From an uncultured Actinomycetes bacterium (GTDB lineage: Bacteria > Actinomycetota > CADDZG01 > WHSQ01), in assembly GCA_937863385.1 (NCBI GenBank), contig CALMBW010000017.1, positions 1 to 53,762 of the forward strand: 53,762 nucleotides of DNA, read 5' to 3'. The position numbers and the translations under genes were made by a program. Below are positions 1-53,762 of this stretch, in pieces. Under the pieces are notes generated by a model. That model did no database searches. It saw nothing but the letters and a program-made list of their open reading frames with translations, and was not told where the DNA came from. The first letter of the stretch is position 1, and every line of letters begins with the position of its first letter.

Positions 1-231
1 CATTGGAGCCGCGGGGGGCCCACCGACTTCGACAACCTCATCCCACTGTGCTCAAGACATCACGATCTGGTCCACGAACATGGATGGAGCGTGTTCAGAG
101 GGACCAACGGAACCGTGATCTGGTATCGGCCCGACGGCCGTGAATATCTGCCGGGCCCGGAACCACCCGATCCGTATGCACCCCAAGAGACACGAGAAGA
201 TCTGTGGGCGGTACTGGGATCGAACCAGTGA
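1..231 (+). CDS. HNH endonuclease (DUF222/13E12-type), C-terminal fragment
   Basis: The frame is open from the first base, so only about the last 76 residues are present. It begins HWSRGGPTDFDNLIPLCSRHH and continues DLVHEHGW, the usual HNH core in which His and Asn coordinate the metal and a Cys/His pair stabilises the fold. Such proteins with an N-terminal DUF222 domain are multicopy in actinobacteria and often lie near mobile DNA. The last nine codons (LWAVLGSNQ, then stop) are read from the tRNA-Val fragment at 204-251, so the C-terminus was probably replaced when that sequence arrived. Nuclease activity is inferred from the family only. Confidence 0.8.
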   Translation, partial: HWSRGGPTDFDNLIPLCSRHHDLVHEHGWSVFRGTNGTVIWYRPDGREYLPGPEPPDPYAPQETREDLWAVLGSNQ

Positions 232-251
232 CCCCTGCCGTGTGAAGGCAG
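204..251 (-). repeat. Left copy of 48-bp direct repeat: truncated tRNA-Val 3' part (attL/attR-like)
   Basis: Read on the minus strand, it carries the anticodon arm (loop TTCACAC), variable loop, T arm and acceptor 3' strand of tRNA-Val. It lacks the D arm and the 5' acceptor strand, so it cannot fold into a tRNA. All 48 bases are identical to 1886-1933. Confidence 0.85.
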
Positions 252-574
252 CGACTGAAGAGAACTCCACCATCGGCCGCTGGCTGCACCGCACCGCGAG
301 TCACAGCAGCCATGCGTTTGGTGCTGTTAGCGCGCCGTCACGTTGGGACGTGGAACAAGAAACGAGAATCAAGACTCCAACTAGTAGCTCGATGCTCTTC
401 TTTCGCGGAGGTCGGACCACACCACACGGACGAACGGCTTGACCGCTTCGTCGGGGAGTCACCCATCGTCAATCTCGCGTGCCTAGTCATTATCGAGGGC
501 GTGAACCCCCGAGTTGAGCCATGGTGTGACAGAAGAACCGTCCGTACCCTCCTAGAAACATCTAGGGGGGAACA
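252..574. other. Gene-free stretch inside the putative element
   Basis: I see no convincing coding region here. A small perfect stem-loop (cctaga / aaca loop / tctagg, 551-566) lies just before the purine-rich ribosome-binding site of the next gene and could affect its translation. Nothing else is recognisable. Confidence 0.5.
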
Positions 575-1079
575 GTGCGGAAACGAACATCTACTTGCTT
601 GGTGCTTTGTCTTGTGATTGTTGCTATGGCCGCGTCAGTCGTCCCATCAGGAGCTGAATGAAGCGGTCTGCTGCTTCAAGGACGGAAAAGGCGACTGCGA
701 AGGAGCTGAGACCGCCTGTAAGGTCGGCGGGGATGTGGGTGTGTCCCGCACATTCGATGCCAAAGCCGGTCAGGTGTACAGCGCAATTGCATGGGCTAAG
801 ATCACAGAAGTATCGCAGGCAGCACCAGGTATGTTTCGAGCACGTCTCACCATTCATGCAGTGAATTCGAGCGGTGCCCTGGGACTGATCAACGGCAGCG
901 AATGCAACGCCACATTAGCAGTTCAAGCTGGTGAATTCACACCCATTGAAATTCCCGCCTGCGAGATGCCCCCCGGCACCCGATACGTGCGGGTCAACAT
1001 CCGGGCGAACAATCAAAAGAATGACACTGCCAGCGGAACGGTCCTGTTCAGCGCTTTGACGTTCATCCGCTTGGCATAG
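575..1079 (+). pseudogene. Exported protein gene interrupted by a frameshift
   Basis: From GTG 575, behind the purine-rich tract aggggggaa, a typical signal peptide is read: VRKRTSTCLVLCLVIVAMAA followed by SVVPSGAE. It ends at TGA 659-661. In the next frame a well-formed 140-residue secreted-type domain continues from about 651 (ELNEAVCCFKDGKGDCEG...) to 1079, with six cysteines and a beta-rich composition. A single +1 shift near 640-660 joins the two halves into one protein of about 165 residues. There is no slippery site of a known programmed type, so an indel mutation or a sequence error is likelier than recoding. A TTG start at 618 is open but has no ribosome-binding site and cuts the signal peptide. 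The function is unknown. Confidence 0.6.
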
Positions 1080-1147
1080 GGCGGCGACGTAGGAGATGAC
1101 GCTCCTCTGGCGAACCTTCACTCAGGATCGTTCACAGGAGGCTGAGT

Positions 1148-1738
1148 TTGAGTAGGGAAAGGGTACAGGCATCTGGAGGCGCAGCGATTGCCCTGTTCTC
1201 GCTGCTCTCTTTCCTCTGGGCCCCACCGGCCGTTGCCTCGCCGTCTTCTAGTAGCCCTCGAGTTTCCGGATATCACTACGTGGCAGCGCGTTGGGTGGTC
1301 GAACGTTCAGACGGGCGATTCCTGCTTTTCTGGGCCTCAGTGACCCAACCCACGGCGGCCGACGAAAGCGTCACACCTGAGGCAACAATCGGGAAGGGGA
1401 AATGCCAACCTGAGACATTGGACGGAACGGTCGTTGACTGTCATCTGATAAGTGGCAAACAGTTGACCTCAAGAGAATTCAGCTTCTCGATGACACCGGG
1501 CCTCACCTCAGCCCAGTTACGACTCCGCTCTGCCGGACGACGCCAAGTGGTGGAGTGGGAGGGTACAGGACTCATTGACGCCTCCCCCATTCTCGCTCCG
1601 TGTGGGACGGACCAGGCCATCGGCGAGGCCTCACATAGGAGCGCTTTGGTCAGCGGGCGCATCTTTGGTCAGTCCCTAGAGGATGGAGACACGTCAACGG
1701 GAAGCGAGATGTCCGAGGTTTTCGCCCTCTGCCTTTAG
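1148..1738 (+). CDS. Exported protein of unknown function
   Basis: This 196-residue protein starts at TTG 1148, behind caggaggctgag. An N-terminal signal peptide (hydrophobic stretch IALFSLLSFLWA, then PPAVAS) is followed by a Ser-rich stretch and a domain of about 160 residues with four Cys (KCQPE, VDCHL, APCGT and the penultimate residue). I do not recognise the family. It is the second exported-protein gene in the tRNA-bounded segment and runs in the same direction as the frameshifted gene 70 bp upstream, so the two may be co-transcribed. Confidence 0.65.
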   Translation: MSRERVQASGGAAIALFSLLSFLWAPPAVASPSSSSPRVSGYHYVAARWVVERSDGRFLLFWASVTQPTAADESVTPEATIGKGKCQPETLDGTVVDCHLISGKQLTSREFSFSMTPGLTSAQLRLRSAGRRQVVEWEGTGLIDASPILAPCGTDQAIGEASHRSALVSGRIFGQSLEDGDTSTGSEMSEVFALCL

Positions 1739-1885
1739 AGTTGCCCGCGACCTCCGAACCTCACAAACTGAACTCGAAATCGCGGCCCCGGGCTTCGAAC
1801 ACCCTACGAAACGTCAACTCCCTCCCAGTCAGAGGCCGGGAGCCCATCTACCTCCATCACCGCTCCAGGAACAACGAAAAGATCG

Positions 1886-1933
1886 GTGGGCGGTACTGGG
1901 ATCGAACCAGTGACCCCTGCCGTGTGAAGGCAG
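1886..1933 (-). repeat. Right copy of 48-bp direct repeat (within the tRNA-Val gene)
   Basis: This is identical over 48 bases to 204-251. It covers the anticodon stem through to the 3' end of the intact tRNA-Val. The match continues imperfectly for about 10 bases beyond the tRNA end (gaagatc versus aaagatc), so homology extends slightly outside the gene. Confidence 0.85.
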
Positions 1934-1958
1934 TGCTCTCCCGCTGAGCTAACCGCCC
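1887..1958 (-). tRNA. tRNA-Val (anticodon CAC)
   Basis: The reverse complement begins GGGCGGTTAGCTCAGCGGGA and ends TTCGATCCCAGTACCGCCC plus A. The acceptor strands GGGCGGT/ACCGCCC pair over 7 bp. The anticodon stem CTGCC/GGCAG encloses the loop TTCACAC, giving anticodon CAC (valine). The T loop is TTCGATC. The 3' CCA is not encoded. Its 3' part is duplicated 1.7 kb away, marking this gene as an integration site. Confidence 0.95.
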
Positions 1959-1976
1959 GGGACGGGCAATCCTACT

Positions 1977-2903
1977 TCAGCGCCGTAAGCGGGAAAGATA
2001 GAGAGGCATCGGTGCGCCTTCGCTGGTGGTGAAGATGCGCGTGCCCGTTAGGTCATAGGCGACGGCCTCGCGTTGCATGACCGGGGGCAGGTTGATCTCC
2101 ACACCACCGGCATCGAACGCGTCTTGCAGCGAGCCGGTGATCTCGAACTCGTACGCACCGGCGTAGGTAGACAGCACCAGGAACCTGCCGTCGGAGGAGA
2201 TGTCTGCTCCGGTCGGACCCGGGAGGAGTCCGGGGGCTGGAACGGGGACCACCTTTTCGAGCTCGATGGTCGTGCCCGGCTCCAACGGGGCCCTAGCGAC
2301 GTAAGCCACCGGTGACGCTCCCTTGGTGATCACGTAGACATCGCCGGTCTTGGGATGAACGAACGCGCTCTCGGCGTCACGCGGCCCCCTCGGATACGAG
2401 AGCCTGATCACTTCGGCGTCGGAGATCACCGAATCTCCGCGCGTCGGCTCGGGCACTCTCACGACAGATATCTCCGGCCGGATGCGGGTGTTGTCACCGA
2501 TGTCGGCGACATAGAGATACGAGGTGTCAGGATCGGGGCCCGGCCCCCGGGCGATGTCTTCCCAGTCGACGGGTTCGATGCCGCTCAAGGTGACCCGGCC
2601 GCACGCCTCTCCCCGGAACGTCAAGCAATAGAGAACGGGTGCGTCGCCCGAATCGTTGTGCGCCCACAAGATGCCGGGATCCACGCTCGAAGCCACGATT
2701 CCGCTGCTCTCGGTGAGCTCGGCGATGCCCACCCTGGCCACCAGACGAGCGTGACCGAACACACGGGGTTCGGTCACGGAGGGAGCGCGTTTGTCGCCGG
2801 GCGCGTCGGACCCGCCGCCGGGGCGGGAGGTCCAGGCTGCGATCCCCCAGCCCAACGCAGCCGCTGCGAGTATCACGAGGCTCATCATCAACATACGTTT
2901 CAT
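1977..2903 (-). CDS. Membrane-anchored beta-propeller-like exported protein
   Basis: The protein has about 308 residues from ATG 2903. An upstream ATG at 2951 would add 16 unconvincing residues before the hydrophobic stretch. The N-terminal helix MKRMLMMSLVILAAAALGW is a signal anchor, followed by a Gly/Pro/Asp linker and a soluble domain with SSGIVAS, LWAHNDSGD and VADIGDNTRIRPE. These motifs recur in proteins with esterase-like or phytase-like six-bladed propellers that bind calcium. The gene is divergent from the patatin gene. The substrate is unknown, and an enzymatic role is inferred only from fold similarity. Confidence 0.6.
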   Translation of the reverse strand: MKRMLMMSLVILAAAALGWGIAAWTSRPGGGSDAPGDKRAPSVTEPRVFGHARLVARVGIAELTESSGIVASSVDPGILWAHNDSGDAPVLYCLTFRGEACGRVTLSGIEPVDWEDIARGPGPDPDTSYLYVADIGDNTRIRPEISVVRVPEPTRGDSVISDAEVIRLSYPRGPRDAESAFVHPKTGDVYVITKGASPVAYVARAPLEPGTTIELEKVVPVPAPGLLPGPTGADISSDGRFLVLSTYAGAYEFEITGSLQDAFDAGGVEINLPPVMQREAVAYDLTGTRIFTTSEGAPMPLYLSRLRR

Positions 2904-2941
2904 CTCGGCCCGATACACCCTTGGACGTGCGCCATAGCCGA

Positions 2942-2947
2942 TAGTGT
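2942..2947 (+). promoter_or_regulatory. -10-like TAGTGT of a leaderless promoter (patatin gene)
   Basis: TAGTGT ends 6 nt before the GTG at 2954, with no Shine-Dalgarno sequence in between. This is the spacing expected when transcription starts at the start codon. Confidence 0.45.
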
Positions 2948-2953
2948 GCATCG

Positions 2954-4216
2954 GTGATGGGCACAGTCATCCACCTTTCAAAGGGCAGGACGCGCGACAA
3001 GGGAGCCGCGGAATCGCGGTCGTCCTCTGGACGCACGGCTCTGGTGCTCGGTGGTGGCGGCATCACGGGCGCCGCCTACCATCTGGGCGTGCTCACGGCG
3101 ATGAACGCCATGAGCGAGAGCGCCTCGGTGAACGACTTCGACATCTACGTCGGGACCTCCGCCGGGTCGGTGATCGCTGCGTGCCTGGCGAACCGGATCA
3201 CACCCGAAGACCTGATGCTGGCCAATCTCGGCCATGAGAGGGCCACGATCCCTGCCATCAGTGCGGCCGAGATCATGGCACCGGACCGCCGGGGCATAGC
3301 CAAGTCGCTGGTTCGATGGCCATTCGGGGTTCTGGGGGCAGCGAGGCGCTACATCGGCCATCCCTTCACGACCTCCGTGGTCGACGGCTTGGGAGCGGTA
3401 GCCGAGGGTCTGCCGCAAGGCTTCTACACGACCGACGGGATCGAGCGCTATCTGAGCGAGTTGTTGAGCTCCCCCGGGCGCAGCAACCACTTCCGGGACA
3501 CGCGCGGACGGCTGTTCATCACGGCGACCAACTTCGACACCGCCGAACGACGAGTGTTCGGTAGCGACCGCAACACCTCGGTGAAGATCTCAGACGCAGC
3601 CGCCGCTTCCACGGCGATCCCGCTGCTTTACGCACCCCGGCAGATCGGCGACACCGTCTACATGGACGGTGGCCTTCGCTCCAGCACGAACATCGACGTC
3701 GCCATCGCGCATGGGGCGAAGCTGATCGTCGTGGTGAACCCATTGGTCCCTTACGTGCATGACATCAGGCACATGCTCCCCACCGCTACGGGGCTCCCGT
3801 CCCGCCACCTGTCACAGAAGGGCTTCCCACACATCGCAGCCCAAACGTTCCGGATCATGGCCGAAGCTCAGGTCGAGAAGGAGCTCGAGGTCATCCGGCA
3901 CGCTCATCCCGACGTCGACATAATCCTCATCGAGCCTCGAAGGGACGACGAGCACCTCTTCGTGTTCAACCTGATGGACTACGGGTCGCGCGAACGGATC
4001 GCCCGCCACGCCTTTGAAAGTGTGGCGATCGACCTCGTTACCAGGTTCCCCGAGTACAAGAAGGTGCTGGGGCGCCACGGCATCAAGATCAACCGCGACC
4101 AGCTGATCGACCAGCTCCAGAGCATCGTGGAGGGTTCCGAGCCTCGCTTCATCGAGGCGGTCGCCCATCCCGAAGGCGACCTCATCCCTCGACCCCACCC
4201 CGGCTCCCCCGCCTGA
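2954..4216 (+). CDS. Patatin-like phospholipase
   Basis: This 420-residue protein has a patatin domain over roughly residues 25-260. The oxyanion-hole motif GGGGITG follows RTALVL, the nucleophile elbow is GTSAG (YVGTSAGSV), and the catalytic Asp lies in DGGLRSS, giving the Ser-Asp dyad. It should hydrolyse acyl esters of phospholipids or related lipids. There is no signal peptide, so it is probably cytosolic or membrane-associated. The last 120 residues are a helical extension without a recognised motif. GTG 2954 and ATG 2957 are adjacent starts and cannot be separated. Confidence 0.9.
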   Translation: MMGTVIHLSKGRTRDKGAAESRSSSGRTALVLGGGGITGAAYHLGVLTAMNAMSESASVNDFDIYVGTSAGSVIAACLANRITPEDLMLANLGHERATIPAISAAEIMAPDRRGIAKSLVRWPFGVLGAARRYIGHPFTTSVVDGLGAVAEGLPQGFYTTDGIERYLSELLSSPGRSNHFRDTRGRLFITATNFDTAERRVFGSDRNTSVKISDAAAASTAIPLLYAPRQIGDTVYMDGGLRSSTNIDVAIAHGAKLIVVVNPLVPYVHDIRHMLPTATGLPSRHLSQKGFPHIAAQTFRIMAEAQVEKELEVIRHAHPDVDIILIEPRRDDEHLFVFNLMDYGSRERIARHAFESVAIDLVTRFPEYKKVLGRHGIKINRDQLIDQLQSIVEGSEPRFIEAVAHPEGDLIPRPHPGSPA

Positions 4217-4410
4217 CGTTCGCTGGGTCGAGCGGCTCGGACTATCCCCTTGGGGGTCCATCCGGACTAGGCCCGTAGCACCTGGGTCATCCTGGAAATA
4301 GACCGTGAAGTCCCTTCCGCGGGCGACCTTCGACTGAGACCCTGACCCTCGTACCCGTATCGGCGGAGACGGGCAACTGGCGTATGGGCAACGGAAGGGA
4401 GATCGCGGGC

Positions 4411-6543
4411 ATGAGAAAGATGAGCATCCTGCTGACGATGTGTGTCGTCGGCACCATGATCGGGATGCTGCAGGCTGGGGCGGCTCTGCCCGGCCAACCG
4501 ACCACGGTGGCCAGAGACGGCGACCACTATTGGGACTTCGAGTTCGGTGGCGCGCCCGGGTGGGTGGGCTGCGGCGGTCCAGGAGGCGCTTGTGTATATA
4601 CACACATGGGTCCCGGTTCTCCCCCTGGAGGCTCGGGCTCGCTGAGTTTCGACAGTGACGGCAACGGATCCACCCTCTCGGATGAGGGTGTTGCCGCTTT
4701 GGTGCGCTTCGGCGGAACGCGCCTCGACGACATCATCGATCTCTCGTACTCCTCACACAACCGGAACCTGTCGACGCACACCACCCCGGCATACGCACCC
4801 CCGGTGAGCAGCACGATCCTTGAGCCCGGCGACCACGCAGAGCTTCACCTCAACATCGACACGGACGGCGACGGGGACTACGACGAGACGATCGTCTTTG
4901 ACCCCGAGGAGAACTTCGCTACGCAGAACCCGTCGATGAACCCGTCCCCGGTCCTTCCGGCCGATGGAGACGCCAACCGCGGCTGGTTCCGTTGGGACCC
5001 GTTAGCACCTTCAGCTCTTTGGTACGAGGAAGGCACACCGGCCACAACCTTCACCTGGAACCAGTACCTCAACGACAACTTCGGTGCCAAGCTGGCACCA
5101 GGGTCGACATCCGAGTTCCATGGCGGCGGCGAGGGACGGTTCGTGCACGGCCACGTCGACAACTACCGGTTCGGCATCTACCCGGACACACGGCGCTACG
5201 ACTTCGAGGCCGAGGTCACCCCGGGTGCGGACCGCTACCACATCCACGATCGTTCCACGAGCTCCCCCGCAACCACCTACGGCGAGCCGATAATCGTGTC
5301 GAAGGATGGCGTCAACCAAACGACCGACGATAGCCGCCAAGCCGACTGGGCTCCAAGTGGCAACATGATGGTCTACTCCAGCAACTCGGAGAACCTCAGC
5401 CCAAGCTCGCCGTGGGAGGACGTGTTCCGTTCGACGGCTCCGGGTGTGAACCAGACGGTCAGCATCTGTGACAACAACGTCTGCACTAGCGGCACTCAAC
5501 CGAACGACAACAGCTACCAAGGCGCTACGAGTGACGGCGACAACGTTGCCTTCCGTTCCGACGCCAGCAACCTGGTGCCGGGTGACACGAATGGCGTTAG
5601 CGACATCTTCCTGCGCAACATGACAACGGGTGATGTCGAGATGGTGAGTGTGAGCACGGCCGGGACACAGGGCAACAAGTGGGGCAACGATCCTTCGATA
5701 TCCGCCGACGGCCGTTACGTCGTGTGGCTATCCAAGGCCGACAACCTCGTCCCTGGAGACACCAACGACGACTGGGATGTGTTCCTTAGGGACACGGTGG
5801 CAGACACGACCGAGCGGATCCTGCGCAACGACGGCAGCCAGATCAACTTCAACGAAAAGGACGCAGAGATCTCTGCCGACGGCAACTGGGTCACCTTCTC
5901 GTCCTACGACAGTTTGATCACGGGTGCCGGCAACGACACCAACGATCGTCGTGACGTGTTCGTCTGGAACCGTGTCACCAAGCAATCGACCCTAGTCAGT
6001 CGCAACGGTGCAACTCAAGGTGACGGTGGATCGTTCGATCCCTCGATCTCCGATCTCGGTGACTACGTCGCTTTCGTGACCAACGCCAGCAACTTGGGCG
6101 GCGACACAGACGGCGACACTCCGACGATCTATCTGGTTCGCACCGACGGTTCGACGGCCCCTGAGCGGGTCAACGTAAAGAGCGACGACGTAACCCAGAG
6201 CAACCAGGGTGCATATAGGCCTTCACTCGGCTACAGCAGTGGTCCCACGATGTACATCGCATTCGAGTCGGAGGCGACGAACCTCGGCTACCTGAACGAT
6301 GACAACCAGGACCGCGACGTGTTTGTCAGGCGGCTCGACCTGAGTTCGCCGAGGCCGAATGCGAACAGCATCACGGTGCCTTACACCTCCGGTAATGCTC
6401 CGGCGTTCCGAGCCGACATCGTGGCCAGCGGGAACCTCGCCTACGAGGCCCACGCGACGAACCTGCTGGCAGGAGATACGAACGAGCGCAAGGACATCTT
6501 CTTCGTGCCCGTTCCGATCAACATCCCGACTTCTCTCCCCTAA
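4411..6543 (+). CDS. Large exported protein: lectin-like N-domain plus TolB/WD40-like propeller
   Basis: The protein has about 710 residues from ATG 4411, behind gaagggaga. The signal peptide is MRKMSILLTMCVVGTMIGML followed by QAGAA. Residues about 25-270 form a beta-rich domain with a DTDGDGDYDE calcium-type loop, ending HVDNYRFG...RRYDFE. Residues about 290-710 hold repeats of the type NLVPGDTNGVSDIFLR / DPSISADGRYVVW, as in TolB-like WD40 propellers. The same two domains occur in the 1421-residue protein at 11952-16217. No catalytic motif is visible. I infer a cell-surface or extracellular binding role. Confidence 0.75.
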   Translation: MRKMSILLTMCVVGTMIGMLQAGAALPGQPTTVARDGDHYWDFEFGGAPGWVGCGGPGGACVYTHMGPGSPPGGSGSLSFDSDGNGSTLSDEGVAALVRFGGTRLDDIIDLSYSSHNRNLSTHTTPAYAPPVSSTILEPGDHAELHLNIDTDGDGDYDETIVFDPEENFATQNPSMNPSPVLPADGDANRGWFRWDPLAPSALWYEEGTPATTFTWNQYLNDNFGAKLAPGSTSEFHGGGEGRFVHGHVDNYRFGIYPDTRRYDFEAEVTPGADRYHIHDRSTSSPATTYGEPIIVSKDGVNQTTDDSRQADWAPSGNMMVYSSNSENLSPSSPWEDVFRSTAPGVNQTVSICDNNVCTSGTQPNDNSYQGATSDGDNVAFRSDASNLVPGDTNGVSDIFLRNMTTGDVEMVSVSTAGTQGNKWGNDPSISADGRYVVWLSKADNLVPGDTNDDWDVFLRDTVADTTERILRNDGSQINFNEKDAEISADGNWVTFSSYDSLITGAGNDTNDRRDVFVWNRVTKQSTLVSRNGATQGDGGSFDPSISDLGDYVAFVTNASNLGGDTDGDTPTIYLVRTDGSTAPERVNVKSDDVTQSNQGAYRPSLGYSSGPTMYIAFESEATNLGYLNDDNQDRDVFVRRLDLSSPRPNANSITVPYTSGNAPAFRADIVASGNLAYEAHATNLLAGDTNERKDIFFVPVPINIPTSLP

Positions 6544-6567
6544 GGGAGGGCTGGGAGGTAACAACGA

Positions 6568-6592
6568 GAGGCGGGCCCTCCGGGCCCGCCTC
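6568..6592. terminator. Bidirectional hairpin terminator between convergent genes
   Basis: A perfect 11-bp GC-rich stem (gaggcgggccc / gggcccgcctc) with a 3-nt loop lies between the stops of the exported propeller gene (plus) and uvrA (minus). The U-tract is short. Confidence 0.75.
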
Positions 6593-6609
6593 TTCGCGTT
6601 CCGTAAGGC

Positions 6610-9543
6610 TTACCTGCCGCTGGTAACTTTCGTCGCGCCCTCACGAACTGCCGCAACCGCCTTCTTCTTCGGCTCTTTCGCCGGCTTGCTTCGAGCCCTG
6701 CCTTTAAGGATGTCCTTGAGAAACATGCCGGTGTAGGAACCGGAGACCTCGGACACCTCCTCGGGGGTTCCTAACGCCACGATGGTCCCGCCGCCGGAGC
6801 CACCTTCGGGGCCGAGATCGATGATGTGATCCGCCGTCTTGATGACGTCCAGATTGTGCTCGATGACCACAACCGTGTTGCCGTTGTCCACCAAACGATG
6901 AAGGACGCCCAACAGTTTTCGGATGTCCTCGAAATGGAGCCCAGTGGTCGGCTCGTCCAGGATATAGAGGGTTCTCCCGGTCGATCGCTTGGCCAACTCG
7001 GTAGAGAGCTTCACTCGCTGTGCTTCCCCACCGGAAAGCGTAGGAGCCGGTTGGCCGAGCTTGATGTAGCCAAGCCCGACATCGTTCAGCGTTTCCATAT
7101 GGCGAGCTATGGGTGGGATGGCGGAGAAGAAGTCACAGGCCTCTTCGACGCTCATCTCGAGCACGTCGGCGATGTTCTTGCCCTTGTATCTGACCTCTAG
7201 GGTTTCCCTGTTATAGCGCTTGCCCTTGCAGACCTCGCAAGGGACGTAGACATCCGGCAAGAAGTGCATCTCGATCTTGATGGTTCCATCGCCGGCACAC
7301 GCCTCGCAGCGACCGCCCTTAACGTTGAACGAGAAGCGTCCTTGCTGGTAACCGCGGCGCCTCGCGTCGGGAGTCTTGGCGAACAACTTCCGCACATGGT
7401 CGAAAACCCCTGTATAGGTGGCGGGGTTAGAGCGCGGTGTACGGCCGATGGGGCTCTGGTCGATATCGATGACCTTGTCGATCCACTGCAGGCCTTCGAT
7501 GCTCTTGTGCTTGCCCGGCACCAGACGAGCGTTGCGGTTCAACGACTGGTGAGCGGCACGATAGAGGATCTCGTTCACCAAAGTGGACTTGCCCGATCCT
7601 GAAACGCCAGTCACGGCAGTGAACATCCCCAGCGGGAAATCGACGTCGATCTCCTGAAGGTTGTGTTGACGGGCTCCTCGGACCGAGATCTCGCCGCGAT
7701 CCTCGGGCTTCCTGCGGGCAGCGGGTGTCGGAATCTCTCGCCGCCCTGCGAGGTAGTCCCCTGTTATCGAGCGGCGTTGCTTCGTGAGTCCGCTGCGCGG
7801 ACCCGTGTAGACGACCTCGCCGCCATGCTCTCCTGCGCCCGGACCGATATCTACGATCCAATCGGCAGTGTTGATGGTGTCCTCGTCGTGTTCGACCACG
7901 ATCAAGGTGTTGCCGAGGTTCCGGAGCCGCACCAGCGTCTCGATCAACCGGCGGTTATCCCGCTGATGAAGCCCGATCGACGGTTCGTCCAAAACGTAGA
8001 GAACCCCGACGAGGCCGGAGCCGATCTGGGTGGCGAGTCTGATGCGTTGAGCCTCACCTCCGGCCAGAGTTGCCGAGTTCCGCGCCAGCGTTAGGTAATC
8101 GAGTCCCACGTCCAGCAAGAACCCGAGACGAGCATGGATCTCCTTGAGGACTCGCTCGCCGATGGTCATCTCGCGTTCGTTCAGCTCTAGTTTGCGCAAG
8201 AAGGCATCGGTATCTCCGATGCTCATCGAAGTGAGCTCGTGGATGTTTATCCCACCGAGGCGGACCGCCAAAGATTCCGCGCGAAGGCGCGCTCCCCCGC
8301 ATTGAGGGCAGGCGACCTCGCGGAAGTACTGCTCGTAGCGTTCGCGCGCATAGTCGGAATCCGTCTCGGAATGCCTGCGCTCGAGCCAGGTAACCGCACC
8401 CTCAAACACCGTCCAATAGGCGCGGATGCGGTTGTATCGGTTCTTGTATCGGACATGGATCTCGGTCTCCTCATCGCCGTACATGATGAGATCCCGAACC
8501 TTCTTGGGAAGTTTCTTGTAAGGAGTATCGAGCGAGAACTTGAACGTCTTGGCGGCAGACTCCAGGAGTCTGTCGAAGTACTCGAGGCTCCTGCCGCTCC
8601 AGGGGGCGATCGCACCCTGCCGGATGGTGAGATCGGGGTCCGGGATGACGAGCTCCTCATCTACCTCCAGGTGCGTGCCCAGCCCATCACATCGTTCGCA
8701 TGCACCGTACGGAGAGTTGAACGAGAAATTCCTGGGCGCGAGCTCGTCGAAACTGATCCCACAATTGAGGCACGCGAAGTTCTGGCTGAAGTAGATGTCC
8801 TCGCCTTCGCTGTCCACCAACTCGATAGCGGCGGTACCTTCGGCGAGTTTCAATGCGGTCTCGATCGAATCGTTCAGGCGCGACGCCAAGCCTTCTTTCA
8901 TGACGAGTCTGTCGACCACCACATCGATGTCGTGCTGGTGGTAACGATCGAGCCGGATCTTCTCGGTCAGCTCCTTCACTTCGCCGTTGACCCGAGCACG
9001 CACGAAGCCCCGTCGAGCCAGGTCTTCGAAGAGGCTGGTGAACTCACCTTTGCGCGACCTGACGATCGGAGCGAGTACCTGGAACCTGGTGCCGTCCGGC
9101 AGTTCGAGAACCTGGTCGACGATCTGCTCTGGTGTCTGACGAGCGACTGGGCTGCCACAGTTGTGACAGTGTGGACGACCGACCCTTGCGAACAGCAACC
9201 GGAGATAGTCATAGATCTCGGTGATGGTGCCTACGGTCGAGCGCGGGTTGCGTGGCGCCGACTTCTGATCGATCGAGATCGCAGGTGACAGACCCTCGAT
9301 GAAATCCACGTCGGGTTTGTCCATCTGGCCCAAGAATTGCCGGGCATAGGAGCTGAGGGACTCGACATAGCGGCGCTGTCCCTCGGCGTAGATGGTGTCG
9401 AAGGCCAGAGACGACTTACCCGACCCAGAAATGCCCGTGAAAACGATCAGGGCGTCCCGGGGCAGGTCTAGCGAGACATTCTTGAGGTTGTGCTCGCGCG
9501 CTCCCCGAACAACGAGGCGCCCGTCCGCTGAGATCTCTGGCAT
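6610..9543 (-). CDS. uvrA: UvrA, excinuclease ABC subunit A
   Basis: The protein has about 977 residues. It is the damage-recognition ATPase of nucleotide excision repair, which loads UvrB. It has two ABC ATPase modules with Walker A motifs GISGSGKSS and GVSGSGKST, signature LSGGEAQR and Walker B LYILDEP, plus zinc-finger CxxC pairs (CHNCG, CLNCG, CERC, CEAC). A Lys/Ala-rich tail of about 28 residues follows the conserved end. I prefer ATG 9543 because aaggtgg lies 7 nt upstream. GTG 9549 would sit almost on that site. A perfect palindrome lies directly upstream. uvrB is 9.5 kb away on the same strand. Confidence 0.98.
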
Positions 9544-9556
9544 GGACACCCCACCT

Positions 9557-9578
9557 TAAACGACACGCGTGTCGTTTA
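9557..9578. promoter_or_regulatory. 22-bp perfect palindrome upstream of uvrA (putative operator)
   Basis: The core aaacgacacgcgtgtcgttt, extended by one t/a pair, is perfectly self-complementary. It lies between the stop of the upstream sugar gene and the uvrA ribosome-binding site. It is followed in the uvrA sense by a G-rich site and not a U-tract, which argues against a terminator. A second palindrome, cccgatcggg, sits at 9583-9592. The position fits a repressor operator such as an SOS-type site, but it does not match the LexA boxes I know from actinobacteria. Confidence 0.5.
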
Positions 9579-9592
9579 CCTTCCCGATCGGG

Positions 9593-10525
9593 CTAGCTCC
9601 AGTTCCGCCGGGCCCATCCGAGGGTCCGCTCGAGCCCAGAGGCGAGGTCGACCTGTGGCTCCCACCCGAGCGCGCTCTTAGCCAGCGTGATGTCCGGTCT
9701 GCGGCGTTCTGGGTCGTCTTGCGGTCTAGGTTCGTAGACGATCTCGGATGAGGAACCAGCCGCTGCGGCGATCGACTGGGCGAGTTCTAGCACCGTCACC
9801 TCAGCGGGATTGCCGATGTTCACAGGAGTGACCAAACTAGATCCCGCCAGGCGCCAGAAGCCCTCGATGAGGTCGTCCACATAACAGAGCGACCTGGTTT
9901 GGGAACCGTCGCCATGGATCGTCAAAGGGCTTTCGTTCATCGCCTGCCAGATGAAGTTGGGCACCGCTCGGCCATCGTGGCGCCGCATCCTTGGACCATA
10001 GGTGTTGAAGATCCGCACGATCCGGACGTCGAGGCCATGGGCCCGGTGATAGGCCATCGTCATCGCCTCGGCGAACCGCTTGGCTTCGTCATAGACACCG
10101 CGGGGCCCGATGGGATTCACGTTCCCCCAGTACGACTCGGGCTGAGGATGAACGAGAGGGTCTCCGTAAACCTCAGACGTCGACGTTAGAAAGAAGCTCG
10201 CATCTTTGGCCTTGGCTACCCCCAAGGCGTTCATCGTCCCGATCGCCCCGACCTTCATCGTATGGATCGGATGCTTGAGGTAGTCGACCGGGGAGGCGGG
10301 CGATGCCAGGTGGAACACCCAATCGATGTCTCCCGTGAGATCGATCTCTCGGGTGATGTCGTGTTCGACGAGGTTGAATCTCGGTTCTGTGGCCAGCCCC
10401 GCCAGGTTCGAAGGAGCGCCGGTGAGGAAGGAGTCCATGGCGACGACCTCCCACCCTTCGCCGATCAGCCGCTCGCAGAGATGCGAACCGAGGAACCCTC
10501 CTCCCCCGGTGACCAGTGCTCGCAT
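9593..10525 (-). CDS. UDP-glucuronate decarboxylase (UDP-xylose synthase) family
   Basis: This 310-residue extended short-chain dehydrogenase has the NAD-binding GGGGFLG at the N-terminus. The catalytic region STSEVYGDP (Ser117, Glu118) and YDEAK (Tyr145/Lys149) follow. The signature [19 protein letters not shown] is characteristic of UDP-xylose synthases, which decarboxylate UDP-glucuronate to UDP-xylose in the cytosol. Its ATG shares one base with the stop of the upstream UDP-glucose dehydrogenase gene (TGATG), so the two are translationally coupled and make consecutive steps. The product presumably feeds a cell-surface polysaccharide. Confidence 0.9.
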
Positions 10526-11850
10526 CAGTCCGGATGGGGGCCGACGCCACGCGGGGGCCGGCCCGTGGGGATGTACGTGAAGCCTGCCTCGTCCATCGCA
10601 TCGGGATCCATCAGGTTCCGCCCGTCGATGACGATGGGGAATGCCATGGCGTCCGCGGCCTTCCCAAGATCGAGCTCAGCGAATTCCGGCCACTCCGTAC
10701 AGATAACCGCACAGCGAGCCTCCTGCAGAGCTCCGTACACGTCGTCGGCGACCTCCAGCCCGGGCACCTCGCGCTGCGCATTCGCGTTCGCCTTGGGGTC
10801 GTAGCCGACGACCTGGGCTCCGTGCTCCAGCAGCATCTCCGCCAGCCGCAGAGCCGGCGATAGCCGGGTGTCGTCGGTCCCTGGTTTGAAGGAGAGGCCG
10901 AGCAGGGCGATCCGCTTCTCTTGCAGGTTCCACATCACGTCTTCGATCTTCTTGAACACCGCCTCGACCGCCTCGTCGTTGATCTTCTTGACCTCCCGCA
11001 ACAGGCCGAAGTCGTACCCGAAGCGGTCTGCGAGACGCTCGAAGGCTGTGAGGTCCTTGGGGAAGCAGTAGCCCCCGTAGCCGATCCCCGCATTCAAGAA
11101 CTCCGTCCCTATCCGCGGATCCGACCCCATCGCCCGGACCACTTCGATGACATCGGCCCCCGATAGCTCACACAAGCGAGCCAGCGCATTGGAGAACGAG
11201 ATCTTCATTGAAAGGAATGCGTTGCTAGCGTGCTTCGCGAGTTCTGCGGTCGCGACATCGGTGGCGATCCACTGAGCCCCCTGTTCGATGATCGGCCGGT
11301 AGATCTCTTCCATGATCGCCAGTGCTTCGGGAGAGCCACTTCCCACGAGCACCCGATGTGGCCGCAACGAATCTTCGATCGCCCGGCCTTCTTGCAGGAA
11401 CTCTGGGTTGGACACCACCCAGAAGCGATGCTTCGTGCGATGCCGACGCAGAGCAACAGTCAGTTGCTGGGCGGTTCCTGCCGGAACCGTGCTCTTCTCA
11501 ACAAGCACGAGATCGCCCGTAGCGACCTTGACTATCTCTTCGGCTGCCCGCTCTACCGCCAGAAGGTTCGCCTCGCCACTACTTTTCGGAGGTGTCCCTA
11601 CGCAAAGGAAAGCGGCTACAGCGCCGGAGACGGTTACTTCAGCCGAGTCCGTGAAACTGAGCCGGCCGGCATCTATCCCCGTAGCCACAAGCTCGGCCAT
11701 GCCCTCTTCGAAGAAAGGCATGACCCCGTCCTTCAGGGCTGCGATCTTCGAGGTATCGCTATCCATGGCGACGACCTCGTGTCCGATATGGGCAAGGACC
11801 GCGGCTGTGGGCAGGCCCACATGACCAACGCCGACCACACCCACCCTCAT
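10525..11850 (-). CDS. ugd: UDP-glucose 6-dehydrogenase
   Basis: This 441-residue protein starts at ATG 11850 behind agaaagagg. A longer open frame to 11988 runs through the preceding terminator and is not used. The NAD-binding motif GVVGVGHVG, the catalytic-Cys motif [10 protein letters not shown] and the late FKPGTDDTR segment identify the UDP-glucose/GDP-mannose dehydrogenase family. It oxidises UDP-glucose to UDP-glucuronate with two NAD+. It precedes and overlaps the UDP-glucuronate decarboxylase gene. TAGTCT about 25 nt upstream is a possible -10 element. Confidence 0.93.
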
Positions 11851-11903
11851 CGCTGCCTCTTTCTCATCGCCAGACAGACTAGAGGCCCGGGGGCCGGGCG
11901 CGA

Positions 11904-11932
11904 GACGGGGGCGCTCGATGAGCGCCCCCGTC
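11904..11932 (-). terminator. Hairpin terminator of the RTX/propeller gene
   Basis: A perfect 13-bp stem (gacgggggcgctc / gagcgcccccgtc) with the 3-nt loop gat lies 20 bp past the stop of the large exported-protein gene and upstream of ugd. Confidence 0.75.
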
Positions 11933-11951
11933 GTCTCCCACCTTGGTACGG

Positions 11952-14900
11952 CTACGTATTGGCGGGGTCGGTGATCACGATGTCCCAACCACTGTTGTTG
12001 TCGGGAGGTTCGAAGTTCGTGGACCGGGTTTGGTACACGACCACCGAGCCGTCCTCATCGACATCCGGGTTGCGACTCTCCTGGTTGCCCAAGCTGACCC
12101 TGATGTTGCGTCTAGAGCCCAGGTTCGGGTTGCGAGACATGTAGATGTCGACCGAATCGTACGGATCGCCGTTGCTCGAGGCCTCGGACGTGACCAGGTC
12201 CTTCGAGTAGGACTCGTACACGATCCACATCCCATCGCCAGAGATCTGTGGGTTGTAGCTGCCCTGGTCCGTCGACGTCCCATCGGCCGCAACCGTGACG
12301 ATGGCGATGCTCGTTCCGTCACGTTGTGCGACGTAGATGTCTGGGACCTCGCCGTTCCCATCCCCACCGAGGTTCGTTGCGTTCGTCTTGAACGCCACCC
12401 ACAGTCCGGCATCGTCGATCGTCGGATCATCGCTGCCACCGTTGGCCTGAGTGGCCCCATTCACGTTCGCACGGGTCGTCGCAAGTGTGTCTGCATTGAC
12501 CACGAACACATCTCTGGTGAGACCCGAGTTGCTGTCACCCGCAACGATGCCGTTGTCCCTGGACAGATAGACCACGTAGGTCCCGTTGCCCGAGATCTCG
12601 GGATCGGTGGCGTCGGTGCCGAGTTGAGAGCCACCGCTACGCTGACTGACCTTGCGGGTGTCGTTGGTCGAGATGACTCGGACGAAAACATCCGTCTCAC
12701 CGTTGGTGTCGCCAGACACGAGGTTGTTCGACTCGGACGACCACGCCACCCGGTCACCATCATCGGATACCGACGGATCGCGGCTAGTCACGTTGCCCAC
12801 GGCCCCGGATGCACCGTCGGCACGATCGACCAGGATCGTCGTGTTCGTAACACGATCGAAGCGGTACACGTGCCTGACCCCGAGTTCTCCACCTTCGGCG
12901 GTGAGGTTCGTAGCCGAAGAGCTGAAGACCACGTAGCGGCCATCTCCCGAGATGAAGGGCTCGTAGCTCGCATCGTTGCCCTGGACACCCGCGGTCGACC
13001 TCGACGCCAGCCACATGTCACCCGTGACACGGTCGTAGATGTAGATGTGGCTCTCCCCGTTCGTCGGCCTCGTGAAGTTCACGGTGTCGAAGTTGTTCGT
13101 GGTCGAACGGAAGGCCACATAGCGGCCATCGTCACTCACGGTCGGATCCATCGCCACACCGTTGCAATCCGTCGGACTGCTGGACGGTGGTGCCTGGAGG
13201 CACTCGTCCACCCGATCGTTGCTGCCGTTGGTGTTGTCGTTGGCGACCGGCGGCAGGCTGGGCGATGCGCTTGGGCTCGGGCTTGAGCTGGGCGAAGCAC
13301 TCGGACTTGCCGAGGGGCTTGCGCTCGGGCTTGCGCTGGGCGAAGCACTCGGACTTGCCGAGGGGCTTGCGCTGGGCGACGGCGACGCTCCCGGGAACAC
13401 CGCATCCACGGTCCTGTTGGTCGTCATGTCCACCACACAGGTGGTGGCGGTTGGGTTCGAGTCACATCCCGTCCAGACGACCGTCGGAGTCGAAGCCGTC
13501 AGAGTCACGTCGGTTCCGTGCAGGTAGGGCTCGGTGCAGTTACCCGGGCACAGGATCCCATCGTCCTCCCCGATCGGGCCACTGACGGCACCAAGTCCGC
13601 TCAGGTTGACGGTCAGCGTCTTGTCCGGCTCGGCTTGGAAGGTCGCGGTCACGTTCTTGGCCGCGTCCATGGTCATGGTGCATGTGTCACCGACGGGAGT
13701 GTCACATCCGGTCCACGACACGAAGCTGAAGCCCGGGTACGGCGTTGCTTCGAGAACCACCACGCTGTCCTGGACATAGCTCTCGCTACAGTCCGTGTTC
13801 GCAGCATCGTCACACTCGATCTCGGTCGCCGTAAGTGGCGGAGCCTCGACCAAACCTGCACCGTTGGGAACAACGTCAACGGTAAGCAGGAACGATGGGA
13901 AGAGTGTTGTCTCCGTCTCTGTGACGTTGTCCTTTTCGCCGGCTTCACCATCGTTGTTGACGCCGTCGTTAGTGACGCTCACCGGCGCGGTGCGCTGGCT
14001 GTAGTCGACGGTATCTATATCTGCCCCACCCAAGATGCGATCGGCGCCTTCCTGGCTAGACCCTTGATCGAAGGTGTCATCACCGGCCTGACCCTCTTCA
14101 CGGTCATCGCCATCGCGTCCCTCGAGGAGGTCGTTACCGGCACCTCCATATAGGAAGTTGTCATTGGAGTCGCCGCGCAGGAAGTCGTTATTGGGACTAC
14201 CGATGATCGACTCGATCTCGCTGAACGTGTCTCCGCTCGCATCTCCTCCTGCGGCGGTCCCGTTCAACAGGTCGATATCGACGGTAGCGACGGAACTCTC
14301 GTAGTTGAGTGCATCTACCCCCAGACCGCCGGTGATGTCGTCTGCTCCGGGGCCTCCGATGAGGTCATCATCGCCTCGCCGGCCTTCGAGCGTGTCGTCG
14401 CCCATCCCGCCATCGAGTGAGTTGTCCGCACTGTTACCGATCAGTTCATCGTCGAAGTCCGAGCCGATGAGGTTGTCGATACCGAAGAGCCGATCGTTGT
14501 CTGCATCGCCACCATATGCACATGCGGGAGACGCGGTGCCGAATCCGTCGCACGACTCACCATCATTGGAGATATTCACGTACACGCCCGCCAGTGAGGT
14601 CGAGTAGTCGGCCGTGTCCCCTTCGTCGTCTCCACCATAGAGTCGGTCGCCGCCATCGCCGCCGTTCAGGACATCAGCACCCTCTCCACCATAGAGACGA
14701 TCGTCTCCGATGTCTCCGAACAGCAGATCGTCACCGTCATTGCCGCGGAGCTCGTCGTTCCCTCCGTCACCATCAAGCTCGTCATCACCGATACCGCCGT
14801 TGATCACATCGTCTTCGGTGCCACCATGGATCTCATCGTTGCCCCCGTCACCGTTGAGCGTGTCCACGCCGGCCTCGCCCCAGATGATGTCGTTCCCACC

Positions 14901-16217
14901 GAGGCCGTCGACCGTGTCGTCTCCGGCACCAGCGCAGATCACGTCGTCACCGGGTGTTCCAGTGATGGTGTCGTTTCCCGGAGTGCCACTGATGGTGCAT
15001 CCAGTCGGCGACGCCAGCGCGAAGTTCCACTGCGAGGCGGTGCTGGTAAGCACGACTATCGTCAGATCGCCCGCCCCCGGACCGGTAGTCCTGGACTCGA
15101 TACATGGGTCCGGTATCGCGCTCGGAGCGCCTGTGCAATCGGGGATCGGGGTCGAGTTCTCGTCCTTGAACACCACGATGTCATTCGGATCCGCTCCACC
15201 AACGATGCTGGAGTCGAGCTGGAACTCGATCCGGATCGGGTTGGTCGGGGTTCCGTCGGGTGTCACTTCAATGTAAACCTCGACGTCCAGCATCGAGTAT
15301 CCGGACGGAGCCGGCATGGTTGCCCCCGCCTCATTCTCGTATATGGAGACCGTCGAGTTGTCGTTAGGTGCGGTGACCTCCGTCTGCACAGGGTCGGAGG
15401 AAGTCGGCTGGGAATCAAGCGGGTCCGCTGGATCGGTGGACTCGGTTTCACCTTGGTCAACATCGGTATCCGTCTGAGCCGGTTCAAAGTCATAGGTATC
15501 GCTGTTCAAGGTGAAGTTATCCACGTTGGCGTCAAACACATCGCTCGGGGACGCGAACCCGCTCACAACGCGGAACCCACCTGCTCCGCTGGTGTAGTTG
15601 ATGATCTCGGCATCCGGGTAAACCGCTAGATAGTCGCTCAGGGGCTTAACGTCCGCCCCGGGGTTCATTCCAGCAACACCGTCGAGGGACCACCATCCAC
15701 CGATCAGCGCGTTCCAGGTCTGCCACGTGTTAAGCGCAGCGTCGTCCTGCGTTGGAACTGCCGTTGTGTAGCCGTTCTGATAATCCGGCTCGAAGAACAG
15801 AAGATCGTTGTCGGCTGTAGCGACACCATCTCCGTCTTGGTCGATCCGGAGCAAGATGTAAGGAAGCTGGCCACCATTCCAGCTGGTGCCATAGGTGTCG
15901 TAACCGAGTGCCGTCAAAGAATCGAGCCGTACCCCGGACATATCGGTGCGCCGGAGCTCTGCAGCCGCGTCGCCGTTGGTACCGGTGAACAACCGGGCAC
16001 TGCCGGAGTGGGGCGCGGGTCCATCTACGAAAGTCACACTTCCGTCGGGACTACTAACTACGATGCCCCAGCCTCTCATCTCGGCCGGGCTCGTGATCAG
16101 TGTGGCGGCGTAGGCGGGCGCGGAAAGGAAGGCCAGCACCGTCCCCACCATCGACATGACCACTAGAGTTGAAAGAACCGAACGACGTTTGCCCGTCCTG
16201 GATCCGCCGCTGCTCAT
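11952..16217 (-). CDS. Giant exported multidomain protein with RTX repeats and TolB-like propeller
   Basis: The protein has about 1421 residues from ATG 16217, behind gagagggg. The signal peptide ends AYA. Domains in order: residues about 25-240, a lectin-like domain with DQDGDGVATAD, similar to the N-domain of the protein at 4411; about 260-400, an Ig-like region; about 405-725, two blocks of RTX nonapeptides (GGNDIIWGE, GGIGDDELDG, GGEGADVLNG) that bind Ca2+ in a beta-roll; about 775-935, two bacterial repeats of the VSWTGCD type; about 940-990, a Ser-Ala-Ser-Pro linker; about 1005-1421, a TolB-like propeller. There is no sortase motif or C-terminal membrane helix, so it is probably secreted. 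Adhesion or surface-layer roles are possible but unproven. Confidence 0.85.
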   Translation of the reverse strand: MSSGGSRTGKRRSVLSTLVVMSMVGTVLAFLSAPAYAATLITSPAEMRGWGIVVSSPDGSVTFVDGPAPHSGSARLFTGTNGDAAAELRRTDMSGVRLDSLTALGYDTYGTSWNGGQLPYILLRIDQDGDGVATADNDLLFFEPDYQNGYTTAVPTQDDAALNTWQTWNALIGGWWSLDGVAGMNPGADVKPLSDYLAVYPDAEIINYTSGAGGFRVVSGFASPSDVFDANVDNFTLNSDTYDFEPAQTDTDVDQGETESTDPADPLDSQPTSSDPVQTEVTAPNDNSTVSIYENEAGATMPAPSGYSMLDVEVYIEVTPDGTPTNPIRIEFQLDSSIVGGADPNDIVVFKDENSTPIPDCTGAPSAIPDPCIESRTTGPGAGDLTIVVLTSTASQWNFALASPTGCTISGTPGNDTITGTPGDDVICAGAGDDTVDGLGGNDIIWGEAGVDTLNGDGGNDEIHGGTEDDVINGGIGDDELDGDGGNDELRGNDGDDLLFGDIGDDRLYGGEGADVLNGGDGGDRLYGGDDEGDTADYSTSLAGVYVNISNDGESCDGFGTASPACAYGGDADNDRLFGIDNLIGSDFDDELIGNSADNSLDGGMGDDTLEGRRGDDDLIGGPGADDITGGLGVDALNYESSVATVDIDLLNGTAAGGDASGDTFSEIESIIGSPNNDFLRGDSNDNFLYGGAGNDLLEGRDGDDREEGQAGDDTFDQGSSQEGADRILGGADIDTVDYSQRTAPVSVTNDGVNNDGEAGEKDNVTETETTLFPSFLLTVDVVPNGAGLVEAPPLTATEIECDDAANTDCSESYVQDSVVVLEATPYPGFSFVSWTGCDTPVGDTCTMTMDAAKNVTATFQAEPDKTLTVNLSGLGAVSGPIGEDDGILCPGNCTEPYLHGTDVTLTASTPTVVWTGCDSNPTATTCVVDMTTNRTVDAVFPGASPSPSASPSASPSASPSASPSASPSASPSASPSSSPSPSASPSLPPVANDNTNGSNDRVDECLQAPPSSSPTDCNGVAMDPTVSDDGRYVAFRSTTNNFDTVNFTRPTNGESHIYIYDRVTGDMWLASRSTAGVQGNDASYEPFISGDGRYVVFSSSATNLTAEGGELGVRHVYRFDRVTNTTILVDRADGASGAVGNVTSRDPSVSDDGDRVAWSSESNNLVSGDTNGETDVFVRVISTNDTRKVSQRSGGSQLGTDATDPEISGNGTYVVYLSRDNGIVAGDSNSGLTRDVFVVNADTLATTRANVNGATQANGGSDDPTIDDAGLWVAFKTNATNLGGDGNGEVPDIYVAQRDGTSIAIVTVAADGTSTDQGSYNPQISGDGMWIVYESYSKDLVTSEASSNGDPYDSVDIYMSRNPNLGSRRNIRVSLGNQESRNPDVDEDGSVVVYQTRSTNFEPPDNNSGWDIVITDPANT
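13287..13373 (-). repeat. Tandem repeat, 48-bp period, in the Ser-Ala-Ser-Pro linker
   Basis: Two identical 39-bp copies at 13287-13325 and 13335-13373 are separated by a 9-bp variant unit, giving a period of 48 bp (16 codons). They encode the SPSA-type linker. Near-identity at the DNA level suggests recent expansion by slippage or unequal recombination. Confidence 0.8.
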
Positions 16218-16422
16218 ACCCACTGCCCCTCTCGTTCCCCATAGACGCGACCGAAGTCGCCTGTCCCCAGTTGCGTCAGTCATCGTCTGGCAGAAAAAGG
16301 GCGGTCACAACGGGGGTCAAGGAGGATTTCCCAACAGGGCATTTAGAGCTATGCGACGGGGGTCAAAGATGACTACTCAATCTGGACGAAGGTCCTTCGA
16401 GCTCCGGCCATCGTGCCCTGTG

Positions 16423-16428
16423 TATCGT
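16423..16428 (+). promoter_or_regulatory. -10-like TATCGT of a leaderless promoter (aminotransferase gene)
   Basis: TGTGTATCGT has an extended -10 form. The hexamer ends 6 nt before ATG 16435. The intervening G-run could alternatively act as a ribosome-binding site, but it is too close to the ATG. Confidence 0.45.
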
Positions 16429-16434
16429 CGGGGG

Positions 16435-17586
16435 ATGGAACTGATCGACTACCGTGACGAGTTCCCGGTCCTCGCCGAGCGGACATATCTGATCTCCGCC
16501 TCGCTCGGCCCCCTATCTCGCCGCTCGAGAGCACTCGCCGAGGAACACCTCGATCTGTGGCAACGGCTGGGGCCCGAGGAGCTGTGGTTCGACCATGGGC
16601 TGCCCCGATTGCAGATGTGCCGAGAGAGCTTCGCCGAGCTCATCGGTGCAGATTCCGATGAAGTCGCGATCGTCCCGTCGGTTTCTCACGGATTGTCCAG
16701 CCTTGCCGGGTGCCTCGACTTCACCGAGCGCTCCAAGGTGGTCGCGTCGGACATGGACTTTCCCACCGACCACTACGTGTGGCTGGCTCAGGCGAAGCGC
16801 GGGGCGAAGCTAGACGTCGTTCGGAGCAGCAACGGGATCGACCTCGAACCCGAGCAATTGGTCGAGCGGATCGACGAAGACACGATGATCGTCAACACCA
16901 ACCGGGTTCTCTTCGAATCGTCTCGGATCGTCGACCTCGAGCCGGTGATCGCCCGTGCTCGCGACGTCGGTGCATTGGTGCTGACCGATGACTTCCATGG
17001 TTCCGGCATGGTGCCGATCGACGTGCACGAGCTGGGCCTGGACTTCCTCTTCTCGGGATGCTTGAAATGGCTGTGCGGAGGTCAGGGATTGGCTTTCATG
17101 TACGTCCGTCGAGACCTCATCACCCGGCTAGAGCCAACAACGGTCGGATGGTTCGGCACCAAAGATCCTTTCGACTTCGACCGGTCGGGCTTGAGGTTGC
17201 GGGACGACGCCAGACGATTCGAAGCGGGGACCTACACGCTGCCCCAGGCGTGGACCGCCTACGGAGGCTTGAGCATCATCCTTGAGGTCGGAGTCGACCG
17301 CATCCGAGCTCGCAATCAGGAACTGACCCAGATGATCATCGACGAAGCGGATGCTGCAGGGATCGAGGTACTCACCCCACGCCACAACGACCTTCGCGGG
17401 GGCCTCGTTCGTGTGCGGGTGCCTGGGGGCCGCCCCAAAGCCGAGCGGGTGCTGCACACCCTGTTCGATCAGCACGTCGTCCTCGATCAGCGCGGCGACT
17501 CCCTGAGGATCTCGCCACACTTCTTCTCGTCGGAAGAAGACGTCGAGATCTGCTTCCGCCGCCTCCGGGAAGTGCTCAAGCACTGA
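16435..17586 (+). CDS. Class V aminotransferase family (PLP-dependent)
   Basis: This 383-residue protein starts at ATG 16435. It has the fold type I PLP pattern of class V enzymes (cysteine desulfurase/kynureninase group): Asp in LVLTDDFHGSG, and the Schiff-base Lys in SGCLKWLCGG (about Lys211), followed by GLAFMYVRRD. The SCLKW arrangement and the late RISPHFFSSEED segment resemble kynureninase-like aminotransferases more than NifS/SufS, and no mobile Cys loop is evident. The substrate cannot be assigned. It stands alone, with no neighbouring pathway genes. Confidence 0.85.
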   Translation: MELIDYRDEFPVLAERTYLISASLGPLSRRSRALAEEHLDLWQRLGPEELWFDHGLPRLQMCRESFAELIGADSDEVAIVPSVSHGLSSLAGCLDFTERSKVVASDMDFPTDHYVWLAQAKRGAKLDVVRSSNGIDLEPEQLVERIDEDTMIVNTNRVLFESSRIVDLEPVIARARDVGALVLTDDFHGSGMVPIDVHELGLDFLFSGCLKWLCGGQGLAFMYVRRDLITRLEPTTVGWFGTKDPFDFDRSGLRLRDDARRFEAGTYTLPQAWTAYGGLSIILEVGVDRIRARNQELTQMIIDEADAAGIEVLTPRHNDLRGGLVRVRVPGGRPKAERVLHTLFDQHVVLDQRGDSLRISPHFFSSEEDVEICFRRLREVLKH

Positions 17587-17696
17587 CAAGACAGCGCCCC
17601 ACACTGCGAACCCTCTAGCCAACCGACCTACGAGGGCGCCGCCCTTGTGCCTTTATCCGGCAATCCAGGCGTAGCACGGCCTCCGAATGAGAGGCG

Positions 17697-18266
17697 ATGG
17701 GGACATACGATGCGACGAGGATGGAGAGACGAGACGATGCTCAGCTTGCCGACCGGCTCCTGGCACGTGACGAAGCGGCCCTCGAGATGGTGATCGACCG
17801 CTTCGGCTCCCTCGTCTATGGGATGGCGCGCAGGGTCATCGCCGAGCCTCACCTCGCCGAAGAGGTCGCCCAGGACACTTTCCTGGCACTGTGGCGCCGG
17901 CCCGGGGCATTCGATCCTCAACGGGGCAGCCTGCAGAGCTTCTTGATGGGGGTGGCTCGCAACAAGGCGATCGACCGGGTCCGCAAGGAAGAGTCACTCA
18001 AGCGCACGGCACAGGCACTGCAGATCGAGGCCGAAAGAGCACCCCGGACAGACGAACCGGAGCTTGGGATCGAGGAACGCCACGAGGTCCAGGATGCGCT
18101 AGCGGCTCTCTCCCCCGTGCAGCGCGAAGCGCTGGTCCTCGCCTACTTCGGGGGCCGGACCTACAGAGAGGTTGCAGAAGAGCTCGGCATCCCGGAAGGA
18201 ACCGCTAAGACCCGGCTGCGAGATGGGTTGACGAGGTTGCGGGAACTGATGGGAGCGGGCAGGTAA
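17697..18266 (+). CDS. ECF RNA polymerase sigma factor (SigK/RpoE-like)
   Basis: This 189-residue protein has region 2 (about residues 30-100: LVYGMARRVIAEPHLAEEVAQDTF, ALWRRPGAFDP) and region 4 (about 125-185: ALSPVQREALVLAYFGGRTYREVAEELGIPEGTAKTR, the -35 recognition helix-turn-helix). It directs RNA polymerase to a stress regulon. The next gene, 2 bp on, encodes a matching RskA-type anti-sigma factor. The first ATG sits very close to gagagg, and ATG 17721 is an alternative start. Confidence 0.93.
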   Translation: MGTYDATRMERRDDAQLADRLLARDEAALEMVIDRFGSLVYGMARRVIAEPHLAEEVAQDTFLALWRRPGAFDPQRGSLQSFLMGVARNKAIDRVRKEESLKRTAQALQIEAERAPRTDEPELGIEERHEVQDALAALSPVQREALVLAYFGGRTYREVAEELGIPEGTAKTRLRDGLTRLRELMGAGR

Positions 18267-18268
18267 GG

Positions 18269-18994
18269 ATGGGACGCATGGAGCTTTCTCACGACGAAGC
18301 CAAGGAGCTGGTGGCGCCTTACGTCCTCGGTGCATTGCCCGAGGAAGAGGTGCCGTTCGTGCGCGCTCACATCCTCTCGTGCGACGAATGCATGGCCGAA
18401 GCCGACAGCTATTCCGAGGTTGCCTCGCAGATGGCTCTGGCGGTCGAACCGGTCGAACTCCCAGCCGGCTTCAAACAACGTGTGATGAAGGCAGCCGTTG
18501 GTGAAACTCCACGACCCGAGATCGCGTCCTCACCGAAAGGGGCCGGTTGGTCTCGTTGGCGCCCCCGGCTCGTTCCGCTGGTTTCTTCAGCGGCCGCCAT
18601 CGTCGTGATCGCCATCCTGGGATCGATGCTGGTGCAGGCCAACCAACGGGTGTCGGACATCGAGGGTGTGGTGAGCGCCATCATCCACTCCGATGGCACC
18701 TACGAACTGAACGGACAGGGCGCGACCGCCCGTGTGCTCCCGACGTCGGAGGGCTCCATCTTCGTCGCAGCAGGGATACGCGAAGCTCCAGACGGCCACA
18801 CCTACGAGCTGTGGTTCATGGACGGAGAGACTCCGGTCAGCATCGGGACGTTCGAGGCCGAAGACGGCCTTTCGATCCTCGAAACCGGATATGACGTCCA
18901 ACAGTTCGATGGAGTTGCGGTGACGGTCGAGCAAGACGGGGGCTCGCCGAGCGGCCTTCCCACGACCGACCCGATCATGGTGTCAACCGGCTGA
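18269..18994 (+). CDS. Anti-sigma-K factor RskA-like membrane protein
   Basis: This 241-residue protein has an N-terminal zinc-binding anti-sigma domain with HxxxCxxC (His34, Cys38, Cys41). One transmembrane helix follows at about residues 100-122 (LVPLVSSAAAIVVIAILGSM), then an extracytoplasmic RskA domain (TYELWFMDG, VSIGTFEAEDG, GVAVTVEQDGG). It should hold the upstream ECF sigma factor at the membrane until regulated proteolysis releases it. It lies 2 bp after the sigma gene, which supports the pairing. Starts at 18269 and 18278 are both possible. Confidence 0.92.
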   Translation: MGRMELSHDEAKELVAPYVLGALPEEEVPFVRAHILSCDECMAEADSYSEVASQMALAVEPVELPAGFKQRVMKAAVGETPRPEIASSPKGAGWSRWRPRLVPLVSSAAAIVVIAILGSMLVQANQRVSDIEGVVSAIIHSDGTYELNGQGATARVLPTSEGSIFVAAGIREAPDGHTYELWFMDGETPVSIGTFEAEDGLSILETGYDVQQFDGVAVTVEQDGGSPSGLPTTDPIMVSTG

Positions 18995-19016
18995 TCCAAC
19001 TATCCCGAACTTCCGG

Positions 19017-21017
19017 TCAGCCGACTTCTCGGAGCTCTCGCTTGAGATCATGGATCTCGTCTCGGATGCGAGCTGCGTACTCGAACCGGAGTTCTTCGGC
19101 GGCCTGATGCATCTCTTCCTGTAGCGCCTGGATCAGACGCTTGAGGTCGTCGGGGGTTCCGCCGACTGGCTCCTTACGCCGCGACTTGGACTTGGTAGGA
19201 ACGGTGTTGTTGCTCTTGCGTCCGAAGCCGGAGATCAGGATGTCGTTGACCGCCTTGCGGATCGACTGCGGATCGATCCCATGCTCGGCGTTGTACTCCA
19301 TTTGGATCTGCCGGCGGCGCTGTGTCTCGTTGATGGCGCGCTGCATCGAGTCCGTCACCTCGTCGGCATACATGATGACCTGACCCTCGACGTTACGGGC
19401 GGCTCGGCCGATCGTCTGGATCAGCGACGTTTGGCTACGGAGGTATCCCTCCTTGTCGGCGTCCAGGATGGCGACCAGCGACACCTCCGGGAGGTCCAGT
19501 CCCTCGCGCAAGAGGTTGATGCCGACGAGCACGTCGAACTCACCGAGCCTCAGATCTCTGAGGATCTCGATGCGCTGCACGGTATCGATGTCGGCGTGGA
19601 GATATCGCACTCTGATGCCGGACTCCAGCAGATAGTCCGTCAGGTCCTCGGCCATCTTCTTCGTCAGCGTTGTGACGAGAACCCGGGCCTCTTTGTCGAC
19701 CCGGTCCCTGATCTCATTGATGAGGTCGTCGATCTGCCCCTTGGTCGGACGGATCAGGACCTCTGGGTCGATCAAGCCGGTAGGCCGAACGAGTTGTTCG
19801 ACGGGCTGACCTGAATGTCGCAACTCGAACGTGCCGGGCGTTGCGCTCATGAATACGAGTTGCTTGGTGACGTCCAAGAATTCGTCGAAACGCAGCGGCC
19901 TGTTATCCATAGCGCTAGGCAGCCGGAAACCGTGCTCGACCAGAACCTCCTTGCGGGAACGATCGCCCTCGTACATGCCGTTGAGCTGCGGTACCCCCAC
20001 ATGACTCTCGTCCAGGACGACCAGGAAGTCGTCCGGGAAGTAGTCGATCAACGTGTTGGGCCGCTCGCCCGCCTTGCGGCCCTCGATGTGGCGAGCGTAG
20101 TTCTCGATGCCATTACAGAAACCGACCTCACGCATCATCTCGAGGTCATAGTTCGTCCGCATGCGCAACCGTTGTGCTTCGAGCAGCTTGTTCTGCGATT
20201 CGAGTTCTGCCAGACGTTCATCCAGTTCGCGCTCGATCGCCGCGATCGCCGTGAGCATCCGTTCGCGTCCTGCGACGTAGTGAGAGGCCGGGTAGATACG
20301 GATGTGGTCCATCTCGCGGGTGATCTCGCCCGTCAATGGGTCCAGTTCGATGATGCGGTCGACCTCATCCCCGAACAACTCGATGCGAAGAGCGAGCTCC
20401 TCGTAGGCAGGGAATATCTCGATCGTGTCCCCGCGCACCCGGAACTTCCCGCGCACGAAGTTGACGTCGTTGCGTTCGTACTGGATATCGATGAGCCGGT
20501 TGATGATGAACTCGCGATCTGCGGTCCCCCCGCGCGCCAAGCCAACAGTTTGATCGAGATACTCCTCGGGCGAGCCCAAGCCGAAGATCGCAGAGACCGA
20601 GGCAACGATCAACACGTCCTTCCGCTGAAGCAATGCACTGGTCGCGGAGTGGCGCAAACGCTCAATCTCGTCATTGATGGACGAGTCCTTCTCTATATAG
20701 GTGTCCGTTGAAGCGACGTAGGCCTCGGGCTGGTAGTAGTCGTAGTAGCTGACGAAGTACTCGACCGCGTTGTGGGGGAAGAACTGCTTGAACTCGTTAC
20801 AGAGCTGCGCCGCCAAGGACTTGTTCGGCGCCAGGACGAGGGTTGGTTTCTGGATCTGCTCGAGTGCCCACGCGATGGTGGCGGTCTTGCCCGTTCCCGT
20901 TGCGCCTAGAAGGGTGGTGTAGCGCTCGCCGTCGCGAACGCGCTCGACTATCCCCTCGATCGCCCGGGGCTGATCCCCGGCCGGGGAGAAATCCGAAACC
21001 ACCTTGAACTTCGCCAC
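19017..21017 (-). CDS. uvrB: UvrB, excinuclease ABC subunit B
   Basis: This 666-residue protein has the UvrB helicase-like fold. Motif I is [13 protein letters not shown], and the beta-hairpin segment [21 protein letters not shown] inserts between the DNA strands. DEXX-type DESHVG follows, with the late motif [15 protein letters not shown] and the C-terminal UVR motif (about the last 40 residues) that contacts UvrC and UvrA. It acts with UvrA in nucleotide excision repair. It starts at GTG 21017, with TAGGAT 6 nt upstream and no ribosome-binding site. The length is normal for the family. Confidence 0.98.
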
Positions 21018-21023
21018 CGACCC

Positions 21024-21029
21024 ATCCTA
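21024..21029 (-). promoter_or_regulatory. -10-like TAGGAT of a leaderless promoter (uvrB)
   Basis: On the minus strand, TAGGAT is followed by six bases (gggtcg) and then GTG 21017. This is a near-ideal leaderless arrangement. Confidence 0.55.
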
Positions 21030-21187
21030 GTGACCCCCCGCGACATCTAAGTCGGGTCGTGGTCTCCGGGCAACATCTGCGAAGATTCCATCCTGGGCGG
21101 GATCGTTCGGCGACGACATCCCCAAGACCTCATGGAACCCAACGGGCGACTCGCCCCTACGGGCGTTCAAAGGCCCGGCTCGACGGC

Positions 21188-21219
21188 GCCGGCTCTCACT
21201 CCTCCTAAAGAGAGCCGGC
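21188..21219 (-). terminator. Hairpin at the end of the rpsA-coaE operon
   Basis: A perfect 10-bp stem (gccggctctc / gagagccggc) encloses the stop codon of the last small gene. It has no U-tract, so it is either a factor-assisted terminator or an mRNA 3'-end stabiliser. Confidence 0.45.
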
Positions 21220-21729
21220 AACCTTGCCTATCTCTTCCTCCACGTCCGCCTGATCGGCTACCAGCAACAGGTGGAGGCTGAAGCTCTCGCACTCCGCCAG
21301 CCCTTCCCGCCACCGGATCGACAGTTCTCCCACGCCCGGATCGCCGATCCATACCAGCTGGCCCTTGCGACCCCTTACGGCTACGTCCGGATACCCCTGC
21401 CCTTCGAAGTCCTCCGGCTCCAGATGCGTGACGAGGGCTACGTATCCGGGTCCCGACGGCTCCTCCCATCGCAGCACCGCATCGCCCCGATCAGTGTCCT
21501 CGTCGGGCGCTGACTCCCGGTCACCTCCGGGATCCCAGGGGAGATACGTCGGCCGGAAGCCTGCGGCCTCGCACGCGCTACTGCTTTGCTTAACATCCGA
21601 GCTCTCGATCGCTTGAGGTTCGAGACCACCCGACGGCACGGTGTTTCCAGGACCAGGCGATCTGCAACTAGCTGAAACGACCGACAGCAGCGCTACGGCC
21701 GCCGCGATCCTCCGAATATCGACCCCTAT
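21205..21729 (-). CDS. Small putative lipoprotein, possible ATA start
   Basis: The frame codes for DIRRIAAAVALLSVVSASC, a good lipoprotein-type signal with a slightly atypical lipobox, and then about 155 residues rich in Gly, Glu and Asp (DVAVRGRKGQLVWIGD, LSIRWREGLAECESFSLHLL). The frame has no ATG, GTG or TTG before the signal peptide. The first canonical start (GTG 21639) would delete it. ATA 21729 is preceded at 6 nt by gggagg and overlaps the stop of the upstream gene as ATAG, mimicking the usual ATGA coupling. Alternatives are an ATT/ATC start or a frameshift. The function is unknown. Confidence 0.5.
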   Translation of the reverse strand: MGVDIRRIAAAVALLSVVSASCRSPGPGNTVPSGGLEPQAIESSDVKQSSSACEAAGFRPTYLPWDPGGDRESAPDEDTDRGDAVLRWEEPSGPGYVALVTHLEPEDFEGQGYPDVAVRGRKGQLVWIGDPGVGELSIRWREGLAECESFSLHLLLVADQADVEEEIGKVAGSL

Positions 21730-22034
21730 GCGCCGCCTCCCGTCTCCGTGACCTCCGGGGCGTTGCCATCCAGAATGTCACTCTCACTGACGATCAAGCG
21801 TTCCAGAGGGTTGCCGATCGCAAGAAGCTCCGTCGTCCTGTCCGATCCGCAAAAAGACACCCTCGCTTGTGAGCTGCAGAGCCGATCGGGGGCCGATTCG
21901 CATCTAGCGGTGCTGCACGTCGACACCGGGGTGCTCGATGGAACCAAGGACGACTCCAAGCACGATGACCCCAGGGACGATTGGAGCAGGGCGAGAGCGA
22001 GGGCCGCGATCCACCCGACACGGGCTGAAGCTAG
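21726..22034 (-). CDS. Small exported Cys-containing protein, start uncertain
   Basis: The frame is open from just after a TAG at 22035-22037. It reads VGWIAALALALLQSSLGSSC, a signal-peptide-like stretch, followed by about 75 residues with further Cys (STCSTARCE, DRLCSSQ, VSFCGSD). The first canonical start is TTG 21959, inside or after the signal, so the true start is unknown. GTG 22015 upstream is one base out of frame. Either a frameshift or a non-canonical start must be invoked. It precedes the lipoprotein gene with a 3-base overlap and follows the HAD gene in the same direction. The family is not recognised. Confidence 0.4.
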   Translation of the reverse strand, partial: LASARVGWIAALALALLQSSLGSSCLESSLVPSSTPVSTCSTARCESAPDRLCSSQARVSFCGSDRTTELLAIGNPLERLIVSESDILDGNAPEVTETGGGA

Positions 22035-22056
22035 CTACGGTTCAGGCACCCAGCAG

Positions 22057-22773
22057 TCAGTCAAGGGGGTCGGCGAGTAAGTCGGGTAGGTCCGTCAGCG
22101 CACGAACACGGGGCGACATATCGGGATAGCGGTTGTAGCGGTCCAGCAGGACGGCCATGATGCCCACGGCGCGCGCCGGGTCGATGTCGTTGGCTGGGGA
22201 ATCCCCCACGTGCACGGCGAAGTTCGGATCGACTCCGGCCTTTGTCAGGGCCCGCCGGTAGATCTCGGGATCGGGCTTCTCCATGCCCTCTGCTCCGGAG
22301 ATGACGCTGACGTCGAAGAGGTGTCCCACCTCTAGCTCGACGAGCATCTCCTCCAGCCACTCCTCGAAATTGCTTATGAGCCCCAGCCGGTAACCCATCT
22401 CGGTGAGTCTCTCGAGGGCGGGCAAGACATCGTCGAACAGCCGGTACGAAGACGTGGAAGAGAAGGTGCCATACATATCCCGCACCAAGGTTTCGTCCTC
22501 GATCCCCAACTCGCCCAACAGCCGGCGATAAAGGTGGCTCCAGAACGTGAGACTGTCGTCGGCGTCGAGCGACGGGGCCGTTATCCCGGTCTCCTCAGCC
22601 AGCTCCACGAGATGGGGGGCCAAACGCTGTTGGATCTTTAGAACCTGCTCGACGTCTACCTCGTACCCCTTGCGTGCACACACATCCACGAAAAGCTCGT
22701 GGAACGAGGGGTCGGGGTGCAGCAGCGTCTCGCCCGCGTCGAAGAAGACGATCTCGACCTTGTTGCCGTTCAC
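22057..22773 (-). CDS. HAD-superfamily hydrolase (subfamily IA)
   Basis: This 238-residue protein has motif I FFDAGETLL (nucleophile Asp), motif II LISNFEEW, motif III Lys in GMEKPDPEIY and motif IV HVGDSPANDI. A helical cap sits between motifs I and II (about residues 20-100). The second Asp of the usual DxDxT is replaced by Gly, as in REG-2-like members, so a phosphatase role is not certain. Its start overlaps the stop of the DUF3817 gene by 4 bp, placing it in the rpsA-coaE operon. The substrate is unknown. Confidence 0.88.
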   Translation of the reverse strand: MNGNKVEIVFFDAGETLLHPDPSFHELFVDVCARKGYEVDVEQVLKIQQRLAPHLVELAEETGITAPSLDADDSLTFWSHLYRRLLGELGIEDETLVRDMYGTFSSTSSYRLFDDVLPALERLTEMGYRLGLISNFEEWLEEMLVELEVGHLFDVSVISGAEGMEKPDPEIYRRALTKAGVDPNFAVHVGDSPANDIDPARAVGIMAVLLDRYNRYPDMSPRVRALTDLPDLLADPLD

Positions 22774-23051
22774 GACCGCGCCAGCATCCCATCACGCCGG
22801 AGCTTTTCGAGCACGATGACCGCCCCAACCGGGCCGGTGAAGATCGCTAGCACTACGAAGCCTTTGCTCCAGCCGAGTTCGGTGTGATCGCGATAGACGA
22901 GGAACGCGTACCAGAGGAACAACATCCCATGTATCGCGCCGGTCACAGAGACACCCGTCTCGCTGTTCATCAGCATCATGGCGATCAGCACCAAGAAGGA
23001 CAGGGTTTCGAGTATCGACACGGACGCGAGCGAACTCACTTTGCGGTCCAA
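22770..23051 (-). CDS. DUF3817 integral membrane protein
   Basis: This 93-residue protein has three predicted transmembrane helices (VSILETLSFLVLIAMMLM; GAIHGMLFLWYAFLVY; GFVVLAIFTGPVGAVIVLEK). The pattern E-T-L-S-F plus a central H-G-M-L matches DUF3817, common in actinobacteria and without assigned function. It sits between coaE and the HAD gene and is coupled to the latter by a 4-bp overlap. Confidence 0.82.
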   Translation of the reverse strand: MDRKVSSLASVSILETLSFLVLIAMMLMNSETGVSVTGAIHGMLFLWYAFLVYRDHTELGWSKGFVVLAIFTGPVGAVIVLEKLRRDGMLARS

Positions 23052-23080
23052 AGGGAACTACACCTTCCTTTCAAGAAGTC

Positions 23081-23686
23081 TTAGCCGGACTTGCGCTCGA
23101 GCAAGTGAGCCCAAACTCGCCCGGCCTCCTTTTCGAGGTCATCTCGGGTTGAAGAGTTGCGCACAACGATGTCTGCCCGTGCCAGCAAGTCACCCTCTCC
23201 GGCCTGGGACCGCATGCGTTCCTCGATCTGTGCCTCAGTCATCTGACGGTCTGTCTTCAACCTCTTCTTACGGACGTCTTCGTCGGCTGTAACCACGATC
23301 AAAACATCCACCGAGTCGACGATGCCCATCTCTACGATAAGGGCTGCATCCAGGACCACGACCTCATCGGTACCGGCCAGGGTTTCGAGCAGATCGGCGA
23401 TCCCCTTGAGGATGACGGGGTGCACGATGGCATTCAGTGCTGCCAGCTTCTCGCGATCGTTGAAGACGATCCCTGCCAAACGCTTTCGGTCAACATCCAT
23501 CGTTCCGGGCACGAGGATCTCGTCACCGAACTGATCTACGACCGAGTGCCAGGCGGAACTGCCGGGATCAAGCGCTCGGCGGCCGAGTTCATCGGCATCG
23601 ATGACTTCGGCCCCGTGTTCTTCGAGCATGCGAGCAAAGGTCGATTTCCCCGACCCGATACCGCCCGTTACCCCCACTACCAGCAT
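23081..23686 (-). CDS. coaE: Dephospho-CoA kinase
   Basis: This 201-residue protein starts at ATG 23686. The longer open frame extends into rpsA and is not real. The P-loop is GGIGSGKST, followed by IDADELGR and a late KRLKTDRQ/RMRSQ lid. It phosphorylates the ribose 3'-OH of dephospho-CoA, the last step of coenzyme A synthesis. It lies 25 bp behind rpsA, an order seen in many actinobacteria. Confidence 0.95.
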   Translation of the reverse strand: MLVVGVTGGIGSGKSTFARMLEEHGAEVIDADELGRRALDPGSSAWHSVVDQFGDEILVPGTMDVDRKRLAGIVFNDREKLAALNAIVHPVILKGIADLLETLAGTDEVVVLDAALIVEMGIVDSVDVLIVVTADEDVRKKRLKTDRQMTEAQIEERMRSQAGEGDLLARADIVVRNSSTRDDLEKEAGRVWAHLLERKSG

Positions 23687-23711
23687 GAGCCCGGTTCCGT
23701 TCGGCGAGCGG

Positions 23712-25364
23712 CTAGCTGTTGCCCTGGCCTCGCTTGAGGTCCTGCACGATCGACTCGATCGATTCCTCTGCGGCGTCGTCCTGTCCAGCGATGCCCTGAG
23801 CATCTTTCAGCCCGACGATCTCTTCCGTGGACGGCTCCTCTGCGACTGCGTCTTCCACGACTGCAGCCTCTGCCACTGCAGGGGTGTCCACATCGTCGTC
23901 GCTGGCCTCGGGAGTATCCGACTGCGAAGCAGCATGTGCCTTGTTGACCGCTTCGGCGATCTCGGCCGGGATCTCGATACCGGAAGGAGCCACATGACGC
24001 TGTGGTTTGGACTCGGGCTGTTGCTTGGACTCGGGCTGCGCCTCGACCTCGGGCTGGGGCTCGGCGACCTCGCGCTCGAGTTCCATCTCGGCCACGGGCT
24101 CGCCTTCGGCCACATCACCGGTGTCTTCAACAGCAACGGTCTCGATCTCTTCAGCGGGAGCCATCGCTTGCTTGCGCGACAGTGAGATACGGCGGCGGTC
24201 AAGATCGATATCGATGATCTTCACCTCGACCTTGTCGTGGACCGAAACCTCGTCCTCAGCCCGCTCGACGTGGTGAGCAGCCAGCTCGGAGATGTGAACC
24301 AGACCCTCGATGGCGTCGTCAACCTCGACGAAAGCACCGAACGGCACCAGCTTGGTCACGCGACCATCGATAACGTCACCAACGGCGTGCACACGGGCGA
24401 ACTGACGCCAAGGATCTTCCTGGGTGGCTTTGAGAGACAGAGACACACGCTCGCGGTCCAGATCCACATCGAGAACCTCGACATCGACCTCTTGTCCGAC
24501 TTCGACGACCTCTGATGGGTGATCGACGTGCTTCCAGGACAACTCGGAAACGTGAACCAAACCATCGACCCCACCGAGGTCGACGAACGCCCCGAAGTTG
24601 ACGATCGAGGAAACCGTTCCAGACCGGCGCTCGCCCTTTTCGAGAGAGGTGAGGAAGTCCTGGCGCTGCTCTGCCTGGGATTCTTCGAGGAACTTACGGC
24701 GAGAAAGGACAACGTTGTTGCGGTTCTTGTCGAGTTCGATGATGCGGCACTCGAGCACCTTTCCGACGTACGGCTGAAGGTCGCGCACGCGACGCATCTC
24801 GACGAGTGAAGCGGGAAGGAAACCACGAAGACCGATATCGATGATGAGACCACCCTTGACGACCTCGATGACCGGGCCTTCAACGGTGCCGTCAACGTTC
24901 TTGATCTCTTCGATCTTGCCCCAGGCCCGCTCGTACTGAGCGCGCTTCTTGGACAGGATCAGACGCCCCTCTTTGTCTTCCTTCTGGAGCACCAAGGCTT
25001 CGATCTCGTCGTTAAGGGACACGACCTCGGATGGGTCAACATCGTTGCGGATAGAAAGCTCGCGGGATGGGATGACGCCTTCAGACTTGTAGCCGATGTC
25101 CAGGAGCACCTCGTCCTTGTCGATCTTGACGACGTGCCCGGTGACCAGATCGCCCTCGTCGAAGGGCTTGATCGTTTCTTCGATGGCGGCGAGGAGGTCC
25201 TCCATGGACCCACCGATGTCGTTCTCGACGATGGTGCCGCCGGCGTAAGACTCGCCGGAGGTCGAAGCTAGGGTGCGGACCACTTGGCCGCCTTGCCCGT
25301 CGGGGATCGTTAGCTCGCCACTTGCCACCGAGGCTTGGACAGCCCCGTCCTGCTGGTCACTCAT
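23712..25364 (-). CDS. rpsA: 30S ribosomal protein S1
   Basis: This 550-residue protein has four S1 RNA-binding domains at about residues 70-140 (GDLVTGHVVKIDKDEVLLDI), 155-225 (VKGGLIIDIGLRGFLPAS), 240-315 (GTVSSIVNFGAFVDLGG) and 325-400 (GRVTKLVPFGAFVEVDD). An acidic, low-complexity tail of about 140 residues follows. Four domains are usual for high-GC Gram-positives. S1 helps mRNA binding on the 30S subunit. Its leader contains the terminator of the upstream gene. It is the first gene of the operon with coaE, DUF3817 and HAD. Confidence 0.97.
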   Translation of the reverse strand: MSDQQDGAVQASVASGELTIPDGQGGQVVRTLASTSGESYAGGTIVENDIGGSMEDLLAAIEETIKPFDEGDLVTGHVVKIDKDEVLLDIGYKSEGVIPSRELSIRNDVDPSEVVSLNDEIEALVLQKEDKEGRLILSKKRAQYERAWGKIEEIKNVDGTVEGPVIEVVKGGLIIDIGLRGFLPASLVEMRRVRDLQPYVGKVLECRIIELDKNRNNVVLSRRKFLEESQAEQRQDFLTSLEKGERRSGTVSSIVNFGAFVDLGGVDGLVHVSELSWKHVDHPSEVVEVGQEVDVEVLDVDLDRERVSLSLKATQEDPWRQFARVHAVGDVIDGRVTKLVPFGAFVEVDDAIEGLVHISELAAHHVERAEDEVSVHDKVEVKIIDIDLDRRRISLSRKQAMAPAEEIETVAVEDTGDVAEGEPVAEMELEREVAEPQPEVEAQPESKQQPESKPQRHVAPSGIEIPAEIAEAVNKAHAASQSDTPEASDDDVDTPAVAEAAVVEDAVAEEPSTEEIVGLKDAQGIAGQDDAAEESIESIVQDLKRGQGNS

Positions 25365-25400
25365 GAGGTTGGGATTTCCTGACTGTAGACAACAAAGGAC

Positions 25401-25421
25401 GGCCCCCCGTTGCGGAGGGCC
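25401..25421 (-). terminator. Terminator between the OCD-family gene and rpsA
   Basis: A stem of eight pairs and one mismatch (ggccccccg / cggagggcc) with the loop ttg is followed on the minus strand by the pyrimidine-rich gtcctttgtt. It lies about 35 bp upstream of rpsA. Confidence 0.6.
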
Positions 25422-25469
25422 GAAGAAGTATACGGGGCGCTACCGGCAGGCTCAAACGGCCGGCCGATC

Positions 25470-26417
25470 CTAGAGATCGACCTCGGCAGCCTCGATGGCT
25501 CCCGACCGGCTCAGCTCGAGCACCTCGATCACCAGCGCCAGGTCCTGGATCGCCAGGCCGGTGGAATCGAACAGGGTCACCGCGTCGTCTGAGCTCCGCC
25601 CCTGGGCCTCCCCTGCCAAGACGGCCCCTAGATCGGTGACCCGATCGCGCTGCAACCCACGCTTCTCAACGGCGCCGGTGAGTTCCCCACCGTGGCTCGC
25701 CTGTGCCCACTCGTCGCAGAAGAGCTCGCAGGCGATGACCGCATCGATCGCCATCTCGGCCTTTCCCGAGCCATCGGCACCCAGTGCATTGACATGCGTG
25801 CCGGGCTGGAGGTCACCCGGACCGATGACCGCTTCTGTACCCGGCGTAACCAGGGTGACGACATCGCACTCGACGGCTTCTTGGCGGGCTCCGACGTTCC
25901 AACCGACCTCATCGGCGACCCGCTGTGCCGCGCCCGGATCGAGATCGGCGCATATCCCAGACCTATAGCCCACGGCCGTCAAACAGAGAGCTGCCCAGCG
26001 GCCGTGCAGGCCACAACCGATCAGTCCGGCAGACGCTGCCCCATCGCGAGCCAGAGCTCTGGCGGCAACGGCGGCGGCAGCGCCGGTTCGCAGCGCCGTG
26101 ACTGCTCGCCCATCCACCAGGGCCACCGGTTCTCCGGTCCCGGCGTCGCTGACCAAGATCGTGCCGTAGACGACCGGCCTCCCCACGGAAGAGTTGCCGG
26201 GAAAGGAAGTAACCCACTTCAGGATCGCAAGACCCTCGCCCATCGCAGGCATCGCTCTGAAGTCGCCGTGGGGAGCGGCATCGAGATAGACCTTTGCAGG
26301 CATCTTCCAGGCGCCTCTGTGATGAGCAACGAAAGCATCCGTGACGCGCTGGATCGCCCGCTCGGGAGAGACAGCCGAAAGGATCGCGTCATGTCCGATC
26401 ACCGGGATCGTGGTCAC
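25470..26417 (-). CDS. Ornithine cyclodeaminase / mu-crystallin family protein
   Basis: This 315-residue protein matches the OCD family throughout: KMPAKVYLD near the N-terminus, the central LVDGRAVTALRTGAAAAVAA, the Rossmann-type GLIGCGLHGR, HVNALGAD and the C-terminal DSTGLAIQDLA. Members use NAD(P) for ornithine cyclodeamination or imine/alanine dehydrogenation. The usual GxGxQ is GCGLHG here. The exact substrate cannot be called. It is monocistronic, starts at GTG 26417 and has an apparent leaderless promoter. Confidence 0.88.
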   Translation of the reverse strand: MTTIPVIGHDAILSAVSPERAIQRVTDAFVAHHRGAWKMPAKVYLDAAPHGDFRAMPAMGEGLAILKWVTSFPGNSSVGRPVVYGTILVSDAGTGEPVALVDGRAVTALRTGAAAAVAARALARDGAASAGLIGCGLHGRWAALCLTAVGYRSGICADLDPGAAQRVADEVGWNVGARQEAVECDVVTLVTPGTEAVIGPGDLQPGTHVNALGADGSGKAEMAIDAVIACELFCDEWAQASHGGELTGAVEKRGLQRDRVTDLGAVLAGEAQGRSSDDAVTLFDSTGLAIQDLALVIEVLELSRSGAIEAAEVDL

Positions 26418-26423
26418 GGCGCA

Positions 26424-26429
26424 AGGCTA
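26424..26429 (-). promoter_or_regulatory. -10-like TAGCCT of a leaderless promoter (OCD-family gene)
   Basis: On the minus strand, TAGCCT is followed by tgcgcc and then GTG 26417. There is no ribosome-binding site. Confidence 0.5.
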
Positions 26430-26485
26430 CCCACCCTGCCACCGCAGCGCCGCGATCTAGGCGGCGGGAAACTCGAGGGTCGTTG

Positions 26486-29197
26486 CTATCCCTTGGCGTC
26501 GGCCCAGGTAGCACCCGAAGAGATGTCCACCCTCAGGGGGACTTCCATCTCGACCACTTCCGTCATCGCCGCCTCGATGATCGAAGCTGGGTCTTCACCC
26601 TCCGGCACTTCGAACACGAGCTCGTCATGCACGGTAAGGATCATGCGAGTTGCCGACCCAGCCAGAACCCGCTCGACCTCGATCATCGCCAACTTCATGA
26701 TGTCGGCTGCGGAACCTTGGATCGGAGCGTTCAGGGCTTGTCGTTCACCGATCGCTCGCACCCGCGGATTGCCACTGCCGAGTTCGGGGAGATACCTGCG
26801 ACGACCGAACATCGTTGTGGTGAACCCATCTGCATAAGCCTGCTTGACGACGGTATCGAGGAAATCAGCGACCCCACCGAACACCTCGAAGTAGGTATCC
26901 ATGATCTCTTGCGCCTCTTCGATCGGCACGTTGAGTCTTTCCGCCAGCCCCGGCGCTCCCATGCCGTAGGCAAGCCCGTAGTTGACCATCTTGGCTACGG
27001 ACCGGTGTTTGGTGGTCAGCTCCGCCGGCTCGATCCCATAGACCTTCGCCGCCGTCGCAGCATGCACATCTTGGTCTTCGGCGAACACCTCCACCAGGAT
27101 CGGGTCACGAGAAAGATGGGCCATCACCCGCAACTCGATCTGCGAATAATCGACCGAAAGCAAGGAGTGACCATCGGCAGGGATGAAGGCCCGTCGGATC
27201 TGCTTGCCGAGGTCGCTGCGGATAGGGATGTTCATGAGGTTCGGGTTCGTCGATGACAGACGCCCGGTAGCAGCGACGGTTTGGTCGTAGGTGGTGTGGA
27301 CCCGGCCATCATCGGGATCAACCAACGGGGGCAGCGCGTCGATGTAGGTGGACTTCAGTTTCGACAGCTCCCGATACTCGAGGAGCTTGGGTACGAACGG
27401 GTGCTGATCGACCAATTGCTGCAATGCACGAGCATCGGTGGACAACCCCGTCTTGGTTCGTCGAGTGGTCTTAAGGCCCAGTTTCTCGTACAGCAGCACT
27501 CGTAGCTGAGAGGGCGATCCGAGGTTGATGCGCTCGCCGGCCAACTCGTAGCACTCCGCCTCGAGTTCCCCGATGCGCTTGTCCAGGTCGGTCGCCATCT
27601 CGGCCAAGTAGTCGAGATCGATGCGAACGCCGATGCGCTCCATGCGAGCGAGTACCTGGATCAATGGGTGCTCGATCCTGCTGTACAGCTCACGCATGCC
27701 CAAGCGCTCGAGTTCCGGCTCGACGACTGCAGCTATCTCGTTGATCGCCAGAGCCCGCAGAGAGGCGTCTTCGGCCTCGATCTCGGTGAGGTTCTCGCCG
27801 CCCAGGTCCAAGGTGGTCTGACCGCCTTCGTCGGCACGCTCCACACCTTCGATGGCTTTCAGCTCGCGTCCCGTGTAACGGCGCGCGATCTCATCGATGG
27901 CATAGCCGGTCGCTCCGGGATCTAGCAAGTAAGAGGCAACATGCGTATCGAAAGTGAACCCCTTCAGATCGATCCCGGCCGCGTCGAGTGACAAGAATGC
28001 GACACGGCCCCCATGTGCGATCTTGTTGATACTGGGATCCGACAGGACCGGGCCGAGGATCTCGGATACGTCCTGTAGGGAGACACTGCCAGGACCTATC
28101 GGCACGTAAGCAACCTCGGTATCGAAAGCGACCGCCAGCGAGCGAGGTGCGCCCCGAGGCGTCGCCGGAACGACGTCTAGAGCGAAACCACCGGAGGATG
28201 CCGCCTCTGCAGCAAGCTCCTCCGTTGCCGACCTGGTGGAAACCGTCCGAGTGGTTAGCTCGAAAGCCTCTCCTTCACCCTTGGCCACATCGGGCAGATC
28301 GGCCAGCAACCTTTCATAGAGCGTCCGGAACTCGAGCGAGGTGAACAGTTCCTTCAGGTCACCTTCGACATCGAGTTCACCCATGCGCATGTCTTCGATC
28401 GACACATCTTCGAGTGGCACTTCGGCGAGCGCTGCTAGACGTTTGTTCACCTTCACTTGCTCTGCATGCGCGATCAGGTTCTGAGACAGCTTCGGGGTTT
28501 GCTCGCCGGCATGTGCGAGCACCTCTTCGGCACTTCCGTACTTCTGGATCAACTTCGCTGCGGTCTTGGTCCCGACACCGGGGACCCCGGGGAAGTTGTC
28601 GGAGGTATCGCCTTCGAGAGCCTTCAGATCGACGTACTTCGACGGTGGCACCCCGTACCGCTCCTCGACCGCAGCAGGGTCCATCTCGATGATGTCGGTG
28701 ATCCCCCGGCGGTTGTACAGAACGTGGATGTCGTCGTTCACCAACTGAAAGAAGTCGCGGTCCCCGGTCACGATCTTGACCTCGAACCCCTGCGAAGCAG
28801 CATCCTTGGCAACGCAAGCGATGATGTCGTCCGCCTCGTGCCCCTCCTGACCGTAGGTAGGGATCCGCATGGCCTTGAGAACTTCCATGATCAACGGTAC
28901 TTGCGAAGAAAAGGTGTCCGGCGCCTTGGTGCGATTGGACTTGTAGTCCTCGAACTCTTCACTGCGCTTCAGGGGCGCACCCATGTCGATGCACACCGCG
29001 ATGTGGTCTGGCTTCTGCTCCTGAAGGAGCTTGATCAGCATGGAGGTGAACCCGTAGACGGCATTCGTGTGGGTACCGTCGGTAGTGGTGAGGTCCTCCG
29101 GCAGGGCGTAGAAGGCCCGGAAAGCAAGCGAGTAGCAGTCCAGCAGCAGCAGTTTGGGCGCTTCGCTAGCTTCGCTCTTGGTCTTTGAGGGGCTCAT
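26486..29197 (-). CDS. polA: DNA polymerase I
   Basis: This 903-residue protein has an N-terminal 5'-3' exonuclease (about residues 15-300: GHEADDIIA, TGDRDFFQLV, LEGDTSDNFPGVPGVG). A degenerate 3'-5' exonuclease domain follows (about 330-500) in which the DxE metal ligands are not found, so it should lack proofreading. The polymerase domain spans about 520-903, with motif A DYSQIELRV, motif B KMVNYGLAYGMG and motif C LTVHDELVFE. It acts in Okazaki-fragment processing and repair gap filling. It is divergent from the DtxR-family gene. Confidence 0.98.
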   Translation of the reverse strand: MSPSKTKSEASEAPKLLLLDCYSLAFRAFYALPEDLTTTDGTHTNAVYGFTSMLIKLLQEQKPDHIAVCIDMGAPLKRSEEFEDYKSNRTKAPDTFSSQVPLIMEVLKAMRIPTYGQEGHEADDIIACVAKDAASQGFEVKIVTGDRDFFQLVNDDIHVLYNRRGITDIIEMDPAAVEERYGVPPSKYVDLKALEGDTSDNFPGVPGVGTKTAAKLIQKYGSAEEVLAHAGEQTPKLSQNLIAHAEQVKVNKRLAALAEVPLEDVSIEDMRMGELDVEGDLKELFTSLEFRTLYERLLADLPDVAKGEGEAFELTTRTVSTRSATEELAAEAASSGGFALDVVPATPRGAPRSLAVAFDTEVAYVPIGPGSVSLQDVSEILGPVLSDPSINKIAHGGRVAFLSLDAAGIDLKGFTFDTHVASYLLDPGATGYAIDEIARRYTGRELKAIEGVERADEGGQTTLDLGGENLTEIEAEDASLRALAINEIAAVVEPELERLGMRELYSRIEHPLIQVLARMERIGVRIDLDYLAEMATDLDKRIGELEAECYELAGERINLGSPSQLRVLLYEKLGLKTTRRTKTGLSTDARALQQLVDQHPFVPKLLEYRELSKLKSTYIDALPPLVDPDDGRVHTTYDQTVAATGRLSSTNPNLMNIPIRSDLGKQIRRAFIPADGHSLLSVDYSQIELRVMAHLSRDPILVEVFAEDQDVHAATAAKVYGIEPAELTTKHRSVAKMVNYGLAYGMGAPGLAERLNVPIEEAQEIMDTYFEVFGGVADFLDTVVKQAYADGFTTTMFGRRRYLPELGSGNPRVRAIGERQALNAPIQGSAADIMKLAMIEVERVLAGSATRMILTVHDELVFEVPEGEDPASIIEAAMTEVVEMEVPLRVDISSGATWADAKG

Positions 29198-29205
29198 CGG
29201 CCATA

Positions 29206-29211
29206 ACCCTA
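29206..29211 (-). promoter_or_regulatory. -10-like TAGGGT upstream of polA
   Basis: TAGGGT ends 8 nt before ATG 29197 on the minus strand, with no Shine-Dalgarno sequence. The transcript would be leaderless or nearly so. Confidence 0.45.
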
Positions 29212-29283
29212 CCGGCGCAGCGGCCCGGCGGTACCAGATATATAGCGAACCCCGATCACTCTGGCACTGAACATCAGCTGAAC

Positions 29284-29289
29284 TACCAT
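29284..29289 (+). promoter_or_regulatory. -10-like TACCAT of a leaderless promoter (DtxR-family gene)
   Basis: TACCAT, then ctggct (6 nt), then ATG 29296. There is no Shine-Dalgarno sequence. I see no good DtxR box here, so autoregulation is not evident. Confidence 0.45.
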
Positions 29290-29295
29290 CTGGCT

Positions 29296-29973
29296 ATGAG
29301 CTCAGATGTGCGCGACCTGAATCCGGCGTCCAAGGAATACCTCGAAGCCATCTACGAGTTGGGCGAGGAAGGCCGCACCGTCCTGCAGGCTCGCGTGGGG
29401 GAACGTCTCGGGCTTTCCGCCGCCACGGTGTCGGAAGGCGTGAAGCGATTGATCGCCGACGGACTCGTAGTGGTCGACGACCGGAGGGAACTACAGCTCA
29501 CCGATGTCGGGCGCAGCCTCGCAGAGACGCTGGTTCGCCGGCACCGGTTGGCCGAACGGATGTTGACAGACATCCTCGGCATCCCTTGGCACCAATGCCA
29601 CGAGCAGGCAGAAGACTGGGAAAAGGTCATGACCCCGGAGGTCGAACAAGCCATCCTCGACAAGCTCGAGGAGGATCCCACCTGCCCGCATGGCAACCCG
29701 ATACCCGGTGCCGGAACGGCGATCGCATGGAGCGAACTACGACCGGTCGCAGCGATGGCTCCCGGCGATAGAGGCAAGCTCATCCGTCTGCTGGAAGATG
29801 TCGAACTCGACCACGATGTCTTGCTCTATCTAGAGAACAAGAAGCTGATGCCCGGCCGGGAGCTGATCCTGAAGTCCGCCGCCCCCGACGGAACCCTCAC
29901 GTTGCAAGTGGAAGGTGAGCCGGTCGCTCTGGGTCCCAGCCTCGCCGACAATCTCTGGATCCTTCCGAGCTGA
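29296..29973 (+). CDS. DtxR/IdeR/MntR-family metal-dependent repressor
   Basis: This 225-residue protein starts at ATG 29296. The first 70 residues form a winged helix (LQARVGERLGLSAATVSEGVKRL). The dimerisation/metal domain contains RRHRLAERMLTDILG and PHGNPIPG, followed by a C-terminal SH3-like domain. Ungapped comparison with IdeR/DtxR suggests that the ancillary site is kept (His83, Glu87, His102). The primary-site residues Met10, Cys102, Glu105 and His106 appear as Glu14, Glu106, Glu109 and Lys110. The acidic pattern is closer to MntR, so the sensed metal could be Fe2+ or Mn2+. It heads a 10-kb locus rich in DtxR-type boxes. Confidence 0.9.
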   Translation: MSSDVRDLNPASKEYLEAIYELGEEGRTVLQARVGERLGLSAATVSEGVKRLIADGLVVVDDRRELQLTDVGRSLAETLVRRHRLAERMLTDILGIPWHQCHEQAEDWEKVMTPEVEQAILDKLEEDPTCPHGNPIPGAGTAIAWSELRPVAAMAPGDRGKLIRLLEDVELDHDVLLYLENKKLMPGRELILKSAAPDGTLTLQVEGEPVALGPSLADNLWILPS

Positions 29974-29975
29974 GG

Positions 29976-29994
29976 TTAGGGTAGCCTAAGTTCT
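29976..29994. promoter_or_regulatory. DtxR/IdeR-box-like site upstream of the cupredoxin lipoprotein gene
   Basis: The 19-mer starting TTAGGGTAGCCTAAG matches the consensus TTAGGTTAGSCTAACCTAA at 14 of 19 positions by my count. It overlaps the end of the regulator gene and the likely promoter of the lipoprotein gene. Confidence 0.55.
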
Positions 29995-30012
29995 TCAGTT
30001 AGACCTACCTTA
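29994..30012. promoter_or_regulatory. Second, weaker DtxR-box-like site
   Basis: The segment containing TTAGACCTACCTTA matches the IdeR consensus at about 13 of 19 positions. Its centre is 18 bp from the first box, which suggests tandem dimers, as at 35485-35526. Confidence 0.4.
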
Positions 30013-30023
30013 GTGGAGGCGAT

Positions 30024-30596
30024 ATGAGAGTGAGATCCGTGCTCGCGCTGTCGGTCGTGGGGGTCTTGACCTTGGCCGCTTGTGGCAACGACGACGGGTC
30101 GGGGGTTCGAGACCTTGGGGGAAGTGCATCGTCGGGCTCTGGGTCGGGCTCTGGGTCGGGCTCTGGGTCGGGCTCCGGTTCGGGCAGCACCGCGGCCGCC
30201 TGCCTCGAAGTGGGCGATGCGTCATCTGCCGACTCCACCGTAGACGTCACCCTGTCGGAGTGGGAAGTGGGCTTGGCCGAGACCTCTCTGCCGGCCGGCA
30301 CCGTCAACTTCGCACTTAGCAACGCGGGCGAAGATGCCCACGAGCTGGTGGTGGTGAAGGCGGACTCGATCGAGTCACTCCCGCTGGACGACGAAGGCGT
30401 TGTCGACGAAACCGCCCTTGAGCAAGGTGCTTTCATCGGAGAGGTCGAGGCGTTCCCTGCGGGGGACGACTGCAGCGGCACGTTCGAGCTTGATGCCGGC
30501 AACTACGTTGCTTTCTGCAACCTGCTCGAAGACGAGGAAGGCACCATCGAGAACCACTTCGAGTTAGGGATGCGTACGGAGTTCGAGGTCGATTAA
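30024..30596 (+). CDS. Cupredoxin-like lipoprotein with Gly-Ser linker
   Basis: This 190-residue lipoprotein starts at ATG 30024, behind tggaggcgat. The lipobox is LAAC (Cys20). A nine-fold Gly-Ser linker encoded by 12-bp DNA repeats lies at about residues 37-55. A beta-rich domain follows with EDAHELVVV, NYVAFCNLL and ENHFELGM, a His-Cys-His-Met order like that of type I copper sites. Similar domains occur in EfeO/P19-like iron-uptake proteins and azurin-like proteins. DtxR-type boxes just upstream imply metal control, so I infer a periplasm-side redox or metal-handling role alongside the ferric transporter. Its stop overlaps that of the convergent GT-C gene. Confidence 0.78.
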   Translation: MRVRSVLALSVVGVLTLAACGNDDGSGVRDLGGSASSGSGSGSGSGSGSGSGSGSTAAACLEVGDASSADSTVDVTLSEWEVGLAETSLPAGTVNFALSNAGEDAHELVVVKADSIESLPLDDEGVVDETALEQGAFIGEVEAFPAGDDCSGTFELDAGNYVAFCNLLEDEEGTIENHFELGMRTEFEVD

Positions 30597-31960
30597 CGGC
30601 GGCTGGAAGGGCGGGCCTTGCGGTAACCCCACCCAAGGGCACCCACCGCAAGGCTCCCCCACAGCCCGTGAAGGACCCAGGTCGAAGTTGTGACGTTGAG
30701 GTAATCGGGCGTGACTTGGGACAGCACTCGATACGTGAAGGCCCGGGTCTCGAAGAAATCCACCACCCAGGTGATGCGCCCGGAGAGTCCGTCGCGAACG
30801 AGCCACGCGTACGTGATGACTCCAAGGGATCCCAGGAGCGCCGTCACCAGGAACCGCGCACGACTCTCGTTCATCCACCAGATCACAGCGAGTACGGCGA
30901 CGGGGAGCACCAGGACTACCTGACGTCCGGGCGACCACCACCCCTGCATGGTCAGTGCAACGAAAGTGGCGTTCAACCACCCCGTAGCAACGAGTGCCAA
31001 CGACAGGTTCCAATGATCCGGCCGCACCTTCCACAGAGCCCCTAGGGCGACCGGAACCAGTGCGTAAGCAGGTTGCCAAACGGCGATGCCAAAGGTGTTG
31101 TCGAACATGAGGCCAACCAGGCGCCTGCTTCTGCCGATGAGATCTACGTTGGTTCCCACGACGGTGAACTCACCCGTCGAAGCGAAGTGATCCCCCACCG
31201 CATACGGCGTCAGTCCCCCATACCAGGCTAGATGCGCAGCAACGAAAGCTGCGCCGGCGACCACCAGGCACCCGAGGATCGCCCATGCCGTCCGCGCGCC
31301 TTTCACCCTGTTGGCCCGCGACAGCAGAACCGCGGCTATCACGCATGCCACAGGTGTGTACTTGATGGAGAGCCAGGGCAGCGCAACGATCGCCGCTACC
31401 GATGTGACGATCGTCCAGCGGGTCATCGGACCGGTCAGGGCGGCGAAAGCCAGCGTGACGCAGGCGGCGGCCACTATCTCGGGATAGACCTGGTGCCCAT
31501 AGATGACCAACGGAGCGGCGGCGCCGAAAAGGGACACGACCAAGGCGGCAGGAAGGACCGGCGAATCCATCCTCCGCACCGCGATCCATAGCATCATCAC
31601 AGCAACGAGGCCGTTGATCGTCGCCAGGAACCACTTCGCCGCTTCCCATCCCCCGAGTCCTACCGGTGCAGCGAGAAGCAGTCCAAGGAGCGGATCGTGT
31701 GGGCTGATCTCGCTGCCATCTGGTTGAGGCTGCGTCTGCCGGTTGAGGGAGATCTCATGAAAGGGGCGGAAGCGCTCCTCGGCGATCTCGTCGGAGATGT
31801 CCAAGCTCTGGTCCTCCCAGAGGCTTATCGCCGTCAGGAGGTATTGGGGCTCGTCTGCGGTGACCTTGGCGCCACGCGTTGCTCGGACGTCGATCCCCGC
31901 CGCCGACGCGACCCCGGCGACCAAGAAGACGCCGACCATCGCCATCCGGAACCGCATCAC
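30593..31960 (-). CDS. GT-C-type membrane glycosyltransferase (PMT/ArnT-like)
   Basis: This 455-residue protein has about ten hydrophobic helices. The first extracytoplasmic loop carries ADEPQYLLTAISLWED, the DE-containing motif typical of GT-C enzymes that use polyprenyl-phosphate sugars outside the membrane. A second loop has IYGHQVYPEI. It should transfer a sugar from a lipid carrier to a surface lipid, glycan or protein. It is last in the operon epimerase-fbpA-fbpB, with its start overlapping the fbpB stop by 4 bp, so it is co-expressed with ferric uptake. GTG 31960 and ATG 31957 are both possible starts. The acceptor is unknown. Confidence 0.78.
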   Translation of the reverse strand: MMRFRMAMVGVFLVAGVASAAGIDVRATRGAKVTADEPQYLLTAISLWEDQSLDISDEIAEERFRPFHEISLNRQTQPQPDGSEISPHDPLLGLLLAAPVGLGGWEAAKWFLATINGLVAVMMLWIAVRRMDSPVLPAALVVSLFGAAAPLVIYGHQVYPEIVAAACVTLAFAALTGPMTRWTIVTSVAAIVALPWLSIKYTPVACVIAAVLLSRANRVKGARTAWAILGCLVVAGAAFVAAHLAWYGGLTPYAVGDHFASTGEFTVVGTNVDLIGRSRRLVGLMFDNTFGIAVWQPAYALVPVALGALWKVRPDHWNLSLALVATGWLNATFVALTMQGWWSPGRQVVLVLPVAVLAVIWWMNESRARFLVTALLGSLGVITYAWLVRDGLSGRITWVVDFFETRAFTYRVLSQVTPDYLNVTTSTWVLHGLWGSLAVGALGWGYRKARPSSRR

Positions 31961-33549
31961 ACCTCGGCTCGCCGAATGACCAGAAGCCAGGTCAGGCTGC
32001 CGGAAAGGGCGATGAGAAGCAGGGCTGCGATCGCCGCGTCACTGAAGAACGAACTCTCGGACGCCTGCCAGATCTTCATCGCCAAGGTTTGGAAACCCGC
32101 CGGTGCCAACAGCAGGGTGGCCGGAAGTTCCTTCATGACGTTCAACAACACCAAGCCACCACCGGCAACCAGCCCCGGTCGCATCAAAGGAAGCTCTACG
32201 CGCAGGAATCGGTGCAGCCGGTTGACACCCAGGACCTTCGCCGCGTCTTCCACGGTAGTAGGGACGGCGCTCAATGCAACCTGGGCCGAGCGCATCGCTT
32301 GCGCACCGAAGTGGATCACGTACGCGACAACAAGGAGGGTCAGGGTTTGATAGATCCCCGACAGCGCGGGGGTGGAAACCGTCAGGTAGACCAGAGCAAG
32401 GGCCACAGCCAGGCCCGGCAGTGCGAAACCGCCCACGACGAAGGCATTGCTTACGTCTCCAACCCGCGACCGGTGCCGCACCGTCAGGTAGACAACGGGC
32501 AGAACCGCCCCAACCGCCACTACAGCCGACAGGATGGCGACCCACGCGGTGTTGAAGGTGGGCCCGGCGATCGAACCCGTTACCAGCACTCCGGATGTCG
32601 TCCCCCGGCTCAAGCCTCGGATCGCCCAGAATCCGAGTACGGCGATCGGCACCATGAGAGCCGCCCCGACGAGAAGTCCAAGGAGCGTCGTCGCTAGCGC
32701 CTTGCTTCTCTTGAGCGGCACCAGCAGCGCTCTTGATGTGCGCCCCGAGCTCGACTGCCGGGGTCCCTGGGTGATCACTCGCTCGATAGCAACCACCAGG
32801 AGTGCAACAACCCCTAGCTGGAGACTCAGAGCAAGCGACGTGGACCGGTCGAACAGGCGCGTCGCGTAGATAACGCGCGTCAGCGCTTCGTAACGCATCA
32901 GCTGAACGACCCCAAAGTCACTGATCGAGTAGAGGAACACGAGCAAGGTGCCGGCCAAGATCGAGGATCGAGCTTGCGGCAGCACGATCCGAAAGAAGGT
33001 TTGCCACGCCCCAGAGCCCAGCAGCCGGGCGGACTCTTCTAGAGATGAGGGCAACTGGCGCAGGCGAGCGGCCACGGGCAGGTAGACATACGGATAGGTG
33101 AACAGGGTCAGGACGATCAGCGATCCGGCGAATCCTCTGATCGAAGGCATCGACTCGACCCCCAGAGGTCCCAGGATGGACTCCAAGAACCCTCCGGGAG
33201 CGAATGCGGCGATCATCACGAATGCTCCGATGAACGACGGGATGACCAGCGGCAGTGGCAACAGAAGTTTGAAGATCCTGCGCCCGGGGAGATCGGTTCG
33301 TCCAACCAGCCAGGCAGCTCCGGTGCCGATCACCGATGCCGTAACGGAAACCGATGCCGCCAAGCCGAGACTCCGTCCCAATGGCGCTAGAGCTTCGCCA
33401 CCGAGGAAGCCGAAGGGTTCCTCGGACCCGAGGTTCTCCGATAGCAGGTACAAGAACGGAACCGAGAAGCCTGCCGCGACGACAGCGGCTGCCGCCCTCA
33501 ACCAGATGCGCCCCAGGAAGCTGAGCGAGGAGGCGTTAGAGGAGGCCAC
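31957..33549 (-). CDS. fbpB: Ferric iron ABC transporter permease (FbpB-like)
   Basis: This 530-residue protein has about 12 transmembrane helices in two tandem binding-protein-dependent permease domains, the usual FbpB/AfuB architecture. EAA-type loops are ESARLLGSGAWQTFFRIVLPQA and EDAAKVLGVNRLHRFLRVELPLM. It moves Fe3+ delivered by the adjacent FbpA across the cytoplasmic membrane. The GTG start lies 14 bp inside the end of fbpA. The ATPase gene is not in this operon but at 38614-39687. Related permeases carry thiamine or spermidine, but the FbpA-type binding protein favours iron. Confidence 0.92.
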   Translation of the reverse strand: MASSNASSLSFLGRIWLRAAAAVVAAGFSVPFLYLLSENLGSEEPFGFLGGEALAPLGRSLGLAASVSVTASVIGTGAAWLVGRTDLPGRRIFKLLLPLPLVIPSFIGAFVMIAAFAPGGFLESILGPLGVESMPSIRGFAGSLIVLTLFTYPYVYLPVAARLRQLPSSLEESARLLGSGAWQTFFRIVLPQARSSILAGTLLVFLYSISDFGVVQLMRYEALTRVIYATRLFDRSTSLALSLQLGVVALLVVAIERVITQGPRQSSSGRTSRALLVPLKRSKALATTLLGLLVGAALMVPIAVLGFWAIRGLSRGTTSGVLVTGSIAGPTFNTAWVAILSAVVAVGAVLPVVYLTVRHRSRVGDVSNAFVVGGFALPGLAVALALVYLTVSTPALSGIYQTLTLLVVAYVIHFGAQAMRSAQVALSAVPTTVEDAAKVLGVNRLHRFLRVELPLMRPGLVAGGGLVLLNVMKELPATLLLAPAGFQTLAMKIWQASESSFFSDAAIAALLLIALSGSLTWLLVIRRAEV

Positions 33550-34534
33550 TTTCCCTGATCATGTTCACCGTCTCCTCAAGCCCCTCACCGAGGCGCTGGA
33601 TGTCGTAGTCGGGATGAGCCAGGGAGTCTAGAGGGGCGAGCTCATCCGACGGCTCTACACCCTGAGCCAGGGGGTACTCGAACGTGCTGTCGGCGAAATA
33701 CTCCTGAGCGGATGCGCTCAGGAGATACCGGATGAACTCCTCTCCATCTTCGGCTCGGTCAGACCCCTCGAGCACAGATGCCGTAGTTGCAAGCATGATC
33801 GAGCCGATGTCGTCTCCAGGGAATTGATAGTTCCGGCTGGGAGCTCCGGGATCCTCATCCAGATACCTGACGTTGTAGTAGTGGTTGACGAGACCCATCT
33901 CGACCTCGCCACGCGCCACTGCATCGACGATCGAGTTGTTGTCGGGGTATGTCTGCACACCGTTGGCTTGTATGTCTTCTAGCCACTGACGAGCGACGTC
34001 ATCCCCCAAGGTCTGTCGCATCGCCGTGATGAAGTCTTGGAACGAGCCGTTGGCAGGAGCGATAGCGACGCGACCCTCGTAGGTGGGATCGGTGAGATCC
34101 AAGACCGACCCGGGAAGTTCGGAATCATCTACCTCATCACTGTTGTAGACGAGCACTCGCTGGCGAGCAGTGAGACCCACCCAGTGGCCGCTGCTCTGCT
34201 CGTACTCTTTTAAGACGGACCCCAAAATGTCATCCGGCAAGACCTCCAAGCGGTCTTGCGCTGCCAGATAGCCGACGGCACCTGGACTCTGGGAGATGAA
34301 TACGTCAGCAGGGGTGGCGTCGCCTTCCTGCTCTATCAATAGAGCCAGGTCGGCCGAATCTCCGTAGCGGACATCGATCGCTACACCCGTGTCATCGCTG
34401 AATCGTTCGAGCAGGGGGCCGATCAAGGCCTCGTCCCGCCCCGAATAGATGGTGAGCGCCTGCCTCGATGACGAGCAAGCGCCCAACGCCGCAGGCACGA
34501 TCACCGCCAGCACGACCAAGCGAAGCATCTTCAT
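33536..34534 (-). CDS. fbpA: Ferric iron ABC transporter substrate-binding lipoprotein (FbpA-like)
   Basis: This 332-residue protein starts at ATG 34534. The longer frame to 34921 lies inside the epimerase gene. Lipobox ALGAC (Cys20), then LTIYSGRDEALIGPLLERF, the typical FbpA/Idi start, and the paired tyrosines in VNHYYN (Tyr219-Tyr220) that ligate Fe3+ in this family. It captures ferric iron outside the membrane for FbpB. Its ATG overlaps the epimerase stop by 4 bp (ATGA), so the sugar enzyme and the iron-binding protein are translationally coupled. Confidence 0.93.
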   Translation of the reverse strand: MKMLRLVVLAVIVPAALGACSSSRQALTIYSGRDEALIGPLLERFSDDTGVAIDVRYGDSADLALLIEQEGDATPADVFISQSPGAVGYLAAQDRLEVLPDDILGSVLKEYEQSSGHWVGLTARQRVLVYNSDEVDDSELPGSVLDLTDPTYEGRVAIAPANGSFQDFITAMRQTLGDDVARQWLEDIQANGVQTYPDNNSIVDAVARGEVEMGLVNHYYNVRYLDEDPGAPSRNYQFPGDDIGSIMLATTASVLEGSDRAEDGEEFIRYLLSASAQEYFADSTFEYPLAQGVEPSDELAPLDSLAHPDYDIQRLGEGLEETVNMIRESGLL

Positions 34535-35460
34535 ACGCGAACCTCGTTCTTCTCGTGGAGACCTTCGCCACTGAGAAGATGCCGAACCTGAGCTTGGACG
34601 ATGGCATGTAGGTCGGTCGAGGGAATGACCCCGGTTAGTGCTTCCAACTTCGATGTGTCGGCCAGGGTGACGGGCACCTCGACCCGGCCGGCTGCGGTCA
34701 GCACGATCTCGCTCTGTGACCCTGTCACATCCACGACCGTTCGAACCATCTGTTCGAGCGTGTAAGCCACACCGGTTCCGATGTTGACGGCCTCTCCCAT
34801 CCCGTCTGTTGCCAGACGGACCAGGGCCTCCACGACTGCGTCGATATCGGTCAGATCGCGCGACCGCTGCAACGATCCGAACACCTTCAAAGGCTGGTTC
34901 TGCAGTGCAGCTCGCGTCCACCTGGCAAGAGCCATATCGGGACGCTGAGGACTACCAACGACGGTGAAGGGCCGGGCAACGCATACCAGCCCCCCACGCT
35001 TCCTGCGACGCGAACAGGCACGTTCGGCACGCAACTTCGAACGTGCATAACCGCCTGCCGGCCTCAACTCGTCACTCTCACTGGACGCCTTCAACAGCCC
35101 GCCATGAAGTGCCCCTCCATAGACCGAAGAGCTGGACGTGAAGGTGAGGGGAACGTCGTCGGGCACGAGATCGCAAACGATGTGCGTGGCGCAAACGTTG
35201 TCCAGGAAGCGTCGTCTCTCGATGTCGGCAGCGGCGTCACGCACGCCGGGACGGGCTGCCAAGTGCCACACCGCGTCGGCCGTCGCCAGCGCTTCCCGGA
35301 CTTGCTCGCTCGGGGCGGAAAGATCGCACACCACGGCCGTCACCCCCGGCGGCATCAGGTTCAGGCGATCTATCCCGATGACCTCACGGTCAGATCGAGC
35401 AAGGCGACGCGCCAGACGGCTCCCGATGAAGCCTGCTGCTCCGGTCACCACAACGGCCAT
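34531..35460 (-). CDS. NAD-dependent nucleotide-sugar epimerase/dehydratase
   Basis: This 309-residue extended SDR has the NAD motif GAAGFIG, the HLAARPGVRD segment, SSSSVYGG and YARSK (Tyr/Lys catalytic pair). It resembles UDP-glucose and UDP-glucuronate 4-epimerases, but the substrate is not fixed by sequence. It starts at ATG 35460, behind caggagcctag. It is the first gene of the operon epimerase-fbpA-fbpB-GT-C and lies just downstream of two tandem DtxR-type boxes. Supplying a sugar nucleotide to the glycan genes around it is the simplest inference. Confidence 0.86.
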   Translation of the reverse strand: MAVVVTGAAGFIGSRLARRLARSDREVIGIDRLNLMPPGVTAVVCDLSAPSEQVREALATADAVWHLAARPGVRDAAADIERRRFLDNVCATHIVCDLVPDDVPLTFTSSSSVYGGALHGGLLKASSESDELRPAGGYARSKLRAERACSRRRKRGGLVCVARPFTVVGSPQRPDMALARWTRAALQNQPLKVFGSLQRSRDLTDIDAVVEALVRLATDGMGEAVNIGTGVAYTLEQMVRTVVDVTGSQSEIVLTAAGRVEVPVTLADTSKLEALTGVIPSTDLHAIVQAQVRHLLSGEGLHEKNEVRV

Positions 35461-35484
35461 CTAGGCTCCTGTAAAGTCGGGCTG

Positions 35485-35503
35485 TAAGGTGGGGCTAACT
35501 TAA
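35485..35503. promoter_or_regulatory. DtxR/IdeR box, proximal to the epimerase-fbp operon
   Basis: TAAGGTGGGGCTAACTTAA matches TTAGGTTAGGCTAACCTAA at 15 of 19 positions by my count. It sits 25 bp upstream of the epimerase start. Confidence 0.65.
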
Positions 35504-35507
35504 TCGA

Positions 35508-35526
35508 TAAGGGTAGGCTAACCTAC
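35508..35526. promoter_or_regulatory. DtxR/IdeR box, strong, between divergent operons
   Basis: TAAGGGTAGGCTAACCTAC matches the consensus at 16 of 19 positions, and the inner palindrome gggtaggctaacctaccc is nearly perfect. Its centre is 23 bp from the neighbouring box. It serves both the epimerase-fbpAB operon and the flippase/GT2 gene. Confidence 0.75.
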
Positions 35527-35584
35527 CCGCCGACCGCCATCTTGCAGGAATCTCGGGGGCACCGTCCTGCGGCCGGGAGTAGCC

Positions 35585-37288
35585 ATGAGTAAGAAAGTAG
35601 CGCTATGGGTCGCAGGGGCGATCGCTCTGATCGGGGCCATCCCTGCTCTCGCCGGAAACCTCGATACCGATGCTCTACTAGCGGCGTGGGGAAACATCCG
35701 GAGCGCTCCAGCAGCGGTCGCTGCGACCCTCGGTCTCTATCTGCTCGCCTTCGTTATCCGCGCCCACGTGTGGACCAGGACGGTGCCCGCGCTCGGTTTC
35801 GGGCACGCCCTGTCGGCACTGCACGTATCGCTGGCAGGCAATCACGTTCTGCCTCTACGGCTAGGAGAAGCCTTGCGGGTCACGGACGTAGTACGGCGGG
35901 CCGGTATCCCACTGAAACTTGCAACCACGTCCACGGTCGTGCTGAGGGTTGCCGACGTTCTCGCCGTCGTGGTTCTGGCAGCAGCTCTGGGGCCCGGCCT
36001 GCTGACGGACCTGGTGGGACCCAAGGCCTGGATCGCTCCGGTGGGAGCTGCGGCGGCATGGGCCGGAGGGATCCTATGGCTACGTCACCGGCGATTCGAA
36101 GGCATGCGCATCCCAGTGGCCGGCATCGCGGTTGCGTCTGTTGGTGCTTGGATCCTCGAGAGCGTGATCATCTGGCAGGCCGCTCGGTGGGCGGGAGCCT
36201 CGCTCGGGGTACGCGAAGCGGTGCTGGTAACGGCCATCACGATCGCAGCCCAAGTCTTCGCGATAGCGCCCGGAGGCATCGGTACCTACGAGGCAGCCGC
36301 CACCGGCGCCCTGGTCGGGCTTGGGATCGACGCAACCGTCGCACTAACTTGTGCGATCACCGCCCACGCTCTCAAGACGTTCTATTCACTGGGTAGCGGG
36401 GTGATCGCCCTGTGGATCCCGGCGCCCGGCGCGTTGGGACGCTTGCGGCTGCCGCGCGCGACCCAAGCCCCGCCGATCTCGACGCATGACACCCGTTCAG
36501 AGCACGCCCCCGACGGCCCCGTGGTGCTCTTCCTGCCCGCCTTCAACGAGGAGGCCTCGGTGGGAAACGTCATCGCTCGTATCCCTGCATCCGTTGCCGG
36601 CCGGAAAGTGATCCCCGTGGTCGTCGACGACGGATCGACCGACACGACCGTCGCCACCGCGCGAGCAGCAGGCGCAGAGGTCATCGAGATGGGCACCAAC
36701 CAAGGCTTGGGGGCAGCAGTGCGTACCGGGCTCGGCTACGCGATCGGGAAAGGGGCGGCAGCCGTAGCGTTCTGCGACGCGGACGGCGAGTACGCCCCTG
36801 AAGAACTAGAGCGGCTGATCTCCCCGATCCTTCATGGCGACGCCGACTACGTGGTCGGGTCTCGTTTCACCGGAACGATCTCACGCATGCTGCCCCACCG
36901 CCGCTTAGGCAACAAGGTCCTAACCCTCATGCTCCGCTTGGTGACGCGCCGACCCATCTCCGACGGACAGAGTGGGTACCGCGCCTTCAGCCGTCAGTGC
37001 GCCGCCAGCGCCGAGGTCATCCACGACTTCAACTACGCGCAGGTGCTGACCATAGATCTGCTGGCCAAGGGTTTTCGCTATCACGAGGTTCCGATCAGCT
37101 ATTCGTTCCGAGAGACCGGCCATTCGTTCGTGCGCCTTGGCCGCTATCTGCGCGAAGTCATCCCCGCCATCCACCGCGAGCTCAATGCTCCGATCTGGAT
37201 CGGCCCATCGAGCGTCGCGTCCCGCGATCGCTCAATCCTCGACCACATGCATGGCGAATCGCCTCTTCGCAGCCTCCCATCCCTCTAG
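35585..37288 (+). CDS. Fusion: flippase-like (UPF0104/LPG-synthase TM) domain plus GT2 glycosyltransferase
   Basis: This 567-residue protein starts at ATG 35585, behind gggagtag. Residues about 1-285 carry eight or so helices with [20 protein letters not shown] and [16 protein letters not shown], hallmarks of the lysylphosphatidylglycerol-synthase TM/flippase-like family. Residues about 315-550 form a GT2 domain of the polyprenyl-phosphate sugar synthase type: [33 protein letters not shown] (DxD-like) and GSRFTG. It may make and translocate a lipid-linked sugar for the GT-C enzyme. Archaeal AglD has the two domains in the opposite order. The last 57 bp overlap the convergent FAD gene. Confidence 0.88.
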
Positions 37289-38617
37289 ATCGAAAGTGCC
37301 GTCGGGGCCGAGTAGATCCACAGCCGTGTAGGCCATCGCCAGGGCGTGATGCGCATTGTCATGAGCGAATAAGCCTTGCCTGCCGAAGGTGATCACTCTC
37401 GGCAGGCTCGATACCCAGGCGTCGATCGCTTCGAGGTGCCGCTCGAAGCCGGCTTCGTAGACGGGGTAAGCGGCTCGCAGACGTTCAACGTGCACCCTTT
37501 CGATAGCCGGAACCTCCAAACCGGCATCCGAGATGGTGTGCGTGACGATCTCGGCCAGCGAGCCTGGTGTTGCAGACCAGGTGGCGTCTTCGAACCAGCA
37601 CGGGATCTCTGCGCATATGACCGTCTTGTCCACGGGATCGGACGCATCCCGGTAGTTCTTTGGTTCAGAGATCCTCGTGACTCGAGTGTTTGCTTCGGGG
37701 AAGTAGTGAGCATCGAAGGTCGAGAACCGAGACGCGTCAAGCACCAGGTACACGAGGACCATGGAGCGGATGCGGAGTCCGCGGGCAGCCGTCATCACCG
37801 CCTCATCGGCCCCCGTCAATCCGGCAAGCACCGGCAATGGCACGGTCGAGAAGAGAAAGTCCCCCTCGATCCTTTCTCCATCCAGGGTAGCCACGGCAAC
37901 TCGCTCCGAACCGGCCTCCACGCTCGCAACCCTCTCGCCGAGGCGCAATTCCGCCCCGGCGTCCGAAGCACCCGCGGCGAGAGCTTCGCTTATCGCTCCG
38001 TAGCCGCGTTCCGGATACCAGAAGTAAGACGAACCCCGGGCTCCACCCGCACCACTGCCCCGCACCACCCGTGCCGCCAGCTTCACGAACGAGTCTGCCG
38101 CCACGCGGCGGCGTGCTTGTTCACCGGAAAGACGAAAGGGATCGATGCCCCAGATCTTGCGGGCGTACGGGAGATAGAAGGTCTCACTTATCGTGCGGCC
38201 CAAACCCGCTCGCACGACCTCAGAGAAGGTGTCCTCCCGGGGCCTTGTAAAAGGCGACACCAGCGCGTCGCGCATCACCCGGGCAGCGAATCCCTTAGGA
38301 GTGCGCGAGACGAGATCGGCAGCCTTCAGGGGGAATCCCATCCACCGGCCCAGCAAGCGGATGCGCCCGTTGCGCTGTCGCTTCTGCAGACGATCACCCA
38401 GCAGACCTTGCAGGTCCGCAAGGATCCGGGGCTCGATCGAGGGATGGAGGCGATGGCTGCCAAGATCGACACGCATCCCGCCAAGCTCGAAGCTCGCCGA
38501 TGCACCCCCAACTCGATCTTCACGTTCAAGGATCGTTACTCGATGTCCAGCCCGGGAAGCGGCGAAGGCTGCCCCTAAGCCCGCGGGCCCGGCCCCAAGG
38601 ATGATGAGGTGGGTCAC
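37232..38617 (-). CDS. FAD-dependent oxidoreductase (UDP-galactopyranose mutase / protoporphyrinogen oxidase-like)
   Basis: This 461-residue protein has the FAD-binding [16 protein letters not shown], then [11 protein letters not shown] and [13 protein letters not shown] middle segment [14 protein letters not shown] resembles flavoenzymes encoded in polysaccharide clusters, and [17 protein letters not shown] closes the FAD fold. It may rearrange or oxidise a sugar or lipid. True protoporphyrinogen oxidase activity seems less likely, because no heme genes are present. Its GTG overlaps the fbpC stop (GTGA), so the ferric ATPase and this enzyme are coupled. Its 3' end overlaps the flippase/GT2 gene by 57 bp. 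Confidence 0.78.
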
Positions 38618-39687
38618 ACGGGGAAACCGACCGTGGGACGGCCGGAGTACTTCAGCGCTACGCGATCACCCGCCCGAAACTCAGGCGTTGCCAGGATGCG
38701 TGACCGAAGCTGAAGACCAGAATCCGTGTCGATCACATATACCGCGTCGTGCCCGTAGAAAACGACTTCGCTGATCGTGCCTTGATCGCCACTGTGGACC
38801 GATACCTCTTCCGCCCGCATCAACACGTCGACTTCGCCAGAAACGGGACGCCGCAGCGGCACTCGGCCGAGTGCAGTATCGGCTTGGGCGCCCGACGCCG
38901 TTCCGCGCAGCAGGTTGCCGTCACCGATGAACCCAGCCACGCGTTTCGTAGCCGGTGCTTCGTAGATCTCCGAAGGCCGCGCCTGCTGCTCCACGATCCC
39001 GTCGAACATGACCGCAACCGACTCCCCGATCGAGAAGGCCTCTTCTTGGTCGTGAGTGACAAACAGTGCGGACACGCCAAGGGTCTTCAGAACGCGCTGG
39101 ACGTCGAGGCGGATCTGGGTTCGCAGGGTGGCGTCAAGATTGGAGAACGGCTCGTCCAGCAGGATGACCGATGGCTTGTTCGCCAGGGCGCGCGCCAGCG
39201 CGACCCGTTGTTGCTGTCCGCCGGAGAGGGTCGAAGGCATCCGGTTGGCGTAACCGGCAAGATCGACCATCTCGAGCACCTCGGTCACGTGACTTCCGAG
39301 TCGATCGCCCCGAGCTAGTCCGAAGCCGACATTGCCCGCCACCGAAAGGTGCGGGAACAGCGCCCAGTCCTGGAAGACCATGCCCACGCGCCGCTTCTCG
39401 GGCGCCACGAAGACGTCGTCGGAGACCACCGTTCGGTCACCGATCTCGATACGCCCTCGCTCGGGTCGTTCGAGTCCGGCCACGGTCCTTAGCAAAGTGG
39501 TCTTGCCACAACCACTGGGTCCCAGCAGGGCCACAAGAGAGCCTGCAGGCACATCGAGATCCACCCCCCGGAGTACCTCGCTGCCGCCGAACGCCTTGCT
39601 CAACGAGCGAACCACGACCGTCTCGGCCGCAGACCGAACCTGAAGTGCGGCAGGACGCCGGCGGGTGGGGAGCTGGAGACTGAACAT
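38614..39687 (-). CDS. fbpC: Ferric iron ABC transporter ATP-binding protein (FbpC-like)
   Basis: This 357-residue protein has Walker [13 protein letters not shown], signature [15 protein letters not shown], Walker [13 protein letters not shown] and a switch His in [11 protein letters not shown]-terminal TOBE/regulatory domain occupies about residues 270-357. It fits the FbpC/PotA class and would energise the FbpAB system, whose genes are in the separate operon 3 kb away. It is first in a two-gene operon with the FAD enzyme. TAACAT 9 nt before ATG 39687 is a likely -10, overlapping a DtxR-like inverted repeat. Confidence 0.92.
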
Positions 39688-39699
39688 GTCCTGCTGATG

Positions 39700-39713
39700 T
39701 TAGGGCTACCTAA
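39700..39713. promoter_or_regulatory. DtxR-like inverted repeat between fbpC and gltB
   Basis: The sequence ttagg-gcta-cctaa gives TTAGG half-sites in inverted orientation with a 4-bp spacer. The match to positions 6-19 of the IdeR consensus is 11 of 14. The spacing is not canonical, so this is weaker than the pair at 35485-35526. Confidence 0.45.
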
Positions 39714-39776
39714 CCCCCTTAGCAAGCTGCCCCGAACTTGCGCTCCCACCCGGCGAGCCGGTGATAGCCTGACCCG

Positions 39777-39846
39777 CGTTCGAAGGTAAGTGAGCAACGG
39801 CGCTCGCATGAGGCGGGCGCCTTTTCCGTTCCCAGGGCTGCGAACG
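39777..39846 (+). promoter_or_regulatory. Structured leader with terminator-like hairpin upstream of gltB
   Basis: A 9-bp stem (39799-39807 / 39813-39821; one G-U pair; 5-nt loop) is followed by four T (39822-39825) about 50 nt before the gltB start. It is enclosed by a second pairing, cgttcg 39777-39782 with cgaacg 39841-39846. This could be an attenuator or an unassigned riboregulator. It matches no riboswitch consensus that I recognise. Confidence 0.45.
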
Positions 39847-39876
39847 GATCATGCGTCCGAGGAAGGACGTTGCTCC

Positions 39877-42800
39877 ATGCTCTACGACCCCGTCGCCGGG
39901 GAGCGCGACGCTTGCGGTATCGGTTTCGTGGCCGATTCCAAGGGCCGGCCAACCCGCTCGATCGTCGATTCTGCTCTCGAAGCCCTCTGCCGGGTACGCC
40001 ACCGTGGCGCCGTCGCGGCCGATGCCCTGACGGGCGACGGGGCTGGGGTTCTATTGCCGCTGCCCTATACCTTGCTGGCCGGGCAGACGCTCGATCCTCA
40101 ACGCATCGGTGCGGCGATGATCTTCGCCGATCCCTCGGCCCCCACAGCGCACCGCAAGGTGGTCGAAGAGGCTTGCACTACCGAGGGTGTCGAGTTCTCG
40201 CACTGGAGAAGCGTTCCCATAGACGAAGCCGCACTGGGCGACCAAGCCCGGGTCATGCTTCCGGCGATAGAGCAAGCCATCTTCCTGCGCCCTCTCGGGA
40301 TCGACGCCGACGAGGGCGAACGCAAGGCGTTCCGCGTGAGGCGGCGCATCGAGCAGCACGCGCGCAAACTCGAGACCCGCCTCTACGTAGCCTCGATGTC
40401 GTTCCAGACGATCACGTACAAGGCCCTCTGTGCTGCCGATCAGCTCGCCGCCTTCTATCCAGATCTCGCCGACAGCTCGTACGAGGCGTGGTTCGCCATC
40501 TTTCACCAGCGCTATTCGACCAACACCACACCCACGTGGGAACGCGCCCAACCCTTCCGCTTTTTGGCCCACAACGGCGAGATCAACACGATCCGAGGCA
40601 ACGTCGCTCTTATGAGAGCGCGGGAGGGAAACCTGGGATCGGATGACCTCGGCCCCGAAGATCTCCTGCGTCCGGTGATCGACCAGCGAGGGTCGGACTC
40701 TCAGATCCTCGACGAAGCCTTGGAACTGGTCACGCGCGGGGGCCGCGATCTTCGGCACGCGGCGGCGATGCTGGTCCCGCGGGCATGGGAGGACGTGCCG
40801 GGACTCGATCCCGAGGTGCGGGACTTCTATCGCTACCACGCATGCCTGGTCGAGCCCTGGGACGGTCCAGCGGGTTTGGTCTTCACCGATGGTCAGCGCG
40901 TTGCGGCCTCGCTCGACCGCAACGGTCTTCGACCCTTGCGCGTGGCGGTATGTGAGGACGGTCTGGTTGCAGTGGCTTCGGAGGCGGGCTCCGTCTCGAC
41001 CCGCGGGCACGGCAGGGTCGATCGCTTCCGGATCGGACCCGGCGAGATCTTCTCCGTGGATCCGGCCGATGGAGGGGTCTTTACCGACACTGGTTTGATC
41101 GCGCGCCTCGCGCGGCGGCGCCCATACGGCGACTGGACATCGGCTCATCTCATCTCATCGTCGATCGGCGAACCGGTGACGGAGCTCAGCAAGGACGTCC
41201 TTGCTCGGCAGATCGCTTCCGGCTATTCGAAAGAAGAGTTCACGGTCGTGCTGCGGCCTATGGCAACCGACGGTCACGAACCCACCTCATCGATGGGCGA
41301 TGACACGGCCCAGGCACCGTTCACCTCGTTCCACCGGTCGGTGTTCTCGCACCTGAAACAGCGATTCGCACAGGTGACCAACCCGCCGATCGATCACCTG
41401 CGAGAGCGTCACGTGATGTCCATCAGCACCAGGCTCGGCCCCCGTTCCGCTCTGCTCAAGGAGGTTCCACAAGCCGCGGCCTTGCGCGAATACCCCTCGT
41501 TCCTCCTGTTCCCAAGCGCGGTGCAAGAGCTCGAGTCTGGCGGTGCGGTCGTCCTCGACGCTACGTTCGCCGTGACAGATGGACCCGAAGGCCTGGCCGC
41601 AGCATGCAGGGCACTGGCAGACCAGGCGGTCGAAGTAGTCGCAGCCGGTCCCGCCACCCTCATCGTGAGCGACCGGGCTACCTCCAAGCATCGGGCCCCG
41701 ATCCCCGCAGCTCTGGCTGCCGGGGCCGTTCATCACATGCTGCTCGATGCTGGGCTCCGGTCCCTGACGGGCATCGTCGTCGATTCAGACGAGCCCAGGG
41801 AGTCGCACCACGTCGCCTGCCTGCTGACCAATGGAGCCGACATGGTCTGTCCACGACTGGCGCTCGATTCGATCCTGGACCTGGCGGCCGGTGGCCGTCT
41901 CGGCGGGGACGTGAGTGCCGGCGAGGCCCAGCGCCGCTACTTCGCCGCCATCGAGGATGGCCTGCTCAAGATCATGAGCAAGATGGGTATCTCAACGCTC
42001 GACAGCTATCGCAATGCCCAGATCATCGAAGCGATCGGGCTCGACGCAGAAGTGATCGACACCTGTTTCGCGGGGATCAGCTCACCTCTGCGTGGCTTGA
42101 CCTTCGACGACCTGGGGAGCGACATCCTCGATCGTCATACGAGCGCGTACACCAGTGCCAAGCCGTCACTGGTTCATCCGGGCAACATCAAGTTCAAGAA
42201 GGGCGGCGAGTACCACGCCTTCAACCCGGATGTTGTCGACAGCATCCAGGTCGCCGCCGGATTGAAGGACGCAGACCCGCGCGAGAAAGACCTCCTGGCA
42301 GCTCACTCACTGCAGAGAGCGGTCCAAAGCGACGACGACTCCGGTTACAGGCGCTTCGCCGAACTGGTCAACGAAAGGCCCCCGACGGAGCCACGCGACC
42401 TGTTGGAGTTCGTCCCGGCAACACCGATCCCGCTCGAGGAGGTTGAAGACGCCTACGCCATCACTCGTCGCTTCTCCACCGGCGCGATGAGCCACGGCGC
42501 CTTGTCCGCCGAAGCTCACGAGACACTCGCCCAGGCGATGAACCTGATCGGCGGCATGGCGAACTCTGGAGAGGGCGGTGAATCTAACGACAGGTTCACC
42601 GACGACCGCAACTGCAAGATCAAGCAGATCGCATCTGGTCGTTTCGGAGTAACGCCTAGCTATCTGGCAGCAGCGACCGAACTTCAGATCAAGATGGCGC
42701 AAGGATCCAAGCCGGGCGAAGGTGGCCAGCTCCCCGGCAAGAAGGTGTCCGTCGAGATCGCACGCCTGCGGCACACGGTTCCGGGCGTTGCCCTTATCTC

Positions 42801-44343
42801 GCCCCCGCCCCATCACGACATCTACTCCATCGAGGACCTCGCTCAACTCATCTTCGATCTCAAGCAGACCCAGGAGAAGGTCGACGTTTCCGTCAAGCTC
42901 GTTGCTTCCGAAGGCGTCGGCACCATCGCGGCGGGTGTGGTCAAGGGGTTGGCCAACGCAGTGCACATCTCCGGCGGTGATGGAGGCACGGGGGCGTCTC
43001 CTCTCTCGTCGATCAAGAACGCCGGCATGCCTTGGGAGCTCGGCCTAGCCGAGACACAAGCAGCACTGGTAGCCAACGGGCTACGCACCCGGGCGAAGAT
43101 CCGGGTCGACGGGGGGCTCAAGACCGGACGAGACATCATCATCGCTGCGCTGCTGGGCGCCGATGAGTTCTCGTTCGGCACCGCCGCTCTGGTTGCCGAA
43201 GGCTGCATCTACGTCCGCACCTGCCACCGTGACACTTGTCCCGTCGGGATCGCAACCCAGGATCCGAAGCTTCGGGCCAAGTTCGCCGGAACCCCTGAGA
43301 TGGTGGCGCGCTATCTGTTACTGGTGGCCGAAGAGGTGCGTCTATTGATGTCGTCGCTTGGACTACGCACCTTGGACGAGGCTGTCGGACGCACGGACCT
43401 GCTTCGTCAACGAAAGACCGGAGACGCTCGGGCCGACTCCCTGGACCTCTCCCCGATCCTCGCCACGCCCCACAGCGACGAGGTCTCCTTCCACGGTGCT
43501 CTCGAGATGCAGAATCCTCGATCGGCGTTGGGCGACCGGCTCTTCGAGGACGCCATGACCTTGCTACGCGAAGGCCGGGCGGCCGACCTGCACTACCAGA
43601 TCACAACTGCCGACCGAACGGTCGGCGCACGCCTCGGATGCTTCCTCGCCACCTCTCAGACCACTTCGAACAAGGTGACCGCCTTGTTCGAAGGCGAGGC
43701 CGGACAGAGCTTCGGAGCGTTCTTGAGTGAAGGCATCGAGCTGATCTTGGTCGGCGAGGCCAACGACTACGTCGGCAAGGGCATGGGTGGCGGCCGCATC
43801 GTTATCCGGCCCCCGCAGAATGACGCCGGCGATCCTTTCCTGGCAGGGAACACGCTCCTCTACGGGGCCACCGGCGGCCAACTGTTCATCGCCGGACAAG
43901 CCGGCGAACGCTTCGGGGTGAGGAACTCGGGCGCCGTAGCGGTCGTTGAAGGTGTCGGCGACCACGCGTGCGAGTACATGACGGCGGGTGCAGTGGTGGT
44001 CCTGGGCGACACCGGACGCAATCTCGGAGCCGGGATGTCGGGTGGCGAGGCCTATGTTTACGACCCAGGCGACAAGCTGGGCGTATCCATCAATCCTCAA
44101 CTCGTCGCCGCCTACGATCCAACCTCCGGTCAACTTCAGTCCCTGAAAAGAGTGATCCAACTCCATCTCGATGCAACGGGTTCGCCTCGTGCTCAAGCGA
44201 TCATCGATAACTGGGAGGCCACGAGCCTCTCCTTCAAGCGCATCGCACCGGTCGCCGAGGTCGCCCGCCTCGAAGCACTGTTCGAGGGCACTACCGACAC
44301 ACCCCTAGAAGACGAGGAAGTTGCAAGCGAGCCCACACCTTAG
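39877..44343 (+). CDS. gltB: Glutamate synthase, large (alpha) subunit
   Basis: The protein has about 1488 residues from ATG 39877, behind gaggaagg. A 12-residue propeptide precedes Cys13 (DACGIGFVAD), the Ntn glutaminase nucleophile. The class II amidotransferase domain (to about 400) is followed by the central domain, the FMN-binding synthase domain with HISGGDGGTGASP, and the [3Fe-4S] cysteines in CIYVRTCHRDTCP. A C-terminal GXGXG-type beta-helix (GEANDYVGKGMGGG) ends the protein. It makes glutamate from glutamine and 2-oxoglutarate. The partner gltD is not adjacent. The iron-sulfur enzyme shares its upstream region with fbpC and a DtxR-like site. Confidence 0.97.
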   Translation: MLYDPVAGERDACGIGFVADSKGRPTRSIVDSALEALCRVRHRGAVAADALTGDGAGVLLPLPYTLLAGQTLDPQRIGAAMIFADPSAPTAHRKVVEEACTTEGVEFSHWRSVPIDEAALGDQARVMLPAIEQAIFLRPLGIDADEGERKAFRVRRRIEQHARKLETRLYVASMSFQTITYKALCAADQLAAFYPDLADSSYEAWFAIFHQRYSTNTTPTWERAQPFRFLAHNGEINTIRGNVALMRAREGNLGSDDLGPEDLLRPVIDQRGSDSQILDEALELVTRGGRDLRHAAAMLVPRAWEDVPGLDPEVRDFYRYHACLVEPWDGPAGLVFTDGQRVAASLDRNGLRPLRVAVCEDGLVAVASEAGSVSTRGHGRVDRFRIGPGEIFSVDPADGGVFTDTGLIARLARRRPYGDWTSAHLISSSIGEPVTELSKDVLARQIASGYSKEEFTVVLRPMATDGHEPTSSMGDDTAQAPFTSFHRSVFSHLKQRFAQVTNPPIDHLRERHVMSISTRLGPRSALLKEVPQAAALREYPSFLLFPSAVQELESGGAVVLDATFAVTDGPEGLAAACRALADQAVEVVAAGPATLIVSDRATSKHRAPIPAALAAGAVHHMLLDAGLRSLTGIVVDSDEPRESHHVACLLTNGADMVCPRLALDSILDLAAGGRLGGDVSAGEAQRRYFAAIEDGLLKIMSKMGISTLDSYRNAQIIEAIGLDAEVIDTCFAGISSPLRGLTFDDLGSDILDRHTSAYTSAKPSLVHPGNIKFKKGGEYHAFNPDVVDSIQVAAGLKDADPREKDLLAAHSLQRAVQSDDDSGYRRFAELVNERPPTEPRDLLEFVPATPIPLEEVEDAYAITRRFSTGAMSHGALSAEAHETLAQAMNLIGGMANSGEGGESNDRFTDDRNCKIKQIASGRFGVTPSYLAAATELQIKMAQGSKPGEGGQLPGKKVSVEIARLRHTVPGVALISPPPHHDIYSIEDLAQLIFDLKQTQEKVDVSVKLVASEGVGTIAAGVVKGLANAVHISGGDGGTGASPLSSIKNAGMPWELGLAETQAALVANGLRTRAKIRVDGGLKTGRDIIIAALLGADEFSFGTAALVAEGCIYVRTCHRDTCPVGIATQDPKLRAKFAGTPEMVARYLLLVAEEVRLLMSSLGLRTLDEAVGRTDLLRQRKTGDARADSLDLSPILATPHSDEVSFHGALEMQNPRSALGDRLFEDAMTLLREGRAADLHYQITTADRTVGARLGCFLATSQTTSNKVTALFEGEAGQSFGAFLSEGIELILVGEANDYVGKGMGGGRIVIRPPQNDAGDPFLAGNTLLYGATGGQLFIAGQAGERFGVRNSGAVAVVEGVGDHACEYMTAGAVVVLGDTGRNLGAGMSGGEAYVYDPGDKLGVSINPQLVAAYDPTSGQLQSLKRVIQLHLDATGSPRAQAIIDNWEATSLSFKRIAPVAEVARLEALFEGTTDTPLEDEEVASEPTP

Positions 44344-44358
44344 GAGTGGGACGGGAAG

Positions 44359-45123
44359 TCAGCTTCGGGTGCCGTGACGGCCTTCACCTCGACTGAAGGC
44401 CGTCGCCCCTGAAGCGGTTTCTCCAGAGGAGATCGTGGCAAGGCCCCGCCGCACCTCGTTGCGCGTGGCTTCTTCCCAAGACAACTCCCACTGCTCGATC
44501 GCAGAGAGACGGTCATTGCGCATGCAGCACTGAGGCGCCGTCGCGATCTCTTTCGCAAGCAAGATCGCGGCTTCGAGAGCTCCTCCCGGCACCGAAAGGC
44601 GATTGACGAGGCCCATATTCAGAGCCTCGCTCGCACCAACCGCCCTGCCGGTCAGGATCATGTCCATCGCTTGAGAGTGACCGATAAGGCGCGGAAGCCG
44701 AACGGTTCCAAGATCGACCAAGGGAACCCCGAATCGTCTACAGAAGACACCGAGGACGGCGTCCGAAGCGGCAACGCGAAGATCGCACCACAACGCAAGT
44801 TCCAGCCCACCGGCAACCGCGTACCCTTCGATAGCTCCGATGACCGGTTTTCCAAGTGTCATGCGCGTGGGCCCCATCGGCCCGTCACCTTCCTCCACCA
44901 CGGGCCTGACGTTGCCCTGAGAAAGAGACTTGAGGTCCGCGCCGGCGCAGAAATTGCCGCCTTGCCCCGTAAGCACTGCGACGAGGGCATCGGGGTCGGA
45001 GTCGAACTCGGTGAAGGCGGTCACGAGATCTTCTGCCGTCGCCGGATCCACAGCATTGCGAACCCGAGGCCGGGTGATCGTCACGATCGTGACCGGCCCC
45101 TGTTTGCTGATGTCAACGTTCAT
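44359..45123 (-). CDS. Enoyl-CoA hydratase/isomerase family protein
   Basis: This 254-residue crotonase-fold protein has the oxyanion-hole motif CAGADLKSLS and the second loop GYAVAGGLELALWCDLRVA. Glu is present in GGLELAL, but at the usual second catalytic Glu position the loop reads RRFGVPLVDLGTVRLPRLIG, without an obvious Glu. The activity may therefore be isomerase-like or altered. Its ATG follows the stop of the uracil-DNA glycosylase gene directly (TAGATG), so the two share an mRNA although their functions look unrelated. Confidence 0.88.
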   Translation of the reverse strand: MNVDISKQGPVTIVTITRPRVRNAVDPATAEDLVTAFTEFDSDPDALVAVLTGQGGNFCAGADLKSLSQGNVRPVVEEGDGPMGPTRMTLGKPVIGAIEGYAVAGGLELALWCDLRVAASDAVLGVFCRRFGVPLVDLGTVRLPRLIGHSQAMDMILTGRAVGASEALNMGLVNRLSVPGGALEAAILLAKEIATAPQCCMRNDRLSAIEQWELSWEEATRNEVRRGLATISSGETASGATAFSRGEGRHGTRS

Positions 45124-45807
45124 CTACCCCTCCATCTTGGTGCGAGCCGATTCGAACACAGCGTCGAGCATCGCTTCGGTCAGCTTGCCGGTGAAAGTGT
45201 TCTGCTGGCTGGGATGGAACGATCCCACCATCGTGTAAGGCCCGGCCTCCGCGGCCGCGAGATGACCGAAGCGGGGCTTGGGCCGCGGGATATCGATCCC
45301 CGATCCGGTCGCCGTGCGAAGGAGTGCATCCCACGCGAAAGCGCCCAATGCAACAACGACCTTCAATCGTGACAGGGCTTGCAGTTCCCTAGCCAGGTAC
45401 CCGAGGCAGTTGTCGCGCTCCTCGGGCAGAGGTTTGTTGGCGGGCGGTGCACACCGCACCGCCGCAGTGACGAACGCGTCCGTGAGCACGAGCCCATCAT
45501 CGATAGAGACCGATGTGGGCTGGTTGGCGAACCCGGTGCGATACATCGACGCGAACAACCAGTCGCCGCTGCGATCGCCGGTGAACACTCGGCCTGTCCG
45601 GTTGCCTCCGTGGGCAGCAGGAGCGAGACCGAGAACCAAGAGCCGCGCCTCGGGATCGCCGAACCCTGGAACGGGACGGCCCCAGTACTCCTGATCGGCG
45701 AAGGCTGCACGCTTCTCGATGGCGACCCGTTCGCGCCATGCGACGAGGCGCGGACATGCCCGGCATTCGATCACCTCTCGCTCTATCTGTGTCAGAGTGC
45801 CGGGCAT
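45124..45807 (-). CDS. Family 5 uracil-DNA glycosylase (UdgB-like)
   Basis: The protein has about 227 residues from ATG 45807. Upstream in-frame sequence belongs to the divergent gene. An N-terminal iron-sulfur Cys pair (CRACPRL) is followed by motif GLAPAAHGGNRTGRVFTGDRSG, specific for family 5, where Asp/Asn of families 1-4 is absent. The other cluster cysteines lie in RCAPPANKP and ERDNC. The motif HPSQQNTFTG inserts into the DNA minor groove. It removes uracil, hypoxanthine and related bases. The start has no Shine-Dalgarno sequence. Confidence 0.93.
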   Translation of the reverse strand: MPGTLTQIEREVIECRACPRLVAWRERVAIEKRAAFADQEYWGRPVPGFGDPEARLLVLGLAPAAHGGNRTGRVFTGDRSGDWLFASMYRTGFANQPTSVSIDDGLVLTDAFVTAAVRCAPPANKPLPEERDNCLGYLARELQALSRLKVVVALGAFAWDALLRTATGSGIDIPRPKPRFGHLAAAEAGPYTMVGSFHPSQQNTFTGKLTEAMLDAVFESARTKMEG

Positions 45808-45814
45808 GCACGTG

Positions 45815-45820
45815 ATGTTA
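45815..45820 (-). promoter_or_regulatory. -10-like TAACAT of a leaderless promoter (uracil-DNA glycosylase gene)
   Basis: On the minus strand, TAACAT ends 7 nt before ATG 45807. The 13-bp context AGCCCTAACATCA also occurs upstream of fbpC (39695-39707), which supports its being a promoter element. Confidence 0.45.
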
Positions 45821-45828
45821 GGGCTCAG

Positions 45829-46581
45829 GTGAGAGGGCTTGGCACCCTCATCAATATCGGGACGGTCCTCGTAGGAGGGCTGGTTGGTCTCTATGCAGGT
45901 CATCGCTTCCCCGATCGGATCCGCCTGACCATCATGCAGGGCATCGGGTTGACCACGATCGCCGTTGCGGTGGTCGGCTTCGAACCACTGCTGGACCCCG
46001 ATCGTGGACTCCGTCGTGCCGTCATCTTGATCGGTGCTCTGACGCTGGGGGCCATCGTCGGGGAGGCCTTGCGCCTGGAAGAGCGCCTAACGAACGCAGG
46101 TACCCGTATACAGAACCGCTTCAGCGTTCCAGAAAGCGATGCCCTGCCGACAGGTCACCCGGTTGGTGAGCGATCGCGTTTCGTCGAGGGATTCGTGGTT
46201 GCCTCCACGGTGTTCTGCGTAGGGCCGTTGACGCTACTGGGAGCGGTCGAAGATGGACTTGGAACAAGCATCAGGTTGCTCGCCATCAAGTCCACCCTCG
46301 ACGGGATCACAGCTATAGGGTTCGCCTCCGTCTACGGTTGGGGTGCCCTCGCTTCTCTGGTGACGATCGTCGTGGTGCAGGGTGCCGCGACACTTGGGGC
46401 GGCACTACTGGATCCAATCCTTACTTCCGAAGTGCTCGCTCAACTGGGCGTTGTCGGAAGTCTGCTCGTCCTGGGTATCGGACTGCGGCTCTTGGAGATC
46501 AAAGAGATCCGGGTGGTAGCGCTCGCTCCGGCTCTGATCTTCGGACCGGTCGCCGCGGGGATAGTCGAAGCCATCGTCTAG
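45829..46581 (+). CDS. DUF554 integral membrane protein
   Basis: This 250-residue protein starts at GTG 45829. Translating from farther upstream would run through the divergent glycosylase gene. It has about six or seven helices and typical DUF554 segments: GTLINIGTVLVGGLVGL at the N-terminus, the central RFVEGFVVASTVFCVGPLTLLGAVEDGL, and KSTLDGITAIGFAS. The family (YdfK/YqgA) is suspected of small-molecule transport, but no function is established. Confidence 0.9.
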   Translation: MRGLGTLINIGTVLVGGLVGLYAGHRFPDRIRLTIMQGIGLTTIAVAVVGFEPLLDPDRGLRRAVILIGALTLGAIVGEALRLEERLTNAGTRIQNRFSVPESDALPTGHPVGERSRFVEGFVVASTVFCVGPLTLLGAVEDGLGTSIRLLAIKSTLDGITAIGFASVYGWGALASLVTIVVVQGAATLGAALLDPILTSEVLAQLGVVGSLLVLGIGLRLLEIKEIRVVALAPALIFGPVAAGIVEAIV

Positions 46582-46596
46582 GGGGCGCCGCTCGTC

Positions 46597-47007
46597 CTAT
46601 TCGGAGCGAACGGTGATGCTTCCGACCATCCCCTCGGAAGCGTGGTACTTGCACACGATGCTGTAAGTGCCCGGCTCCAATCGATCGCCGAGGAGGTCCA
46701 CCTGCTGCCCCGGGCGGATGTCCTTGCTTAGATCGATCTCTGGGATCGTGACGTTGTGCAGGTTGCTGCCTTGGTTCTTGACGATGAAGCCCTGTTCGAA
46801 GGCTATGGAGATGTCATCTTCGACGTGGATGTCATGGAAGTGGTTGTCGATGGCGACCGATACGTAAGGCTCGTCCGTGGGCGGCGGGATGGTACGGCGA
46901 GGAAGCCCTTCACCGGCTTCATCAGGCTCTCCCGAACAACCTCCGGCCAGGACCAGCAGCAGCGAGCACATGATCATCTTCCACACAGGCGAACTAGATC
47001 GCATCAC
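46597..47007 (-). CDS. Cupredoxin-type (azurin/plastocyanin-like) lipoprotein
   Basis: This 136-residue protein has a lipoprotein signal ending LVLAGGC (Cys24). The mature domain carries His84 (NLHNVTI), Cys119, His122 and Met127 (CKYHASEGM), a complete type I copper set. A His-rich segment NHFHDIH lies at about residues 56-61. It should be an extracytoplasmic copper protein for electron transfer or copper handling. Its GTG/ATG start overlaps the stop of the amino-acid ABC ATPase gene, making it the last gene of that operon. This pairing is unusual. Confidence 0.82.
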
Positions 47008-47744
47008 AGCACGTGAGAAAGGAACGCTCGTGTCCGCCCATCCTTGGGCGCGTCGAAGATCTCACGCGGGTTCCCATCTTCGACGATCTTGCCTTGATCC
47101 ATGAAGATCAAACGGGTGCCAACCTCGCGTGCGAACCCCATCTCGTGCGTGACGACGACCATGGTCATGCCCTCATCCACCAGACGCCGCATCGCATCGA
47201 GCACCTCCTTGACGAGTTCGGGGTCGAGAGCGGAGGTGACCTCATCGAAGAGCATGAGCTTGGGTCGCATAGCGAGCGCCCGCGCTATCGCTACGCGCTG
47301 CTGTTGCCCCCCCGACAAGCTCCCCGGGTAAGCATCAGCCTTTTCGGCCAGACCTACGTGCTCTAGCTCTTGGTGAGCACGCTCGCGCGCCTCCTTCTCG
47401 CCCATCCCCAGCACTTTCCGTAGAGCCAGGGTCACGTTGTCCCGCACGTTCATGTGCGGGAAGAGGTTGTAGGACTGAAACACCATCCCGATGTGAGTGC
47501 GCACCTCGTCGACGTTCGTACGGATATCGGTGATCTCTGCACCGTCGAACAAGACGCGGCCCTCGGTGGGTTCTTCGAGCAGGTTGATGGTTCGCAGCAA
47601 AGTGCTCTTACCGGACCCCGAGGGCCCGATGATGGCCACGACATCGCCTTCGTGGACCGTGACATCGATGCCTTTCAGAACGTGGTTGCTCCCGAACCAT
47701 TTGTGGATGTTCTCGAGCCGCACCAGCGAGCCGTCTTCGTTCAT
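47004..47744 (-). CDS. Polar amino-acid ABC transporter ATP-binding protein (GlnQ-like)
   Basis: This 246-residue protein has Walker [13 protein letters not shown], signature [15 protein letters not shown], Walker [15 protein letters not shown] and switch His in VVTHEMGFA. It matches the GlnQ/ArtP/HisP family closely. It overlaps the permease gene by 4 bp upstream and the cupredoxin gene downstream. Confidence 0.95.
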
Positions 47745-48889
47745 CCCGCTATCCCTACTAGGCCGCTGCGCAATCGTTTCTCGACCCTATTGACCACCCA
47801 GATGAGAGGAAGGGTTACGGCAAGGTACGCGGCGGCGGTTCCCAAGAAGATGCTGGCATTGCGAGAGTCCGAGAAGAACGAACGAGAGAACGAGAAGATC
47901 TCGTACTGGCCTGCGCTCAAACCCAAGATAGCAACCAGAGACGTGTCTTTGATCAGGATCACGAACTCGTTCATCAGGGGTGGGATCACCCGTCTCACAG
48001 CCTGGGGCACGATGACGTAACGCATCGACTTCACGTAAGACAGTCCCAGCGAGCGCGCTGCTTCGGTTTGACCCTTCTCGACCGACTGGATGCCCGCGCG
48101 GAACACTTCCGCAGAGTAGGCGCCCATGTTCATCCCCAAGATCAAGATCACTTGCGTGAAAAGCGCATCGCGCCATTGGAATCCCAGCAAGAACAGGAAC
48201 CCAAAGAAGATCAGTTGGAAGATCAGCGGTGTGCCTCTGAAGAAGTTGATATACGCCATCGCGGGGGCTCGGGCAGTCCGATGCTTCGAGATCATCAAGA
48301 GCGCAAGCGACAAACCGATGATGATGCCCAACAACTCGCCCCCGAAGGCCAGGATGATGGTGTTCTTCATCCCTCTTAAGAAACCGTCCATCGACCCTTC
48401 GAGGAAAGTGAAGTTTAGGAAGTTGCGAGCGAAGATCAATACGTCTCCGTCCCTGAACTTCAAGATCACTAGCCCGAACACCACCGCTTGGATCCCCAGG
48501 ATCGCACCCGCGATCGCATGATTGCGCTGCCTCTTGTTCGGCATCCGCTTGTAGAGCAGGAAACCGGCAACGACCATGCCCGCCCCCAGCACCATCCCGG
48601 TGATCAACAACCCCGCCTGCATGTCGGACTTCAGGGCGTCGACGATGTGGCAGACGGCACTTCCGCCCTTGAGGAGCTTCTCTTCTTCCCCGGGAAGCGC
48701 CCCGCTCATCCGCTCGGCACAACTAGGGCTGGGCGCCCGGTTCTGTGACGCCCACAGGTACTGCGTGAACAGGACCCCACCCAGGACCAACGCTAGTGCC
48801 GCTATCCCCCCGGCGAATATCGACAGAGGAAGCGGAGCCGGGCGGCCCTTTACGACGGGCGGCCTTTCTGTTGTTGCTGACTCTGGCAT
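47741..48889 (-). CDS. Polar amino-acid ABC transporter permease with N-terminal extension
   Basis: This 382-residue protein is much longer than the usual 220 or so. The C-terminal 230 residues are a standard HisM/GlnP permease ([22 protein letters not shown] loop [22 protein letters not shown]). The first 150 residues add about three helices and an extracytoplasmic loop with two Cys (PSCAERM, AVCHIVD). The extension may scaffold the binding lipoprotein or sense redox state. The gene follows the binding-protein gene after an 80-bp gap with a hairpin. Confidence 0.92.
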
Positions 48890-48908
48890 CTAGGGGCTCC
48901 GGGTAGGA

Positions 48909-48941
48909 CAGGGCGCCCCAACCTTGCGGCGGGGCGCCCTG
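48909..48941 (-). terminator. Intercistronic hairpin between binding-protein and permease genes
   Basis: The 11-bp stem cagggcgcccc / ggggcgccctg encloses an 11-nt loop. There is no U-tract. It probably stabilises the upstream mRNA or partly terminates, so that the binding protein is made in excess over the permease. Confidence 0.6.
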
Positions 48942-48969
48942 GTATCTCTAGCAGTCTGTGGGCCGTTTC

Positions 48970-49836
48970 CTAGGCCTGATACTCCTCGGGCACCGGGAGG
49001 TCCGGGAACCACTTGGTGAAGATCTCTGCGTAAGTACCGTCGGCGATGATCTCGGCCAGGGCACCATTCACCGCTTCGGTCAGTTCGGGGTTGTCCTTGG
49101 CGAAAGCAAAACCGTAGTGCTCGTCGGTGTCGATGGCCTCGACGACCTCGAGCCCCACTCTCTCGGCAACCTCTGCGATGGATGAACCTTCATCGTTGAT
49201 GACTCCGACGATGTTGCCGGCTTCGAGATCAGAGAACGCCTCTGGAGCTCCGTCGAAAGCCTTTATCTCGATGCCGCGCGGAGCGAGGTTCTCGTCGGCC
49301 CAGGCCTTGCCCGTCGTTCCCTTCTGAACACCTACAACGTCGCCCTCTTGCAGGTCATCGACCGAGGCGATGTCCGGAGTGGCGTCGGTGTTGACCGAGA
49401 ACCCCTGGCGGGCGTTGAAGTAAGGGTCAGAGAAGTCGACGGTTTGCAGACGCTCTTCGGTGATCGTGGAGGCGGCTGCAACCATGTCGAACTGGCCGGC
49501 ATCTACCGCCGCGAAGATCGTGTCGAAGTTCGCCGTTACCCACTGCACTTCTAGACCCAGGCGCGAGGCGATCTCTTCCGTCAGATCGACATCGAAGCCC
49601 ATCTCGTCGCCACCCTTGACGAACTCGAACGGCTTGTAGTCCAGGCAAGAACCAACCTGGAGGACACCTTCTTCAAGCGTGGTGAAGGTGGGTTCATCAT
49701 CGGCAGGCTCGGAAGCGGATCCCGAACCCGAACCGGTGTCCGTGTCTTCGGTGTCTTCGCCGCAAGCAGCGAATGCCATCGCAAGAACAGCGAACAACGC
49801 CAGCAGCTTCAGCAGCCGGCTCTTGTCGGATCTCAT
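48970..49836 (-). CDS. Polar amino-acid ABC transporter substrate-binding lipoprotein
   Basis: This 288-residue protein starts at ATG 49836. AGGAGG lies 6 nt upstream, while ATG 49842 would abut it. The lipobox is AFAAC, followed by an acidic Ser/Gly linker and a SBP_bac_3 domain (VGSCLDYKPFEFV, GFDVDLTEEIASRLGL, ADENLAPRGIEIKAF). It binds an amino acid such as glutamine, glutamate or histidine outside the membrane. The 20-odd bases before it separate it from livF. Confidence 0.94.
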   Translation of the reverse strand: MRSDKSRLLKLLALFAVLAMAFAACGEDTEDTDTGSGSGSASEPADDEPTFTTLEEGVLQVGSCLDYKPFEFVKGGDEMGFDVDLTEEIASRLGLEVQWVTANFDTIFAAVDAGQFDMVAAASTITEERLQTVDFSDPYFNARQGFSVNTDATPDIASVDDLQEGDVVGVQKGTTGKAWADENLAPRGIEIKAFDGAPEAFSDLEAGNIVGVINDEGSSIAEVAERVGLEVVEAIDTDEHYGFAFAKDNPELTEAVNGALAEIIADGTYAEIFTKWFPDLPVPEEYQA

Positions 49837-49858
49837 GCTCATCCTCCTGTCGTGCAAC

Positions 49859-50584
49859 CTATTCCTCTCCGAGATAAGCCTTGCGAACGCGATCGTTGCC
49901 CAGCAGGCTCCGTGCCTCATCCTCGAGGACGATCTCGCCAGTTTCGATCACGTAGCCACGCTTTGCAGCCTGAAGGGCCATCTGTGCGTTCTGCTCGATC
50001 AGAAGGATCGGCACGCCATCTGCGTTCACCTGTGCGATGACCTCGAAGACCAGCTCGACGACCTGCGGAGCGAGCCCCATCGAGGGCTCGTCGAGCATAA
50101 GGATGACCGGCTTGGCCATCAAGGCCCGGCCGATCGCCAGCATCTGCTGCTCGCCTCCGGAAAGGGTGCCACCCATCTGCTTGCGGCGTTCCTTAAGCCG
50201 GGGGAACAGTCCGAAGATGTGGTCCAACTCCTGATCGAGCTGCTTACGAGCAACCGTGCGCTGGAAGGCACCCATCTCGAGGTTCTCGGCTACAGACATG
50301 TTCGGAAAGATGTGCCTGCCTTCGGGAACCTGGATGATCCCCTTCTGCACCACTTTGTGGCTCTGAAGGGTTGTGATGTCTTCGCCGCGGAACAAGATCT
50401 GTCCGTGGCTCGGACCATGCACCATGGATATGGCGCGCAGCGTAGTCGTCTTGCCGGCTCCGTTACCGCCGATCAGCGTGACTACCTCGCCTTCGTTCAC
50501 CGTGAGGTTGATACCTCTGACCGCTTCGATCACTCCATAGTGGACGTGAACGTCTCTGAGCTCGAGAAGTGGAGCGTTAGCCAT
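49859..50584 (-). CDS. livF: Branched-chain amino-acid ABC transporter ATPase LivF
   Basis: This 241-residue protein has LRDVHVHYGVIEAVRGINL, Walker A GGNGAGKTTTLR, signature LSGGEQQMLAIGRALM and Walker B ILMLDEPSMGLAP, all typical of LivF. It starts immediately after the livG stop. Confidence 0.96.
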   Translation of the reverse strand: MANAPLLELRDVHVHYGVIEAVRGINLTVNEGEVVTLIGGNGAGKTTTLRAISMVHGPSHGQILFRGEDITTLQSHKVVQKGIIQVPEGRHIFPNMSVAENLEMGAFQRTVARKQLDQELDHIFGLFPRLKERRKQMGGTLSGGEQQMLAIGRALMAKPVILMLDEPSMGLAPQVVELVFEVIAQVNADGVPILLIEQNAQMALQAAKRGYVIETGEIVLEDEARSLLGNDRVRKAYLGEE

Positions 50585-51391
50585 CTATGCCCCCTCCTGC
50601 TTGCTCTGCTTACTCGCTGCGTTCCCGCCTGCACCCGAGCCCAGATAAGCCTCGATCACCTTGGGATCCTTCTGGACCTCTTCGGGCTTCCCGTAAGCGA
50701 TACGTTCGCCATGATCGAGCACCGCAACGCGGTCCGACAGACCCATGACGACCTTCATGTCGTGCTCGATCAACAAGACGGTCACACCTGAGTCCCGGAT
50801 CTTGCGAACCAGATCACGCAGACCGTTCTTCTCGACCGGGTTCATACCGGCTGCGGGCTCGTCGAGCAGTAGCAACTTAGGTCCGGTTCCCAGCGCTCGA
50901 GCGATCTCGAGCCGGCGCTGGTCACCGTATGAGAGGTTCTTCGCAAGATCGTTCGCGAATCGGGTCAGGCCCACGTACTCCAGCAGTTTCATCGCCTTCG
51001 CTTCACCCTCACGCTCTTCGCGCCGGTGACGAGGCGAACGGAAGATGGCGCCGAGGATCTGGGTCTTATGCCGGGCGTCGACCCCGACGAACACGTTCTC
51101 GAGAGCCGTCATGTTGGGAAACAAACGGATCTGTTGGAAGGTCCGGCAGATACCGATCTCGACGATCTGATCGGGGCGCTTACCCGTGATCGCCACTCCG
51201 TCGAAAGTGACCGAGCCGGCGGTTGGGTTGTAGACCCCGGTAACGCAGTTGAACATGGTGGTCTTGCCGGCTCCGTTGGGGCCGATCAAGCCGAATATCT
51301 CGCCTTCTTGGATCTCGAAGTCGACGTCACCAAGAGCGCGCAGACCACCGAACTGCATCGTTACTTTGTCAACCTTCAAGATGGTGCCCAT
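50585..51391 (-). CDS. livG: Branched-chain amino-acid ABC transporter ATPase LivG
   Basis: This 268-residue protein has Walker [13 protein letters not shown], the LivG-specific [21 protein letters not shown], signature [15 protein letters not shown], Walker [14 protein letters not shown] and C-terminal PKVIEAYLG. It pairs with LivF on the LivHM channel. Its start codon directly follows the livM stop (TAGATG). Confidence 0.97.
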
Positions 51392-52624
51392 CTAGCGCTC
51401 CTCACCTCCTTCGGAGGGTGCTCGAACATCGTCTCCTTCGGTCACGACGGGTTCCTGTCCAACCGGTGCCGCGGTCTCGTCGGGGTCCGGGCCGGCTTCA
51501 CTGATCACCATGTCGGCAGCACCTGCCTCCATGAGCTCGACCCTGCGCCGCTTGGCAGCCAGCAATCCGCCCGGCCGGAAGATCATCACGATGATGAGCA
51601 GCACGCCGAACACCGCGATACGGCCGGTCTCGATGTCAAACCCGAACACCTCTGCCCCGCCGGACGCTTCTCGCACGATCTCCGGCAACATGATCACCAG
51701 AGCGGCACCGAGGACGGCACCAGCGATAGAACCAAGGCCACCGATGACGACCGCACACAGCACGAGGATCGATTGCAGTAGTGGGAAGTTGTTCGGGCTG
51801 ATGTAGTTGAGCTTCACGGCGTAGATCCACCCGGCCACGCCCGATGTCGACGCGCCGATGACGAAGGCAAGAACCTTCATCTTCGTTACCGGAACACCCA
51901 TAGCGGCTGCTGCAACCTCATCCTCGCGCAAGGCGGTCCAGTAGCGGCCCACCCGCGAGTTCTCGAGGTGCTTGATCATGATCACCGCCAAGATGATGGC
52001 GGGCACGAGTAACCACTGCCAGTACGGCGTCCCATCCAATCCAAGCTCGCCCGTAACGGGAACGGACGGGTGCGGGATACCGAAGATCCCCCGGGAGCCG
52101 TTGGTCACTTCGAGGTTGTTCATCGTCTGACGAACGATCTCGTGAAAGCCGAGGGTCACGATCGCCAGGTAGTCACCCCGTAGTCGCAATGTCGGCACGC
52201 CCAACAAAACACCCGCCAACATGGCGACCACCAGCGCGATCGGCAGAGCCAGCCAGGGGTTGAGGATCGCGAAATGGAACTGCTCCGCCGATCCCGATTC
52301 GGTGAACAGAGCCGTGGTGTACGCGCCAAGCATCAGGAAGGCGACGTACCCGAGGTCTAGCAGTCCTGCCATCCCGACCACGACGTTCAGCCCAAGCGCG
52401 AGCAGGATCCACACACCGGTCGTGAACAGGATGTTCGTGCCGTAAAGACCGTCCAGGTAGCCCAGCAAGGTCCATTCCGGCAGGTACCCGCGTTCCATGA
52501 TCACCGGGACCAAGATCATCAGTCCCGCCGCTACCAGGTAGCGGAAGGGTCCCATAGCGAACCAGAACTTCGCGACGTTGTCGGAGAATCGTTTGATCCC
52601 TGGATTCTTCAATACCGCTGCCAT
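51392..52624 (-). CDS. livM: Branched-chain amino-acid ABC transporter permease LivM
   Basis: This 410-residue protein has about ten helices and LivM motifs: [40 protein letters not shown] and [31 protein letters not shown]-terminal acidic tail of about 40 residues extends past the last helix. Its ATG overlaps the livH stop by one base. Confidence 0.96.
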
Positions 52625-53559
52625 CAGCCACCGATCCTTTCTCCGAGGATCCCCGTGGGCCTCAGGATCAGCATCAGCGGCAACACTACGAATGCGACCA
52701 CGTCACTCCATTGGTTTCCGAGACAAACAACACTCATGTTTTCGATGAGACCCAAGAGCAGACCACCCAACATCGCGCCACGGATGTTCCCGATACCTCC
52801 GAGCACGGCAGCGGTGAACGCTTTCACCCCTGGGATGAACCCCATGTTCCAAACCACGTTTCCGAACTGCAAGCTGTAAAGGGCGCTTGCGATCCCACCG
52901 AAGAAGCCACCGATGGCAAAGGTCATGACGATCACCCGTGTGACGTTCACACCCATCAGCTGCGCTGCGACGACATCTTCTGACAGTGCCCGGATGCTTC
53001 GCCCGGTCTTCGTCTGGTTGATCAAGCGGTCGAGCAGCACCAAACAGACGATCACCGTGACGATGATCAGGACACCCTTGTTGTTCACGCGCGATCCGAA
53101 GATCTCGAACGCTTTCTCCGTAGTCATAACGTGCGGGAAGCTGCGCTTGCCCGGGCCGAGCAAGAAACTCTGCTGGAAGAGGTAGGTCGCAAAGAACGAC
53201 GCCCCGATGGCAGAGATCAGGTACGAAAGCCTGGCGGCATGACGCTTACGAAGCGGGCGGTATGCAGCACGTTCTAGAAGAACGGCACCCCCCGAGGATG
53301 CGAGACCTCCGATCACAAGCACAGCAACCAGGACGAGGATCAACCCCACGCCCGTGAAAGGGTCCGTGAGGCCGAACCACTGGCCGATCACGTAGAACGC
53401 CGCAACACCGCCGATCATGAACACAGCGTCATGAGCGAAGTTGATGAGCTTCAGCACGCCGTACACCATCGTGTAGCCGAGGGCGATCAACGCGTAGATG
53501 AACCCCAACAACAGACCCTGCACGAAAGTGGGGCCCAAAAGACCGGTATTGCAGTCCAA
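52624..53559 (-). CDS. livH: Branched-chain amino-acid ABC transporter permease LivH
   Basis: This 311-residue protein starts at TTG 53559 behind a G-rich site (acgggggg). It has about eight helices with LivH signatures GLLLGFIYALIALGYTMVYGV, INFAHDAVFM, IRALSEDVVAAQLMGVNV and FTAAVLGGIGNIRGAMLGGL. It forms the channel with LivM. Confidence 0.96.
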   Translation of the reverse strand: MDCNTGLLGPTFVQGLLLGFIYALIALGYTMVYGVLKLINFAHDAVFMIGGVAAFYVIGQWFGLTDPFTGVGLILVLVAVLVIGGLASSGGAVLLERAAYRPLRKRHAARLSYLISAIGASFFATYLFQQSFLLGPGKRSFPHVMTTEKAFEIFGSRVNNKGVLIIVTVIVCLVLLDRLINQTKTGRSIRALSEDVVAAQLMGVNVTRVIVMTFAIGGFFGGIASALYSLQFGNVVWNMGFIPGVKAFTAAVLGGIGNIRGAMLGGLLLGLIENMSVVCLGNQWSDVVAFVVLPLMLILRPTGILGERIGG

Positions 53560-53631
53560 GAAACCCCCCGTCTCCCTAGATGGACCTCAAGGTTTTACCA
53601 GACTCCACGCCTGCTCTGCAGGAGTGGCGTG

Positions 53632-53659
53632 AAAGAGGGGGCCTCGCGGCCCCCTCTTT
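53632..53659. terminator. Strong hairpin terminator between the binding-protein gene and livH
   Basis: A 12-bp perfect stem with a 4-nt tcgc loop has an A-tract on one side and a T-tract on the other, so it can act in either direction. Partial read-through would give more binding protein than permease. Confidence 0.85.
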
Positions 53660-53676
53660 TCGCTTCCTAGCTTGCG

Positions 53677-53762
53677 TTACTCGACCAGCTCGGCAGCGCT
53701 ACCGAGCGACACGAAGTCGCCGGCCTCGTTGTCCCACTCGTAGATCCAGATGTCGTTGAGGG
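53677..53762 (-). CDS. C-terminal end of a periplasmic-binding protein, probably LivK
   Basis: Only 27 codons and a stop are inside the window: LNDIWIYEWDNEAGDFVSLG, then SAAELVE. The position upstream of livHMGF on the same strand and the terminator between them suggest the branched-chain amino-acid-binding protein. The fragment alone is too short to prove this. Confidence 0.6.
   Translation of the reverse strand, partial: LNDIWIYEWDNEAGDFVSLGSAAELVE

Follow-up and report, generated by a model that had tools for sequence, protein, structure and literature searches.

A tRNA-Val(CAC) gene and a displaced copy of its 3' half enclose a short stretch of DNA with genes for predicted exported proteins. 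This raises the question of how the stretch came to lie there and what kind of element it is, or once was. The geometry of the repeat, the composition of the enclosed DNA, and comparison with other tRNA-Val genes suggest that it is probably an att-bounded remnant, similar to a cis-mobilizable element (CIME), of a larger integrative element that has lost its integrase.

The repeat and the segment it bounds

The window analyzed here, 53,762 nt in length, is the entire contig C17, one of the 27 contigs of a 2.77-Mb genome. The only tRNA that ARAGORN detects in it is tRNA-Val(CAC), on the minus strand. The features around this gene are as follows.

1-231, plus strand: C-terminal end of an HNH-type repeat gene, with a Pfam HNH match; the frame continues into the tRNA fragment
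183-203: 21 bp beyond the fragment, similar by alignment to 1865-1885 at and past the 3' end of the intact tRNA
204-251, minus strand: displaced 3' half of tRNA-Val(CAC), the distal att copy, identical to 1886-1933 at 48 of 48 positions by sequence comparison
252-1884: inserted segment of 1,633 bp, GC 0.579, in which composition was determined and integrase searches found none
575-1079, plus strand: interrupted exported-protein gene, from a reading of the frames; signal peptide in frame 575-661, body in another frame to 1079
1148-1738, plus strand: exported-protein gene, 196 aa, with no Pfam, NCBIfam or PHROG match
1885-1958, minus strand: intact tRNA-Val(CAC) (ARAGORN); its 3' half is the tRNA-side att copy
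1886-1933, minus strand: att core within the intact tRNA, from the repeat comparison
1922-1928, minus strand: anticodon loop read from the sequence, the presumed crossover region; the copy in the fragment is at 240-246
1977-2951, minus strand: gene for a 324-aa protein on the 5' side of the tRNA, host-like in composition; its homologue in genome G005 adjoins a homologue of the 1148-1738 gene
2954-4216, plus strand: patatin-like phospholipase gene; it adjoins tRNA-Val(CAC) in genomes G003 and G004 and is near it in G007

The repeat has the order, orientation and boundary that insertion by a tyrosine integrase would produce. An earlier note on this DNA described a perfect 48-bp repeat shared by an intact tRNA-Val(CAC) and a truncated copy, and both the tRNA call and the full identity of the two copies, which have the same orientation, bear this out. 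Within the tRNA, the repeat begins at the base of the anticodon stem on its 5' side and stops close to the 3' end, and a longer version of 69 bp (183-251 and 1865-1933) has 91% identity. The longest string common to the tRNA and positions 1-1880 is 48, while the maximum in 200 block shuffles was 12; in a control with the part of the window beyond position 2000, the longest string matching the tRNA was 10 on the plus strand and 11 on the minus strand. Relative to the intact gene the fragment is on the 3' side, which is where an old 3' half would come to lie if an insert displaced it and rebuilt the tRNA with its own. Read from the sequence, this order and orientation, together with a start point at the anticodon stem-loop, are the pattern of tyrosine integrase insertion. 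The crossover itself was presumably in the anticodon loop, a placement based on a boundary that was compared with those of other fragments. Williams is said to have described anticodon-loop crossover in 2002 as a property of a subgroup of tyrosine integrases.

The segment between the repeats is foreign-like in composition. Its GC content is lower than that of all 252 overlapping windows of the same size in the rest of the contig (mean 0.620, SD 0.017, minimum 0.582). The GC3 values of the cargo genes are 0.60 and 0.62, compared to 0.78 for the gene for the 324-aa protein, 0.83 for the patatin gene, and 0.75 for uvrA.

The cargo was previously described as two exported-protein genes. This holds for the gene at 1148-1738 and has to be modified for 575-1079, since the signal peptide and the body are in different frames. 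The signal-peptide frame begins with GTG and closes at a stop codon, and its ribosome site was judged by eye. As far as the frames tell, the break may be a true interruption, an assembly error, or recoding through a programmed frameshift. The body of the first cargo protein gives a beta-sandwich model of modest confidence (mean pLDDT 68.2, from a single sequence), and among the top structural hits of this model are carbohydrate-binding modules (2zez, E 2e-5, TM about 0.5) as well as a phage tail-spike. The predicted fold thus weakly resembles carbohydrate-binding modules. The structure model of the 196-aa protein is too poor for use (mean pLDDT 47.7). Neither cargo gene has a match in Pfam, PHROG or NCBIfam.

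The segment had been reported to carry no integrase, and the searches agree: none was found in the cargo genes, in five further open reading frames, or with a profile built from nine integrases and run over all six frames. The five further frames have no Pfam or PHROG match, and no integrase remnant was seen among them; the profile, which covers one recombinase type, also found no remnant in any frame of the segment. The absence of any integrase trace is a point against reading the segment as a remnant, in which an integrase would have been lost.

The native locus and the occurrence of the cargo

The tRNA-Val(CAC) gene looks to be at its native place, because its neighbors (the patatin gene, uvrA, and a flanking block) are kept in relatives. 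The nearest genomes compared belong to other genera of the same family. In G003, like G005 a member of this family, the flanking block, tRNA-Val and the patatin gene follow one another as they do here, and uvrA is found near tRNA-Val(CAC) in G004, G007, G013 and G006. Between the patatin gene and uvrA the window encodes a 719-aa protein (4384-6543) with repeated motifs that by eye are rich in aspartate and asparagine; in G004 the patatin gene and uvrA are directly adjacent.

The window starts inside the multi-copy HNH-type gene, so the left flank has been cut off by the assembly. The other part of this gene is presumably DUF222. A single complete copy is present on C2; the other copies are pieces at contig ends, with 5' ends on C21, C19 and C7 and 3' ends on C17, C16 and C24. 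One complete copy, three 5' pieces and three 3' pieces point to at least four copies, at which the assembly breaks. In G003, a block approximately 14 kb to the 3' side of tRNA-Val(CAC) matches C21:11.4-20 kb in an order that fits a join between C21 and the window. This order suggests that C21 and C17 form a pair, and the resulting sequence of C21, HNH gene, fragment, cargo, tRNA and patatin gene agrees with G003.

Three of the five relatives read at this locus show no tRNA fragment. On the 3' side of tRNA-Val(CAC), no fragment was seen in the 10.5 kb read in G003, the 10.8 kb read in G007, or the 4.7 kb read in G006. G004 has a decayed fragment 1.46 kb from tRNA-Val(CAC), and G013 has a doubtful one at 0.8 kb that extends into the D-arm with a gap and was kept in the counts below.

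The cargo was found in few of the genomes searched. Among 24 genomes of the class, the body of the first cargo gene occurs in one, the window's own, and the second cargo gene occurs in two, the window's own and G005, with a weak partial match on C9 of the window's genome. The cargo is absent from the tRNA-Val(CAC) loci read in five relatives (G003, G004, G006, G007 and G013). No further case of it with att ends was found in the 24 class genomes or, by short peptide patterns, in viral contigs; these patterns, which reach close relatives only, gave no cargo match of any kind in the viral contigs. A search of plasmids for the second cargo gene and a search of phages for the body of the first returned none. 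When genome contigs were scanned with a pattern from the alignment of the second gene, two loci were found, apparently the two known from G005. The segment together with both repeats in relatives, which the earlier note took as the mark of vertical descent, was looked for in the 24 class genomes and was not seen.

Elements and fragments at other tRNA-Val genes

The same genome contains a complete-looking integrative element in another tRNA-Val gene. A second 3' fragment of tRNA-Val (C27:15714-15753) lies 11.5 kb from an intact tRNA-Val(TAC), and the element between them (C27:15714-27375, L038) is 11.6 kb in length. It encodes a tyrosine integrase (PF00589, E 8.7e-27), with a reading frame that overlaps the tRNA in antisense orientation, an excisionase-family protein (TIGR01764), type II restriction-modification genes (an XhoI-like nuclease and a DNA methylase), and an IrrE-like peptidase with an HTH protein. 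Two genes match the candidate defense model PDC-M48B, and one of them is a metallo-beta-lactamase by Pfam. The integrase of this element was considered as a direct helper for the tRNA-Val(CAC) segment and is not an obvious one; the TAC and CAC anticodon loops differ by eye at three of seven positions.

Related integrases may act at tRNA-Val(CAC) as well. In G006, a CAC-type 3' fragment of tRNA-Val (L043:7460-7503) ends a broken integrase gene 38% related to that of C27, which hints that this integrase group may use both isoacceptors, CAC and TAC. The fragment differs from G006's own tRNA-Val(CAC) in the anticodon stem, so the support from G006 is weaker, and for the same reason a different host may have been the source of the element.

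The att core is also found in phage sequences. Twelve IMG/VR contigs contain a 30-bp core exactly, and nine of these have no intact tRNA-Val. An integrase gene lies within 1 kb of the core in at least six of the twelve (L098, L102, L105, L106, L107 and L108), a lower bound since only chosen open frames were checked for one. The earlier note had proposed looking elsewhere for the same core together with an integrase, and at least six of these phage contigs have both.

Short segments between a tRNA-Val gene and a 3' fragment were surveyed in the phylum (396 genomes) and, among the matches listed, in another class (399 genomes). Close pairs on the same strand were picked by eye, and 16 stretches were read in addition to the segments from the window's own class. 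Four pairs of intact tRNA-Val genes (L111, L112, L116 and L117) and a single intact tRNA-Val in a tRNA cluster (L113) were dropped from the counts. Nine further same-strand pairs from the phylum, seven of them in genus g39, and at least one from the other class stand outside the counts; all four g39 pairs that were read are intact genes. This left 18 segments that were scanned, 14 running from an intact tRNA-Val to a 3' fragment and four from fragment to fragment.

Many of the picked segments are short, and an integrase was detected in few of them. Ten of the 14 tRNA-Val/fragment segments are shorter than 3 kb, a figure that is no census of segment sizes since short contigs favor short spacings, and in 11 of the 14 no integrase was detected by the nine-integrase profile, which covers one recombinase type. 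The three with an integrase are the complete C27 element, G407 and G641; among the fragment-to-fragment segments one of four has an integrase (G076). In the 2.3-kb segment of G641 the integrase match is broken over two frames, as would be seen at a stage of decay. G612, a later case from the genus of G346, has its segment at the tRNA that is also the site in G346; this segment is 5.5 kb long and includes an integrase. The fragments read number 26, from 20 genomes; judged by eye, 24 of them, all but those of G013 and G641, have their start at the anticodon loop or stem.

Exported proteins are encoded at some of these sites. The 2.3-kb segment of G346 contains a single gene, for an exported FG-GAP/collagen-like protein, and this genome has tandem 3' fragments of tRNA-Val(TAC) with genes for exported proteins of the FG-GAP type (L158:2102-2175, 4481-4525 and 8073-8116). 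Within the genus of G346, FG-GAP genes are located 3' of the same tRNA in G648, G741 and G758, where the fragment is absent in the stretch read, so exported cargo near a tRNA is not always bounded by att sites. In G697 only 206 bp separate an intact tRNA-Val(GAC) from a 3' fragment whose start is at the anticodon loop (L125:1202-1481), so that the att-bounded unit is almost empty. In G609, two tandem 3' fragments follow tRNA-Val(GAC) with spacings of 2.75 and 4.5 kb (L119:1966-9329), and no integrase was found in these segments by the same profile. Overall, the claim that the window's segment arose by integration targeted to a tRNA is well supported by the order and orientation of the fragment, by the boundary it has in common with most other fragments, and by the integrase-bearing element in the same genome and the phage contigs.

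Origin of the segment and its relation to known elements

The proposed remnant can be explained by one insertion and a later deletion. An integrative element would have entered tRNA-Val(CAC) by means of a tyrosine integrase, with strand exchange in the anticodon loop. The tRNA would have been made whole again by the copy of the 3' half that the element brought along, and the original half would have been displaced to the far end (204-251). A later deletion would then have removed the integrase and other mobility genes and kept both att copies, so that some 1.6 kb remained, with both exported-protein genes, of which one is now interrupted. Such a remnant would be immobile alone, and an integrase acting in trans could excise or join it. 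In this model we infer the integrase type, the sequence of steps, the gene loss and the ancestor. A very small satellite and a deletion remnant had both been suggested before. The remnant is favored over the satellite because one cargo gene is interrupted, because cargo with att ends was found nowhere else that was searched, and because the 2.3-kb segment of G641 has a broken integrase.

The arrangement in G005 conflicts with a single insertion. The gene at 1977-2951 and the second cargo gene are found in the same two genomes out of the 24 of the class. In G005 (L058:9335-10983), the homologues of 1148-1738 and 1977-2951 are convergent and overlap with no tRNA between them, whereas in the window (1148-2951) the same two genes are convergent but flank a tRNA. 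A single integration cannot put a tRNA between two such neighbors. Either the two genes were joined twice, or a wider stretch with the tRNA at its center was exchanged, or the G005 pair reflects an older arrangement combined with a separate event for the fragment. The last of these would make the two genes old inherited neighbors, with the fragment left by an independent, more recent insertion into this tRNA that was then lost; their shared occurrence, their adjoining positions in G005 and their convergent orientation there as in the window speak for it. However, their GC3 values are unlike in the window (0.62 and 0.78) and alike in G005 (0.765 and 0.782), a contrast that would favor separate histories of the two genes in the window's genome. 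The fully identical fragment also seems too fresh for an old arrangement, and the patatin gene is directly beside the tRNA in G003 and G004. The family of the 1977-2951 gene is patchy, occurring in 41 of 396 genomes of the phylum, and at none of the 18 other loci returned for it in the phylum is the cargo gene within about 1.5 kb. An origin as old neighbors is considered unlikely.

The short segments at other tRNA-Val genes raise the possibility that the segment never had an integrase and is a self-contained mini-cassette moved in trans by the integrases of resident elements or phages. The small size of most of the picked segments and the low number with a detected integrase are consistent with this, as are the single-gene unit of G346 and the tandem fragments in G346 and G609. 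On the other hand, the sample is biased towards short spacings by short contigs and by picking pairs by eye, the cargo was not found again with att ends, and one cargo gene is interrupted. In addition, the G641 segment appears to have decayed from a form with an integrase, and G612 has an integrase-bearing segment at the tRNA of G346. A mini-cassette is thus quite improbable here, and it is doubtful to a slightly greater degree that Actinomycetota tRNA-Val genes in general host very small recombinase-free cargo cassettes, often with exported-protein genes, that move only in trans. If part of the tRNA region had been duplicated in tandem, with no integrase involved, this would account for similarity that extends about 20 bp beyond the 3' end of the tRNA, where an anchored comparison matches 14 of 20 bases and none of 20,000 random placements is equal. 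However, in a free local alignment the similarity of the flanks is weak, with 212 of 5,000 random pairs as good, and fragments across the phylum begin at the same point of the anticodon stem-loop. A duplication is the least probable of these explanations, and very unlikely.

The remnant can be compared with several known kinds of elements. The usual examples of CIMEs are far larger than a 1.6-kb segment. As defined in the passages of PMC5704250 that treat them, CIMEs are matched in that the segment keeps both att ends (attL and attR) and lies in the 3' end of a tRNA gene; integration and transfer genes were not found in the segment, and their former presence would be part of the remnant model. 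A CIME also descends from an ICE or IME and can be mobilized in cis, and for the segment both would be putative. The segment also has features of the islands catalogued by Islander, which according to the relevant passages of PMC4383910 filters on an integrase and a length of 2 to 200 kb. It has a regenerated tRNA with a displaced 3' fragment downstream on the same replicon and in the same orientation, and the fragment is clear of Pfam domains: the HNH match covers residues 1-25 (window 1-75), and the open frames across the fragment (140-439 on the plus strand and 95-313 on the minus strand) have no Pfam match. It differs in having no integrase inside and in its length, with 1,682 bp from the start of one repeat copy to the start of the other, and by the filters in those passages Islander would reject it twice.

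Likeness to other mobile elements is partial. The C27 element has the same target family and the same anticodon-loop boundary as the segment; unlike the segment, it carries an integrase, an excisionase-family protein and type II restriction-modification genes, and its tRNA has a different anticodon loop. Phage satellites such as tycheposons and phage-inducible chromosomal islands (PICIs) carry genes for integrases or for packaging, and some of them sit at tRNA genes. The segment resembles these elements, which are named in the passages of PMC11389934 on satellites, in being small and in bearing cargo, but no integrase and no packaging or hijacking gene was seen in it.

On this reading the locus is a new example of an already known kind of island, the att-bounded remnant. 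If recombinase-free cassettes do exist at tRNA-Val genes, they would have been overlooked, because island finders such as Islander, as its filters are described, require an integrase and a length of at least 2 kb. This locus provides a precisely bounded case in which an island targeted to a tRNA has shrunk while its ends stayed in place. Seen alongside the other short segments, it suggests that tRNA-Val genes of the phylum often host very small islands lacking an integrase, which filters of the kind described for Islander would drop.
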